From Clostridiales bacterium (GTDB lineage Bacteria > Bacillota > Clostridia > Oscillospirales > JAAYOS01), in assembly GCA_012520195.1 (NCBI GenBank), contig JAAYOS010000014.1, positions 1 to 48,056 on the forward strand: a stretch of DNA of 48,056 nucleotides. Reading direction: 5' to 3'. A program made the translations under genes and the position numbers. Positions 1-48,056 of the stretch are shown here, piece after piece. The stretch's first letter is position 1. Each line of letters begins with the position of its first letter. The notes beneath the pieces are model-generated. The model ran no database searches and was not told the origin of the DNA. It saw only the letters and a program-made list of their open reading frames with translations.

Positions 1-202
1 CATGGCGTCGGAGAGTATTGATTATGTAAGCCTGGGAATCAAGACTGGTGAGATGGCCGCAGCTGTTTTGAAAGGGGAGAAGGCCTCCGAGATGGCTGTC
101 CAGCTTATTTCTGACAGCACACCTGTTTACAACAGTGAGGTTTTGGAGGAGCTCGGCCTGTCTCTGCCCGAGGACTACGCAGAAGCTGAGGATGTATCAT
201 AA
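1..202 (+). CDS. ABC transporter substrate-binding protein, C-terminal end (TrpX-like), partial
   Basis: Only the last 66 or so residues are present; the reading frame is open from the first base, so the gene starts upstream of the window. The tail, with the segment SLGIKTGEMAAAVLKGE and the ending YAEAEDVS, resembles the C-terminus of the ABC_sub_bind family (TrpX-type binding proteins for tryptophan, tyrosine or related solutes). In that family it is an extracytoplasmic lipoprotein that delivers ligand to the permease. The downstream permease and ATPase belong to the same transporter type, which supports the call. Substrate cannot be decided from this fragment. The GTA-TCA-TAA end is followed by a large hairpin before the permease. 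Confidence 0.7.
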   Translation, partial: MASESIDYVSLGIKTGEMAAAVLKGEKASEMAVQLISDSTPVYNSEVLEELGLSLPEDYAEAEDVS

Positions 203-215
203 ATAAGCAGAGAAA

Positions 216-279
216 GGGGAACGGCTTATCTGATTTTCAACCCTTTGAGCTATAGGCATTATCAGAAGAGCCGCTCCCC
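216..279 (+). promoter_or_regulatory. Long intercistronic hairpin between binding protein and permease
   Basis: GGGGA-CGGCT-TCTGA on the left can pair with TCAGA-AGCCG-TCCCC on the right, with small bulges and a loop of about 28 nt. No T-run follows, so it is not a classical terminator. Inferred role: a 3' stabiliser or partial attenuator that lets the binding protein be made in excess over the permease and ATPase. Confidence 0.5.
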
Positions 280-329
280 ATACTATCCATACTATATAGC
301 TACAACCAGAAAGTGGGTTTTGTATCGGA

Positions 330-1235
330 ATGGGCATCATAATAGGCATTATTAGAAACATCCTTGAAGAGGGAAGCATATACGGCATTATGACGATGGG
401 CGTCTACATAAGCTACAGCGTGCTAAAGTTTCCAGATCTCACAGTGGACGGCACGTTTCCGCTCGGAATGTGTGTTACAGCTGCCCTGATCTCATCGGGA
501 GTAAATCCGGTTGTAGCTTGCCTGATTGCAGCCCTGTGTGGAGCAGTTGCAGGTTGTGTAACCGGACTTCTCCATGTTAAGTTGCACATCGCAGATTTGC
601 TATCGGGAATTCTCGTAATGACAGCAATGTGGTCTGTAAACCTGGTTATCACCCGTGGCAGTGCTGTTGTGCCTTTTTACAACATGGATACGATTTTTAA
701 TTCAGGGCCTGTCACTCTGCTACCCAAGGGGCTTTATACTTGGAGAGTTCTGATAGTGTCGACCGTCGCAACCATTATTGTGAAGATAATCCTGGACTAC
801 TATATGAAGACAAAGTCGGGTCTCCTGCTGAGGGCAACAGGAGACAACCAACAATTTGTTACATCTGTTTCGAAGAACCCCGGTATGATGAAAATAATCG
901 GACTCACTATCGGCAACGCCTGTACAGCACTTTCGGGCTCAATACTTAGCCAGGTAAGCGAATCGGCAAACATAAACAGTGGTACCGGTATTATGGTTAT
1001 GGGTCTTGCATCCGTCATAATTGGATCGAGCATATTCAAAAAGGTGAATATCCTCAGTGCTACTACCAAAGTAATAATCGGAATGATACTATATAGAGCC
1101 TGTCTTGCTGTCGCCATGCAGCTAGGTCTCCCGACAAACTATCTAAAGATGCTTATGGCCGCAATTTTCACAGTCGCACTAGTCGCAAACAACACTCTTT
1201 CGAAGGAGAAAAAGGCGTATGAAAAACCGGAATAA
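330..1235 (+). CDS. ABC transporter permease (TrpY-like, branched-chain permease fold)
   Basis: A 301-residue polytopic membrane protein with about eight to nine hydrophobic stretches. It opens with a short amphipathic lead (residues 1-15), and the segment YSVLKFPDLTVDGTF is a typical motif of this permease family (BPD_transp_2 type). It should form the channel of an ABC importer whose binding protein is the partial gene before it and whose ATPase is the gene after it. It overlaps the ATPase gene by 17 bases, so the two are translationally coupled. The SD site before the ATG is weak (AAAGTGGG, far upstream), which fits the idea that permease yield is kept below that of the binding protein. 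Substrate, probably an aromatic amino acid or related compound, is inferred from family only. Confidence 0.85.
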   Translation: MGIIIGIIRNILEEGSIYGIMTMGVYISYSVLKFPDLTVDGTFPLGMCVTAALISSGVNPVVACLIAALCGAVAGCVTGLLHVKLHIADLLSGILVMTAMWSVNLVITRGSAVVPFYNMDTIFNSGPVTLLPKGLYTWRVLIVSTVATIIVKIILDYYMKTKSGLLLRATGDNQQFVTSVSKNPGMMKIIGLTIGNACTALSGSILSQVSESANINSGTGIMVMGLASVIIGSSIFKKVNILSATTKVIIGMILYRACLAVAMQLGLPTNYLKMLMAAIFTVALVANNTLSKEKKAYEKPE

Positions 1236-2037
1236 TGAGAGTAGCAACGGTTCTGCCGGACACTACGTCCAGTTGCAGCATATCTATAAGACGTTCAACA
1301 AGGGCTCCATAAATGAGGTGCCCCTGTTTCACGATTTCAATCTCACGGTTGATAAAGGTGAGTTTGTCACTGTTGTCGGCAGTAACGGCTCTGGCAAGAC
1401 CACAATGTTGAATGTGATATGTGGCTCAACCCAGATTGATGACGGTAGTATAATCGTTAATGGTAAAGATGTCAGTCAGCTAAAAGAACATCAGCGCGCT
1501 TCTTTTATCGGAAGAGTCTTTCAGGATCCGGGAAAAGGGACCTGCCCGTCATTGACTATTCTCGAAAACATGTCCCTGGCCGACAATAAGGGCAGACCTT
1601 ATGGACTTACTCCCGGCATTAAAAAGAGGAGGAGGGACCAATATTGCACTCTTTTGGAACAGCTAAAGCTCGGGCTGGAGGACAAAACTGATGTCAAAGT
1701 TGGGAGTCTGTCTGGTGGTCAGAGGCAGGCATTGGCACTACTGATATCTACAATGGTGCCTGTTGACCTACTCATACTAGATGAGCATACTGCTGCACTC
1801 GACCCCAGAATATCCGAGACGATTATGGAGCTTACCGATAGGCTGATAGCTGAAAAAGGTGTCACTACAATTATGGTTACACATAACCTGAGGTATGCTG
1901 TCGAGTACGGCAACAGACTGCTCATGATGCACGAAGGCGGATTTGTCCTCGATGCTTCGGAAGACGAGAAAAAAACACACGAAGTCTCTGACCTGTTGGA
2001 TCTCTTCAACGAAATCAGCATCGAATGCGGGAATTGA
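1219..2037 (+). CDS. ABC transporter ATP-binding protein (TrpZ-like)
   Basis: A 272-residue nucleotide-binding subunit. It has the Walker A motif GSNGSGKTT, the signature LSGGQRQ, the Walker B LLILDEHTAALDP and the H-loop histidine in VTHNL, in the usual order. The residue after the Walker B Glu is His where Pro is more common (DEHTAALDP), which is normal for this import subfamily. It would hydrolyse ATP at the cytoplasmic face to power the permease encoded just upstream. The start ATG lies inside the permease gene and has GAAGGAGAAAAAGGCGT in front of it. It is the last gene of the transporter operon and is followed by a small inverted-repeat region. Confidence 0.92.
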   Translation: MKNRNNESSNGSAGHYVQLQHIYKTFNKGSINEVPLFHDFNLTVDKGEFVTVVGSNGSGKTTMLNVICGSTQIDDGSIIVNGKDVSQLKEHQRASFIGRVFQDPGKGTCPSLTILENMSLADNKGRPYGLTPGIKKRRRDQYCTLLEQLKLGLEDKTDVKVGSLSGGQRQALALLISTMVPVDLLILDEHTAALDPRISETIMELTDRLIAEKGVTTIMVTHNLRYAVEYGNRLLMMHEGGFVLDASEDEKKTHEVSDLLDLFNEISIECGN

Positions 2038-2056
2038 TATCACCAATTTAGATCAC

Positions 2057-2092
2057 TGTTAGCTGTTAACTGTTAACGGCTAACTGTTAGCC
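2057..2092. repeat. Short direct and inverted repeats of CTGTTAAC type after the ABC operon
   Basis: CTGTTAGC, CTGTTAAC, TGTTAAC and CTGTTAGC follow each other head to tail, and GGCTAA-CTG-TTAGCC (2078-2092) makes a six-pair hairpin with a three-base loop. There is no T-run, so a terminator role is uncertain. It belongs with the other short tandem repeats of this window. Confidence 0.55.
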
Positions 2093-2172
2093 GCTATACC
2101 CAAATTGATATTTCGTATAAATATTTGAAAAAGTGTAAATATTTATCACAGGGGTATTCGAAGGGGGTGGCA

Positions 2173-2286
2173 ATGATGTCAAAGGCCAGTAGGGACAAAA
2201 AGAAGAAGGCTGCGAAAATCAAGGCTCGTAACAGTAATAAGCAGAGTCCGCAGCAGCCCAATAGTGATATTGAAAATGCCAAGTAA
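2173..2286 (+). CDS. Small lysine-rich basic protein (37 aa)
   Basis: A short reading frame (ATG ATG TCA to TAA) with a strong purine-rich SD (AAGGGGGTGG) just before it. The product begins MMSKASRDKKKKAAK and is dominated by Lys, Arg, Ala and Ser in its first half, with a polar tail (Q, S, N). It is highly basic and probably unstructured. It ends 19 bases before the chosen start of the HD-domain gene, so both are likely on one message. No family is recognised. Such small basic proteins often bind nucleic acid, but nothing here proves that. The good SD and the spacing are the main reasons to believe it is translated. Confidence 0.5.
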   Translation: MMSKASRDKKKKAAKIKARNSNKQSPQQPNSDIENAK

Positions 2287-2305
2287 TATTGAAAAGAGAA
2301 ATATT

Positions 2306-2956
2306 ATGAGAATAAAGAAAGATAGTATTGAGAGCCTGTTCTCAGATATTGATAGATGCATAATGGAAGAAAATACCCCCTCTAAATATCTTGAGAAATA
2401 CTCAAATGAACCGGCTTTCAGAGATAAACCCTTTGACATGCTGCATGCGTTGAAACATACAGAGCAGAATCCCAAGTATCATCCTGAGGGCAATGTGTGG
2501 AATCACACTAAAATGGTGGTCGACATAGCAGCTTCTTTGAAAGAGCGGAGCAAGAACCCCAAAGTGCTTATGTGGGCAGCACTTCTGCATGATATCGGAA
2601 AGCCTCCGACAACAGCAATTCGTAAGGGTAGGCTTACCTCGTATAATCACGATAAGGTTGGAGAGGATATGGCGAGAAGTTTTCTCCAACATTATTTTAC
2701 TGACGTTGATTTCATTGAGGATGTCTGCGGACTTGTACGCTGGCACATGCAGATGCTATTTGTTGTGAAGCAAAGAAACCGTTCCTCGATCAAGCGTATG
2801 GCTGAGCGTGTAGATATCAATGAGATCGCACTATTGGGCTACTGTGATAGGATGGGGCGAACTAATGCGGACAAGCAAAATGAGTGCAGATCAGTTAAGG
2901 AATTTTTGAAAATGTGCCGCGAGGTACTTCAAATGGAGGACGGTTCTGTGTCTTGA
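2306..2956 (+). CDS. HD-domain metal-dependent phosphohydrolase
   Basis: A 216-residue cytoplasmic protein. The HD signature is complete: first His at about residue 67 (WNHTKMV), the HD pair at 95-96 (LLHDIGKP), a further His near 115 (YNHDKVG) and a later His in RWHMQM. The module resembles the HDIG-type domains seen alone or at the end of tRNA nucleotidyltransferases, which hydrolyse phosphoester bonds in nucleotides using divalent metal. The substrate is unknown. An upstream in-frame ATG at 2276 and a longer frame from 2264 exist, but these overlap the small basic gene. The ATG at 2306 preceded by AAAAGAGAAAT is the more economical start, though its SD is modest. Confidence 0.8.
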   Translation: MRIKKDSIESLFSDIDRCIMEENTPSKYLEKYSNEPAFRDKPFDMLHALKHTEQNPKYHPEGNVWNHTKMVVDIAASLKERSKNPKVLMWAALLHDIGKPPTTAIRKGRLTSYNHDKVGEDMARSFLQHYFTDVDFIEDVCGLVRWHMQMLFVVKQRNRSSIKRMAERVDINEIALLGYCDRMGRTNADKQNECRSVKEFLKMCREVLQMEDGSVS

Positions 2957-3122
2957 CCGATCCCAAACATTTAATCGCTGTTGATGAACCATCTTTGTCT
3001 CTTGATGCCTCATGTCTCATAATGCCTCATTCTGCTATGAGTTGATCACCTTACGCAACTTTATCATCGACTTTATCCTTAAGCTCATTCGCCAGTTCTC
3101 ATGACAGATTTTCTCTTGTTTT
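2957..3122. other. Gene-free stretch before the 120-bp repeat
   Basis: No supportable gene. The only visible structure is a pair of ATGCCTCAT nine-mers (3005-3013 and 3022-3030). The 120-bp palindromic repeat begins directly after it. Confidence 0.5.
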
Positions 3123-3242
3123 TGCGCAAAAATCGAAGTGTTGTGTGAATCCTAGCGAAAATTTATCACATCGATGAGATAAATATACGGTGTATGATAT
3201 CTTTCCAGAGAGAAATCCACACAGAACCGAATATTTTGCGCA
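3123..3242. repeat. 120-bp imperfect palindromic element, copy 1
   Basis: Bounded by TGCGCA at both ends. The outer arms pair (TGCGCAAAA with TTTTGCGCA, then TTGTGTG with a CACACA segment). The centre is a 22-bp near-perfect palindrome of the form TTTATC-A-CATCGATG-A-GATAAA. A second copy of exactly the same length lies at 47871-47990; aligned without gaps, about 96 of 120 positions match by eye. It lies in a gene-free region and has no open frame. The organisation recalls ERIC/REP-type intergenic repeats or a small MITE, but no family is recognised. Confidence 0.8.
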
Positions 3243-3312
3243 AAAAGAGCCAAAAAAGCGTTTTGCTTGTTATGACAGGCTTGACGGACTTTACGAGCTT
3301 GACAGGCCTGAC

Positions 3313-3624
3313 TTATGATAGCTCGTCTGCCTCACTCTGAATTGCTTCTTGAAGTGCTTTACAGGAAACGACACCGTCCGACTCGCTAAAGAAACAGGGA
3401 TATTTTGAACCACAGCTGCTACATTCAAGGTATTGCATGCTGTTTTTTTGTTCCCTTTTATCATATTTAAAAGGTAAAAGTTCAATCAATTCACCCTTAC
3501 CACTCCCATCAAGAAAACGGTGTTCAGAATCGATAAGGTAAGAGTAGACGTAGCTTGCCTCATGCTTCAACACGAAGTTTCCTGCGTTGCAAACCGGACA
3601 AACTAAAGGCATTTCGGTATACAT
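3313..3624 (-). CDS. Small zinc-ribbon-like protein of unknown function
   Basis: A 103-residue soluble protein with two CxxC knuckles, CPVC at residues 9-12 and CSSC near 69-72. Together they could bind one zinc ion. Between them is a segment rich in aromatic and charged residues with no clear match. A third potential metal ligand region contains SCKALQ near the C-terminus. The ATG is preceded by GGGGGTGTC, a purine-rich SD at suitable distance. It stands alone on the minus strand, between the repeat element and the decayed hppA gene. I do not recognise the family; a role in nucleic-acid or protein binding is only what zinc ribbons usually do. Confidence 0.65.
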   Translation of the reverse strand: MYTEMPLVCPVCNAGNFVLKHEASYVYSYLIDSEHRFLDGSGKGELIELLPFKYDKREQKNSMQYLECSSCGSKYPCFFSESDGVVSCKALQEAIQSEADELS

Positions 3625-3716
3625 AAAGACACCCCCAAGATGTTGAAATGCGGAAAGTTCGTAATGATACTAGATGAATGGTACATCCTTATCAATGTTG
3701 CATCCTTTTATGGCAG

Positions 3717-3774
3717 CAGTGCTCAGTAGACAGTGCTCAGTAGACAGTAGCTCAGGATACAGTTGCTTAGTAGA
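3717..3774. repeat. 14-bp direct repeat cluster (CAGTGCTCAGTAGA)
   Basis: Two perfect 14-bp units (3717-3730 and 3731-3744) are followed by two degenerate 15-bp units starting at 3745 and 3760. It occupies the gene-free stretch 3625-3960 upstream of the small zinc-ribbon gene. No CRISPR-like spacers separate the units. Confidence 0.8.
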
Positions 3775-3828
3775 CTGGTGACATTCTTTATTCTCTGTTG
3801 AAAATCTTTATATATGCAGATAAAGAAA

Positions 3829-3859
3829 CGCCGATTTCCAAGATGCTTGAAAATCGGCG
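3829..3859 (-). terminator. Hairpin downstream of the hppA remnant
   Basis: CGCCGATTT (3829-3837) pairs with AAATCGGCG (3851-3859), loop 13 nt. Read on the minus strand it is followed by a T-rich stretch (TTTCTTTA), so it probably ends transcription from the hppA remnant. Confidence 0.65.
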
Positions 3860-3904
3860 AATTTTGGGTGAATATTGCTTGAAGAGCTATTAGTAATATT
3901 TTTA

Positions 3905-3932
3905 TGATAACTAAATATTGTGATAACTAAAT
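3905..3932. repeat. 12-bp direct repeat pair (TGATAACTAAAT)
   Basis: Two perfect copies at 3905-3916 and 3921-3932, period 16 bp, just outside the broken C-terminal end of the hppA remnant. Confidence 0.7.
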
Positions 3933-3960
3933 TTCATGATACATAACTTATAAGAACAAA

Positions 3961-5555
3961 TTAAGTGTCAGAAACCTTTAGAATATTGAGAACTGTAGGA
4001 AGAGAGCAGACAGCAATGAGGCGACAAGTGAAACAACCGTAATTGATTAATGTCTCCCCGGCAGCTATGATGCCAAGATCTTCAGCAGCCATGTTGACTT
4101 CGCTTATGAATGCACCGAGTAGGGAAATAACAGTCAGGCCTGCAGCAGCAATTGAAAATCCTTTTGTAACGGCCTTTACAGTATTGCCTGCGCTATCGAG
4201 CTCGTCTGTTGCAGTAAGTGCATCTTCACCGAGGTCGCCCATTTCGACAAGACCTCTAGCATTGTCAACTATTGGTCCGTATGCGTCGTTTGAAATAATC
4301 ATGCCGACTATTGACATCATTCCGACAGAGGCCATTGCAATACCAAACATGGCGTATCCTTAGCCTATGGGTGCGCAGAGCTTAAAGGCTGCAAGAGCTG
4401 CAACAGCAATACCGATTAATTCGGGGAGAACACTAAGCATTCCGTAGGAAACGCCTGAGAGTACTGTAAAAGCCGGTCCTGAGTTGGAAGCCTTTGCGAC
4501 AAATTGGACGGGCTTCTTATTGTCGTTTGTAAAGTAGTCACTTGTGATACCGATGATAACGCCAACCAGTAGACCTATAATACAAGCAGCCCAGATTCTC
4601 CAATTGAAATCGAAAACGTATGTGGCAACTGCTGTAAGTACAATATAGATCAATGTTGTTGAATAAGTTCCACTATTTAATGCTCTGGTGGGGTTGCCGT
4701 GCTTACCGATACGTGCTGTGGCAACTCCGATTATTGAAGCGACGAGTCCAAGTGCTGCAAAACAGAATACCATTGCGGCGTTTACGGAGCTGTTTGTAGC
4801 TTTATCAATAGCTACGCCCATTACTAGAGCTGCTGCCATTGAAGCGACGTTGGAGTCGAAAAGGTCTGCGCCCATTCCGGCACAGTCGCCTACGTTGTCA
4901 CCGACATTATCAGCGATAACAGCAGGGTTGGGGGGATCATCTTCAGGGATACCAAGTTCGACCTTACCGACAAGGTTAGCACTGATATCGGCTGTTTTTG
5001 TAAAGATTCCTCCTCCTGCTTTAGCAAACAGAGCCAGAGAGCTGGCACCGAAGCTGAAGCCGAGGAGCGCTGTTGTGTCACCTGTCACAAGCATAACGGC
5101 AGATACACCGAGAAGGCTTCCACCGACAACCGCCATACCCATAATAGCTCCACCACGGAATCCTGCCATGAATGAAGGCTTGAGCCCATTCTTGGCTGCT
5201 TCTGCTGACTTAACGTTGGCAATTGTTGAAACCTGTATGCCAATCTTTCCTGCAGTTGCTGAGAAGACAGTACCTGCAATGTAGGATAGAGCCATAATCA
5301 GGTTAGGGCCAAACTTTCCTTTCCATATCGGACTGGGAAGGAACAAAAACAGTATGACAGCTACCACTCCTGAAAAAATCGCAAGAATCTTATATTCTTT
5401 TCGCAGGAGGGTGTTAGCCCCTTTGCGGACCAGTTTCCCAATCTCTTCAACCCTTTTGTTGGAGGATGTCTGCTTTTTCACCCAAAAATAGAGCCAGCCG
5501 GCAAACAGAAAGCAGCAATTGAGACAAGAATTGAAAAGCAAACAAACTTTTCCAT
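3961..5555 (-). pseudogene. hppA: Membrane-bound proton-translocating pyrophosphatase, inactivated
   Basis: The intact family couples pyrophosphate hydrolysis to ion pumping across the membrane. Conserved catalytic blocks remain, including GGGIFTK, EDDPPNPA and ADNVGDNVGDCAGMGADLF. Three lesions are visible. (1) The natural start is ATG at 5553-5555 with an AGAGGTG SD, giving MEKFVCFSILVSIAAF; a one-base deletion near 5506-5511 then throws the frame to a TGA, while the family sequence continues as LFAGWLYFWVKK in another frame. (2) An in-frame TAA at 4360-4362 splits APIG from GYAMFGIAMA. (3) After about residue 500 the homology fades and the frame stops at 3961; the final membrane segments and the GDTVGDPFKDTSGPS block are not found. 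The segment GNTVKAVTKG has Lys at the Ala/Lys switch, typical of potassium-independent proton pumps. It is longer than most pseudogenes and otherwise well conserved, so decay looks recent. Confidence 0.85.
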
Positions 5556-5946
5556 GCTTATTCAAACACCTCTTTTTCTTAATTCTTTGTGTAATAAAAT
5601 CACAAATTACTGTATTAATATCACACTGATTTTGCGAAATCAAGGGCTAAAAAGCGCAGTTTTATCAAACTTGGAAGTCATATATGATATTATCATGAGT
5701 CATATTTTGGCCTAAAAAAATCTAATAACATTTTCATGTTGTTGACACTTCTCCTTACGAGATTTTTCAATAAATCAAGCACAGATATCTAAGATTCGGA
5801 GATCTTTTTCTGCTGTCCGTTTTATTGGACAGTTGGAGATGTATACTTGTAGAAACAGGAAAAACCACCAGATAAAGAAATGAACCACATGAGCAAATCT
5901 AGGTAAAGATGGTGCAGAACAGAAAGATTGTACAGGAGGAAGAATA
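5556..5946. other. Intergenic region between hppA remnant and small ORF
   Basis: No convincing gene. It contains the hppA upstream region, a possible -35 TTGACA at 5742-5747 reading right without a good -10, and a small hairpin CTGTCC/GGACAG (5813-5832). The right end carries the strong SD of the small ORF at 5947. Confidence 0.4.
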
Positions 5947-6081
5947 ATGGATTTCAAGTTTGTATATGTAAATGGACATGTAGAGGTTCTGGACAATAAA
6001 GGCAGATTTCTGTTTTCAGCAGATACGGAGACAGAGGCCAGATATGAAATCATGCAGCATTATGTTGAAAGGAGTGCTTAG
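5947..6081 (+). CDS. Small protein of unknown function (44 aa)
   Basis: ATG preceded by a perfect AGGAGGA at six-base spacing, ending in TAG. The product starts MDFKFVYVNGHVEVLDNKG and continues with FLFSADTETEARYEIM, a compact mix of beta-prone and helical segments without membrane segment or cysteines. The SD quality and balanced composition argue that it is translated. The family is not recognised; the short beta-hairpin-like start and acidic helix could form a small domain. It precedes the NusG-II/Gx/ApbE genes by about 210 bases but a separate promoter lies between them, so it is probably its own unit. Confidence 0.6.
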   Translation: MDFKFVYVNGHVEVLDNKGRFLFSADTETEARYEIMQHYVERSA

Positions 6082-6132
6082 ATAAAGAAAATCAAAGACT
6101 AGGATTAGGCCGGCTATCTACCCTTCGACAAA

Positions 6133-6162
6133 TTGACAATCGGGCAAACGCTGTGCTATTAT
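6133..6162 (+). promoter_or_regulatory. Candidate sigma-A promoter for the NusG-II/Gx/ApbE genes
   Basis: TTGACA (6133-6138), 18-bp spacer, TATTAT (6157-6162). It gives a leader of roughly 125 nt before the ATG at 6294. No hairpin-based switch was recognised in the leader. Confidence 0.5.
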
Positions 6163-6293
6163 TATCCCTAATTCGACATATATTTTGCTGTCATTAAAGT
6201 GTGACTTGTGATATGTTGTTGTAGGCAAGAGGTGTTCTTGCTGAAAAATCAAAGTGTGTTTGGAAACATAACTATATTTGGGAACATGATAAA

Positions 6294-6683
6294 ATGAAGT
6301 TCTTCAAGAAAACGGATGTTTTTGTAATTGTTGTTTTGGTTGTACTCAGCCTTACATTTATGCTTATTTACAGAAGCGTAATGTCAGATAGGCCTGCCGT
6401 TGCCCACATATACTACTTCGGTAACTTAGTTCAGGTTGTAGACCTAAAGCAAGGTGTTGAAAAAACCATAGAGATTACCGAGGTGCCCGGCGTAATCCTT
6501 CAGCAGGATTCTGATGGCAGCATCCGTTTTGAGTCCTCAGACTGTCCTGATAAAGTATGTGTAAATACGGGAAGTCTCAGCCTGATCGGAGAAAGCGCTG
6601 CATGCCTACCCAATGGTGTGCTGGTTAAGATAATGCCCTCTGGAGAGCGTTCGTCGGATGAGGTCGATATAATAATCGAGTAG
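6294..6683 (+). CDS. NusG domain II-containing membrane-anchored protein
   Basis: A 129-residue protein with one N-terminal membrane segment (about residues 9-26) and an extracytoplasmic domain of the NusG_II (DUF1312) type. The segment ESSDCPDKVCVNTG, with the paired cysteines of CPDKVC, is the usual family hallmark, followed by CLPNGVLVKI. The same domain family recurs next to Gx-type membrane proteins and ApbE, exactly as here, in flavin-based electron-transfer loci (EetA-like). It is probably a small redox-linked or scaffold protein on the outer face of the membrane. The SD is weak (GGGAAC). Its function in this organism is inferred from context. Confidence 0.85.
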   Translation: MKFFKKTDVFVIVVLVVLSLTFMLIYRSVMSDRPAVAHIYYFGNLVQVVDLKQGVEKTIEITEVPGVILQQDSDGSIRFESSDCPDKVCVNTGSLSLIGESAACLPNGVLVKIMPSGERSSDEVDIIIE

Positions 6684-6731
6684 ATATTCTTGAGGTGAGC
6701 TTTCCAATTCACGGAGGCAACAAAGATTTGG

Positions 6732-7298
6732 ATGAAGAATCAAAAACAGAGCTCGAACAATGTGTTTGAAGTAAGAGAGCGGTTGAAATCAAAAACTAAG
6801 AGGACAAGCCTTCTTGTTTTAACAGCTATGCTGTTCGCAATTGCTATTGTCCTGTCGCTTGTTGAGGGAGCATTGCCGGCACTTATCCCATCAGTGCCCG
6901 GTGTTAGGTTTGGACTTTCTAACATAGCCGTTATGTATTCCCTCTTTTTCCTGCGCAAAAGAGAGGCATTTGCAATTGCATTTTTGAAGTCAATGTTTGT
7001 ATTATCAACAAGAGGTTTGATTGCGGGACTCTTGAGTCTCTCAGGAGGAGTATTCTCTCTTTTTGTTATGATTGTCTTAATGGGCATCTTCAGGGAGCGC
7101 ATCTCGTATCTTATGCTCAGCATTGCAGGTGCCATCTTTCACAATCTCGGTCAGCTTGCTGCCGTTGCGGTTGTGTACACATCGCTTTATACTTTCGTCT
7201 ACTTTCCTGTACTGCTAATATCAGGGGTTATAGCAGGAACCGTTACTGCAACTCTGCTGAGAGTTGCAATACCGGCTCTGAAGCGACTTGGTCGGTAA
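6732..7298 (+). CDS. Gx transporter family protein (heptaprenyl diphosphate synthase component I family)
   Basis: A 188-residue integral membrane protein with about five hydrophobic segments after a basic N-terminal tail (residues 1-25). The block PSVPGVRFGLSNIAVMYSLF and the later SLSGGVFSLF are characteristic of this family. The old name derives from a proposed role in heptaprenyl diphosphate synthesis, but the membrane character and the pairing with NusG-II and ApbE genes fit an EetB-like role in flavin-dependent electron transfer better (inference). It lies 48 bases after the NusG-II gene and 57 before apbE, same strand, so the three probably form an operon. GGAGG is present but rather far from the ATG, so start choice is slightly uncertain. 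Confidence 0.85.
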   Translation: MKNQKQSSNNVFEVRERLKSKTKRTSLLVLTAMLFAIAIVLSLVEGALPALIPSVPGVRFGLSNIAVMYSLFFLRKREAFAIAFLKSMFVLSTRGLIAGLLSLSGGVFSLFVMIVLMGIFRERISYLMLSIAGAIFHNLGQLAAVAVVYTSLYTFVYFPVLLISGVIAGTVTATLLRVAIPALKRLGR

Positions 7299-7355
7299 TC
7301 GTTATTTTGATTAACTGCAACATGGATGTTTCCATTTAGTTAGAGGTGTCTGTTA

Positions 7356-8405
7356 TTGAAAACAATATCAAGATCGGTTATCTACATAAACCTATTTGCT
7401 ATCCTTGTCATAGGGCTTTCCTCATGCTCCACAGAGCAGAAACGTTATGAAGTAGAGTTTTTGCAGTTATTTGATACGGTTACTAGAGTTATCGGTTACA
7501 CAGACAGTGAGGAAGCATTTAGTGAGCACTCAAATCTCATCTATGAGAATTTGAAGGCCTACCATGAGCTGTATGACATCTACAACGATTATGGTTTTAA
7601 CAACATTAAGACAATAAACGACAAAGCCGGGGTAGAGCCGGTTAAAGTTGATAGAAGGATCATAGATCTTCTGTTGTTCTCTAAAGAAGCGTATGAAGCT
7701 ACTTATGGTGCCATTAACGTAGCAATGGGTGCGGTTTTAAGTATCTGGCACGAGTACCGTAGCGCAGGAACAAAAAATCCTGCAATCGCATCCTTACCGC
7801 CTATGGCAGATTTGGCATATGCTGCAGAACACTGCGACATCAACAATGTTATAATCAATACGGAGGACTCTACCGTCTATCTCTCAGACCCTGAAATGAG
7901 TTTGGATGTCGGTGCAGTAGCGAAAGGATATGCTGTTGAGATGGTTGCAAAGCTTGCTGAGGAAAGCGGTATGTCAAATGTAATTATCAATGCGGGAGGT
8001 AATGTCAGGGCCATCGGTGACAGGGGAGAGAGCAGGGGAAACTGGACAGTTGGCGTTCAAAACCCTAATAAAGAGAGCTCCGAGGCAAATCTTGTGCTAC
8101 TGTCAGTCGCAGACAAGGCCCTTGTTACAAGTGGCAGTTACAAACGCTATTTCATAGTTGACGGAGTTAGATATAGCCACATCATAGATCCCAATACACT
8201 CATGCCTGCCGCACACTTTGAGTCGGTAACAGTACTCGCAGAAGACTCCGGATGGGGAGATGCCTATTCAACTGCACTGTTTAACATGCCATTTGAGGAA
8301 GGACTAGCCCTTGTTGAAGTTCTAGAAGGTGTTGAAGCAATTTGGGTTTTCTCTGAGAAAAGGCTAGAGTACAGTTCAGGTGTGGCGGCATACATTAAAG
8401 AATAA
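7356..8405 (+). CDS. apbE: FAD:protein FMN transferase (ApbE family lipoprotein)
   Basis: A 349-residue lipoprotein starting at TTG with AGAGGTG seven bases before. The signal peptide ends in a lipobox (IGLSSC, Cys near residue 24), so the enzyme is anchored outside the cytoplasmic membrane. ApbE moves FMN from FAD onto a Thr or Ser of target proteins. Hallmarks are MSLDVGAVAKGYAVE, NVIINAGGNVRAIG, YSHIIDPNTLMPA and the metal-binding WGDAYSTALF near the end. Targets usually belong to RNF, NQR or extracellular electron-transfer systems; none is encoded in this window. It is the third gene of the NusG-II/Gx/apbE set. Confidence 0.92.
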   Translation: MKTISRSVIYINLFAILVIGLSSCSTEQKRYEVEFLQLFDTVTRVIGYTDSEEAFSEHSNLIYENLKAYHELYDIYNDYGFNNIKTINDKAGVEPVKVDRRIIDLLLFSKEAYEATYGAINVAMGAVLSIWHEYRSAGTKNPAIASLPPMADLAYAAEHCDINNVIINTEDSTVYLSDPEMSLDVGAVAKGYAVEMVAKLAEESGMSNVIINAGGNVRAIGDRGESRGNWTVGVQNPNKESSEANLVLLSVADKALVTSGSYKRYFIVDGVRYSHIIDPNTLMPAAHFESVTVLAEDSGWGDAYSTALFNMPFEEGLALVEVLEGVEAIWVFSEKRLEYSSGVAAYIKE

Positions 8406-8519
8406 CTGAAAAGAAAAACTGAGCGATTAGATTGCTTTATAGTAAATCTCTACCTAGTACACCAAAAGAACAACATAAAACAAAGAACAACGTACAACAA
8501 TATACGTACGAAAAATATT

Positions 8520-8550
8520 ACGCTCTGCAACTCTATCTGTTGCAGAGCGT
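8520..8550 (-). terminator. Strong terminator between convergent apbE and trxB
   Basis: ACGCTCTGCAAC (8520-8531) pairs perfectly with GTTGCAGAGCGT (8539-8550), loop 7 nt. On the minus strand the stem is followed by AATATTTTT, making it a good intrinsic terminator for trxB; it may also stop apbE transcription. Confidence 0.85.
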
Positions 8551-8573
8551 TAGTGTTAAGTAAAAGATTAGGC

Positions 8574-9437
8574 TTAATTTTTTGCTCCCCGTATAAACTT
8601 TACGGCTTCGGTACCCGCTTTTGCCCCTTCATAAACAGCCTTTGCTATCTGAAGGAGCCCTCCTGTGCAGTCACCTGCAGCATAGAGCCCAGGTAATGTC
8701 GTGGCCATGTTCTCGTCAACCACTATTCGGTTTCCCTCAATATAGGCTCCGAGTTTTCTAGCTAGGTCAGTGCTTCCTGCGACTCCTAATGCAATAAATA
8801 AGCCACCGAATGCCTTCTCAACTCCATTTTTGAACCGTATACTCTCAAGCACTTCGTCTCCAATAAGGGATTCGATCTCATCTTCAATGACGTTGATGCC
8901 ATCGGGTGTTGCAGCCTCCATTGGTTTGCCATCGGTTACGATCGTTACTGATCCGACTACTGGTTGAAGCTCCAGTGCTTCGTGCACAGCATATTCGCCG
9001 TTACCCATGACCGCAACATCCTTGCCTCTGAAAAAGAAGGCGTCACATGTGGCACAGTAGCTTACTCCGCGTCCTTCTAACTCACGAATGCCTTTGATGC
9101 GCGGTGTGGTTCTAGATGTCCCAGTTGCAATAATAACAGCATCAGCAGAGTAGTCGCCACCTTTAGCACTAACATTATATTTGCCGTCGAAGGAAATGCC
9201 AAGAACCTCATCATCAACTATTTTTGCTCCTGCATTCACTGCTTGGGCTATCCCCTGGGATAAGAGATGCTCGCCACTAATGGGTTCTGCAAACCCGTAA
9301 TAGTTTTCTATTTTACTGGCCTTATTGAGCGCCCCTCCATCTCTACCAATCACAATTGTGTCTACGTTGGCTCGAGCGGAGTAGAGTGCTGCCGAGATAC
9401 CGGCTGGGCCTTTACCGATTATGAGTATTGTTGGCAT
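8574..9437 (-). CDS. trxB: Thioredoxin reductase-like flavoprotein, possibly ferredoxin-dependent
   Basis: A 287-residue FAD protein with GKGPAGISAALYSARAN at the N-terminus, the redox pair C128-A-T-C131-D and the terminal FAD motif GLYAAGDCTG. It should reduce the thioredoxin encoded directly upstream. The middle nucleotide domain is unusual: GNGEYAVHEALEL is present, but the HRRxxxR motif that binds the NADPH phosphate in ordinary TrxB is absent (VTIVTDGKPMEA stands there). With the shorter length, this resembles the clostridial ferredoxin-dependent flavin thioredoxin reductases rather than the NADPH enzyme (inference). Start ATG has GGAGGT six bases before. It lies 115 bases after trxA and ends at a strong terminator. 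Confidence 0.85.
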   Translation of the reverse strand: MPTILIIGKGPAGISAALYSARANVDTIVIGRDGGALNKASKIENYYGFAEPISGEHLLSQGIAQAVNAGAKIVDDEVLGISFDGKYNVSAKGGDYSADAVIIATGTSRTTPRIKGIRELEGRGVSYCATCDAFFFRGKDVAVMGNGEYAVHEALELQPVVGSVTIVTDGKPMEAATPDGINVIEDEIESLIGDEVLESIRFKNGVEKAFGGLFIALGVAGSTDLARKLGAYIEGNRIVVDENMATTLPGLYAAGDCTGGLLQIAKAVYEGAKAGTEAVKFIRGAKN

Positions 9438-9552
9438 TGATCTACCTCCGTTTTTTCAGACAATAGCAATAAGACAGACTGACGGCGTGTTTAGCAAACC
9501 CTCCCGTACTGCCTTATTGCGTGATCATGATATTTTTTTCACTGCCCTCAGT

Positions 9553-9861
9553 TCAGTCCAACATGTCAAGGATAGCATCTTTTGGACGGACGCCAACGGC
9601 CTTTGATGAAACCTCGCCGTTCTTAAATACGATCAGTGTAGGGATGCTCATGACTCCGTATTGGGAAGCCAGTTCTGGCTCTTCATCGATGTTGATCTTT
9701 CCGACAACTACATCCTCAGGTGCTGTGCGTGAAATTTCGTCTATTGTAGGCTCCAGCATACGACATGGGCCGCACCAAGGCGCCCAAAAGTCAATGAGTA
9801 CAGTTTTTCCGGAATTGAGAACCTCTGTTTCAAAGTTTTGCTTAGTAATTGTTAATGACAT
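9553..9861 (-). CDS. trxA: Thioredoxin
   Basis: A 102-residue thioredoxin. The active site W29-C-G-P-C33 sits in FWAPWCGPCRM, and the cis-proline loop is in MSIPTLIVFKNG. It reduces protein disulfides in the cytoplasm and is recycled by the reductase encoded next. The ATG at 9861 has AGGAGA at seven-base spacing; a TTG two codons upstream is less likely. First gene of the trxA-trxB unit; the region before it (about 130 bases) should carry the promoter, and a TATAAT (minus strand, 9900-9905) is present without a clear -35 box. Confidence 0.95.
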   Translation of the reverse strand: MSLTITKQNFETEVLNSGKTVLIDFWAPWCGPCRMLEPTIDEISRTAPEDVVVGKINIDEEPELASQYGVMSIPTLIVFKNGEVSSKAVGVRPKDAILDMLD

Positions 9862-9995
9862 ATTCAATCTCCTGTCTGCGTTTTACGCTATTTGGTATGA
9901 TTATAGTTTACATACTCCAGTATTTTATTACAGTAACTTTGTCACATATGAATGCAATAGTATTCTATCCAAAGTATAATGATATTTCAACTGTA

Positions 9996-11402
9996 CTAAC
10001 AGATTATGTCGCGTTTGTTAAATATTCTATAGGCTAATACAAAGAGCAATACCGAGCAGATGCAGAGGACGAATGCTCCAAGTAGAGTCGTAACACCACC
10101 CAGGCCAGAAAGAAGCACGATCGGGTTTTTATATGCCAGAGGGTTAAAGGCTTTACTTAGATTCATCCTTTCGGGCTGAATTGTGAAGATGGTAAACATA
10201 ACACCGATTAGTGTCCCCACAACTATCGATATAACGCCCTTCCGTGTTAATATCGACACAAAGACAGCGAGGGCAGCGGCAAATAACGCAAATAGTGTTA
10301 TCGGAACTAAACACCTTAGCAAGAAGATTGCAATAGGAATGAGAACAAGCTCCTTGTTAGGCAACGCGTAGTACAAGAAATACCCATATTCCGAAGCATA
10401 CTTACTGTAACCCAGGTAGAAGTGACCGTGGCGATATTCTGCACCGAGAAACGCTGTATCTCTCTCCCAGCTAACCCTGCTGAAGAAGCCTCTGCCTAGA
10501 TACGCACCATCGTAATTTGGCGCGGCAGATGGGGCTTTTAGCGAAGTAAAAGAGCCCTTAAGATAAAGAACGGGGTAATTGGGGTTGCCAAAGCCATTTA
10601 CAAGTCCTAGAAACAAAAACGCGACAAACAAGGGAACTAACAACCACATTAGTGTTATGAGGAAAGCGGCGATAGTCTTTGCCAATACTACCTTCCCCCT
10701 TGGAAGTGGCTGGAGTAAGAGGAACTTGAAGCTACCTGAATCCGCTTCCCCCGACATAATATCAGATAGAACTAGCAGGGCGATGAGAAGCGCGATAGGA
10801 GGGAGTAGTTCATCAAAAGCGCTGTATAAAAAAGCATAACCCGTCATCTCATACCGATCCATAGGCTTTATATTATTATCACGCAGAGAAGTTAAGAACT
10901 CATGCTGCAATCTGTAATAGTCAACAGCATTCTGTCTCATGTCCGGCGATGAGAGTAGCCGCGAGGGGTAATCCATGTAGCGGGAGGGCAACCCCTTCAG
11001 GAGTTGTCCACTATCAACTAGCGATTTTACGTCCTCAGTATAAAATTTCAGTTCATTCTCATAGTGCTTAATGTCAGCATCAAGCTCGGCGTAAACATCG
11101 CGCTCAAGCATAGTTTTTGCTTTTTGCCCGTAGTACTCCGCGCGGATTGCTGCATTATCCGAATATATTTTGAAAAGGGGAGCATCAAACTGTTTAGCGC
11201 GGTTGCCATAGGTTGTGTGATCGAGTTTGTAATAGTCCTCCAGAAAAAGAAAGTTACTTATGTTCTCAGTTCTTTGACGAGCTCCCTCATCAATCTTTGA
11301 AAATATCATAGAAGCTATAAGTATACAGTAGATTGCAAGCACAATCCTGTTTTTCCTACTCTTTACTGCTTTTTTTATCTCAAAACGGATTAACGGCCCC
11401 AT
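9996..11402 (-). CDS. ABC-2 type transporter permease (second copy)
   Basis: A 468-residue membrane protein. The N-terminus (MGPLIRFEIKKAVKSRKNRI) leads into one membrane segment, followed by a large extracytoplasmic region of about 150 residues, then five or more membrane segments in the C-terminal half. The intracellular motif MSGEADSGSFKFLLLQPLPRGKV is almost the same as in the neighbouring permease (SEMDSGSFKFLLLQPYPRSKV), so the two are paralogues that probably pair as a heterodimer. The export substrate is unknown. The ATG at 11402 with GGAGGA four bases before is preferred to one seven codons upstream. Fourth gene of the crp-ABC operon. Confidence 0.88.
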   Translation of the reverse strand: MGPLIRFEIKKAVKSRKNRIVLAIYCILIASMIFSKIDEGARQRTENISNFLFLEDYYKLDHTTYGNRAKQFDAPLFKIYSDNAAIRAEYYGQKAKTMLERDVYAELDADIKHYENELKFYTEDVKSLVDSGQLLKGLPSRYMDYPSRLLSSPDMRQNAVDYYRLQHEFLTSLRDNNIKPMDRYEMTGYAFLYSAFDELLPPIALLIALLVLSDIMSGEADSGSFKFLLLQPLPRGKVVLAKTIAAFLITLMWLLVPLFVAFLFLGLVNGFGNPNYPVLYLKGSFTSLKAPSAAPNYDGAYLGRGFFSRVSWERDTAFLGAEYRHGHFYLGYSKYASEYGYFLYYALPNKELVLIPIAIFLLRCLVPITLFALFAAALAVFVSILTRKGVISIVVGTLIGVMFTIFTIQPERMNLSKAFNPLAYKNPIVLLSGLGGVTTLLGAFVLCICSVLLFVLAYRIFNKRDIIC

Positions 11403-11416
11403 ATATTCCTCCCTAT

Positions 11417-12601
11417 CTAGCAAGCTATATCTTTCTTAATAAATATGGTACGGCTTGCTATTAGTACAATCGAACTTGCCAGAACAAATATCAAAATACC
11501 CGCCAACATTGATCCGGGTGCTCGCCCCTCCAGAGTCGTTATTGCGTTCCCATATGAGAGCGGCCATAGGAGAGATATAACCGGAATTCGACTAATAGGC
11601 GGCTGTAGTACAGCAGCAGCAAAAAATACGCTTATAGATACGGTCATGGCATTTAGACTCTCCTGGGACAAAACTGATGCTATACCTGCAAATGAAATCA
11701 GAAACACAATATAAAGTGTAAAGAGAATAAAAGTATATAACAGAAACTGCCCTGCTCCTAAATACTCCAGAATCTCACTTTGTGGTGTAACAGTAATAGA
11801 TGAAAAAGCATATGGATCGAAGGAAAGGGGATAAGCGATACTTCCTGTACCATTAAAAGCTGACATGATCAGGAAAACCGCCAGTGTTGAGCTTGATATT
11901 ACCGTGAAGGTTATGATTAAGCAGGACAAAATCTTCGCTGAGAAGACTTTGCTGCGGGGATAGGGTTGCAACAGGAGAAACTTAAAGCTGCCCGAGTCCA
12001 TCTCGGATGTAAAGCAATCACCACAAAGAAGTAGGACTACCGCAGCTGCAAGATATGGCATAAGTACCGAGAATGCCTGATATATAAAGTTCACGCCTGT
12101 CATCTCATTGGCACTGCGCAGAGGCTTAATGTCGTTATCAAAGAAGTACCTGTTTAGGTTTATATTATTGATAAGATCCGCTTCGGTCACTCCGCCCTCC
12201 GCCTTTGTTTTCCCGGAGATGATCCCGTCGCGGAGGCCCTGGAGGATATTTTCATTTCGATTAATGTTTGCAAGAACAACGTCACGCCAACGGTCCTCAC
12301 CAACCCAGGCCGAAAAGACACGCTGTTGCGCCGAATAAACTGCATCCCTTCGCCAAAGTTCCATTGCCAGCTGTATATTTTCAGGTGGATCCTTCGGATA
12401 AGTTTGAAGCAATAGGTTAAGTTGAAGTGCGGCATCCCAGGCGCTGCCGTCATATCCCAAACGCATTCCCTTATATCTATAGTCTGTTATCATGTTAATG
12501 GCCCCGAATGTGAGCAGTGTGACAAACAGGAGCAACCAGACCACTAGGTTTTTAACAGAGGGGAACTGCTTTTTCAATTCAAAGTGGATAAGCTTCTTCA
12601 T
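11417..12601 (-). CDS. ABC-2 type transporter permease (first copy)
   Basis: A 394-residue membrane protein. One membrane segment near residues 18-36 is followed by a long extracytoplasmic loop (about residues 40-180), then a cluster of five membrane segments. It carries the conserved MDSGSFKFLLLQPYPRSKV block that marks this ABC-2 subfamily and faces the ATPase. Its stop lies 14 bases before the start of the second permease, and its start overlaps the ATPase gene by 4 bases (ATGA type), so translation is coupled. Together with the ATPase and the second permease it should form an exporter, often for peptides or lipids, but the cargo cannot be read from the sequence. Confidence 0.88.
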   Translation of the reverse strand: MKKLIHFELKKQFPSVKNLVVWLLLFVTLLTFGAINMITDYRYKGMRLGYDGSAWDAALQLNLLLQTYPKDPPENIQLAMELWRRDAVYSAQQRVFSAWVGEDRWRDVVLANINRNENILQGLRDGIISGKTKAEGGVTEADLINNINLNRYFFDNDIKPLRSANEMTGVNFIYQAFSVLMPYLAAAVVLLLCGDCFTSEMDSGSFKFLLLQPYPRSKVFSAKILSCLIITFTVISSSTLAVFLIMSAFNGTGSIAYPLSFDPYAFSSITVTPQSEILEYLGAGQFLLYTFILFTLYIVFLISFAGIASVLSQESLNAMTVSISVFFAAAVLQPPISRIPVISLLWPLSYGNAITTLEGRAPGSMLAGILIFVLASSIVLIASRTIFIKKDIAC

Positions 12602-13539
12602 GCACCATCACCTCTGAAGATCCTGCTATATACGAGTTCAAGATCATCTTGCTTCTTAGTAATATCAAAGATATTAACGCCCTTGCCTACCACAGTCGTT
12701 AACACTTCCGATATTACTCCTTCGCGCAGGTGTATGATGAGCTTGTTTCTTCCCTCAACCTTAGTGGAGAGTACACCATCAATTCCCTTAACATATCCTT
12801 CAACAATTTGAGGATCAGAAACCCTTAACTCAAAAATAGCTTCGAATTCAGGGGTTAGGTGGTTAAGGAGGACACCATCTTTAATATATATAACTCGGTC
12901 AGCAATCCGCTCAACCTCGCCTAGCATATGGGAGGAAAACAGAATCGATACACCCTCCTCATGGGCCATTTTGAGCATCAACTCACGAAGTTCCATCGTA
13001 CCTGTAGGATCAAGTCCGTTTGTGGGCTCATCCAGGATAAGAAGCTTTGGATCTGTGATGAGACACATACCGATCGCAAGTCGCTGCTTCATACCGAGGG
13101 AGTATTTGCGAACCTGCCTGTGAATACTGTCGCCGAGACCTGTAAGTTCAATTGCCCTATCAAGGCGGCTCTTCGGTATTCCCCGGAGCTCAGCGATAAA
13201 TAGCATATTATCCAATCCGCTAAGGTTCAGATATAAACCCGGATTTTCAATAATGCCCGAAAGGCTCTTTAAGGCCATCTCGCGCTGTGTCTTCAAGGGG
13301 TATCCGTCAATTACGATAGCACCTTTATCGGGGCGGATGAGATCAGTTATAAGCCGAAGAGTTGTAGTTTTTCCTGCACCGTTTGGTCCAACAAATCCTA
13401 CAATCTCACCCCGTTTGACACTAAATGAGATGTCATTAATAACTTTTGCTTCACCAAAGCTTTTTGATAGGTTAGAGACATCAAGAATATTCATACCTTG
13501 TGCGCCATAGCACCCTACGACCATAAAAGGCGGTGCCAT
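12598..13539 (-). CDS. ABC transporter ATP-binding protein (ABC-2 exporter)
   Basis: A 313-residue ATPase with Walker A GPNGAGKTT, the signature YSLGMKQR, Walker B LLILDEPTNGLDP and an H-loop (SSHML). About 80 residues beyond the ABC core form a C-terminal domain often seen in ABC-2 exporter ATPases of antibiotic or peptide export. The family sequence really begins at MNILDVSNLSKSFG (ATG at 13494), but the ATG at 13539 lies behind AAAGGAG in the overlap with the regulator stop, so I keep the longer form with reservation; the first 15 residues (MAPPFMVV...) look non-conserved. The start sits 8 bases after the regulator gene. Confidence 0.88.
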   Translation of the reverse strand: MAPPFMVVGCYGAQGMNILDVSNLSKSFGEAKVINDISFSVKRGEIVGFVGPNGAGKTTTLRLITDLIRPDKGAIVIDGYPLKTQREMALKSLSGIIENPGLYLNLSGLDNMLFIAELRGIPKSRLDRAIELTGLGDSIHRQVRKYSLGMKQRLAIGMCLITDPKLLILDEPTNGLDPTGTMELRELMLKMAHEEGVSILFSSHMLGEVERIADRVIYIKDGVLLNHLTPEFEAIFELRVSDPQIVEGYVKGIDGVLSTKVEGRNKLIIHLREGVISEVLTTVVGKGVNIFDITKKQDDLELVYSRIFRGDGA

Positions 13540-13547
13540 TTCTCCTT

Positions 13548-14294
13548 TCAGATAATAAAACTATCGCGTGAAAGAATTTTGAACGAGTTTCTATGCATAT
13601 CGATAAGACCTTCATCCCGCATCCTGCCAAGTTCTCTGGACAGAGCACTCCTGTCTACACAGAGGTAGTCGGCAAGCTCACTTCGTGAAAACGGGATGTT
13701 GAAAGTGAGCCCTTTGGTACTCTCTGCCTGATCGATTAAAAACGCCATAATCTTTGAACGGATACTTTTTTTAGAAAGATGCTCAATCTTGCGGTTTAGT
13801 ATTATGTTCTTGCCTGCAAGGATTTTCATCATGTTTTCAATCAAAGTCGAGTGGAACTCACATGCAGACGAGCAGGGCGTGGTTATTCTTCTGAAGCGCA
13901 ACCACATTACAGTGGTGTCCTCAACTGCGATAACCGAGTATGGAATACTGTTTGGATATGTGCAAGCAAACGCTTCGCCAAACATGTCATACTGCTCAGC
14001 ATCACTAAGTATCATTCTGTTACCGAACATATCCTCTCTCAGAATTCTTACAGTACCCTTCAACACGATCCCTATGAACTCAACAGCATCACCAGCCATC
14101 AGCAATGACTCCTGCTTCCCGTATGTTCGTTTGGATGCATCCAAGCAGGGGAGAATCTTATCAATATCATCGCTCTTGATTCCCTCAAAGAGAGGGCTTC
14201 TAAGAAGTGCTTGTGGTAGAGCTTGAGCACCGTTTTCTACTAAATTATTCGAATTATACCTTTTTTCATCTGTGTTTTCAACTGGAACACTCAT
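13548..14294 (-). CDS. Crp/Fnr family transcriptional regulator
   Basis: A 248-residue protein: cyclic-nucleotide-binding-type beta barrel (about residues 35-150), a long dimer helix, then a C-terminal winged helix-turn-helix (SRSELADYLCVDRSALSRELGRM, about 204-226). There is no N-terminal cysteine cluster, so it is not a classical oxygen-sensing Fnr; its effector is unknown. It heads the operon with the ABC-2 exporter and is divergent from the ferredoxin-like gene. A palindrome GTTGCA-AA-TGCAAC in the shared intergenic region fits the half-sites of this family. HcpR-type regulators with similar neighbours respond to nitric oxide or nitrite, which is a reasonable but unproven guess. SD: GGAGTAGGGA. 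Confidence 0.88.
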   Translation of the reverse strand: MSVPVENTDEKRYNSNNLVENGAQALPQALLRSPLFEGIKSDDIDKILPCLDASKRTYGKQESLLMAGDAVEFIGIVLKGTVRILREDMFGNRMILSDAEQYDMFGEAFACTYPNSIPYSVIAVEDTTVMWLRFRRITTPCSSACEFHSTLIENMMKILAGKNIILNRKIEHLSKKSIRSKIMAFLIDQAESTKGLTFNIPFSRSELADYLCVDRSALSRELGRMRDEGLIDMHRNSFKILSRDSFII

Positions 14295-14385
14295 TCGATT
14301 CCCTACTCCCTAAAAGTCTGTACTATTACCTCGTACCAAGATGCTACTCAATCGAGTCTACAAATATAGATTCTACCACCCGTTC

Positions 14386-14426
14386 GTTGCAAATGCAACA
14401 ACTTTTAATCTTTGGTCGACTATAAT
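14386..14426 (+). promoter_or_regulatory. Crp/Fnr-type operator and -10 box of the ferredoxin-like gene
   Basis: The palindrome GTTGCA-AA-TGCAAC (14386-14399) is followed by TATAAT (14421-14426) with no recognisable -35 hexamer. If transcription starts about 7 bases after the -10 box, the operator is centred near -40.5, the position of a class II activator site. The divergent Crp/Fnr gene is the obvious candidate regulator. Confidence 0.65.
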
Positions 14427-14461
14427 TGTCTCAGAAAGAAGAATTCTAGGAGGTCGTAGTA

Positions 14462-15265
14462 ATGATATTAAGAAAAATAATCAAAATCGATGAGGATCTT
14501 TGTAACGGATGCGGAATATGTGTGGATGCATGCCACGAGGGCGCAATAGGAATGGTAGATGGAAAAGCAAAGCTTTTGAGAGACGATTACTGTGATGGGC
14601 TCGGTGACTGTCTGCCTGTTTGCCCTACAGGTGCAATTTCATTTGAGGAGAGAGAGGCCCTCCCCTTCGATGAAGAGGCAGTTAAGAAAAATATGCAATT
14701 GAAGAAGGCGACAGAAGGAGTTAAGAATGAGGGCAGCGGATGCCCAGGTGCTCGCGCACAAGTTATGAAAAGTGCCAAAAAGGAACCTGATACTCTTGCT
14801 TGCGGATGTCCCGGCTCAAACTCTCGTACATTTAACAGAACTAATTCATCAGCCGTCGTATCTCAGACACAGACTTCGCCCCAACAGGTTAATGTAGAAT
14901 CTCAGCTGGGTCAGTGGCCTGTGCAGATCAAGCTTGCACCTGTAAATGCTCCGTATTTCGATGGCGCAAAACTTCTGATTGCTGCGGACTGCGCAGCCTA
15001 TGCATATGGTAACTTCCACAATGACTTCATGAAAGACAAAATCACTCTCATTGGATGTCCGAAACTGGACATGGTGGACTACTCGCAGAAGTTGACCGAA
15101 ATCATTAAGCACAACAACATTAGGAGTATAACTCTTGTTAGGATGCAGGTCCCATGCTGTGGAGGTCTTGAGAGAGCAGTTACGCAAGCAATTATGGATA
15201 GCGGGAAGATGATACCGTGGCAGATTGTCGTTCTGTCGACAGATGGCCGTATTATCGACATGTAA
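14462..15265 (+). CDS. 4Fe-4S ferredoxin-domain protein with extra cysteine motifs
   Basis: A 267-residue protein. A full 4Fe-4S motif (CNGCGICVDAC) lies at residues 15-25 and a second, lacking one of the four cysteines (CDGLGDCLPVCP), follows. After a spacer come two CPG motifs (SGCPGAR and CGCPGSN). The C-terminal domain (about 160-267) carries AADCAAYAYG, LIGCPKLDM and PCCGGLE and matches the ferredoxin-plus-domain proteins found next to Crp/Fnr regulators and hybrid cluster proteins in Clostridia. A redox role, perhaps electron supply in nitrosative or oxygen stress, is inferred from family and context. SD is TAGGAGGTC. It has its own activator-type promoter. Confidence 0.85.
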   Translation: MILRKIIKIDEDLCNGCGICVDACHEGAIGMVDGKAKLLRDDYCDGLGDCLPVCPTGAISFEEREALPFDEEAVKKNMQLKKATEGVKNEGSGCPGARAQVMKSAKKEPDTLACGCPGSNSRTFNRTNSSAVVSQTQTSPQQVNVESQLGQWPVQIKLAPVNAPYFDGAKLLIAADCAAYAYGNFHNDFMKDKITLIGCPKLDMVDYSQKLTEIIKHNNIRSITLVRMQVPCCGGLERAVTQAIMDSGKMIPWQIVVLSTDGRIIDM

Positions 15266-15286
15266 CTCTATTTCCAGCAAGACAGT

Positions 15287-15312
15287 TAATGTAAACAGAT
15301 AATGTAAACAGA
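15287..15312. repeat. 13-bp direct repeat (TAATGTAAACAGA) x2
   Basis: Two perfect adjoining copies (15287-15299 and 15300-15312) right after the ferredoxin-like gene. Confidence 0.8.
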
Positions 15313-15333
15313 ATTAGCAGTTAATGCTAAATA

Positions 15334-15386
15334 GAAAAAACAGTGAAACCACGCTAGATTCTAAAGTGTGTTTTCACTGTTTTTTC
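15334..15386 (+). terminator. Terminator after the ferredoxin-like gene
   Basis: AAAAAACAGTGAAA pairs with TTTTCACTGTTTTTT, extended inward by CACGCT with AGTGTG. The stem ends in a T-run on both strands, so it can act in either direction. Confidence 0.85.
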
Positions 15387-15535
15387 TCGTTTTGAATTTT
15401 TGTGTGCCAGCATAGGTGTGTTGCATTCAGTATGAGCTAAATCAGTTATAATAATTCCTTTTAATACTGTACAAAACGCAAAACATTGTGTAAAATAGAG
15501 GTAATGTAAGAAATTTTCATAACTGGTAGAACAAA

Positions 15536-15591
15536 AGAACTAGAACAACAGAACTAGAACAACAGAACTAGAACAACAGAACTAGAACAAC
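15536..15591. repeat. 14-bp tandem repeat (AGAACTAGAACAAC) x4
   Basis: Four perfect units at 15536-15549, 15550-15563, 15564-15577 and 15578-15591, followed by a partial unit. They sit in the leader or promoter region of the methionine sulfoxide reductase gene, ending 35 bases before its start. Confidence 0.9.
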
Positions 15592-15626
15592 AGAATAAGA
15601 AGTTGGCAATACTTAGGAGAGATTCA

Positions 15627-16139
15627 ATGTATACAGTACAGCCCCAAGACAAAAAGGAGTTTTACCTCAAGTTAACAGAGCAGTTGCGTTCGCTGGTTGA
15701 AGGTGAGTCCTTCTATCTGCCGAATTTGGCAAACGCTGCTGCACTTCTTTTCAATGCTCTCCCCGACATAAATTGGTCCGGCTTTTACCTTATGCATGGT
15801 GGAGAGCTGGTGCTAGGCCCATTTCAGGGAAAAGTCGCGTGTATCCGAATTCAAGTAGGTAAAGGCGTTTGCGGTACTGCGGTGGCCGAGAGACGGACAC
15901 AGCTTGTACCAGATGTACACAAGTTTCCCGGTCATATTGCTTGTGATAGCGCTTCAAATTCGGAGATTGTCATTCCAATCCTCAGTCAAGGCGTGGTCGT
16001 TGGAGTTCTTGACATTGACAGTCCAGTCTATGACCGGTTTGATGAGGAAGATAAGGAAGGCCTCGAGTCCTTTGTGAGAGTTCTTGAGTCAGCTTGTGAA
16101 TGGGACGACTTTCGAACTTGCCTCGACAATCCTCAATAA
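15627..16139 (+). CDS. msrC: Free methionine-R-sulfoxide reductase (GAF domain)
   Basis: A 170-residue single GAF-domain enzyme that reduces free L-methionine-R-sulfoxide. The three catalytic and resolving cysteines of the family are in place: C72 (KVACIRI), C82 (GKGVCGTA) and C106 (HIACDSASNSEIVIP). The start is ATG at 15627 with GGAG seven bases before; an upstream TTG at 15603 lacks support. It stands alone after the 14-bp tandem repeat, so repeat-number changes could alter its expression, and lies 104 bases before xylA. Cytoplasmic antioxidant function is expected. Confidence 0.93.
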   Translation: MYTVQPQDKKEFYLKLTEQLRSLVEGESFYLPNLANAAALLFNALPDINWSGFYLMHGGELVLGPFQGKVACIRIQVGKGVCGTAVAERRTQLVPDVHKFPGHIACDSASNSEIVIPILSQGVVVGVLDIDSPVYDRFDEEDKEGLESFVRVLESACEWDDFRTCLDNPQ

Positions 16140-16243
16140 TATTTTTTTGTACGTCAATCAACAAAGTTCTTACATACTTATTAACAACCGTGAATAATGA
16201 AAGTAATAAAACAACTTAACACTAGAAAAGAGGAGGACTAAGC

Positions 16244-17557
16244 ATGAGTCATTTCGAATCGATCCCAAAAATCAAGTATGAAGGTCCAGAGAGCAAGAAT
16301 CCGTTGGCGTTCAAATTCTACGACGCAGACCGTGTTATTCTGGGCAAAACCATGCGGGAACACCTGCCGTTTGCCATGGCGTGGTGGCATAACCTGTGTG
16401 CCGCCGGAACCGACATGTTCGGCACTAACACAGCGGATAAGTCCTTTGGGGCAACACCAGGGACAATGGAACATGCGAGGGCAAAAGTAGACGCTGGGTT
16501 CGAGTTCATGGAGAAGCTCGGAATAGAGTATTTCTGCTTCCATGATGTGGACCTTGTCCCCGAGGCGGAGACAATTGCGGAGACAAATGCGCGGCTTGAT
16601 GAAATAAGCGATTATATTCTCGAAAAAATGAAGGCGACCGGCATAAAGTGTCTCTGGGGAACAGCTAATCTGTTCGGCAATCCAAGATACATGAATGGTG
16701 CCGGAACATCGAATTCAGCCGATGTATTCTGCTTTGCTGCTGCACAGATCAAGAAGGCGCTCGATATCACAGTCAAACTTGGTGGACGCGGGTATGTTTT
16801 CTGGGGAGGCCGCGAGGGCTATGAGAACCTTATAAACACCGATATGAAGTTTGAGCTTGACAACATTGCCAGACTTATGCGTATGGCTGTCGAGTACGGA
16901 CGCAGTATCGGGTTTGAGGGCGATTTCTTGATTGAGCCCAAGCCGATGGAGCCAATGAAGCATCAGTATGACTTTGATACCGCAACATCTATTGGCTTCC
17001 TGCGCCAGTACGGATTGGACAAAGATTTCAAAATTAACATTGAGGCAAACCATGCAACACTCGCTGGTCATACCTTCCAACATGAGCTACGTGTGGCTGC
17101 GATTAACGGTATGCTCGGTAGCATAGATGCAAACCAGGGCGACAATCTTTTGGGCTGGGACACCGATGAGTTCCCGTTTGATGTATATGAGACAACGATG
17201 TGTATGTATGAAGTCCTGAAGGCGGGCGGACTCCGTGGAGGACTCAACTTTGATGCCAAGAACCGCAGAACCTCAAACACCTATGAGGATATGTTCTATG
17301 GTTTTATCCTGGGTATGGACACCTTTGCACTCGGGCTGATAAAGGCGGCTGCGATTATCGAGGACGGACGCATCGAGAAATTTGTCGAAGAAAAATACTC
17401 GAGCTTCAAGAGTGGAATAGGAGCAAAGATCGTTGCGGATGAAACGACACTTGAGGAGCTAGCTTCCCATGCCGAGAAGCTTGGGGCACCTGAAAATCCC
17501 GGCTCAGGCCGCATCGAGTACCTCGAGAGCATAGTGAACAGCATTTTGTTTAGGTGA
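16244..17557 (+). CDS. xylA: Xylose isomerase (class II)
   Basis: A 437-residue TIM-barrel enzyme of the long (class II) type that converts D-xylose to D-xylulose using two divalent metals. The signatures FWGGREGYE (about residues 186-194) and [17 protein letters not shown] (about 265-281) contain metal ligands, and FCFHDVD carries the catalytic His. The SD AGAGGAGGA is strong. Its TGA overlaps the region before xylB, so translation is coupled. No XylR repressor gene or recognisable XylR operator was seen in the window; transporter genes are also absent here. Confidence 0.97.
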
Positions 17558-17562
17558 GCAAA

Positions 17563-19086
17563 ATGAAATTTCTACTTGGAATTGATTTAGGTACAAGTGC
17601 GACCAAGACAGTACTATTTGATTTATCTGGGGTGGCCATCGCATCCTCTGCTGTGGAGTATCCGATGTACCAGCCGCAAAACGGTTGGGCTGAGCAGGAT
17701 GCTGATGACTGGATAGATGCCGCGTTCAGGACAACTCGCGCTGTTATCGAAGAGTCGGGTATCAACCCATCTGAAATTGCCGGTATAGGAATCTCCGGAC
17801 AGATGCATGGGCTCGTGATGCTTGACGAAAACAACATACCTCTCAGACGCAGCATTATTTGGTGCGATCAACGGACTGCTGCAGAATGTGATGAGATACA
17901 TGAGCGTGTTGGTAAGGAGCGTCTCATAGAGATAACCGCTAATCCCGCACTAACGGGGTTTATGGCGTCGAAGATTCTCTGGGTTCGCAATAACGAACCT
18001 GAGATCTATGCAAAATGCAGACATATCTTGCTTCCTAAGGACTATTTGCGGTTCCGCTTAACCGGTGAATACGCGACTGAGGTCTCCGACGCAAGTGGCA
18101 TGCAGCTATTGGATGTGCCTAATCGCTGCTGGTCAGACGAAGTGCTGCAGGCTCTTGAGATCGACAAGGCTTTGCTCGGAAAGGTATACGAATCGGTTGA
18201 AATTACAGGGTACATAACAGAAGAGGCCGCTGCGCAGACAGGACTAGCTGTAGGAATACCGGTTGTCGGCGGTGCCGGCGACAATGCGGCAGCCGCAGTT
18301 GGTACCGGTGTTGTAACAGATGGTAGTGCATTTACTACTATCGGAACAAGCGGAGTTGTATATGCTCATACTGACAATTTGTTGATAGACAAAAAAGGCC
18401 GTGCTCACACATTTTGCTGTGCGGTACCCGGCGCATGGCATGTAATGGGTGTTACACAGGCTGCAGGCCTCTCATTGCAATGGTTTCGCGATAGCTTTTG
18501 CAGTGTTGAAATGGAGGAGGCTGCAAAACGCGGAGTTAGTCCATATGTTGTAATGGACGAGAAGGCAGCCGAAGTGCCGATTGGCTCAAACCGTCTGATT
18601 TATCTGCCCTATTTAATGGGTGAGCGAACACCGCACCTTGATCCCGATTGCCGAGGTGTCTTCTTTGGACTCTCAGCTATCCACCAGAGACCCTACTTAA
18701 TTCGGGCTGTCATGGAGGGTGTCACATATTCGCTCAAGGACTGCTTTGATGTGCTGCGCGAAATGGGAGTCAGCTTTAGCGAAATGTACGCCTGTGGAGG
18801 TGGCGGAACAAGTTCTCTGTGGCGTCAAATGATGGCTGATGTGTACGGATGCCCCGTGCGAACCGTCAAGTCGAAGGAGGGTCCGGCACTGGGAGTTGCG
18901 ATTTTGGCTGCAGTTGGAACAGGATTGTATCCCGATGTAAAGACAGCTTGTGATGCCATGATAGAGGCAAATCCCAAACAGGAACCAAATCCCGAAAATA
19001 CTCAAAAGTACGCCAGTTACCATAAACTCTTCCGGAATCTGTATGTTTCGCTTAAGGATGACTACAAGAAGCTGGCAAAAATCTGA
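17563..19086 (+). CDS. xylB: Xylulokinase
   Basis: A 507-residue FGGY-family kinase that phosphorylates D-xylulose to xylulose 5-phosphate for the pentose phosphate pathway. It begins MKFLLGIDLGTSATKTVLF with the phosphate-1 loop, carries the substrate segment GIGISGQMHGLV, the adenosine motifs (GAGDNAAAAVGTG, TTIGTSGVVY) and ends in the usual FGGY C-domain with ACGGGGTSSLWRQM. The ATG at 17563 is preceded by AGGTGA, which overlaps the xylA stop; a GTG at 17554 would add three residues but lacks an SD. A terminator follows, so xylAB is a two-gene unit. Confidence 0.96.
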   Translation: MKFLLGIDLGTSATKTVLFDLSGVAIASSAVEYPMYQPQNGWAEQDADDWIDAAFRTTRAVIEESGINPSEIAGIGISGQMHGLVMLDENNIPLRRSIIWCDQRTAAECDEIHERVGKERLIEITANPALTGFMASKILWVRNNEPEIYAKCRHILLPKDYLRFRLTGEYATEVSDASGMQLLDVPNRCWSDEVLQALEIDKALLGKVYESVEITGYITEEAAAQTGLAVGIPVVGGAGDNAAAAVGTGVVTDGSAFTTIGTSGVVYAHTDNLLIDKKGRAHTFCCAVPGAWHVMGVTQAAGLSLQWFRDSFCSVEMEEAAKRGVSPYVVMDEKAAEVPIGSNRLIYLPYLMGERTPHLDPDCRGVFFGLSAIHQRPYLIRAVMEGVTYSLKDCFDVLREMGVSFSEMYACGGGGTSSLWRQMMADVYGCPVRTVKSKEGPALGVAILAAVGTGLYPDVKTACDAMIEANPKQEPNPENTQKYASYHKLFRNLYVSLKDDYKKLAKI

Positions 19087-19109
19087 TAATTAGTATCTCC
19101 ATTCGAATA

Positions 19110-19150
19110 GGACCTCTCTCTGTCAACAGGACGGGGAGGGGTTCTGTTTT
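19110..19150 (+). terminator. Terminator after xylAB
   Basis: A 15-pair stem including several G-U pairs (19110-19124 with 19129-19143), four-base loop, then TGTTTT. Confidence 0.85.
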
Positions 19151-19283
19151 ATGTGGGTGTTGAGTACACTTTTTACGATAGCAAACACAATTGGAAGCCT
19201 AGCCGCATAAAATGATAGGGCGGGAGGCATGCGTATGGATAGGTACTGGACGGAAGTGGATATTTTGGGGTTTAGGGGGTTTT

Positions 19284-19985
19284 ATGATGCTGCCCATGAT
19301 GATTTATCTCTTAATTCACGGTCTGCACTTAACTCTGCGGGTTTCAGGTGGAGGTTCATTTCCGAAACCTCTCAGTGCAGAGGAGGAGAGGAAGTACATA
19401 GAGCTTGCAGCGACAGGGGACAAGAAGGCAAGGGACATACTTATTGAGCGGAATCTGAGGCTTGTCGCTCATGTGATAAAAAAATACTATACAGACCCAG
19501 GGGAACAGGAAGATCTCATTTCAATAGGCACAATCGGGCTTATAAAGGCGGTCAACACATTTGACAAGGATAAAAACATTCGTCTTGCGACATATGCCGG
19601 AAGGTGCATTGAAAATGAGGTCCTTATGCATTTTAGAAGCCAGAAAAAGTCTTCGGGTGAGCTGTTGATGTCGGAAGCGCTTGACAGTGACGGAGAAGGC
19701 AACGTTCTCGTTCTTGGTGATACACTTAGTGATGACGGGGAAGAAATTCTAGATAAGCTCAACAGGGAAGAGATGAACAGGACACTTTTTAAGTATATTG
19801 ATAGCTGTCTCGATGATAGGGAAAAGGAGATAGTTATTCTGAGATATGGGCTTGACAACCGTGCTCCGATGACGCAGCGGGAGATAGCAGGGAGGTGTAA
19901 CATATCTCGCTCATATGTTTCGAGAATTGAGAAGAAAGCACTAGAAAAGCTAAGAAAAAAGTTTGAATCAGACAAAATTCAATGA
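19284..19985 (+). CDS. sigK: RNA polymerase sporulation sigma factor SigK (pro-sigma-K)
   Basis: A 233-residue sigma-70 factor. A short hydrophobic pro-sequence (MMLPMMIYLLIHGLHLTLRVSG) precedes the conserved GSFPKPLSAEEE block, exactly as in pro-sigma-K, where the pro-peptide is cut in the mother cell. Region 2 (residues from ARDILIERNLRLVAHVIKKY to NEVLMHFRSQKK) includes DLISIGTIGLIKAV; region 4 ends with the helix-turn-helix MTQREIAGRCNISRSYVSRIEK. The start at ATG 19284 with AGGGGG before it gives the normal pro-sequence length; a frame extending 24 codons upstream looks non-conserved. The gene is intact, not split by a skin element. It drives late mother-cell genes during sporulation. 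Confidence 0.9.
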   Translation: MMLPMMIYLLIHGLHLTLRVSGGGSFPKPLSAEEERKYIELAATGDKKARDILIERNLRLVAHVIKKYYTDPGEQEDLISIGTIGLIKAVNTFDKDKNIRLATYAGRCIENEVLMHFRSQKKSSGELLMSEALDSDGEGNVLVLGDTLSDDGEEILDKLNREEMNRTLFKYIDSCLDDREKEIVILRYGLDNRAPMTQREIAGRCNISRSYVSRIEKKALEKLRKKFESDKIQ

Positions 19986-20090
19986 TTTTCAGCCCTTTAC
20001 ATCCGCTACTATTACAGGTATAATACTATAATGCAATATAGTAATTGTATAAAAAATTCAATCAAAATAAAAAGCATGGAGTTTATATAG

Positions 20091-23000
20091 ATGGCACTAT
20101 CAGTCGAAAAAATCATTCTTGCAGCAAACAATGAGACAACTTTTAATAAGGGACTTAGCTACTACTTTGGTGACAGCATCATCGAATATGAGTCGGATGC
20201 TTCTGAATCCAGAGAGGATATTTCGGCAGTTGTCCAAGGTGAAAGAGCATATAACGTAACTGTAGTAACTGAAGATGATGAGTTGTCTTCAGCATTTTGT
20301 ACATGTCCTGCATATGGAAAGTGGGGGCAGGCATGCAAGCACATTGTAGCCGTTTTACTTAAGCAGCACTATGATACGCGCCTAGCATCGAAGGGCGAGA
20401 GCTCTGAAGATAAGGAAAATCCATCAGATGAGTCAAATATCCTGTATTACAGCGACTATGCAACAAGTCCGGACCGTTCTGGCCGGCAGAGTGCTGAACC
20501 TGACGGGCAAAGCAGAGATTCGCGAAGCGACACCGATAGAACGGATAAAAAGGAAAAATCCGTTACGGCGCCAGGAGGCAAGACGGTAAAAAAAGCTGCA
20601 ACAGACGGTGTTGCACGCATAATGATGAACAAGTATGCCCAGAGAGAAAATGCAGACATAATTGGTCAGAGCTTTTCGGATACCGAGAAGGTTACATTGA
20701 CCCCGACCATCAGACAGAACAGATACGAGGACGGGGCATTTATAGAATTGAAAATCGGAATAAGCCGTCACTATATCGTTCGGGATATCTTTGAGCTCGT
20801 TGAGAACGTAAAGTCGCTAAATAAGGTGTCATATGGCAAGCGGCTAGAGTTTATTCATAGCATGGAGAGCTTTGACAGCAACTCGAAAAAGCTTATGCAG
20901 ATCATTGTTGAGAAAAGCGATGAGGCGCGTCAGTTAATGCGATCACTCGGTAGTGCCGGCCGGTTCGAAGCGAGGATAAATAAAAGGCATCTGAGGCTTT
21001 CACCCTATGCTCTGGATCGTATTATGTCTCTCTATGTTAATGAGGATATTTCTGCAGTATTCGAATCTGGAGCTGAGGGATCCTTTACTGTTGTAGCCGA
21101 AAACCCTGTTCTTGATGTGAGCGTTGAAAACAGCGGTGAAGGAGCTCTGATCTTCAAGACAGAACGGTTTGGTATCATTTCGGGTGAGAAGCATATCTAC
21201 GTTCAGCGTGGTAGGTACATTCATATCTGTGATGAGGATATGTCCGAGCGCGCCAGGGACTTTCTTAAGGCCCTTGAGAGATGCTCATACAAGATGCGAA
21301 TTGCCGATCGCGACCTATCTGTATTTTGCTCCAATGTATTCCCTACAATAAGGAGCTGTTTTCGCTTTTCCGGTAATCTTGATACACTTCAAGAATATAT
21401 GCCTTTGCCTCTTGAAACTGATATATATATCGACGCACCCGAGCACAATACCATCACCGCAAGAATGATATATCGATATGGCGATGAAGAGATTGATTAC
21501 TATGCACTGCACTTTGCTGGAAAGACCCCGAATATTGCAAGGCGGGATCTTCGGAATGAGACAGTTGTGCGAGTTATTATAAGTAAGTATTTTCACCTCT
21601 ATGACACGAACAGGAAGGTACTGCTCCTGGAAGCGGACGATGAACAGATGTATCAGTTCATATTCGAGGGTATCCCTGCTCTGATGGAGGTTGCCACCGT
21701 CCATGTAAGCGACAGGTTACAGGGATATGGAATAGCAAATGCGCCCAAAATCACAATGGGAGTGCGACTTGAGTCCGATCTTCTTGAGCTCGACATCGAT
21801 CCGGGTGAGTTTCCTCTCGATGAATTGCAGGATGTACTTAGTGCTTACAGAGAAAAGCGGAGCTATTACCGGCTGAGCGACGGAAGGTATCTACGGCTGG
21901 AAGATAACTCACTAAACGTTTTGGCTCAGATTGCCGACGGGCTTGAGCTCACTGACAAGCAGCTGCAGACTGGCAACATAAAAGTACCGAGATACAGAGC
22001 GCTCTATCTCGACAGAATTCTCAGTGAGAATGAGGAGATCCGCGCAAACCGCGACAAGTATTTTAAGGATCTCGTTCGGAATATCCGCGGCGTAAAGGAC
22101 AGTGACCTTGTTGTTCCCGATGAACTTTCCGGCATTTTGAGAAACTACCAGAAGACAGGTTACCGGTGGCTGAAGACACTTACAAGATACAATTTGGGCG
22201 GCATATTGGCAGATGATATGGGACTTGGAAAGACTCTCCAGGTTATTGCCCTGTTCCTTTCCGCAAAGAATGAGGGGGCCGAGAAGCCCTCTTTGGTGGT
22301 AACGCCAGCATCTCTAGTTTTGAACTGGGAGAGCGAGATTAGGCGTTTTGCGCCCTCTCTTAAAGTCGGAACCATCATTGGCGACAATGCGACCCGCAAA
22401 AAGATGATTGAAAATCTTGAATGCAACGACATTGTGATAACATCCTATGATATGCTAAAGCGCGATATCGAGCACTATGAGGGGCATGAGTTTCTCTACC
22501 AGGTTATCGATGAGGCTCAATATATTAAGAACCACAGCACTCAAAACGCAAAGTCTGTAAAGGCAATCAAGAGTGATTACCGGCTGGCGCTTACCGGCAC
22601 CCCGATTGAAAATAGGCTAAGTGAATTGTGGAGCACATTTGATTACTTAATGCCGGGATATCTATATAGCTATCAGAAGTTCAAAAGGCGGTTTGAGACT
22701 CCTATCGTTAAAAATGGTGATGCATATGCAGTCGAGCTGTTAAAGCGGATGACCGACCCCTTTATATTGCGCAGATTGAAGAGCGAGGTTCTTTCAGAGC
22801 TGCCGCCAAAAACAGAGACACTTGTTCAGACATCGATGGAGGGCGAGCAGAGAAAACTATATGTAGCAAATGCGCTGAAGCTTAAGAACCAGATCCTGGA
22901 GCAGGGCGAGGAGGATATCGCTCGTCATCGTTTCCACATCCTAGCTATGCTTACAAGATTGAGGCAAATATGTTGCGACCCCTCTCTCTGTTATGCAGAT

Positions 23001-23528
23001 TACGACGGGCCAAGTGCCAAGCTGGAGACTTGCATGGAGCTTGTAAGGGAGTCTGCGGAGGGTGGACACAAAATGCTCCTCTTCTCGCAGTTTACATCAA
23101 TGCTCTCAAAGATTGAGGACAGGTTGAGGCAAGAGGGTATAAGCTACTATGTTATGAAAGGTGATACACCGAAGGAAAAGCGTGCTCACCTTGTTGAGAG
23201 ATTCAATAATGATAAAACACAGGTTTTCCTGATATCGCTCAAGGCGGGAGGAACCGGACTTAACCTAATAGGAGCTGACGTGGTGGTGCACTACGATCCG
23301 TGGTGGAACGTCGCAGCTCAAGATCAGGCAACCGACCGGGCACACCGTATTGGACAGAAAAGGAATGTACAGGTCTACAAGCTGGCTGTCAAAGAAAGCA
23401 TTGAGGAGAAGATACTCAAACTACAGCAGTCAAAGAAGGAGCTTGCGGATGCAATTATTAGTGAGCAAGGCTCCGGAACATCGCTAATAACAATGACGAA
23501 GGAAGATTTGATAGAGCTCCTGTCATAG
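20091..23528 (+). CDS. SNF2-family helicase with SWIM zinc finger
   Basis: An 1145-residue protein. Residues about 68-90 hold a SWIM zinc finger (FCTCPAYGKWGQACKHIVAVLL), followed by a low-complexity, charged linker (about 100-175, rich in S, D, K and R). A long SNF2-associated middle region follows, then the SNF2 ATPase: motif I ADDMGLGKT near residue 705, motif II DEAQ near 806, and the C-terminal helicase with LKAGGTGLNLIGADVVVHYDPWW and QATDRAHRIGQ. It would translocate on duplex DNA and remodel nucleoprotein or transcription complexes. Bacterial SWIM-SNF2 proteins are common in Firmicutes but poorly characterised. Monocistronic, with a hairpin after it. Confidence 0.92.
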   Translation: MALSVEKIILAANNETTFNKGLSYYFGDSIIEYESDASESREDISAVVQGERAYNVTVVTEDDELSSAFCTCPAYGKWGQACKHIVAVLLKQHYDTRLASKGESSEDKENPSDESNILYYSDYATSPDRSGRQSAEPDGQSRDSRSDTDRTDKKEKSVTAPGGKTVKKAATDGVARIMMNKYAQRENADIIGQSFSDTEKVTLTPTIRQNRYEDGAFIELKIGISRHYIVRDIFELVENVKSLNKVSYGKRLEFIHSMESFDSNSKKLMQIIVEKSDEARQLMRSLGSAGRFEARINKRHLRLSPYALDRIMSLYVNEDISAVFESGAEGSFTVVAENPVLDVSVENSGEGALIFKTERFGIISGEKHIYVQRGRYIHICDEDMSERARDFLKALERCSYKMRIADRDLSVFCSNVFPTIRSCFRFSGNLDTLQEYMPLPLETDIYIDAPEHNTITARMIYRYGDEEIDYYALHFAGKTPNIARRDLRNETVVRVIISKYFHLYDTNRKVLLLEADDEQMYQFIFEGIPALMEVATVHVSDRLQGYGIANAPKITMGVRLESDLLELDIDPGEFPLDELQDVLSAYREKRSYYRLSDGRYLRLEDNSLNVLAQIADGLELTDKQLQTGNIKVPRYRALYLDRILSENEEIRANRDKYFKDLVRNIRGVKDSDLVVPDELSGILRNYQKTGYRWLKTLTRYNLGGILADDMGLGKTLQVIALFLSAKNEGAEKPSLVVTPASLVLNWESEIRRFAPSLKVGTIIGDNATRKKMIENLECNDIVITSYDMLKRDIEHYEGHEFLYQVIDEAQYIKNHSTQNAKSVKAIKSDYRLALTGTPIENRLSELWSTFDYLMPGYLYSYQKFKRRFETPIVKNGDAYAVELLKRMTDPFILRRLKSEVLSELPPKTETLVQTSMEGEQRKLYVANALKLKNQILEQGEEDIARHRFHILAMLTRLRQICCDPSLCYADYDGPSAKLETCMELVRESAEGGHKMLLFSQFTSMLSKIEDRLRQEGISYYVMKGDTPKEKRAHLVERFNNDKTQVFLISLKAGGTGLNLIGADVVVHYDPWWNVAAQDQATDRAHRIGQKRNVQVYKLAVKESIEEKILKLQQSKKELADAIISEQGSGTSLITMTKEDLIELLS

Positions 23529-23544
23529 GATGATGAAATGCAAA

Positions 23545-23611
23545 ATGCTCTCACTTAAGCAGACAGATGAAATGGGTAAACATCTACCATCTGTAGTTTA
23601 AGTGGGAGCAT
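23545..23611. terminator. Long hairpin between convergent helicase and DivIVA-like genes
   Basis: ATGCTC-T-CACTTAA pairs with TTAAGTG-G-GAGCAT, and an inner CAGATG pairs with CATCTG. There is no strong T-run on either side, so termination is inferred from position. Confidence 0.5.
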
Positions 23612-23667
23612 AATAGTTTATAGTTTAATGAACCGCATCACTGTTGTGCTTGATTTTTCTCTCGACC

Positions 23668-24711
23668 TCAATCATCCGGACTAAAGCTGTAAGTGTAGCC
23701 TTCGCGGTCTTTGCTGCTCTCTTCATTGCTGTTCTCATCAACTGCCGATTTTCCAGAATCAGATTCCAGGAACACTTTCTCACTGTCATCTTCTTTTCCG
23801 CGAAAAAACAACAGTTTCTCCAATACCGGCCGCTCTCTTCTACCTTTTTGGTCAGAATCCCCGTTCTTCTCCTTATCAATATCATCATTATCATCAACAT
23901 CGATAGGAGAAAAACTCTCCTCTCCTAATACTTCATCGGAGTTTGCAGCTGATAGATCTCCAACGATCTCTGAGTTATCCGCGATATCTTCAGCGCTCAC
24001 AGGCTCAGCATCAGAAACATCTGCTTTCTTCTCGCTTCTGAATCCCAGTGATTCGATATTATTTGAAATCAACTCAAATCCCTCAGGTATTTGCTGTAGG
24101 GCATCCTTCAACCCTTCCATTTCATCAACCATTCGCTGCAAGGTCTTGTTAGCGCTGAGTTTCACACTATCGAAGCTGCGCTTAGCGTCGGCAATCAAAT
24201 CGGCAAGTGTTTTGCGGGCAAGGTTTGCATTTTCAATGGCGTCGTTTTCAATCTTCTTTGCGCGAGTATAGGCATCGAGCTCTATCTCCGCTACGCGTAT
24301 CTTTGTAGCCTCGATTTCGTCCTTCTGGGCTTTCAGACTCTCCATCTCTTCTGAGAGTGTGTCGCGCTCGGCCCGCAAATCATCTAGCTCCAGGTTCAAA
24401 GAAGTACATTTCTCGGCAAGGTCCGCATTGGTGCTGTGAAGCCTGTCCAGTTCGGCTCGCAGTTGTTCAAGTTCGGAAGCTCTGGCCTCTGCTTCCGCAC
24501 TCTTGTTTTGCAACTCGCTTTCTGCTTGTGCGAGCTTGGCTTTAAGCTCAGAAAGCTCCTGCTGTGAAGATTCCAGCTTGCCGACTAGCTCACTGCGCTC
24601 TTCTACATGTTCTCTGGCTTTTTGTTCTAGATATGACAGCACATCTTCTCGGTGAAACCCCCTAATGGAGCTTCGAAAACGAAGATCGTTATTATTATTG
24701 GACATAATCAT
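23668..24711 (-). CDS. DivIVA-like coiled-coil protein
   Basis: A 347-residue protein. The N-terminal 35 residues (LRFRSSIRGFHREDVLSYLEQ) resemble the membrane-binding DivIVA domain, with a conserved RGF-x-R-x-DV turn. Residues about 35-170 are a continuous coiled coil rich in E, A, L and K, then a helical region to about 215 and a long acidic, disordered tail to the end. Such proteins mark curved membrane at poles or septa or organise the cell wall machinery. Start is either ATG 24711 or, two codons later, ATG 24705 (MSNNNND); both share the AGGGCGGGA SD. It stands alone and is convergent with the helicase. Confidence 0.75.
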   Translation of the reverse strand: MIMSNNNNDLRFRSSIRGFHREDVLSYLEQKAREHVEERSELVGKLESSQQELSELKAKLAQAESELQNKSAEAEARASELEQLRAELDRLHSTNADLAEKCTSLNLELDDLRAERDTLSEEMESLKAQKDEIEATKIRVAEIELDAYTRAKKIENDAIENANLARKTLADLIADAKRSFDSVKLSANKTLQRMVDEMEGLKDALQQIPEGFELISNNIESLGFRSEKKADVSDAEPVSAEDIADNSEIVGDLSAANSDEVLGEESFSPIDVDDNDDIDKEKNGDSDQKGRRERPVLEKLLFFRGKEDDSEKVFLESDSGKSAVDENSNEESSKDREGYTYSFSPDD

Positions 24712-24939
24712 TCCCGCCCTTTCGCAGATTTTGGCCCTGTCGAATCAAATTCTTTAATGAAGTCATTCTAACACGATATAGATAAAAAAACAACGAGTTC
24801 GATACGATGTATGACATAAATAAACATAAACTTATTCCTATTTATACTTGCATATTGAAGGTTCTGTGTTAAAATTTAGTTACAAAGCTCTGAGTGCCAA
24901 CGACTCCAAGGATGGAATGTCCATTAACAGGAGGAAGGT

Positions 24940-25605
24940 ATGACAGCAAAGAGAAGTCTTACAGTACTAATAATTCTAATGCTCTTACCGGTGCTCTGTG
25001 GGTCCGCAATCAAGCTGCCTGAATTAACGGACATTGAGGGTCACTGGGCGGAAGAGTACATTATTGAATGCACAAAACGTGGCATCTGTGTCGGGTACGA
25101 AAACGGGTGCTTTATGCCTGCTGAGCCGATAACACGTGCCGAGTTTACAAAAATGGTCGTAAATGCATTTAACTTATCCGAATTGGAGAGAAGCTCAGAC
25201 TCGGAGCTTAGAACCGCAGAGATTAAATACCCTGCGTTTGAGGACGTGGAGAATCACTGGTCAAAGCCATACGTTGAAGCTGCCTTTATCACCGGGATCA
25301 TTAAAGGTGTAAGTGAAAGCAAGTTTATGCCCGACAAGCCGCTCTCAAGGCAGGATGCTGTGCTGATTTTGTCAAGAGTTGAAGTGTATCTAGGGAAAAA
25401 ACTTATTGAAAGAGTGGATGAGGTAAAGTTTATTGACACAGATTACATAAGAGATGAGTGTAGGACTGCAGTATACCACTTTCAAAAAAATGGAATAATT
25501 TCAGGAAAAACCGGGAATATATTTGACCCAATTGGTTCTATGAATAGAGCTGAGGCCTGCAAATGTGTCATTTTAACGATAATCGCCTTCGAAACACCGT
25601 CGTAA
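24940..25605 (+). CDS. S-layer homology (SLH) domain protein
   Basis: A 221-residue secreted protein. The signal peptide (residues 1-23, ending CGSA) is followed by three SLH modules, about 29-75, 92-140 and 155-212, recognised by DIEGHWAEEYI, FEDVENHWSKPYV and the closing RAEACK. SLH modules anchor proteins to pyruvylated secondary wall polymers, so it is probably a small cell-wall protein with little beyond the anchor. SD is AGGAGGAAGGT, very strong. The role is unknown. A second SLH protein is encoded at 30745-32070. Confidence 0.9.
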   Translation: MTAKRSLTVLIILMLLPVLCGSAIKLPELTDIEGHWAEEYIIECTKRGICVGYENGCFMPAEPITRAEFTKMVVNAFNLSELERSSDSELRTAEIKYPAFEDVENHWSKPYVEAAFITGIIKGVSESKFMPDKPLSRQDAVLILSRVEVYLGKKLIERVDEVKFIDTDYIRDECRTAVYHFQKNGIISGKTGNIFDPIGSMNRAEACKCVILTIIAFETPS

Positions 25606-25650
25606 TAGGCCAAACAGTAAAAAATATCCTGTCATTTTTCGCTTACTTGC

Positions 25651-25678
25651 TTGACTTTACAAAAGGTTTGTGTATAAT
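25651..25678 (+). promoter_or_regulatory. Sigma-A-type promoter of sigH
   Basis: TTGACT (25651-25656), 16-bp spacer, TATAAT (25673-25678). It would start the message about 7 bases downstream, which excludes the TTG at 25678 as a start codon. Confidence 0.75.
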
Positions 25679-25695
25679 TGAATCAGGTGTTTGTA

Positions 25696-26307
25696 TTGAA
25701 ATATAGCGAACTTACGACACTTTCCGATGAAGAGCTCTGCTCCTTGTTGTCGGAAGGTGTACACGAAGCCGAAGAGGTTTTAATATCACGTTATTTTGGA
25801 CTGGTGCGCGCGTGCGCCCGACCGTACTATCTTGTAGGCGGTTCTTTTGAAGACATAATCCAAGAAGGACTAATGGGTCTTCTCAACGCCGCAAGGGAGT
25901 TTTCTCCCAATAGGAATGTCCTCTTTAAGAGCTTTGCAGAGAGCTGTATTAGAAACCGTATTTATTCCGGCCTAAAAGCGGCTAATAGACAGAAGCATAA
26001 GCCGTTAAATTCTTACCTATCAATAGATTCCCTCTCCGAAGACGGCTATCACGCCTCAGACTTAGTCTTGCGACCTACCGACAATAATCCCGAAGATCTC
26101 ATCTTGAGCAAGGAAAGTTACGAGGAACTTTTTCACGAACTGAAAGGGCTGCTGAGCAATCTAGAATCTAACATTCTTGATCTGTATTTGGAGGGGCTTA
26201 CTGTAAAAGAAATAGCGTTAAAGACAGGCAGAAGCCCAAAATCGGTTGACAATGCCATATGGCGTGTACGACGCAAAGTTGACCGCCACTTAAAGCACAG
26301 CAGATAA
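25696..26307 (+). CDS. sigH: RNA polymerase sigma factor SigH-like
   Basis: A sigma-70 factor of 203 residues with the sigma-H profile: EDIIQEGLMGLLNAAREF in region 2.2, FAESCIRNRIYSGLKAANRQKHKPLNSYLS around regions 2.4-3, and a region 4 helix-turn-helix TVKEIALKTGRSPKSVDNAIWRVRRK. In endospore formers sigma-H turns on early sporulation and competence genes. The start is set to TTG 25696 (AGGTG six bases before), because the promoter overlaps the earlier TTG; this gives an almost leaderless message if the promoter call is right. Single gene with a hairpin after it. Other stationary-phase sigma factors are possible, but the KHKPLNSY segment favours SigH. Confidence 0.85.
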   Translation: MKYSELTTLSDEELCSLLSEGVHEAEEVLISRYFGLVRACARPYYLVGGSFEDIIQEGLMGLLNAAREFSPNRNVLFKSFAESCIRNRIYSGLKAANRQKHKPLNSYLSIDSLSEDGYHASDLVLRPTDNNPEDLILSKESYEELFHELKGLLSNLESNILDLYLEGLTVKEIALKTGRSPKSVDNAIWRVRRKVDRHLKHSR

Positions 26308-26323
26308 ACCTGCAGTACCCCAG

Positions 26324-26357
26324 AATTACATCCGATGCCATTCTAGAATGTGTAATT
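26324..26357. terminator. Hairpin downstream of sigH
   Basis: AATTACA (26324-26330) pairs with TGTAATT (26351-26357); the loop holds the palindrome ATTCTAGAAT. There is no T-run beyond GACTTT, so it is a weak terminator candidate. Confidence 0.4.
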
Positions 26358-26406
26358 GACTTTGTGCCGCTGTACCAAGTGCTGCACCAAGTCGCATCGG
26401 TTTACG

Positions 26407-26472
26407 TGCCCTATGTAGCTTAATTCCCAGAGCGCAAAAAATGAGGTGTCGGTGCGAGTCCGTCCAGGGGCA
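26407..26472 (+). other. tRNA-like structured segment (possible degenerate tRNA or riboswitch fragment)
   Basis: TGCCCT at the left pairs with GGGGCA at the right. Between them is a D-arm-like GCTTAATTCCCAGAGC and a T-arm-like CGG-TGCGAGT-CCG. The anticodon arm is too short, and G replaces the T normally found at position 55, so it is not a functional tRNA. It lies 28 bases before the zinc-ribbon gene at 26501. Confidence 0.25.
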
Positions 26473-26500
26473 AAGACTAAAGTCAAAGTGAGGTTAGACC

Positions 26501-26779
26501 ATGTACGAAGACAAAACATTAGTATGCAAGGAGTGCGGAGAGGAGTTCGTTTTTACCGCAGGAGAGCAGGAGTTCTACGCAGAGCGCGGATTCCAGAATG
26601 AACCCCAGCGTTGTAAATCATGCCGCGACGCACGAAAGGCAGCCGCCAGAGGTCCGAGAGAGTATTTCACAGCTGTTTGCGCTGAATGCGGAAATGAAGC
26701 TCGTGTACCCTTCGAGCCCAAGACAGATAGACCAGTCTATTGCAGCGATTGCTTCGCAAAGATTAGAGAAAACAACTGA
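26501..26779 (+). CDS. Zinc-ribbon domain protein (zf-trcl type)
   Basis: A 92-residue soluble protein with four CxxC knuckles: CKEC (about 10-13), CKSC (39-42), CAEC (62-65) and CSDC (80-83), enough for two zinc sites. The segment GEEFVFTAGEQEFYAERGF is the typical probable zinc-ribbon start of the zf-trcl family. Function is not established; cold-shock or stress-linked roles have been suggested for relatives. The start uses GTGAGGTTAG as SD. A strong terminator follows. Confidence 0.85.
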   Translation: MYEDKTLVCKECGEEFVFTAGEQEFYAERGFQNEPQRCKSCRDARKAAARGPREYFTAVCAECGNEARVPFEPKTDRPVYCSDCFAKIRENN

Positions 26780-26796
26780 TTTCTGAAATGAAATCT

Positions 26797-26828
26797 ACCG
26801 GGGCATCCCAGATGCTCCGGTTTTCTTT
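26797..26828 (+). terminator. Intrinsic terminator after the zinc-ribbon gene
   Basis: ACCGGGGCATC pairs with GATGCTCCGG and is followed by TTTTCTTT. Confidence 0.9.
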
Positions 26829-26902
26829 GTAGAAAAGTGCCGCAACACTCGGTGTTGAGTGCATAAGAAGGGCTTATTATAGAAACTTGGGAAAAATAAA
26901 TG

Positions 26903-26931
26903 TTGTATTAGATGCCCTTATGAGATATAAT
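26903..26931 (+). promoter_or_regulatory. Candidate promoter of the DUF1858 gene
   Basis: TTGTAT (26903-26908), 17-bp spacer, TATAAT (26926-26931). The leader before the ATG at 27015 would be about 75 bases. Confidence 0.5.
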
Positions 26932-27014
26932 TATTTGTGAGTAAGTCTGATTAAAATGCTTTACTGGCTTTTTGAAGCCAATACGAATACAAGCATCAGC
27001 AAAGGAGGTCAATT

Positions 27015-27230
27015 ATGCCTGCAATAACAAAGGATACTATTATCGGAGATGTTCTACGTATACAGCCTGCTGCTGCAAGGATACTAATGGAGATTGGCAT
27101 GCACTGTCTCGGTTGTCCTGCTTCAGTCGGTGAAACTCTGGAGGAGGCTTGCCAGGTTCACGGCGTCGATGCCGATGAGGTTTTAGAGCGTATAAATAAT
27201 CTGAGTGAGGCCTCGGTTTACGAAAACTAA
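27015..27230 (+). CDS. DUF1858 protein (hybrid cluster protein-associated redox disulfide domain)
   Basis: A 71-residue domain. ITKDTIIGDVLRIQPAAARILMEIGMHCLGCPASVGETLEEAC matches the DUF1858 / TIGR03980 family, with the CLGC pair (about residues 31-34) and a third cysteine in EEAC. Relatives occur beside hybrid cluster proteins and are thought to take part in redox or iron-sulfur functions. The AAAGGAGGT SD is ideal. It stands alone between its own promoter and terminator. Confidence 0.93.
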   Translation: MPAITKDTIIGDVLRIQPAAARILMEIGMHCLGCPASVGETLEEACQVHGVDADEVLERINNLSEASVYEN

Positions 27231-27246
27231 TCTATCCGAAAAAAAC

Positions 27247-27288
27247 GGCCGCGGCTTGGGAAATATCCCTCGCCCCGGCCTGTTTTTC
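27247..27288 (+). terminator. Intrinsic terminator after the DUF1858 gene
   Basis: GGCCG-GGC-GGG pairs with CCC-GCC-CGGCC and is followed by TGTTTTT. Confidence 0.9.
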
Positions 27289-27329
27289 ATCTGAGCACAG
27301 ATTGATTATCGGCCTTGAAGGAGGTTGTA

Positions 27330-28061
27330 ATGGACTGGACAGGAGATAGAAGTGCCAGTGACAGCTCCGGCAAAAAAAGACGCATGCCGAAATTATCTCC
27401 ACGCCTCAGAAAAATATATGATTTGGCAGAGGGAGAGCCTGTTATATGGGATGTTGGAACTGACCATGGATTCTTACCTGTCCGACTGGTCCTTAGTGGC
27501 AGCGTTGATTATGCCGTGGCGTCCGATATAAACAGAGGACCGATCGAAGGTGCAAGAGCCACAGCACAGAAGTTCGGTGTTGATAATAAAATAGAGCTCC
27601 GACTCTGCGACGGTCTCAGTGGAGAGATTCCAGATGGCCTTACCACAGTCATTATCGCGGGGATGGGCGGAGAGACTATCAAAAACATTTGTGAAAGCGC
27701 ACCATGGATCATTGATAGAAAAGTCCGACTATTGCTGCAACCTATGACATCTATAGATAGCCTTAGAGAATATGTCTATTCCGAAAAGTACAGTGTTACT
27801 GGTGAACATCTCGTTCGGGAGAAGGATAAGATATATACGATTATCGATATCGTTTGTGGGGGCACTGCAGAGGATTTCACGTATTTGGATACACGAATCG
27901 GGAAATATACAATAAAGGACGAACCTTACTCAGACTACCTACATCGTGAAATTATGCGGTTGCAGAGAGAAATCAAGGGTGCGAATGCTGAAACGAGACG
28001 TATTATGAAGTCAGCTATACTAGAAATCGGTGAATTGATGAAGTTGGAAGGTGAACTATAA
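27330..28061 (+). CDS. trmK: tRNA (adenine22-N1)-methyltransferase
   Basis: A 243-residue SAM-dependent methyltransferase that makes m1A at position 22 of tRNA. The SAM loop DVGTDHGFLP lies at residues 41-50, the acidic ribose ligand in ASDINRGP, and the family block AGMGGETI near 110-117. The start is ATG 27330 with AAGGAGGT before it; a TTG five codons upstream overlaps that SD. It ends one base before the next start and is therefore tightly coupled to the Nif3-like gene, an arrangement also seen with yqfN-yqfO in Bacillus. Confidence 0.92.
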   Translation: MDWTGDRSASDSSGKKRRMPKLSPRLRKIYDLAEGEPVIWDVGTDHGFLPVRLVLSGSVDYAVASDINRGPIEGARATAQKFGVDNKIELRLCDGLSGEIPDGLTTVIIAGMGGETIKNICESAPWIIDRKVRLLLQPMTSIDSLREYVYSEKYSVTGEHLVREKDKIYTIIDIVCGGTAEDFTYLDTRIGKYTIKDEPYSDYLHREIMRLQREIKGANAETRRIMKSAILEIGELMKLEGEL

Positions 28062-28859
28062 TTGGTGACGGTTGATAAGGTTTTTAGTTATCTAAATGAG
28101 CTTTTTCCGTTGGAGAATAAAATTGAGTCGGACAACCCCGGCTTTCTGGTTGGAAGGGGTGACAGGGAGGTAACCAGGATAATGGTTGCACTCGATATTA
28201 CTCCCGAAGTGATCGAAGAAAGCGTCGAATGGGGTGCTGAGCTCATAGTATCTCATCACCCAGTAATATATTCAGGACTACTGAGCGTGACTGATAACGA
28301 CTTTACAGGGGAACGGGTACTAAAGCTCGCTGAATGCGGAATTTCTGCCATCTGCATGCATACAAATGCAGATATTTCTCAGGGCGGAGTAAATGATCTC
28401 TTGGCAGCGCGTATTGGACTAAAGGATGTGGAGACAGTTGCGGATACCTCACTTTCGCCCTTGGGAGACAGGGGTGTCTGTAGGATTGGAAATATGTCTG
28501 TGTCAATGCAGGTTGAGCAGTTTGCTCCGTATGTTGCAAAAGCCCTCGGAGGCAACGGAGTTAAATATTACTCAAGCGGCAAACCTGTCAAAAGAGTAGC
28601 AGTTGGAGGCGGCTCCTGCGGAGTGTACATAGCTCTGGTGGCAGCAGCCGGATGCGATACATTTGTGACATCTGATGTAAAGCATGGACAGATACTCGAG
28701 GCGAAGTGGAGGGGCATCAACATCCTTGATGCTGGACATTTCGCAACTGAGGATGTTCTGTGTCCAGCTATTGTTGATCATCTCAGTAAGCGCTTCACCT
28801 CGGTGGAGGTCAAAAAATCCGAGCGTCTGGCTGACCCCATGCGCTATGTGGGAGTGTAG
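28062..28859 (+). CDS. Nif3-like dinuclear metal-center protein
   Basis: A 265-residue member of the Nif3 / YqfO family. Two metal-binding histidine sites are visible: SHHPVIYSG (about residues 66-74) and MHTNAD (about 104-109), plus DVKHGQILEA and LDAGHFATE near the C-terminus. Relatives form toroidal hexamers with two metal ions. It is often labelled GTP cyclohydrolase 1 type 2, but the biochemical role is not settled. It lacks the long central insert found in Bacillus YqfO, as in the shorter E. coli YbgI form. TTG start (GTG at 28065 is possible); GGAAGGTG upstream. The gene is adjacent to trmK and 2 bases before rqcH. Confidence 0.9.
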   Translation: MVTVDKVFSYLNELFPLENKIESDNPGFLVGRGDREVTRIMVALDITPEVIEESVEWGAELIVSHHPVIYSGLLSVTDNDFTGERVLKLAECGISAICMHTNADISQGGVNDLLAARIGLKDVETVADTSLSPLGDRGVCRIGNMSVSMQVEQFAPYVAKALGGNGVKYYSSGKPVKRVAVGGGSCGVYIALVAAAGCDTFVTSDVKHGQILEAKWRGINILDAGHFATEDVLCPAIVDHLSKRFTSVEVKKSERLADPMRYVGV

Positions 28860-28861
28860 CG

Positions 28862-30628
28862 ATGCCACTAGATGCAGTAGTATTATCGGGACTTAGGCGA
28901 GAGCTTGAACAGACGCTTGTTGGCGGTAGGATAGATAAAATATACCAGCCCGAAAGGGATGAGATAATCCTTAATATCAGAGGGAGGGGGGAGAACCTCC
29001 GCCTTCTTTTCTCTGCTAACCCTACCAATGCACGTGTCCACACAGGGAGAGTGCAAAGAGATAATCCGCAGACACCTCCGATGTTCTGTATGCTAATGAG
29101 GAAACTGTTCTCAGGGGGCATAATCCGTGATATATATCAACCCCCGATGGAGCGAATACTCGAGTTCACAGTAGATACAGTGGACGAGCTGGGGTCGGTC
29201 CTGCAAAGAAAGATTGTGTTTGAGCTTATTGGAAGGATGTCAAACCTAATATTACTCGATGATGAGGGCCGCATTGTAGACAGCCTCAGACGAATCGATA
29301 CCGATATAACCGACAGACGCCAGATTCTCCCAGGTATGTTCTATCGTTATCCACCAACGCAGGAAAAAGCAAATCCGTTAGAAACATCTATAGAACAAAT
29401 TTCATCTTACGTTGAATCCTCTCCTCCTGGAATGAGAGCTGATAAGTGGATACTTGAGACATTCTTCGGAATACCACCGCTCATAGCCAGAGAAATAGCA
29501 TTCAGATCGACTGGTGATGTCTCTCCAACGTTTTATCAGATGGATGAAATGAAGAAGGAGCGTTTTGCTTCTGCGCTTTGCGATTTGTTTATACTAATAA
29601 AGAGCGGCGATACGACGCCATACATGCTGCTTGATGGTGAAATGCCATATGATATTAGCTATATGCCTATAACGCAATATGACAGCAGGTACACGAATAG
29701 GGAGTACGAAAGCTTCTCATTGCTGGTTGAGACTTTTTTTGAGAAAAGAGCAGCGTCCGCACGTGTTAAACAACAGGTCCAGGCGCTAGGGAGAGTAGTA
29801 TCTCCGGTACTCGATAGGGTTAGGCGAAAGGTAGAGAACCAGAAAAAGGAGCTGCTTGAGGCAAAGGACCGTGAGAAACTTCGCAAATACGGAGACCTAT
29901 TAATGGCTAACCTAAACTCCGTACCGAGAGGGGCGCGTACAGCACGCGTTGTGAACTTCTACGACTTGGAGGGAGGTCTTATTGACATTCCCCTCGATCC
30001 GAGACTTTCGGTTCAGCAGAATGCCGCAAAGTACTATAAGGACTATAACCGAATGAAGACAGCCGAAAGGGTGCTCGCTGAACAGATTCAGGCAGGCGAA
30101 AACGAGATCCAATATCTTGAAAGTGTTCTGGATATGTTGAGGAGAGTAGAGTCGACCGATGATATAGAGGAGCTGAGGGAGGAACTGAAGCATACTGGTT
30201 ACCTCAGGAGCACCGACAAGCGGAGAAGCAAAAAGTCAGGTCAGACTGAGCAACGTCCGCCGCAGGAGTTTAGGACCTCGGGTGGCTTTACAGTCCTCTG
30301 CGGGAGAAACAACCTGCAAAATGACAGACTTACACTTAAATATGCACATAAGAACGACATATGGTTCCATGTCCAGAAGATACCGGGTTCCCATGTAATT
30401 TTACGTACAGAGGGCAAGGAACCGGATGATCAGACTTATACCGAAGCGGCGATGATTGCAGCCGTCTATTCCCAGGCACACGGCGGACAAAATGTGCCTG
30501 TGGACTACACAAGGGTGCGTTACGTAAAAAAGCCACCGGGCTCTAAGCCAGGTGTAGTTATTTATGACCCATATTTTACTGCGTATGTAACACCCGACAA
30601 AGAAGCAGTGGATAAGCTCCGAATCTAG
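28862..30628 (+). CDS. rqcH: NFACT-family ribosome quality control protein RqcH
   Basis: A 588-residue protein of the NFACT (Rqc2/FbpA) family. NFACT-N (MPLDAVVLSGLRRELEQTLVGGRIDKIYQP) is followed by an HhH region and a long coiled coil (about 300-450), and by the NFACT-R domain (RTSGGFTVLCGRNN, DIWFHVQKIPGSHVIL). RqcH binds obstructed 50S subunits with peptidyl-tRNA and adds C-terminal alanine tails that mark the nascent chain for degradation. The older annotation as fibronectin-binding protein is secondary. SD GGGAGTGTAGC lies in the end of the Nif3-like gene. It is last in the trmK-nif3-rqcH operon and ends at a near-perfect palindrome. Confidence 0.93.
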   Translation: MPLDAVVLSGLRRELEQTLVGGRIDKIYQPERDEIILNIRGRGENLRLLFSANPTNARVHTGRVQRDNPQTPPMFCMLMRKLFSGGIIRDIYQPPMERILEFTVDTVDELGSVLQRKIVFELIGRMSNLILLDDEGRIVDSLRRIDTDITDRRQILPGMFYRYPPTQEKANPLETSIEQISSYVESSPPGMRADKWILETFFGIPPLIAREIAFRSTGDVSPTFYQMDEMKKERFASALCDLFILIKSGDTTPYMLLDGEMPYDISYMPITQYDSRYTNREYESFSLLVETFFEKRAASARVKQQVQALGRVVSPVLDRVRRKVENQKKELLEAKDREKLRKYGDLLMANLNSVPRGARTARVVNFYDLEGGLIDIPLDPRLSVQQNAAKYYKDYNRMKTAERVLAEQIQAGENEIQYLESVLDMLRRVESTDDIEELREELKHTGYLRSTDKRRSKKSGQTEQRPPQEFRTSGGFTVLCGRNNLQNDRLTLKYAHKNDIWFHVQKIPGSHVILRTEGKEPDDQTYTEAAMIAAVYSQAHGGQNVPVDYTRVRYVKKPPGSKPGVVIYDPYFTAYVTPDKEAVDKLRI

Positions 30629-30634
30629 TGCGTA

Positions 30635-30664
30635 AAGGTAGGCTGTCAGTTGACAGCCTACCTT
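30635..30664 (+). terminator. Perfect palindrome after rqcH
   Basis: AAGGTAGGCTGTCA-GT-TGACAGCCTACCTT has a 14-pair stem with a two-base spacer. There is no long T-run, but position favours a terminator between convergent rqcH and the SLH gene. Confidence 0.75.
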
Positions 30665-30744
30665 CAAATATATTCACTTATATGAGATGATTTTACAGCC
30701 TTTATAATCTCAATCGCAGTGCATCGTCTTTGAGCACCCATGTG

Positions 30745-32070
30745 TTAACCGAAGATCCTGCTGAGCAGGCTACTTGGCTGTTCACTTTTCATAATTTCCA
30801 TAGCCCTATAGAGCATTTCTGCTGCATCCGCACGTGTAACCGTCTCCATTGGTTGGAGGCGCCCGTCTGAGGAAACTGGAAGAACCTCATTCGATGCAGC
30901 TATTGCGGCGGCCTCGACTGCCCAGACAGGCATCGCCTCAGAATCGGAGAAAATCGGCTTCTGTTCCTGGCTTTCCAGATTTAGTGCATTGTTAAGGACA
31001 ACAGAGGCCTCAGCCCTGGTAAGGGGATTCTCCGAGCGGAATACCCGTCTGCCATCCAATGTGCTGACACCGGTGATTATGCCTTGTTTGAGTGCAGTCG
31101 AAAGGTATGGTTTTACCCATGTTGGTGTATCCGAGTCATCTGCAAACCCAGTCTTGGTAACTGGTGTTACGACTTCAAACCCAAGACAAGTTATAGCCAT
31201 AGCCACAAACTCGCCCCTACTTACAACTTTATCCGGATTAAAGAAATAGTTGTTTCCCATTCTCTCTCCGATAAGGATTCCCTCTTCAGCGAGCTTTAGT
31301 GCGGCAAAATGTGCGGGATTACCATCCATATCGGCATAAGTCATCTTAGCAGCATTCTTCGATATGCGGATCGTAACCTTTGCAGTGTTGGAAATGAGCC
31401 CCTCCGGATCGATTGCGACATAGGTGAAACTGTCGCTGCCGGTCTTGTTCTGATATGGCGTGTAGATAAATACGTTCGGATCATCCTCAGATATTACAAT
31501 ATCACCTTTGGAAGGGGGCTTTTGTATCCGAACTACCAGCTCGTCATCATCGGGGTCGGAGATTTTGAATTTGCATGTGACAGCAATATTCTTGATTGTT
31601 TCGAATTCAAGGTCCTCCGCGACCGGAGCACCGTTAGTCTTGCTTACCTGTGCAATGCTTACAGTAGTAACCTGCCCGTTAGTGTCTTTGAACACAGGTA
31701 TGAAGCTGAAACTTGTGGATGTCTCCGCGTTACCTGCCGGCTTAAAGTGGAGCTCATCAAGCTTCTCAACTGTCACAGCTTCACCCGTATAGAGGGCTCT
31801 GCTGCCACAATAGAGTGCACCAGCCGATTCGTCGGGAAGGTCTGTGAGTACTATCCCCTCTAGCTCACCGTCGCCCACGATTTTACTTTGGAAATCTGCG
31901 CTGCGGAAGGTAATATCCGCCCCGGCTCTGCTCGTTTTTGCAAACGTCTCTATATAGGGTTCTGCCTCAGTCATAGAAACGGCCCCTGCGGCTGTTGACA
32001 GTATTACCACTGCAAGCAGTACGGTTGTAATGCTGTAAATCCTGCGGCCGAGTATGTTTTTGCTATGCTT
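30745..32070 (-). CDS. SLH surface protein with cadherin-like (Ig-fold) repeat
   Basis: A 441-residue secreted protein. A signal peptide (about residues 1-31) is followed by a 100-residue region and a cadherin-like Ig fold (about 145-250; NGAPVAEDLEFET, SDPDDDEL, GSDSFTYVAIDPEGL). Three SLH modules follow (about 258-425), with the usual markers such as HFAALKLAEEGIL, ADDSDTPTWVKPYLS and ADAAEMLYRAM. It is probably held on the wall by its SLH end, exposing the Ig-like part. The start at 32070 has a good AGGAGG; an in-frame ATG 16 codons upstream is less likely. No partner gene is obvious. Ligand unknown. Confidence 0.88.
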   Translation of the reverse strand, partial: KHSKNILGRRIYSITTVLLAVVILSTAAGAVSMTEAEPYIETFAKTSRAGADITFRSADFQSKIVGDGELEGIVLTDLPDESAGALYCGSRALYTGEAVTVEKLDELHFKPAGNAETSTSFSFIPVFKDTNGQVTTVSIAQVSKTNGAPVAEDLEFETIKNIAVTCKFKISDPDDDELVVRIQKPPSKGDIVISEDDPNVFIYTPYQNKTGSDSFTYVAIDPEGLISNTAKVTIRISKNAAKMTYADMDGNPAHFAALKLAEEGILIGERMGNNYFFNPDKVVSRGEFVAMAITCLGFEVVTPVTKTGFADDSDTPTWVKPYLSTALKQGIITGVSTLDGRRVFRSENPLTRAEASVVLNNALNLESQEQKPIFSDSEAMPVWAVEAAAIAASNEVLPVSSDGRLQPMETVTRADAAEMLYRAMEIMKSEQPSSLLSRIFG

Positions 32071-32231
32071 CATATTGATCCTCCTCAATGGAATCATGTT
32101 CACGTAGTCCTTCAACACTATTGTTTGCCTGAAATGCCCACGATATTCTATATCGCGGTAAAAATATGATAATTGGGGAAGCGGTGCCGGGTTATCACAT
32201 ATATTATGGTCATAATGGGTGCAAAATAAAA

Positions 32232-32256
32232 GAAAACCGAATTAATTTCGGTTTTC
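32232..32256 (-). terminator. Intrinsic terminator after rodA
   Basis: GAAAACCGAA pairs with TTTCGGTTTTC. On the minus strand it is followed by TTTTCTTTTATTTT, a good T-run. Confidence 0.85.
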
Positions 32257-32317
32257 CAGATATGCAATACTATTAGTGGTAGAGTTAGTTCCTTACTCGG
32301 ATATGCTTATATTAGTA

Positions 32318-33454
32318 CTATTGGCTGCTGGATTTTAGCCACCCGGGCATAGGTCTCATCTTCACACCGGAGACAAGTCCCATAGCCGCAAACATTGTCA
32401 TAACTGAGGAGCCACCATAGCTGAAGAAGGGGAGGGTAATGCCGATTATGGGTGTTAGACCGACGCACATACCGATGTTTTCAAAGACTTGAAATATCAG
32501 CATTGCCGCTACTCCGACACATACAAGGGCGCCCATTCCGTTACGCGCTTTCGTGGCAATATATAGACAGCGGAAGATGATCACGCATAGGAGCAGTAGA
32601 ATAAATATTGACCCTATCATTCCAAGTTCTTCGCCTGCAACCGAAAATATCAGGTCGGTATGTTTTGCCGGCAGGCTGCCTGTCTGGGTCTGTCTCCCAC
32701 TGAATAATCCCTGACCGGTAAGTTTTCCTGAACCAATTGCCATTTTGCTTCTAGATGCCTGATAGCCGTATCCAAGAGGATCAAGCGTATCGTCTATGAC
32801 GACAAGTACTCGCATTTGCTGGTATGTGCCTAGCGATTTCCAAAGAAATGGAGCGGCAGCAGCAGTTGCTGCCCCTGCTATAAGAAACCACCAGAAGCGA
32901 AGTCCAGCTGCAAAAGCCATGCAGATGAAGATGAAAACATACACGGCGGACATGCCCATGTCACCTGATGATACCCAGATCAGCGCGACAGTAAGCAATA
33001 GATGACAGGCTAGGAAAAACACCGATTTGATTGAGCTCAAGTGTTCACGCGCTGAATACATCTGTTTAGCCATCAATAGAATAAATGTGATCTTAACTAC
33101 TTCTGCAGGCTGGACGCGCATCTTTATAAAAGGAATTTCCAGCCAGCTCCTGTTTCCGCCTACCTCTACTCCAAAAACTAAGGTCGAGGAGATAAAAAGA
33201 ACATTGAAGGCTAAGATCCATTTCCAATACTCTGACAGGTCATAGATGTCTATTAACGAAAAGATTACAAATAATAGTATTCCCAGTAGTATACCTATCG
33301 ACTGAACAATAATAAATCTTGAAGTGTTGGAATAGCTCATCGTTGCGCTTATAATGAGAAGCAGACCGAATATTGAGCTGGCAAAGCAGACCGAAAACAA
33401 GAACATGTCGGCTTCTCTTACAAAACGCTTCACACTTTTCCAGAAATACTTCAT
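32318..33454 (-). CDS. rodA: RodA/FtsW/SpoVE-family peptidoglycan polymerase
   Basis: A 378-residue SEDS protein with about ten membrane segments. The catalytic loop is recognisable in EVGGNRSWLEIPFIKMRVQPAEVVKI, and the conserved C-terminal block is IIGITLPFFSYGGSS. It makes glycan strands from lipid II together with a class B penicillin-binding protein. Closest to RodA by the short N-terminus and the SYGGSS-V-M-T block; an SpoVE or FtsW role is not excluded. No PBP2 or mreBCD lies nearby, so it is a solitary gene. Own terminator downstream; divergent from tsaE. Confidence 0.82.
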   Translation of the reverse strand: MKYFWKSVKRFVREADMFLFSVCFASSIFGLLLIISATMSYSNTSRFIIVQSIGILLGILLFVIFSLIDIYDLSEYWKWILAFNVLFISSTLVFGVEVGGNRSWLEIPFIKMRVQPAEVVKITFILLMAKQMYSAREHLSSIKSVFFLACHLLLTVALIWVSSGDMGMSAVYVFIFICMAFAAGLRFWWFLIAGAATAAAAPFLWKSLGTYQQMRVLVVIDDTLDPLGYGYQASRSKMAIGSGKLTGQGLFSGRQTQTGSLPAKHTDLIFSVAGEELGMIGSIFILLLLCVIIFRCLYIATKARNGMGALVCVGVAAMLIFQVFENIGMCVGLTPIIGITLPFFSYGGSSVMTMFAAMGLVSGVKMRPMPGWLKSSSQ

Positions 33455-33589
33455 GGTTGGCTTACTCCCGTGCTATTCTAAAAATGACTTTAGGGATAGG
33501 AATATTGAGAATCTAGGTATTTGCTATATTGTACACTGAAATACTGTTTTGGTAAAGCGATATAATTACCGCGTTTTCGATAAAAAATT

Positions 33590-33618
33590 TTGACCCTCTT
33601 TCCAAGCTGTGGTATAAT
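33590..33618 (+). promoter_or_regulatory. Sigma-A promoter of tsaE-tsaB
   Basis: TTGACC (33590-33595), 17-bp spacer, TATAAT (33613-33618). It lies 33 bases before the tsaE ATG. Confidence 0.85.
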
Positions 33619-33650
33619 TCTTTAGAGCAAAAAAGAAAGCGGTTTGATAG

Positions 33651-34097
33651 ATGAAAATACGAGAAGTTCACACCTTAAGCGAAGCTGAGACAGAACAGGC
33701 TGGAGAGGAGCTGGGAAGACGCCTTGGGCCCGGTGCAGTGGTTGCACTATTTGGTGATCTGGGTGTCGGAAAGACGGCTTTTGTTCGGGGCCTTGTAAGG
33801 GCGACAGGATATGACGGTCGCGTGACAAGTCCGACATTTTCTATAGTGAACGAGTATTATGGAAATATTCCTGTTTTTCATTTTGATATGTACCGCCTCA
33901 GAGATGAAGATGACCTGTATGATTTAGGATGGGAGGACTATCTCTCAAGAGGAGGAATCTGCGCTGTTGAGTGGAGTGAACGGGTAAAGGGTGCTCTCCC
34001 TGATCATTCTATCTACGTCACACTGACATCTGTCGGGGAAACAGCGAGAATTATGAGAATTGAGGAGAATCACTGCGATGCGGATCCTTGCGATTGA
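33651..34097 (+). CDS. tsaE: tRNA t6A biosynthesis ATPase TsaE
   Basis: A 148-residue P-loop ATPase that works with TsaB and TsaD to make N6-threonylcarbamoyladenosine at tRNA position 37. The P-loop GDLGVGKT spans residues 35-42, followed by the family blocks SPTFSIVNEY and FHFDMYRL, then AVEWSE. The first gene of the tsaE-tsaB pair; its end overlaps the tsaB start by 20 bases. tsaD is not in the window. The SD is weak (AAAGAAAGCGG). Confidence 0.95.
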   Translation: MKIREVHTLSEAETEQAGEELGRRLGPGAVVALFGDLGVGKTAFVRGLVRATGYDGRVTSPTFSIVNEYYGNIPVFHFDMYRLRDEDDLYDLGWEDYLSRGGICAVEWSERVKGALPDHSIYVTLTSVGETARIMRIEENHCDADPCD

Positions 34098-34791
34098 GAC
34101 GTCGGCAAAAGCAGCTTCGGTTGCCATTACAGACGGAGAGAAGATTGAGTCCTTTGCCTTCCAAAACAGGGGGCTAACCCACTCTAGAACACTGATGCCA
34201 ATGGTACGGGATGCACTGCGAAACGCTGATTTGGAGATTGGTGATGTGGATGTTATTGCCGCCGCCTCCGGGCCAGGCTCTTTTACTGGACTAAGAATAG
34301 GTGTTGCGGCAGCGAAGGGCATTGCCTGGTCGGCGCAGAAACCGGGTATAGGGGTATCAACGCTTGAAGCGATGGCTAGAGTAGTCGCTCACATCCCAGG
34401 AATCGTTTGCTGTGTGATGGATGCGCGCAGAGGCGAGTATTACAATGCAATCTTTGAGAGTGACGGCCGTGAGTTGAAAAGAGTATGCGAGGACAGAGCA
34501 GTTCCTCTTGATGATCTTGAGCAGGACTTAGCCAGTAACGACAGGCAGATAACTTTGGTAGGGGATGGAGCTCCTTCTGCTTTCTCGGGCCTGAAATCGA
34601 AGATACCCAATATAGCCCTTGCTCCACCTCATCTGATGCACCAATCCGCGATTGGAGTAGCATTTGCGGCTTCTGAGGCTTATCAGAACAAATCACAGGA
34701 CTCCCCGCACGACCTATCATCGCTCAATCCGGTCTATATTAGAAGGCCTCAGGCTGAAAGAGAAAGACTTGAGAGGGAGCAAGCTCTATAA
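34078..34791 (+). CDS. tsaB: tRNA t6A biosynthesis protein TsaB
   Basis: A 237-residue ASKHA-fold protein that forms the core of the t6A complex with TsaD. It starts MRILAIETSAKAASVAI, and has the hallmark ASGPGSFTGLRIGVAAAKG block near residues 62-80. The ATG at 34078 has GAGGAG ten bases before, inside tsaE; a longer frame from 34060 adds non-conserved residues. RimI, often fused or next, is absent here. Ends 53 bases before upp. Confidence 0.94.
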   Translation: MRILAIETSAKAASVAITDGEKIESFAFQNRGLTHSRTLMPMVRDALRNADLEIGDVDVIAAASGPGSFTGLRIGVAAAKGIAWSAQKPGIGVSTLEAMARVVAHIPGIVCCVMDARRGEYYNAIFESDGRELKRVCEDRAVPLDDLEQDLASNDRQITLVGDGAPSAFSGLKSKIPNIALAPPHLMHQSAIGVAFAASEAYQNKSQDSPHDLSSLNPVYIRRPQAERERLEREQAL

Positions 34792-34844
34792 CAGAAGAAG
34801 AAGTCCAAATCAAAGGAATTTATATATAAAGAAGGGAATATAAC

Positions 34845-35474
34845 ATGGATAATTTTACAGTTCTTTCTCACCCTTTGATAAAGCATAAGCTGTCAATTTT
34901 ACGTGATAAGAACACCGATGTAAAAAAGTTTCGCGAACTCGTTGGGGAAATCTCCACACTAATGTGTTACGATGCCACGCGAGACCTTCCGCTTTCGGAT
35001 GTAGAAGTGGAGACACCTCTGACAAAAACAGTTTGTAAGCATATTGCCGGGAAGAAGACTGCGATAGTCCCTATTCTTCGTGCAGGTCTCGGAATGGTTG
35101 ACGGAATCATTCAGCTCATACCCTCTGTGAAGGTTGGCCACATCGGACTATACAGAGATCCCGAGACACTTATGCCAGTTGAGTATTATTGCAAACTGCC
35201 AAGTGATATCGAAGAGCGGGAGGTGATTATCCTAGACCCCATGCTCGCCACAGGCGGTTCTGCCCTGGCAGCAATCGAGTATATTAAGAGGTATACAGAT
35301 AGGGCTATCAAGCTAATGTCGATTATTGCCGCTCCTGAGGGTGTTAAGAAGATCCATGATGTATATCCGGATGTGCATATATTCTGCGCAGAGCTGGATG
35401 AGGGACTGGATGAGAACGGCTACATCGTTCCCGGGCTCGGTGATGCAGGGGATCGGATATTCGGTACTAAATAA
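34845..35474 (+). CDS. upp: Uracil phosphoribosyltransferase
   Basis: A 209-residue type I phosphoribosyltransferase that turns uracil and PRPP into UMP. The PRPP loop [11 protein letters not shown] is at residues 130-140, the uracil-binding C-terminus is [20 protein letters not shown]. The enzyme is part of pyrimidine salvage, together with UraA and PyrR encoded about 10 kb away. SD: AAGAAGGG. It could be on the tsaE-tsaB message or use its own promoter; a strong terminator follows. Confidence 0.97.
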
Positions 35475-35480
35475 AACAAG

Positions 35481-35514
35481 GCGGTTCGGAAATATATCCG
35501 AACCGCTATTTTCA
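35481..35514 (+). terminator. Intrinsic terminator after upp
   Basis: GCGGTTCGGA pairs with TCCGAACCGC, followed by TATTTTCAT. Confidence 0.88.
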
Positions 35515-35535
35515 TCATGTCAAGATAGGAATCTC

Positions 35536-36903
35536 TTATCTGCGTCTTCTCCTGCTGTTGCCTTGGTATCTGCTACTGCGTTGCTGGCGTCTCCTTCTAC
35601 TATTATATATTATTACAATGATTATATATATTACAAGCAGTGCCGCAAGTCCGAATAAAGCGATCCTTACCCACTTCTGGGCCATAAATTGCTCTACGCG
35701 GTCCATGTAGTAGAGAACCTGATCTCTCTGGATAGAATTCAGGGCAACCAGACCCAATGTGCCGTAGTTCCTCCCCTTGTAGGTAAGAGAAATCTCGCCC
35801 AGCTTTTGCCCCTTTGTGATCGGAGCGGTTATTTCATCTTCATTATATATCGTAATCTCCCGTTCAACGTCGGCAGGGTCGAAATCGTTCGGCAGCAATG
35901 CTTCAACAGAGCGTGATGTATTTAGAACCACATAGTCGGTATCCTGCGCTAGGCGGACTTTTGCTTCGACGATCGGCTCCTTTGAAGAGATTACTGTTTG
36001 ATATGAGAAGTTTGAAAAGGCCCACTCAAACAGATTTTTTGTGTCCACAAAGCTCATGATCCTACCGGTTTCCTCTTCCTTTTCCGCCCCCATCACTATA
36101 GATATCAAAAAGAGACCATTCTTTTCGGCCGAAGAGGCGAGGCAGTGTCCTGCGGCTGAGGTATACCCTGTTTTTATGCCCTTAGCATACGGATAGAGGT
36201 AGTCGGGCACCTTCAAAGGCGAGATTAAGTGGTTTGTTGTATAGAAATATCGCTCTTCTGATTTGTTGGTAGCGGGAATCGTAATACTTGCGGTGTTACA
36301 TATTTCAAGAAAGAGAGGGTGTTTCAACGCCTCAAGGATTATTTTGTAGATGTCATTGACAGTGGTGTAGTGGTCGTCCTGTGTCAACCCATGGGTGTTC
36401 ATAAAATGTGTGTTTTCACAACCCAGCTCCTTTGCCCGAGTGTTCATTAGATTAACAAATGCAGGTACGCTGCCCGCTATATGTTCGGCTGCGACGTTAC
36501 ATGCGTCATTTCCCGATGTGATGAGAATGCAGTAGAGCAGATGGTTCAGACTCATCTCCTCTCCAATCTTCATATCGGCGGAGGAGCCAGCCGGATGTAG
36601 ACCTTCAAGGGCTGAGGTGGAGACAGTCACCATTTCATTCAGGTTTCCATACTCCAAGACGAGTAGTGCAGTCATAATTTTCGTCAGAGATGCCGGGTTT
36701 GCATGCTCATCGGCATTTTTTGCATAGAGAACCTCTCCGCTTGCAGGCTCCATCAAAAGAGCCCGTGCGGAGTTGACCTCAATATCACTGATTGCCTGTG
36801 CACTCGGGTGTATAAATGACAAAATCAGAAGGACGGCCAAAACACTGGCAAAAAAACTAGACCTAAATGATGTACGACGGGTTGGGTATGTATTTTTCTT
36901 CAT
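35536..36903 (-). CDS. D-alanyl-D-alanine carboxypeptidase (DacF/PBP5 family)
   Basis: A 455-residue serine peptidase S11. A signal or anchor segment lies at residues 16-38, with the three active-site motifs S72-LT-K75, S130-G-N132 and K244-T-G246 in order. A C-terminal PBP5-type beta domain (about 310-400), a membrane segment (about 412-432) and a highly basic tail with many arginines follow. It trims the terminal D-Ala from peptidoglycan. The C-terminal membrane segment in place of the usual amphipathic helix is notable. SD GGAG. It is divergent from the ComEA-like gene. The DacF label (sporulation) is only one of several options. Confidence 0.93.
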   Translation of the reverse strand: MKKNTYPTRRTSFRSSFFASVLAVLLILSFIHPSAQAISDIEVNSARALLMEPASGEVLYAKNADEHANPASLTKIMTALLVLEYGNLNEMVTVSTSALEGLHPAGSSADMKIGEEMSLNHLLYCILITSGNDACNVAAEHIAGSVPAFVNLMNTRAKELGCENTHFMNTHGLTQDDHYTTVNDIYKIILEALKHPLFLEICNTASITIPATNKSEERYFYTTNHLISPLKVPDYLYPYAKGIKTGYTSAAGHCLASSAEKNGLFLISIVMGAEKEEETGRIMSFVDTKNLFEWAFSNFSYQTVISSKEPIVEAKVRLAQDTDYVVLNTSRSVEALLPNDFDPADVEREITIYNEDEITAPITKGQKLGEISLTYKGRNYGTLGLVALNSIQRDQVLYYMDRVEQFMAQKWVRIALFGLAALLVIYIIIVIIYNSRRRRQQRSSRYQGNSRRRRR

Positions 36904-37123
36904 CTTAACTCCTGAGAATATTTTGGTGTACTCTGTATCGGCAGTACAGATAAGAAATATTTATCTGCATACGTTCTCTAGTAAGGTGTGGACGGATAAA
37001 CTAACATTTGTTATAATGATGCATAAACCACTCCGTCCAAAACAATTATAACAAACCGGGCATAAATCGGCAACCGTGAAATCGAAAGATGTCGAAACAG
37101 CGCATTTTTGGACAGGAGGTTTT

Positions 37124-37552
37124 ATGAGGCACCGACGATATGTTTATATAATGATAATTGCAGCGGTACTATGTGTGTCCTTTTCTGCGGGATTTTTATT
37201 GGGTCGCAGGACTGGTGGCGGAACGTTTACAATATCTACTGAGAGAAGAGGACCGGAGAGGGAAGATTTCACTTATGACATTTCAATCGGAGTAGAGGAC
37301 GCAAACATTTCGGGTTCCGTCACTGCCGATGGAGGTGCAGCAACTGAGGATCTCTATATAAACATTAATACATGCAGTATTGAACAGCTGTTACTTCTCC
37401 CCTCAATCGGAGCGACAAAGGCAAGCCAAATAATCGAGTATAGAGAGGAAAATGGACCCTTTAGGAGTATTGCAGATATTATGCAGGTTAATGGGATTGG
37501 ACAGTCCACCTATGACAAGATAAAGCAGTTCATTTACGTCCATCCGCAATAG
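37124..37552 (+). CDS. ComEA-like helix-hairpin-helix protein
   Basis: A 142-residue protein with one N-terminal membrane segment (about residues 6-27), a polar linker and a C-terminal double helix-hairpin-helix (about 82-140): INTCSIEQLLLLPSIGATKASQIIEYREENGPF and INGIGQSTYDKIK-type second hairpin. In transformable Firmicutes ComEA binds DNA on the outer membrane face; here ComEC/EB are not in the window, so a competence role is not shown. The ATG at 37124 has AGGAGGT; a longer frame from 37076 is unsupported. It lies 36 bases before the response regulator start and may share its message. Confidence 0.88.
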   Translation: MRHRRYVYIMIIAAVLCVSFSAGFLLGRRTGGGTFTISTERRGPEREDFTYDISIGVEDANISGSVTADGGAATEDLYININTCSIEQLLLLPSIGATKASQIIEYREENGPFRSIADIMQVNGIGQSTYDKIKQFIYVHPQ

Positions 37553-37588
37553 AGACGAAAAAAGATGAGGATGAGGAGGGCATCGCAT

Positions 37589-38272
37589 ATGAAAATACTT
37601 GTTGTTGACGATGAAAAGACCCTAGTAAAGGGGATCAAGTTCAACCTGGAGAATGACGGATATGAGGTGGAGTGCGCCTATGACGGCGAGCAGGGCGTGG
37701 AGCTTGTGCGAAAAGGTGATATAGACCTAGTAATACTTGACTTGATGATGCCTAAGATGGACGGATTTGAGGCGTGTAAGCGCATTCGTGAATTTTCCAA
37801 CGTACCAATCATTATGCTTACTGCAAAGGGTGAGGACACCGACAAGATTATCGGTTTTGAGTACGGTGCCGATGATTATGTGACAAAACCGTTCAACATT
37901 ATGGAATTGAAGGTGAGGGTCAGGGCGATTCTTCGCCGCGCAACAAGCGAGACAAAGAAAGCCGAGGAGGATCCCCGGATCGTCAGGGCACATATCGAGC
38001 TCGACATATATAGCCGAAACGCATACATTGATGGCAATATGATAGATCTGACAGCAAAAGAGTACGACCTCATAGAGCTTCTCATGAACAATCCCGGACG
38101 CGTTTACAGCCGTGAGAACCTCCTCAATATCGTATGGGGATATGAGTACCCCGGAGATATCCGAACAGTAGACGTGCATATCAGGAGACTGCGCGAAAAG
38201 CTGGAAAGAAATCCGGCACAGCCCGAGTTTATCCTGACCAAATGGGGGGTAGGCTACTATTTCAGGGCGTAG
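37589..38272 (+). CDS. OmpR/PhoB-family response regulator
   Basis: A 227-residue regulator. The receiver domain (1-120) carries D7-D8, phospho-acceptor D51 (VILDLMMPKMDG) and K100 in YVTKPF. The C-terminal winged helix (about 130-225) has LTAKEYDLIELLMNNPGRVYSRENLL and VDVHIRRLREKLE. Phosphorylated by the histidine kinase encoded 20 bases later, it should bind direct repeats as a dimer. Start ATG 37589, with GAGGAGGG nine bases before; an earlier in-frame ATG at 37565 has no special support. WalR-like in outline, but exact orthology is not certain. Confidence 0.95.
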   Translation: MKILVVDDEKTLVKGIKFNLENDGYEVECAYDGEQGVELVRKGDIDLVILDLMMPKMDGFEACKRIREFSNVPIIMLTAKGEDTDKIIGFEYGADDYVTKPFNIMELKVRVRAILRRATSETKKAEEDPRIVRAHIELDIYSRNAYIDGNMIDLTAKEYDLIELLMNNPGRVYSRENLLNIVWGYEYPGDIRTVDVHIRRLREKLERNPAQPEFILTKWGVGYYFRA

Positions 38273-38291
38273 TTCAAAATATCCTATAAGA

Positions 38292-39707
38292 ATGGGCATA
38301 CAGCTAAAAGTGGCACTATCCTACATTGCCATTATAGTTGCTATGCTCATTTTATTGAATATATACCCGGTTCTTGTCAGCCAAAACTTCATTTTTCGCT
38401 CCAAACAAGACACCATGCAGGATAAAGCCACTCAGTACTCAAGACTTCTCTCTACACTCGATGCCGTAGATAGAGCTTCTGTCGAGAAGATGATGAATAT
38501 CCTTGATGACAGAGGCGGTTACCGTGTCATAATAACCGATGATAATCTTGTTGCTGTATACGATAACTCATACACTGAAAATGTCACCAACAAGCTTATT
38601 CTACTACAGGAAATCCGAGTTGCCATGGAGGGAAATGACGTATTTATTGTCTCCCACGCTGAAGATAGGATTATAAGTAGAGCGGCATCTCCCATAACTA
38701 TCGAAGGACGTGTGAGCGGAACTGTTTATCTCTATGAGTCGGATATGGAGCTAGCGGCGCTACTTTCCGATATACAGAAAAACCTATCGACTATAGCTTT
38801 CTTTATCAGCATAGGGGTTATAGCACTAAGTTTGATATTATCGAGGTTTATGATGAGAAGGATCAGCTCCCTCCTCTCATCGATACGTAAAGTGCGAGAA
38901 GGTGATTACACGCACAAAGCAAAGATCAAGGGCAGAGATGAGATTGCGGAGATTGCCTCCGAGTTTAATGCACTCACCGACCGCTTTGAGCGTGTGGAAA
39001 ATGTAAGAAGGCAATTTGTTTCGGACGCGTCACATGAACTTAAGACGCCTCTTGCTTCCATAAAAATTCTTGCCGACTCTATCACACAGACCGAAAATAT
39101 GCCTCCAGAATTAGTTAGAGAGTTCGTTGAAGATATCGGAGAAGAGATAAACCGGCTGACCCGCCTTGCAGAAAAGCTACTGAGCGTCACAAGACTTGAC
39201 TCTGATACCAGCTCCGAACTAAGACCGGTGGATGTCAAGGAAGTCGTAATGCGGTGCACACAGATGCTCAGGCGGCTTGCATCCATTGAGGAGATCGATA
39301 TTGTTCCCGAGTTGAGCGATGACTGCTTAATTGATGCAAATGAGGATGATGTATACCAGATTGTGTTTAATCTGATCGAGAATGCTGTTAAGTACAATGT
39401 CAGAGGCGGGCGTGTCCATGTCTTCCTTTTTGAAAAGGAGGAGATGGTGAATCTAATCGTAGATGATACCGGTGTAGGGATTCCAAAAGCAGATCTTGAA
39501 AGGATTTACGAGAGATTTTACCGTGTTGACAAAGCTAGATCCCGTGAGGCGGGAGGCAGCGGGCTGGGTCTTGCAATAGTTAGAAATGCTGTTATCCGGC
39601 TTAACGGCACGATTGAAACAGAGAGTGAGCAGGGGAAGGGAACCAGAATAATGCTGAAGTTCCCCATATCCGGAGGTCTTATCCGAGACGCAGGGAGGCT
39701 AGAATGA
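38292..39707 (+). CDS. Two-component sensor histidine kinase
   Basis: A 471-residue membrane kinase. TM1 (about 8-27) and TM2 (168-186) flank a short extracytoplasmic sensor. HAMP follows (about 187-238), then HisKA with phospho-acceptor H248 in SDASHELKTPLASIK, and HATPase_c with N box NLIENAVKYN, G1 DDTGVGIP and G2 GGSGLGLAI. It autophosphorylates in response to an unknown outside signal and passes phosphate to the regulator encoded before it. The start ATG lies 20 bases after that gene; the last 4 bases overlap the GerMN gene, so the three form one operon. Confidence 0.95.
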   Translation: MGIQLKVALSYIAIIVAMLILLNIYPVLVSQNFIFRSKQDTMQDKATQYSRLLSTLDAVDRASVEKMMNILDDRGGYRVIITDDNLVAVYDNSYTENVTNKLILLQEIRVAMEGNDVFIVSHAEDRIISRAASPITIEGRVSGTVYLYESDMELAALLSDIQKNLSTIAFFISIGVIALSLILSRFMMRRISSLLSSIRKVREGDYTHKAKIKGRDEIAEIASEFNALTDRFERVENVRRQFVSDASHELKTPLASIKILADSITQTENMPPELVREFVEDIGEEINRLTRLAEKLLSVTRLDSDTSSELRPVDVKEVVMRCTQMLRRLASIEEIDIVPELSDDCLIDANEDDVYQIVFNLIENAVKYNVRGGRVHVFLFEKEEMVNLIVDDTGVGIPKADLERIYERFYRVDKARSREAGGSGLGLAIVRNAVIRLNGTIETESEQGKGTRIMLKFPISGGLIRDAGRLE

Positions 39708-41032
39708 ATAAGAAAGTAACCGCAATAATTATTGGGATCGTTTCCGTTCTTATTGTTCTGCTGGTTGTTCTACTGGCCTTTAACAAAGATTCCTATGATG
39801 GTGATGTAATTAGCGTCTACTATCTCAACAACATATCTTCCCCAGTCTCCGAGCCTGCATTAGCTATGGTGAAGGTTCCTGTTGGCCGCTCTGGAGACAG
39901 GGTAGAGCAGGCAGTTAGAATACTGCTTTCTGATCCTGTGGAAGATGGATTATCAAGGCCGTTTCCCATTGGAGTAAAGTTGCTTGGGATCGCCTATGCC
40001 GGAGAAGACATAACAGTGCATCTATCAGAGGAGTATGGTGAGCTTTACGGTGTAGCTCTTGCATGTGCAAATGCGTGCACAGTTCTTACCCTATGTGAAA
40101 TAGAAGGTGTATCAACAGTAAGCATAACTGTTGAAGGCAAGCCGCATCCCGCATTTTCCGCGACAAAGTTGTCTGTTGAAAATATTGTAACTGGTGACAT
40201 GTCACTAAGGCCGGTTGAGCTCCAGGCAGTACTCTACTACAGCGATGGAAACACCGAGTATGTTGTTGGAGAACGCAAGAATATAATCATGCGTGAGAAT
40301 GAGTCAATTGCGAGATATGTTGTCGAAGAGTTAATAAAGGGGCCCGACAGTGATAGCAGCGCTGAAGGGTACAAGAGGATAATCAATCCGAATACAAAGC
40401 TTTTGAATATTGAAGTCAGTAACAATATCTGCTATGTGAATCTATCCAAGGAATTCTTAGACGGGCTGTACAAGAGCAAAGCCATAGAGGTTCAAACACT
40501 CTATTCAATAACAAACTCACTGTGCTCAACTGAATCAATTGAGGGTGTTCAGTTTCTGGTTGAGGGTGAGCGAATTTACGGCAATGAGGTTATGAGAAAG
40601 AATGAGAGCGTAATAGGCCATTACAAGGATGAGACTATTACCATTAACCTCTATGTTATTTCCCAGGACAACAAGTATCTGGAGATGCTGCCTACGAGGA
40701 TAGACGCAGTATCCGGATTCGATATTGAGCGACTTGTGGTTGAGAAACTAATATCAGGTATTGACGGCTATGGGTTTATGTCTGTGATACCGAAGGGAAC
40801 GATGTTGCTTGGTGTTGAGAGGGACAGACAAACCTGTATTGTCAACTTCTCAAAAGAGTTTACTTCTAACTACGCAGATAACTACGATATGAATCTGATT
40901 GTTCAATCCATAGTAACCTCGCTTACAAGTGCGAATAACAACATCCAAAATGTATTATTACTCGTAGAGGGTAAGGATTTTGGTGACGGAAAGCCAATTT
41001 ACCCCGACAATTCTTTGGTCGGTGTTGGGTGA
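39704..41032 (+). CDS. Membrane-anchored protein with three GerMN domains
   Basis: A 442-residue protein with a single N-terminal membrane segment (about residues 7-26) and three tandem GerMN-type domains outside the membrane: about 37-160 (VISVYYLNN), 185-305 (ELQAVLYYSDGNTEYVVGERKNI and NICYVNLSKEFLDG) and 315-430 (TINLYVISQDNKYLEMLP, TCIVNFSKEF). GerMN modules occur in spore germination GerM and in the actinobacterial lipoprotein LpqB, which sits after MtrAB. Its coupling to the kinase gene (ATGA overlap) suggests it tunes or is sensed by that kinase; direct evidence is lacking. No lipobox is evident. Confidence 0.82.
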   Translation: MNKKVTAIIIGIVSVLIVLLVVLLAFNKDSYDGDVISVYYLNNISSPVSEPALAMVKVPVGRSGDRVEQAVRILLSDPVEDGLSRPFPIGVKLLGIAYAGEDITVHLSEEYGELYGVALACANACTVLTLCEIEGVSTVSITVEGKPHPAFSATKLSVENIVTGDMSLRPVELQAVLYYSDGNTEYVVGERKNIIMRENESIARYVVEELIKGPDSDSSAEGYKRIINPNTKLLNIEVSNNICYVNLSKEFLDGLYKSKAIEVQTLYSITNSLCSTESIEGVQFLVEGERIYGNEVMRKNESVIGHYKDETITINLYVISQDNKYLEMLPTRIDAVSGFDIERLVVEKLISGIDGYGFMSVIPKGTMLLGVERDRQTCIVNFSKEFTSNYADNYDMNLIVQSIVTSLTSANNNIQNVLLLVEGKDFGDGKPIYPDNSLVGVG

Positions 41033-41094
41033 TGCAATGTCTGCGGTAGTGCAGATTTAGCATAAAACTAATACATCTGAAAGGACAGTCTGAG

Positions 41095-42372
41095 ATGAAA
41101 TTTGACACAAAAGCCATTCATGCAGGGTATTCGCCTGAAAAAACAACTGGTTCGAGAGCTGTGCCAATTTATATGACTTCTGCATATGCCTTTGAGAGCA
41201 CTGAGCACGCAAGAAGGCTTTTTGCCCTTGAGGAGAGTGGAAACATCTACACACGGCTTCAGAACCCCACGACCGATGTGCTTGAAAAGCGAATGGCTGC
41301 CCTCGATGGCGGGATTGGTGCGATGGCTGCCTCCAGCGGACACGGAGCTATTACAATGACATTGCTAAACCTGGCACGCAGCGGTGACGAAATCGTTTCG
41401 GCCAAGGCTATTTATGGCGGCGCAGTAAACCTTATGTCAAAAACCCTTGGACAGATGGGCATAAAGGCAAACTATGTTGACGCCCACGACCCTGACGCTT
41501 TCAGACGAGCTACAAACGATAAAACAAGAGCGTACTTTATAGAGACAATGGGAAATCCCCTAGGTGACATTCCTGATATTGAGCAAATTGCACGAGTAGC
41601 ACATGAGAATGGTGTCCCTCTTATCGCAGACAATACGGAAGCAACACCCTATCTGCTTAGGCCTATTGAGCATGGCGCAGACATTGTAGTTTACTCCTCC
41701 ACAAAGTATTTAACAGGAAACGGAACAGTGCTCGGCGGTGTGGTAGTTGATAGCGGAAAGTTTGTCTGGAAGGACAATCCTCGCTTCCCTGACTATAATG
41801 AGCCCGACGCCAGCTACCACGGCATTGTATATGCCAATGATTGTGGTGATGCCGCATTTATTACCAAGCTTCGTACCCATATACTTAGAGATGTTGGTGC
41901 ATCAATATCACCCTTCAACTCATGGGTAACACTACTAGGACTCGAGACACTCGGACTTCGTATGCAGCGCCACTGTGAGAATGGCATTAAGGTAGCAGAG
42001 TTCCTAAACTCACACAGTATGATTGAATCGGTTAGCTATCCAGGTCTGGCCGGTTCTCCGTATCATGGAATGTACCAGAAGTACTTCCCGAAAGGTCAGA
42101 GCCCTGTATTTTGCTTTGAAATAAAAGGCTCAAGAGAGGTCGCTGCGAAGTTCTGTGACAGTTTGGAGATTATCTCTATTGTCGCAAACCTCGGCGATTC
42201 TCGGACAATTGTAAGCTGTCCTGCTGCAACAACACATTCACAGGTACCTGATGAAAAGCTTGCGGAGATTGGGTTAAAGCCGGGTACTATCCGGATATCG
42301 GTGGGTATTGAGGATGCCGAAGATATTATTAATGATATTGGCAAAGCACTAGATGAATGCAGTAGTTTGTGA
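41095..42372 (+). CDS. metY: O-acetylhomoserine sulfhydrylase-type PLP enzyme (MetY)
   Basis: A 425-residue Cys/Met metabolism PLP enzyme. PLP lysine K204 sits in VVYSSTKYLTGNGTVLGG; AASSGHGAITMTLL and DNTEATPYLLRPIEHGAD are further family blocks. The length and GASISPFNSWVTLLGLETLGLRMQRH segment fit O-acetyl-L-homoserine sulfhydrylase, making homocysteine from acetylhomoserine and sulfide. Methionine gamma-lyase is the main alternative. SD is GAAAGGACAG. No SAM or T-box riboswitch fits in the 62 bases after the GerMN gene. A terminator shared with the convergent isomerase follows. Confidence 0.92.
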   Translation: MKFDTKAIHAGYSPEKTTGSRAVPIYMTSAYAFESTEHARRLFALEESGNIYTRLQNPTTDVLEKRMAALDGGIGAMAASSGHGAITMTLLNLARSGDEIVSAKAIYGGAVNLMSKTLGQMGIKANYVDAHDPDAFRRATNDKTRAYFIETMGNPLGDIPDIEQIARVAHENGVPLIADNTEATPYLLRPIEHGADIVVYSSTKYLTGNGTVLGGVVVDSGKFVWKDNPRFPDYNEPDASYHGIVYANDCGDAAFITKLRTHILRDVGASISPFNSWVTLLGLETLGLRMQRHCENGIKVAEFLNSHSMIESVSYPGLAGSPYHGMYQKYFPKGQSPVFCFEIKGSREVAAKFCDSLEIISIVANLGDSRTIVSCPAATTHSQVPDEKLAEIGLKPGTIRISVGIEDAEDIINDIGKALDECSSL

Positions 42373-42386
42373 CCGAAATAACACAA

Positions 42387-42418
42387 GGGGCAGGAGGGTT
42401 ATCCTCCTGCCCGATTTG
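42387..42418 (+). terminator. Terminator between convergent metY and isomerase genes
   Basis: GGGCAGGAGG pairs with CCTCCTGCCC; GATTTGAT follows on the plus strand. Confidence 0.8.
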
Positions 42419-42430
42419 ATGGTGCTAAGA

Positions 42431-43255
42431 TTACCATCCAAGTGATTTGAGGTATTTTCTGCTCAGCTCTACTGCTTCCAGAGGAGTGCGACCCTCAGAC
42501 TCATCCTGCTCAACAACTACCCATTTGGCACCAGCCTTAAGTGACGCATCAAGAATTGAGGGCATATCCTGAACGCCATGTCCGACAGGGCGGAACTCGA
42601 AGATACCGCTCTCTTCCTCCTCTTTTGTCGACTCGATACCTATCAACTGATACAGGTTCGAAGGCCTACCTTCCATGTAGAAGTCCTTAAGGTGGACTAT
42701 GGGGCTTCTGCCAGTGTATTTTTCTACATATGCGGCTGGGTCTTCACCAGCGACCTTTACCCAACACGTATCAATCTCTGTCTGGAGGAAATCTGCAGGT
42801 ACATTGGCGTAGAGGTAGTCGAGACCATAACTGCCATCAGGCATTCTGACAAACTCAAAATCATGGTTGTGGTAGAGCAATGTTATGCCGTTTTCCTTAC
42901 AGACACTGCCGATTCTGGTTATTTCTGAAATTACCTCAGGGAATTTAGGAGTGTTTGGACGCATATCATCGTTCATGTAGGGGATTACAAGATACTTGCA
43001 TCCGATCTCTGAGTAATCCCTTATTACCTTGTCGATATCCTCAACCATCTCATCGTAAGGGACATGGGCGGAAAGCGGCACAAGGTCAAACTCTTCTAGG
43101 ATAGCTTTAACTGTCGAGGGGGCTAGATTGTAGAGACCGGCGAGCTCAACGCCATCGTATCCAATCTCTTTAACTTTCTCCATAGCGGCGCGGAAATCTC
43201 TTTCGGCCTCATCTCTGATTGAATAAACTTGGAGTGCAACAGGAAGGTTTTTCAT
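42431..43255 (-). CDS. Sugar phosphate isomerase/epimerase (xylose isomerase-like TIM barrel)
   Basis: A 274-residue TIM-barrel protein of the AP endonuclease 2 / IolE-IolI-like family. Metal ligands fall in YDGVELAGLY, LLYHNHDFEF, LQTEIDTCWVKVAG and IVHLKDFY, in the typical order for a divalent-metal isomerase. It likely acts on a sugar, inositol derivative or hydroxy-keto acid. The exact substrate cannot be read; the neighbours do not form a sugar pathway. SD GAGGAGAAAA. It is a single minus-strand gene. Confidence 0.88.
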   Translation of the reverse strand: MKNLPVALQVYSIRDEAERDFRAAMEKVKEIGYDGVELAGLYNLAPSTVKAILEEFDLVPLSAHVPYDEMVEDIDKVIRDYSEIGCKYLVIPYMNDDMRPNTPKFPEVISEITRIGSVCKENGITLLYHNHDFEFVRMPDGSYGLDYLYANVPADFLQTEIDTCWVKVAGEDPAAYVEKYTGRSPIVHLKDFYMEGRPSNLYQLIGIESTKEEEESGIFEFRPVGHGVQDMPSILDASLKAGAKWVVVEQDESEGRTPLEAVELSRKYLKSLGW

Positions 43256-43326
43256 ATAGTTTTTCTCCTCTTATTGTTATTTTTTGCAGATTTTAATAAC
43301 GGTGTTACTGCATAGTCACCAATAGT

Positions 43327-43539
43327 CTACTCAATTTTAAAGTCTTCATCACTCAGACCTCGCAGGACAAGTCTTGCGGGTTTCGGAGGAACCCTCTTAA
43401 GAGGCTCATACTTAAAACGGCGGCAGGAACTACTTGCACGTGTGATGCCTCGATACTTACATGAAAGTTCCATATCATTTAACTTGGTGCCGTGCTGACA
43501 GTATGAGCACATTGGCTCTATGTCTTTGCGAAACAGCAT
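43327..43539 (-). CDS. Small cysteine-containing protein, conserved in Clostridia
   Basis: A 70-residue protein. It opens with MLFRKDIEPMCSYCQHG and then shows LSCKYRG and CRRFKYEPLKRVPP, so four cysteines (CxxC plus two spaced ones) could bind zinc or an iron-sulfur cluster. This pattern, with the RRFxYDPLKRVPP-type block, is familiar from small uncharacterised proteins of Clostridia. The last residues are acidic (GLSDEDFKIE). Function unknown. SD TGGAGG-like sequence before the ATG (GGAGGCTGTACAT). It follows apgM on the same strand after a hairpin. Confidence 0.8.
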   Translation of the reverse strand: MLFRKDIEPMCSYCQHGTKLNDMELSCKYRGITRASSSCRRFKYEPLKRVPPKPARLVLRGLSDEDFKIE

Positions 43540-43604
43540 ATGTACAGCCTCCAGTTTGCATTTATATCTTTGCTGAAGCAGAGGAACAACCTACTGCCCC
43601 CAAC

Positions 43605-43639
43605 ATGTGCGCATCCTACTGCCCCTGCCATGCGCACAT
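43605..43639 (-). terminator. Inverted repeat between apgM and the small Cys protein
   Basis: ATGTGCGCA (43605-43613) pairs perfectly with TGCGCACAT (43631-43639). The loop and left flank share CCTACTGCCCC, repeated twice. No T-run, so processing or a weak terminator are both possible. Confidence 0.5.
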
Positions 43640-43658
43640 CTCTAAACCGTACCCTGTG

Positions 43659-44867
43659 TTACCTTAACAGGCATTCTATGATTCTGTGACCTTCGGAGAC
43701 GAAAAGTCCGGTGTTTAAGGCCGATTTTTCAGTGTAATGTTCAGCAGGGTAATCACCTTTCTTGTCGCTTCTGTATAGTACAAAGGGAACAGGATCGGAT
43801 GTGTGTGTCCTTAAGGAAACGGGAGTCGGGTGGTCGGGCATTATGAGGATTGAGTAGTCTTCGCCCAATTCCTCGACACCGTCGATGAGCCTTGCGAGGA
43901 TTTCACTATCAATTAACTCAATTGCCTTTACCTTGTCGGTTGCATTTCCCTGGTGACCGCACTCATCAGGAGCCTCGACATGGATATATACAAAATCGGC
44001 ACCGCTTCTCAGCTCATTGAGTGCGGCATCTGCCTTACCTTTGAAATTCGTATGGATATTGCCGGTGGCTCCAGGTATTTCGGGAGCACGCATACCAGCA
44101 CACATGCCAATCCCCTTTACCAGATCGACAGCCGATATCACAGTTCCTCTGAGTCCAAACTTGTCCTCAAATCGTGGGAGCGAAGGTGAAGTGCCCTCAC
44201 CCCAAAACCAGCAAGAATTGGCAGGGTGTAGTCCTTTGGCAATGCGTGCTTTGTTTACAGGGTGGTCGCGTAGTATCTTTCGGGAGAGCTCCATCAATTC
44301 TAAAAGCGAGTCGCCGTATCGGCCTTTTGGAAGATATTCTCTTATAGGGCGACCGGAAATGTCGTGTGGTGGGGTGCATATGCTTCCAGTCTCTGCATCT
44401 CGTAGCACAAGGCAATGGCGGTAGCTGATTCCTGAGAACAAGTCAACCTTATTTGAACGTATCGACTTTCGAACAGACTTCATTAGTTGCGCTGACTCCT
44501 CGGTCGTAATCTCTCCGGCTGAGTAATCTACCATTGTAGTGTCGGCTATATCTTCGGCGTCGGATAGAGTTACAAGATTACAGCGCATTGCGACATCGTT
44601 AGGGCCAAGCTCAATACCCATGCTTATAGCTTCGAGTGGCGACCTGCCAGTGTAATAAATAGCGGGATCGTAGCCGAGAACCGATAGGTTTGCCGTATCT
44701 GAGCCGGGGCTCATCCCGTCAGGAATAGTTTTTACCATTCCTACATCGCCGTTACGAGCAAGAAAATCCATTGAAGGTTTATGCGCAGCGTCTAGCGGAG
44801 TTCTATTTCCTAAACTATCGACCGGATAATCCGACATCCCGTCTCCCAAGAGAACTATATACTTCAT
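43659..44867 (-). CDS. apgM: Cofactor-independent phosphoglycerate mutase, archaeal type
   Basis: A 402-residue alkaline-phosphatase-superfamily enzyme that interconverts 3- and 2-phosphoglycerate. It starts MKYIVLLGDGMSDYP (metal site), has PGSDTANLSVLGYDP with the catalytic Ser region, HVEAPDECGHQGN and MPDHPTPVSLRTHTSDPVPF with further metal ligands. The order is typical of ApgM rather than GpmI. Start ATG 44867 with AAGGAG; a longer frame from 44891 overlaps the upstream gene. It lies 23 bases after the membrane zinc-ribbon gene. Confidence 0.95.
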   Translation of the reverse strand: MKYIVLLGDGMSDYPVDSLGNRTPLDAAHKPSMDFLARNGDVGMVKTIPDGMSPGSDTANLSVLGYDPAIYYTGRSPLEAISMGIELGPNDVAMRCNLVTLSDAEDIADTTMVDYSAGEITTEESAQLMKSVRKSIRSNKVDLFSGISYRHCLVLRDAETGSICTPPHDISGRPIREYLPKGRYGDSLLELMELSRKILRDHPVNKARIAKGLHPANSCWFWGEGTSPSLPRFEDKFGLRGTVISAVDLVKGIGMCAGMRAPEIPGATGNIHTNFKGKADAALNELRSGADFVYIHVEAPDECGHQGNATDKVKAIELIDSEILARLIDGVEELGEDYSILIMPDHPTPVSLRTHTSDPVPFVLYRSDKKGDYPAEHYTEKSALNTGLFVSEGHRIIECLLR

Positions 44868-44890
44868 CTGTTTTCTCCTTCCGCAAAGCA

Positions 44891-45280
44891 TCAGGTTTTT
44901 TTGGTGATTTCATTTTTGCATCTGGGGCAGGTAATGACGATTCGCCCCTTACCTTTTGGTACACGCAGCGATGCTTTACATGAGGGACATGTATAGTATT
45001 TATGTGTTTTATCGGAATGCCTAATCTTTAATCTATTTATTCTACCTTTGAGGGTGTAGTGTATATTAATGAATTTGCGGTTCTCCGCCTGCCTTTTTGG
45101 GATGTTCTTGGATAGGACCCGAAAAAAAGCGTAACCATAAGGCAGTAAGGGAATTAAACGCAGTATTGGGTTAAAAGTAAAGGACGCTATAACTGAAAAA
45201 ACAAGCCCGAGCACAACGGATAGAACCGAGAGGTGGTCAACGCCGTTGCGCCCGTACATGAAATTCCTAAGCCAATTCAT
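44891..45280 (-). CDS. Membrane protein with C-terminal zinc ribbon
   Basis: A 129-residue protein. MNWLRNFMYGRNGVDHLSV precedes two membrane segments (about 19-60) that meet in a tight turn, then a basic linker, and a zinc ribbon of two CxxC pairs: CPSC (about 99-102) and CPRC (about 119-122). The same layout is seen in uncharacterised clostridial proteins. The ribbon end faces the cytoplasm if the positive-inside rule holds. SD TGGAGG is strong. It starts a minus-strand unit with apgM and possibly the small Cys gene. Function unknown. Confidence 0.82.
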   Translation of the reverse strand: MNWLRNFMYGRNGVDHLSVLSVVLGLVFSVIASFTFNPILRLIPLLPYGYAFFRVLSKNIPKRQAENRKFINIHYTLKGRINRLKIRHSDKTHKYYTCPSCKASLRVPKGKGRIVITCPRCKNEITKKT

Positions 45281-45371
45281 TTTTATCCTCCAAACATAAG
45301 AATTTGGCACTCACTTAATTATAGTTACAATTTATTACCCCGTCAAGTGATGCAAACTCCAGACTTAAGAA

Positions 45372-45426
45372 GAAGTTCTCAAGTAAAGGTGGGACTGAAC
45401 CACTTTCGACTTGAGAACTTCCTTTT
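45372..45426. terminator. Large hairpin downstream of uraA
   Basis: GAAGTTCTCAAGT pairs with ACTTGAGAACTTC (13 pairs). The plus strand continues CTTTTTC and the minus strand TTCTTCTT, so it can act in either direction, ending uraA here. Confidence 0.82.
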
Positions 45427-45462
45427 TCTAATATGATTTACTCGTTAGTTTGCTTCGGTAGA

Positions 45463-46863
45463 CTAATCTTCAGAATCTACTTGGGGATCTACAACAGCAG
45501 CGTCCGCAGCTACACCTTTCTTCTTGCCAATGCTCAGAAGCAGGTTAAGTGCGATTCCGAATATAGCAGCTCCGGCGACACTGGGTACCGAAATGCCAAA
45601 GAACGGGATGCTGCCACCAAACTGATAGTGGCCTCCTATACCGATTATCATAACGGTTGCAATAACGGCGATATTCTTCGAGCTGAACATGTCGGCTTTA
45701 TGTTCCATCATGATCGCGATGCCCTGTGCGGCGATTGCGCCAAAGAGATATATCTCAAGGCCGCCGATTACTGCTAGGGGTATTGAATATATCGTGTTTA
45801 TCAGAGGAGTGAAGCAGGAGATAATCATTGCGAATATCGCAGCAACGATCAGTACAGGTACAGAAAAGACCCTGGTTATTGCCATTGCGCTGATATTTTC
45901 ACCATAGTTTGTTCCTGCTGGACCGCCTACAAACCCTGAAACCATGTCGGCAATACCGTCACCTATCAGATTGTTTCCAAGTTGGCTTGCAATATCGTAT
46001 TTTTTCCTCGAGCCTTTCCTTTGCGCCAAGTTGTTTACGTAGACATCGAGTTGGTAAACATGGGCTGTTGACTCTGGTATGGTGGCAATTGCAATCGGCA
46101 TAATCGCAGCCACGGCTGCAAGCGTTGGTTTGGGGAGAGTAAAGGTGGGCAGTGCAATCAAACTGCTGCTTGGTGCATCTAAAGCCCTAAAAAGGTCGAC
46201 GCCGGTTATCTTAGATATTATGAAAGCGGTCAGGCAACCGACAAGTGGCCCCAATAGTAGTGGTAGCTGGCTTAAGAACCCTTTTAGATAGACAGAGAAC
46301 AGGATTGTTGAGAGCAGAGTGACAAGCGATACAATCCAAGCCATGTTTGTTGCAAGTGTGACACTGGTTTCTGTTGCTGGTATTGCTGAAGCATCTCCCA
46401 GCGCATTTCCAGCCAAGGTTAAGCCTATGACCATTGCTATAGGACCTGTAATAGTTGAGGGCAAAATCTTACTGATTTGATCTTTGCCGAACCGGTTAAC
46501 AATAAATCCTGCAGCAATCGATACAAGACCGGACATTACGATACCGAATTGCGCTATGGATATTTTCTCATTGAGCCCTAGTCCCTCCATGTGCGGGGCG
46601 GACATTAGCCCGACAATTGCGGCGATATATGAGAAACTGGAACCGTAGTATAGCGGGAGTTTACCCTTTGTTACGATGATGAAGAATATGGTTGCAAGAC
46701 CACTGGCAAAGATAGTGGTTGAGACGTGGAAGCCAGTCAGAAGTGCTACGGTGATAGTTGCCGGGAACATAACAACGAATTGTTGAACAGCATAGAGCAG
46801 TAGTTTCCAAATCGGTGGACGCTCGTCCGGCAGATATCCGATGGCTTCTTTCTTGTTTGGCAT
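45463..46863 (-). CDS. uraA: Uracil/xanthine permease (UraA family)
   Basis: A 466-residue NCS2 transporter with about 13-14 membrane segments. Family marks are QQFVVMFPATITVALLTG near the N-terminus, and the two half-helix regions (ATIPESTAHVYQLD with the substrate Glu, and GFVGGPAGTNYGENISAMAITRV). It imports uracil, or possibly xanthine, with protons. Uracil is favoured because it follows pyrR, 43 bases downstream, as in pyr operons. SD GAGGAGGAAAAAAAC. A short acidic tail (VDPQVDSED) ends the protein. Confidence 0.92.
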   Translation of the reverse strand: MPNKKEAIGYLPDERPPIWKLLLYAVQQFVVMFPATITVALLTGFHVSTTIFASGLATIFFIIVTKGKLPLYYGSSFSYIAAIVGLMSAPHMEGLGLNEKISIAQFGIVMSGLVSIAAGFIVNRFGKDQISKILPSTITGPIAMVIGLTLAGNALGDASAIPATETSVTLATNMAWIVSLVTLLSTILFSVYLKGFLSQLPLLLGPLVGCLTAFIISKITGVDLFRALDAPSSSLIALPTFTLPKPTLAAVAAIMPIAIATIPESTAHVYQLDVYVNNLAQRKGSRKKYDIASQLGNNLIGDGIADMVSGFVGGPAGTNYGENISAMAITRVFSVPVLIVAAIFAMIISCFTPLINTIYSIPLAVIGGLEIYLFGAIAAQGIAIMMEHKADMFSSKNIAVIATVMIIGIGGHYQFGGSIPFFGISVPSVAGAAIFGIALNLLLSIGKKKGVAADAAVVDPQVDSED

Positions 46864-46906
46864 GTTTTTTTCCTCCTCTGGCTGATACCAGTAATTTATT
46901 TAACGC

Positions 46907-47470
46907 TTAGCATCTTAACATCTTAGCATTGCTGCATTTTTCATAGAGTCTTATCAGGTCTTTTCCGTCGGTCTCCTCAAGCATTACTGCAACTATTTCA
47001 CTTCGTGAGGTGGGAATGTTAAGACCAACGTAATCCGCACGAATCGGCAACTCCCGGTGCCCCCTGTCAACCAGTACAGCGAGTTGGATCCTGGCGGGCC
47101 GCCCTAGAGATGTGATAGCATCCATGGCAGCTCGTGCAGTCCTGCCGGTATAAATTACGTCGTCGACAAGAACTACAGTTTTATCAACGATTGAAAAGTC
47201 TAGGTTCGGGGGACTCGTTATTGGTGCATCTGAAAGTGTTGACAGGTCGTCACGATACTGTGTGATATCGATCTGTCCGAACTCGACTGAGCGCCCCTCA
47301 ATCCTGCGGATGTTTTCGGCTATCCGCTCTGCGATGGGCATACCCCTAGTTTTTATGCCAATAAGACATATATTGTCGGTGCCGTGGTTCTTCTCTATGA
47401 TCTGATAGGAAATCCTTGTAATGGTCCTGCGGATTTTCTCCTGATCAAACAGATCTGCTTTGACTCGCAT
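46907..47470 (-). CDS. pyrR: PyrR, bifunctional pyrimidine regulator / uracil phosphoribosyltransferase
   Basis: A 187-residue type I phosphoribosyltransferase fold. The PRPP loop VLVDDVIYTGRTARAA lies at residues 100-115; FGQIDITQYRDDL and ADYVGLNIPTSRSE are PyrR blocks. PyrR binds pyr mRNA leaders with UMP to cause attenuation. It probably controls itself and uraA: a hairpin with a loop TACAGAGATG in the leader (about 47591-47608) is similar to a PyrR-binding loop. SD is CAGGAGGTGG, strong. It is the first gene of pyrR-uraA. Confidence 0.95.
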   Translation of the reverse strand: MRVKADLFDQEKIRRTITRISYQIIEKNHGTDNICLIGIKTRGMPIAERIAENIRRIEGRSVEFGQIDITQYRDDLSTLSDAPITSPPNLDFSIVDKTVVLVDDVIYTGRTARAAMDAITSLGRPARIQLAVLVDRGHRELPIRADYVGLNIPTSRSEIVAVMLEETDGKDLIRLYEKCSNAKMLRC

Positions 47471-47590
47471 GATGTACCACCTCCTGGCATATCTTGTGGC
47501 ACAAGAAAAAGCCTTATCCGCACTAACGCAGACAAGACTTATTTGCTCGCAAATGTACCACTGTATGGTCTGATATGCAATATCTTGTCG

Positions 47591-47608
47591 GCATCTCTGT
47601 ACCGAATA
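47591..47608 (-). promoter_or_regulatory. Possible PyrR-binding hairpin in the pyrR leader
   Basis: On the minus strand TCGG-TACAGAGATG-CCGA makes a small stem-loop. The loop partly matches the PyrR-binding consensus (UCCNGNGAGGYU), with three deviations. No antiterminator/terminator pair with a clear T-run was found downstream. Confidence 0.25.
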
Positions 47609-47630
47609 TTAAAGACATTTATTTTCCCTA

Positions 47631-47659
47631 ATTCTAACACTCCCTGTAAGTACTGTCAA
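47631..47659 (-). promoter_or_regulatory. Sigma-A promoter of pyrR-uraA
   Basis: Minus strand TTGACA (47654-47659), 17-bp spacer, TAGAAT (47631-47636). It predicts a leader of roughly 150 nt before the pyrR ATG. Confidence 0.8.
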
Positions 47660-47695
47660 CAGGGAAATTTAATTTTGTTTTTTGCTTTCAATCGT

Positions 47696-47841
47696 ACCTC
47701 CTAACCCACCTCCTAACCCACCTCCTAACCTCCTAACCTCCTAATCCCCTAACCTCCTAATCTCTTTATCTCTTAATCTCCTTATCTCCTTATCTCCTTA
47801 TCTCCTTATCTCCTTATCTCCTAACCATCTTATCTCCTTAT
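47696..47841. repeat. 8-bp periodic tandem array, SD-like on the minus strand
   Basis: Two 12-bp ACCTCCTAACCC units, three ACCTCCTA units and later five perfect ATCTCCTT units (47776-47815), joined by degenerate units, almost all in 8-bp register. On the minus strand it reads TAGGAGGT / AAGGAGAT over and over, i.e. a train of ribosome-binding-site-like motifs. It lies upstream of the pyrR promoter and has no gene. Confidence 0.85.
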
Positions 47842-47870
47842 GGAGTGCAGAAATGAAAAAACGTAAAAAA

Positions 47871-47990
47871 TGCGCAAAAATTGAAGTATTGTGTGAATTC
47901 AAGCATAAAAATATCACATTGATGAGATAAATATGTGGTGTATGAGATATTATTAGAAGGAAAACCACACACAACTCAAGATTCTGCGCA
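47871..47990. repeat. 120-bp imperfect palindromic element, copy 2
   Basis: Same length, orientation and TGCGCA ends as the copy at 3123-3242, with about 80% identity by hand count. The inner palindrome keeps GATGAGATAAATAT exactly. Pairing of the outer arms is kept (TTGA with TCAA, TTGTGTG with CACACAA). Weaker similarity continues about 19 bases to the right (AAAAAAG). Confidence 0.8.
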
Positions 47991-48056
47991 TAAAACACGA
48001 AAAAAGTGTCAAGTCAGTTATTATGTGGGGCAAGTCAGAGTTGTGCCCGTATAATG

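Follow-up and report, generated by a model that had tools for sequence, protein, structure and literature searches.

The REP/BIME elements are palindromic extragenic repeats associated with RAYT (Y1) transposases. The enterobacterial repetitive intergenic consensus, known as ERIC or IRU, is an imperfectly palindromic sequence of 127 bp found in dozens of intergenic copies (PMC2229807, PMC10969869), while the Correia/NEMIS elements (CREE) of Neisseria are high-copy intergenic repeats with terminal inverted repeats of about 25 bp and two length classes (PMC2229807). The RUP element of the pneumococcus, which has 107 bp, is mobilised by IS630-Spn1 (PMC2229807).

A repeat of this general kind is present in the stretch of DNA analysed here (the window, 48,056 nucleotides), which is contig C29 of a 2.45-Mb draft genome of an uncultured Clostridiales bacterium (209 contigs, 96% complete). 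The preliminary description of the window reported two 120-bp copies in the same orientation, with TGCGCA ends and about 96 of 120 bases matching, and this was confirmed by alignment: each copy has exactly 120 bp with TGCGCA at both termini, the starts lie 44,748 bp apart, and 96/120 positions (80%) are identical without gaps (E = 4.5e-25). The copies and their ends are as follows.

3123..3242, + strand: copy 1, a 120-bp member of the family, with the A end on the left, between convergent genes
3123..3149, + strand: A-end box of copy 1, TGCGCA-N13-TGTGTG, match to the end pattern
3215..3242, - strand: B-end box of copy 1, TGCGCA-N13-TGTGTG, match to the end pattern
47871..47990, + strand: copy 2, likewise a 120-bp member, which lies 66 bp from the end of the contig, near an 8-bp minisatellite
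47871..47897, + strand: A-end box of copy 2, match to the end pattern
47963..47990, - strand: B-end box of copy 2, match to the end pattern

The outer arms of copy 1 are complementary over 32 nt (3119-3150 with 3215-3246, 72%). The 8-bp minisatellite (CTCCTTAT/CTCCTAAC, window 47698-47849) directly adjoins copy 2, short tandem repeats are also found near several other copies (L007, L011, L012, L036, L050, L054), and a 14-bp tandem repeat of AGAACTAGAACAAC-like units occupies window positions 15513-15601, just ahead of an ORF at 15603.

To list the family, the genome was searched at the DNA level and with a degenerate pattern for the ends, and the sequence profile built from the results was then run on the genome. 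The end pattern TGCGCA-N13-TGTGTG has 98 matches, against four for a reversed control, and the profile search recovered about 40 copies in this genome, 36 of them complete, below which the score drops cleanly. The dispersed family of fixed length that had been proposed from two copies is thus borne out with about 40, many further copies having been found by the whole-genome search. Thirty of the complete copies have exactly 131 bp, five have 120 bp, a class that includes both window copies, and one has 121 bp (L005); of the remainder, two run off the ends of contigs (C63, C207), one, on C49, is partial and another, on C170, is composite. Of 37 copies examined, none lies across a confidently called gene, the calls being those of a simple codon-periodicity model built for this analysis. 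The element is short (a core of 120-131 bp, below 200 bp), non-coding, multi-copy and intergenic, as is expected of a MITE. The viral contigs searched hold no copy.

Within the family, about ten copies form a close subfamily in which several hundred bp are shared and whose flanks contain repeats. A second intergenic repeat, made of tandem AACTTATTTGAGCCTTAC-like units, recurs beside this subfamily (L050 1757-1955; left flanks of L031, L055 and L057), as does a right-end block, TTTCATTTAATATTACAACT. Upstream of rplU (L063 / G000:C49:15533-15810), the partial copy, which covers model positions 1-91 and is lengthened by a GATGCGGAGGGT repeat, stands in tandem with a complete copy.

The core is bounded by two inward-facing ends of 25-28 bp with the pattern TGCGCA-N13-TGTGTG, which form terminal inverted repeats (about 73-82% of the end pairs are complementary, G-U included). 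Read from the A end, it consists of TGCGCAaAAATCGAAGTAaTGTGTG, a variable stretch, CTTTTATGCGGtATAcGtTATAgAATATgC.GTGTaC.AtATATCA and then the B end, CACACA.AACTCaAgATTcTGCGCA, and its centre holds two direct copies of GTRYACCGCATA on the other strand, 21 bp apart, as read by eye from the alignment. At least nine copies have a third box, placed 50 bp outside the B end. In the 131-bp copies, a further stretch of conserved sequence lies outside each end, of about 30 bp at the A end and about 18 bp at the B end. Given this, the coordinates first assigned to the window copies hold for the conserved core but not as the limits of the element.

In its imperfect palindrome, its length of about 120-130 bp and its dozens of intergenic copies, the element is similar to ERIC, which differs in having TA motif ends and target-site duplications, neither of them found here, and which belongs to another phylum, with no sequence relation shown. 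Correia/NEMIS elements share the inverted ends, the two discrete lengths set by an internal block, the intergenic position and the many copies, but they have TA ends and target-site duplications, and their classes lie 50 bp apart, whereas here the step measures 11 bp and the search for duplications found none. RUP is likewise a short intergenic repeat of fixed length with inverted ends (PMC2229807), but in this genome no IS630-type (DDE_3) transposase was detected and no TA target was seen. The element is palindromic and extragenic like REP/BIME, from which it is set apart by its much greater length and the fixed spacing of its two ends, and no Y1_Tnp protein was found in the genome. No TA pair occurs at the TGCGCA edges, where the flanks are A/T runs. 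Since the TA ends and duplications that mark ERIC, Correia/NEMIS and RUP are lacking, the element belongs to the general kind of dispersed small intergenic repeats rather than to those families. A literature search directed at Clostridia returned no paper.

What distinguishes the family is the constancy of its length. Across the thirty 131-bp copies and one orthologue from a sister species, 436 substitutions were counted by parsimony and not one indel; the alignment needs no gap, even though identity among these sequences ranges from 56 to 97% (median 76%). This strongly supports the earlier suggestion of selection on a fixed length, which is no artefact of how the copies were found, as the profile search permits indels. 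The ratio of indels to substitutions was calibrated on nine related copies, whose cores are 6.5% diverged with 0 gaps, against 12-17% divergence and 0.09-0.15 gap openings per substitution in their flanks, a contrast that is strong but qualitative because pairwise counts are not independent. Between the 131- and 120-bp classes lies a step of 11 bp, close to one turn of the helix, and a change of about this size is the only one found in more than one copy; these two length classes, beside which stands the single 121-bp copy L005, suggest that the core is helically phased. Hundreds of changed letters in a sequence whose length has almost never changed suggest a selected, protein-bound DNA site and not decaying junk.

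The orthologue provides a separate view of this constraint. Nine other genomes of the same GTDB family, one of them congeneric, gave no copy in the profile search, and a scan of 84,980 GTDB species genomes with the exact paired end boxes, on contigs over 3 kb, found a single contig, DUPE01000232. Its copy lies upstream of a gene that we take to be ylxP-like (DUF503), in the same place as copy C2 of the genome studied here; as its assembly holds a second, weaker match to the ylxP-like protein, the contig may be misbinned. The two cores are identical at 113/131 positions without gaps, and no other copy is as near to either, whereas 26/64 four-fold sites differ in the two neighbouring reading frames (Fisher p = 5e-5 against the core), so that the core has changed three times less than these sites. 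Aligning the intergenic DNA around it takes gaps of 100-200 bp or larger. The core is therefore constrained in place, in both sequence and spacing, at this one orthologous locus on a possibly misbinned contig. The sister contig also has an ORF resembling a serine recombinase (L066 1068-2648), whose end lies about 320 bp from the element; this contig may include an integration or be a chimera.

One account of such a family is an ordinary MITE: the element would be a non-autonomous transposon without function for the host, and only the transposase that moved it would have constrained its length and ends. We consider this possible, if somewhat doubtful. It accommodates the roughly 40 copies with inward-facing, imperfect inverted ends of 25-28 bp that read 5'-TG...CA-3', the close subfamily with cores about 93% identical, the avoidance of DNA near start codons and the loci without the element in the congeneric genome. 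However, conserved sequence continues past the ends, and the target-site duplications that the preliminary description had suggested looking for were not found at any offset: a scan of 25,200 settings gave none at the core edges (best z 4.5), where the left flank of a copy resembles its own right flank no more than that of another copy. Some transposase families leave no such duplication. A search for four Pfam transposase families (Y1_Tnp, DDE_3, DDE_Tnp_1 and rve) found no mobiliser with the ends of the element in this draft, which may miss insertion sequences; Y1, DDE_3 and DDE_Tnp_1 gave nothing, and neither of the two rve matches carries these ends. As to the empty sites, also suggested for inspection, the element is lacking at rplU and rpe in the congeneric genome (G001), but the extra DNA at these loci in the genome studied here is about 430-520 bp rather than 131 bp, with edges that could not be aligned. 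Constraint in place after speciation would also be unexpected for a dead copy. A MITE or ERIC-like repeat is the closest comparison, while a simple recent MITE insertion finds no support, given that neither duplications nor, among the four families searched, a matching transposase were found and that the boundaries are unsharp.

A structured RNA, in which the transcribed core would form a long stem enclosing hairpins and serve, as ERIC or NEMIS does, to set mRNA stability, appears quite unlikely. In its favour, the folds of single copies are better than those of dinucleotide-shuffled sequences (z -3.4 to -5.5), hairpins in the same register are perfect in copy L012, and the genes on the A side tend to point away from the element (20/29, p = 0.06). 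On the other hand, the percentage paired in the named structure is about equal to that of its shuffles, the RNAalifold consensus reaches just -5.7 kcal/mol, and loops would tolerate indels, yet none is present. The preserved pairing noted where the copies differ is real for the two window copies but does not hold for the family at large, columns 12-14/118-120 (same strand) being mispaired in 27/30 of the 131-bp copies; no column pair family-wide exceeds a tree-aware null (best E = 3.5), and the covariation expected under selection on RNA structure was thus not found. A tree-blind scan for excess pairing had placed a few helices, with about 50% of cells paired, slightly above a column-shuffle null, which the tree-aware test did not uphold. 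In the window, no Rfam family matches at gathering score. A promoter or operator common to a regulon, which would explain the fixed architecture with conserved internal boxes, is very unlikely indeed: the distance to the start codon varies from 197 to 1091 bp across copies and differs even between the orthologues at ylxP (257 and 468 bp), some copies, including copy 1 of the window, lie between convergent genes, and the adjoining genes are functionally unrelated housekeeping genes (rplU, nusG, typA, asnS, rpe and others). Unrelated neighbours and a variable spacing argue against a promoter that depends on distance.

The explanation that we favour, with moderate confidence, is that of a lineage-specific MITE- or ERIC-like dispersed repeat whose spread lies in the past and whose core would now be maintained as a paired, helically phased, putative protein-binding DNA site. 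A transposase, or some other means of copying, would have dispersed the family through the genome. Each copy may now have a bound protein, which could be the former mobiliser or else a nucleoid or regulatory protein, and which would contact the two end boxes as well as the pair of central GTRYACCGCATA direct repeats, spaced 21 bp apart. As such contacts would require fixed helix faces, substitutions would be tolerated and single-base indels would not. The mode of movement, the binding partner and the function proposed for the element are what we infer from the sequences.

A further-reaching and unlikely version would see in the roughly 40 copies a genome-wide system of helically phased DNA platforms, selected for both sequence and exact length, through which a single DNA-binding protein would organise or regulate the chromosome in this clostridial lineage. 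The usual view of small intergenic repeats is that they are selfish DNA in decay. Given hundreds of substitutions, the absence of indels in the main length class and constraint in place across species, this family offers a clean case for asking whether small repeats become domesticated as protein-binding sites.
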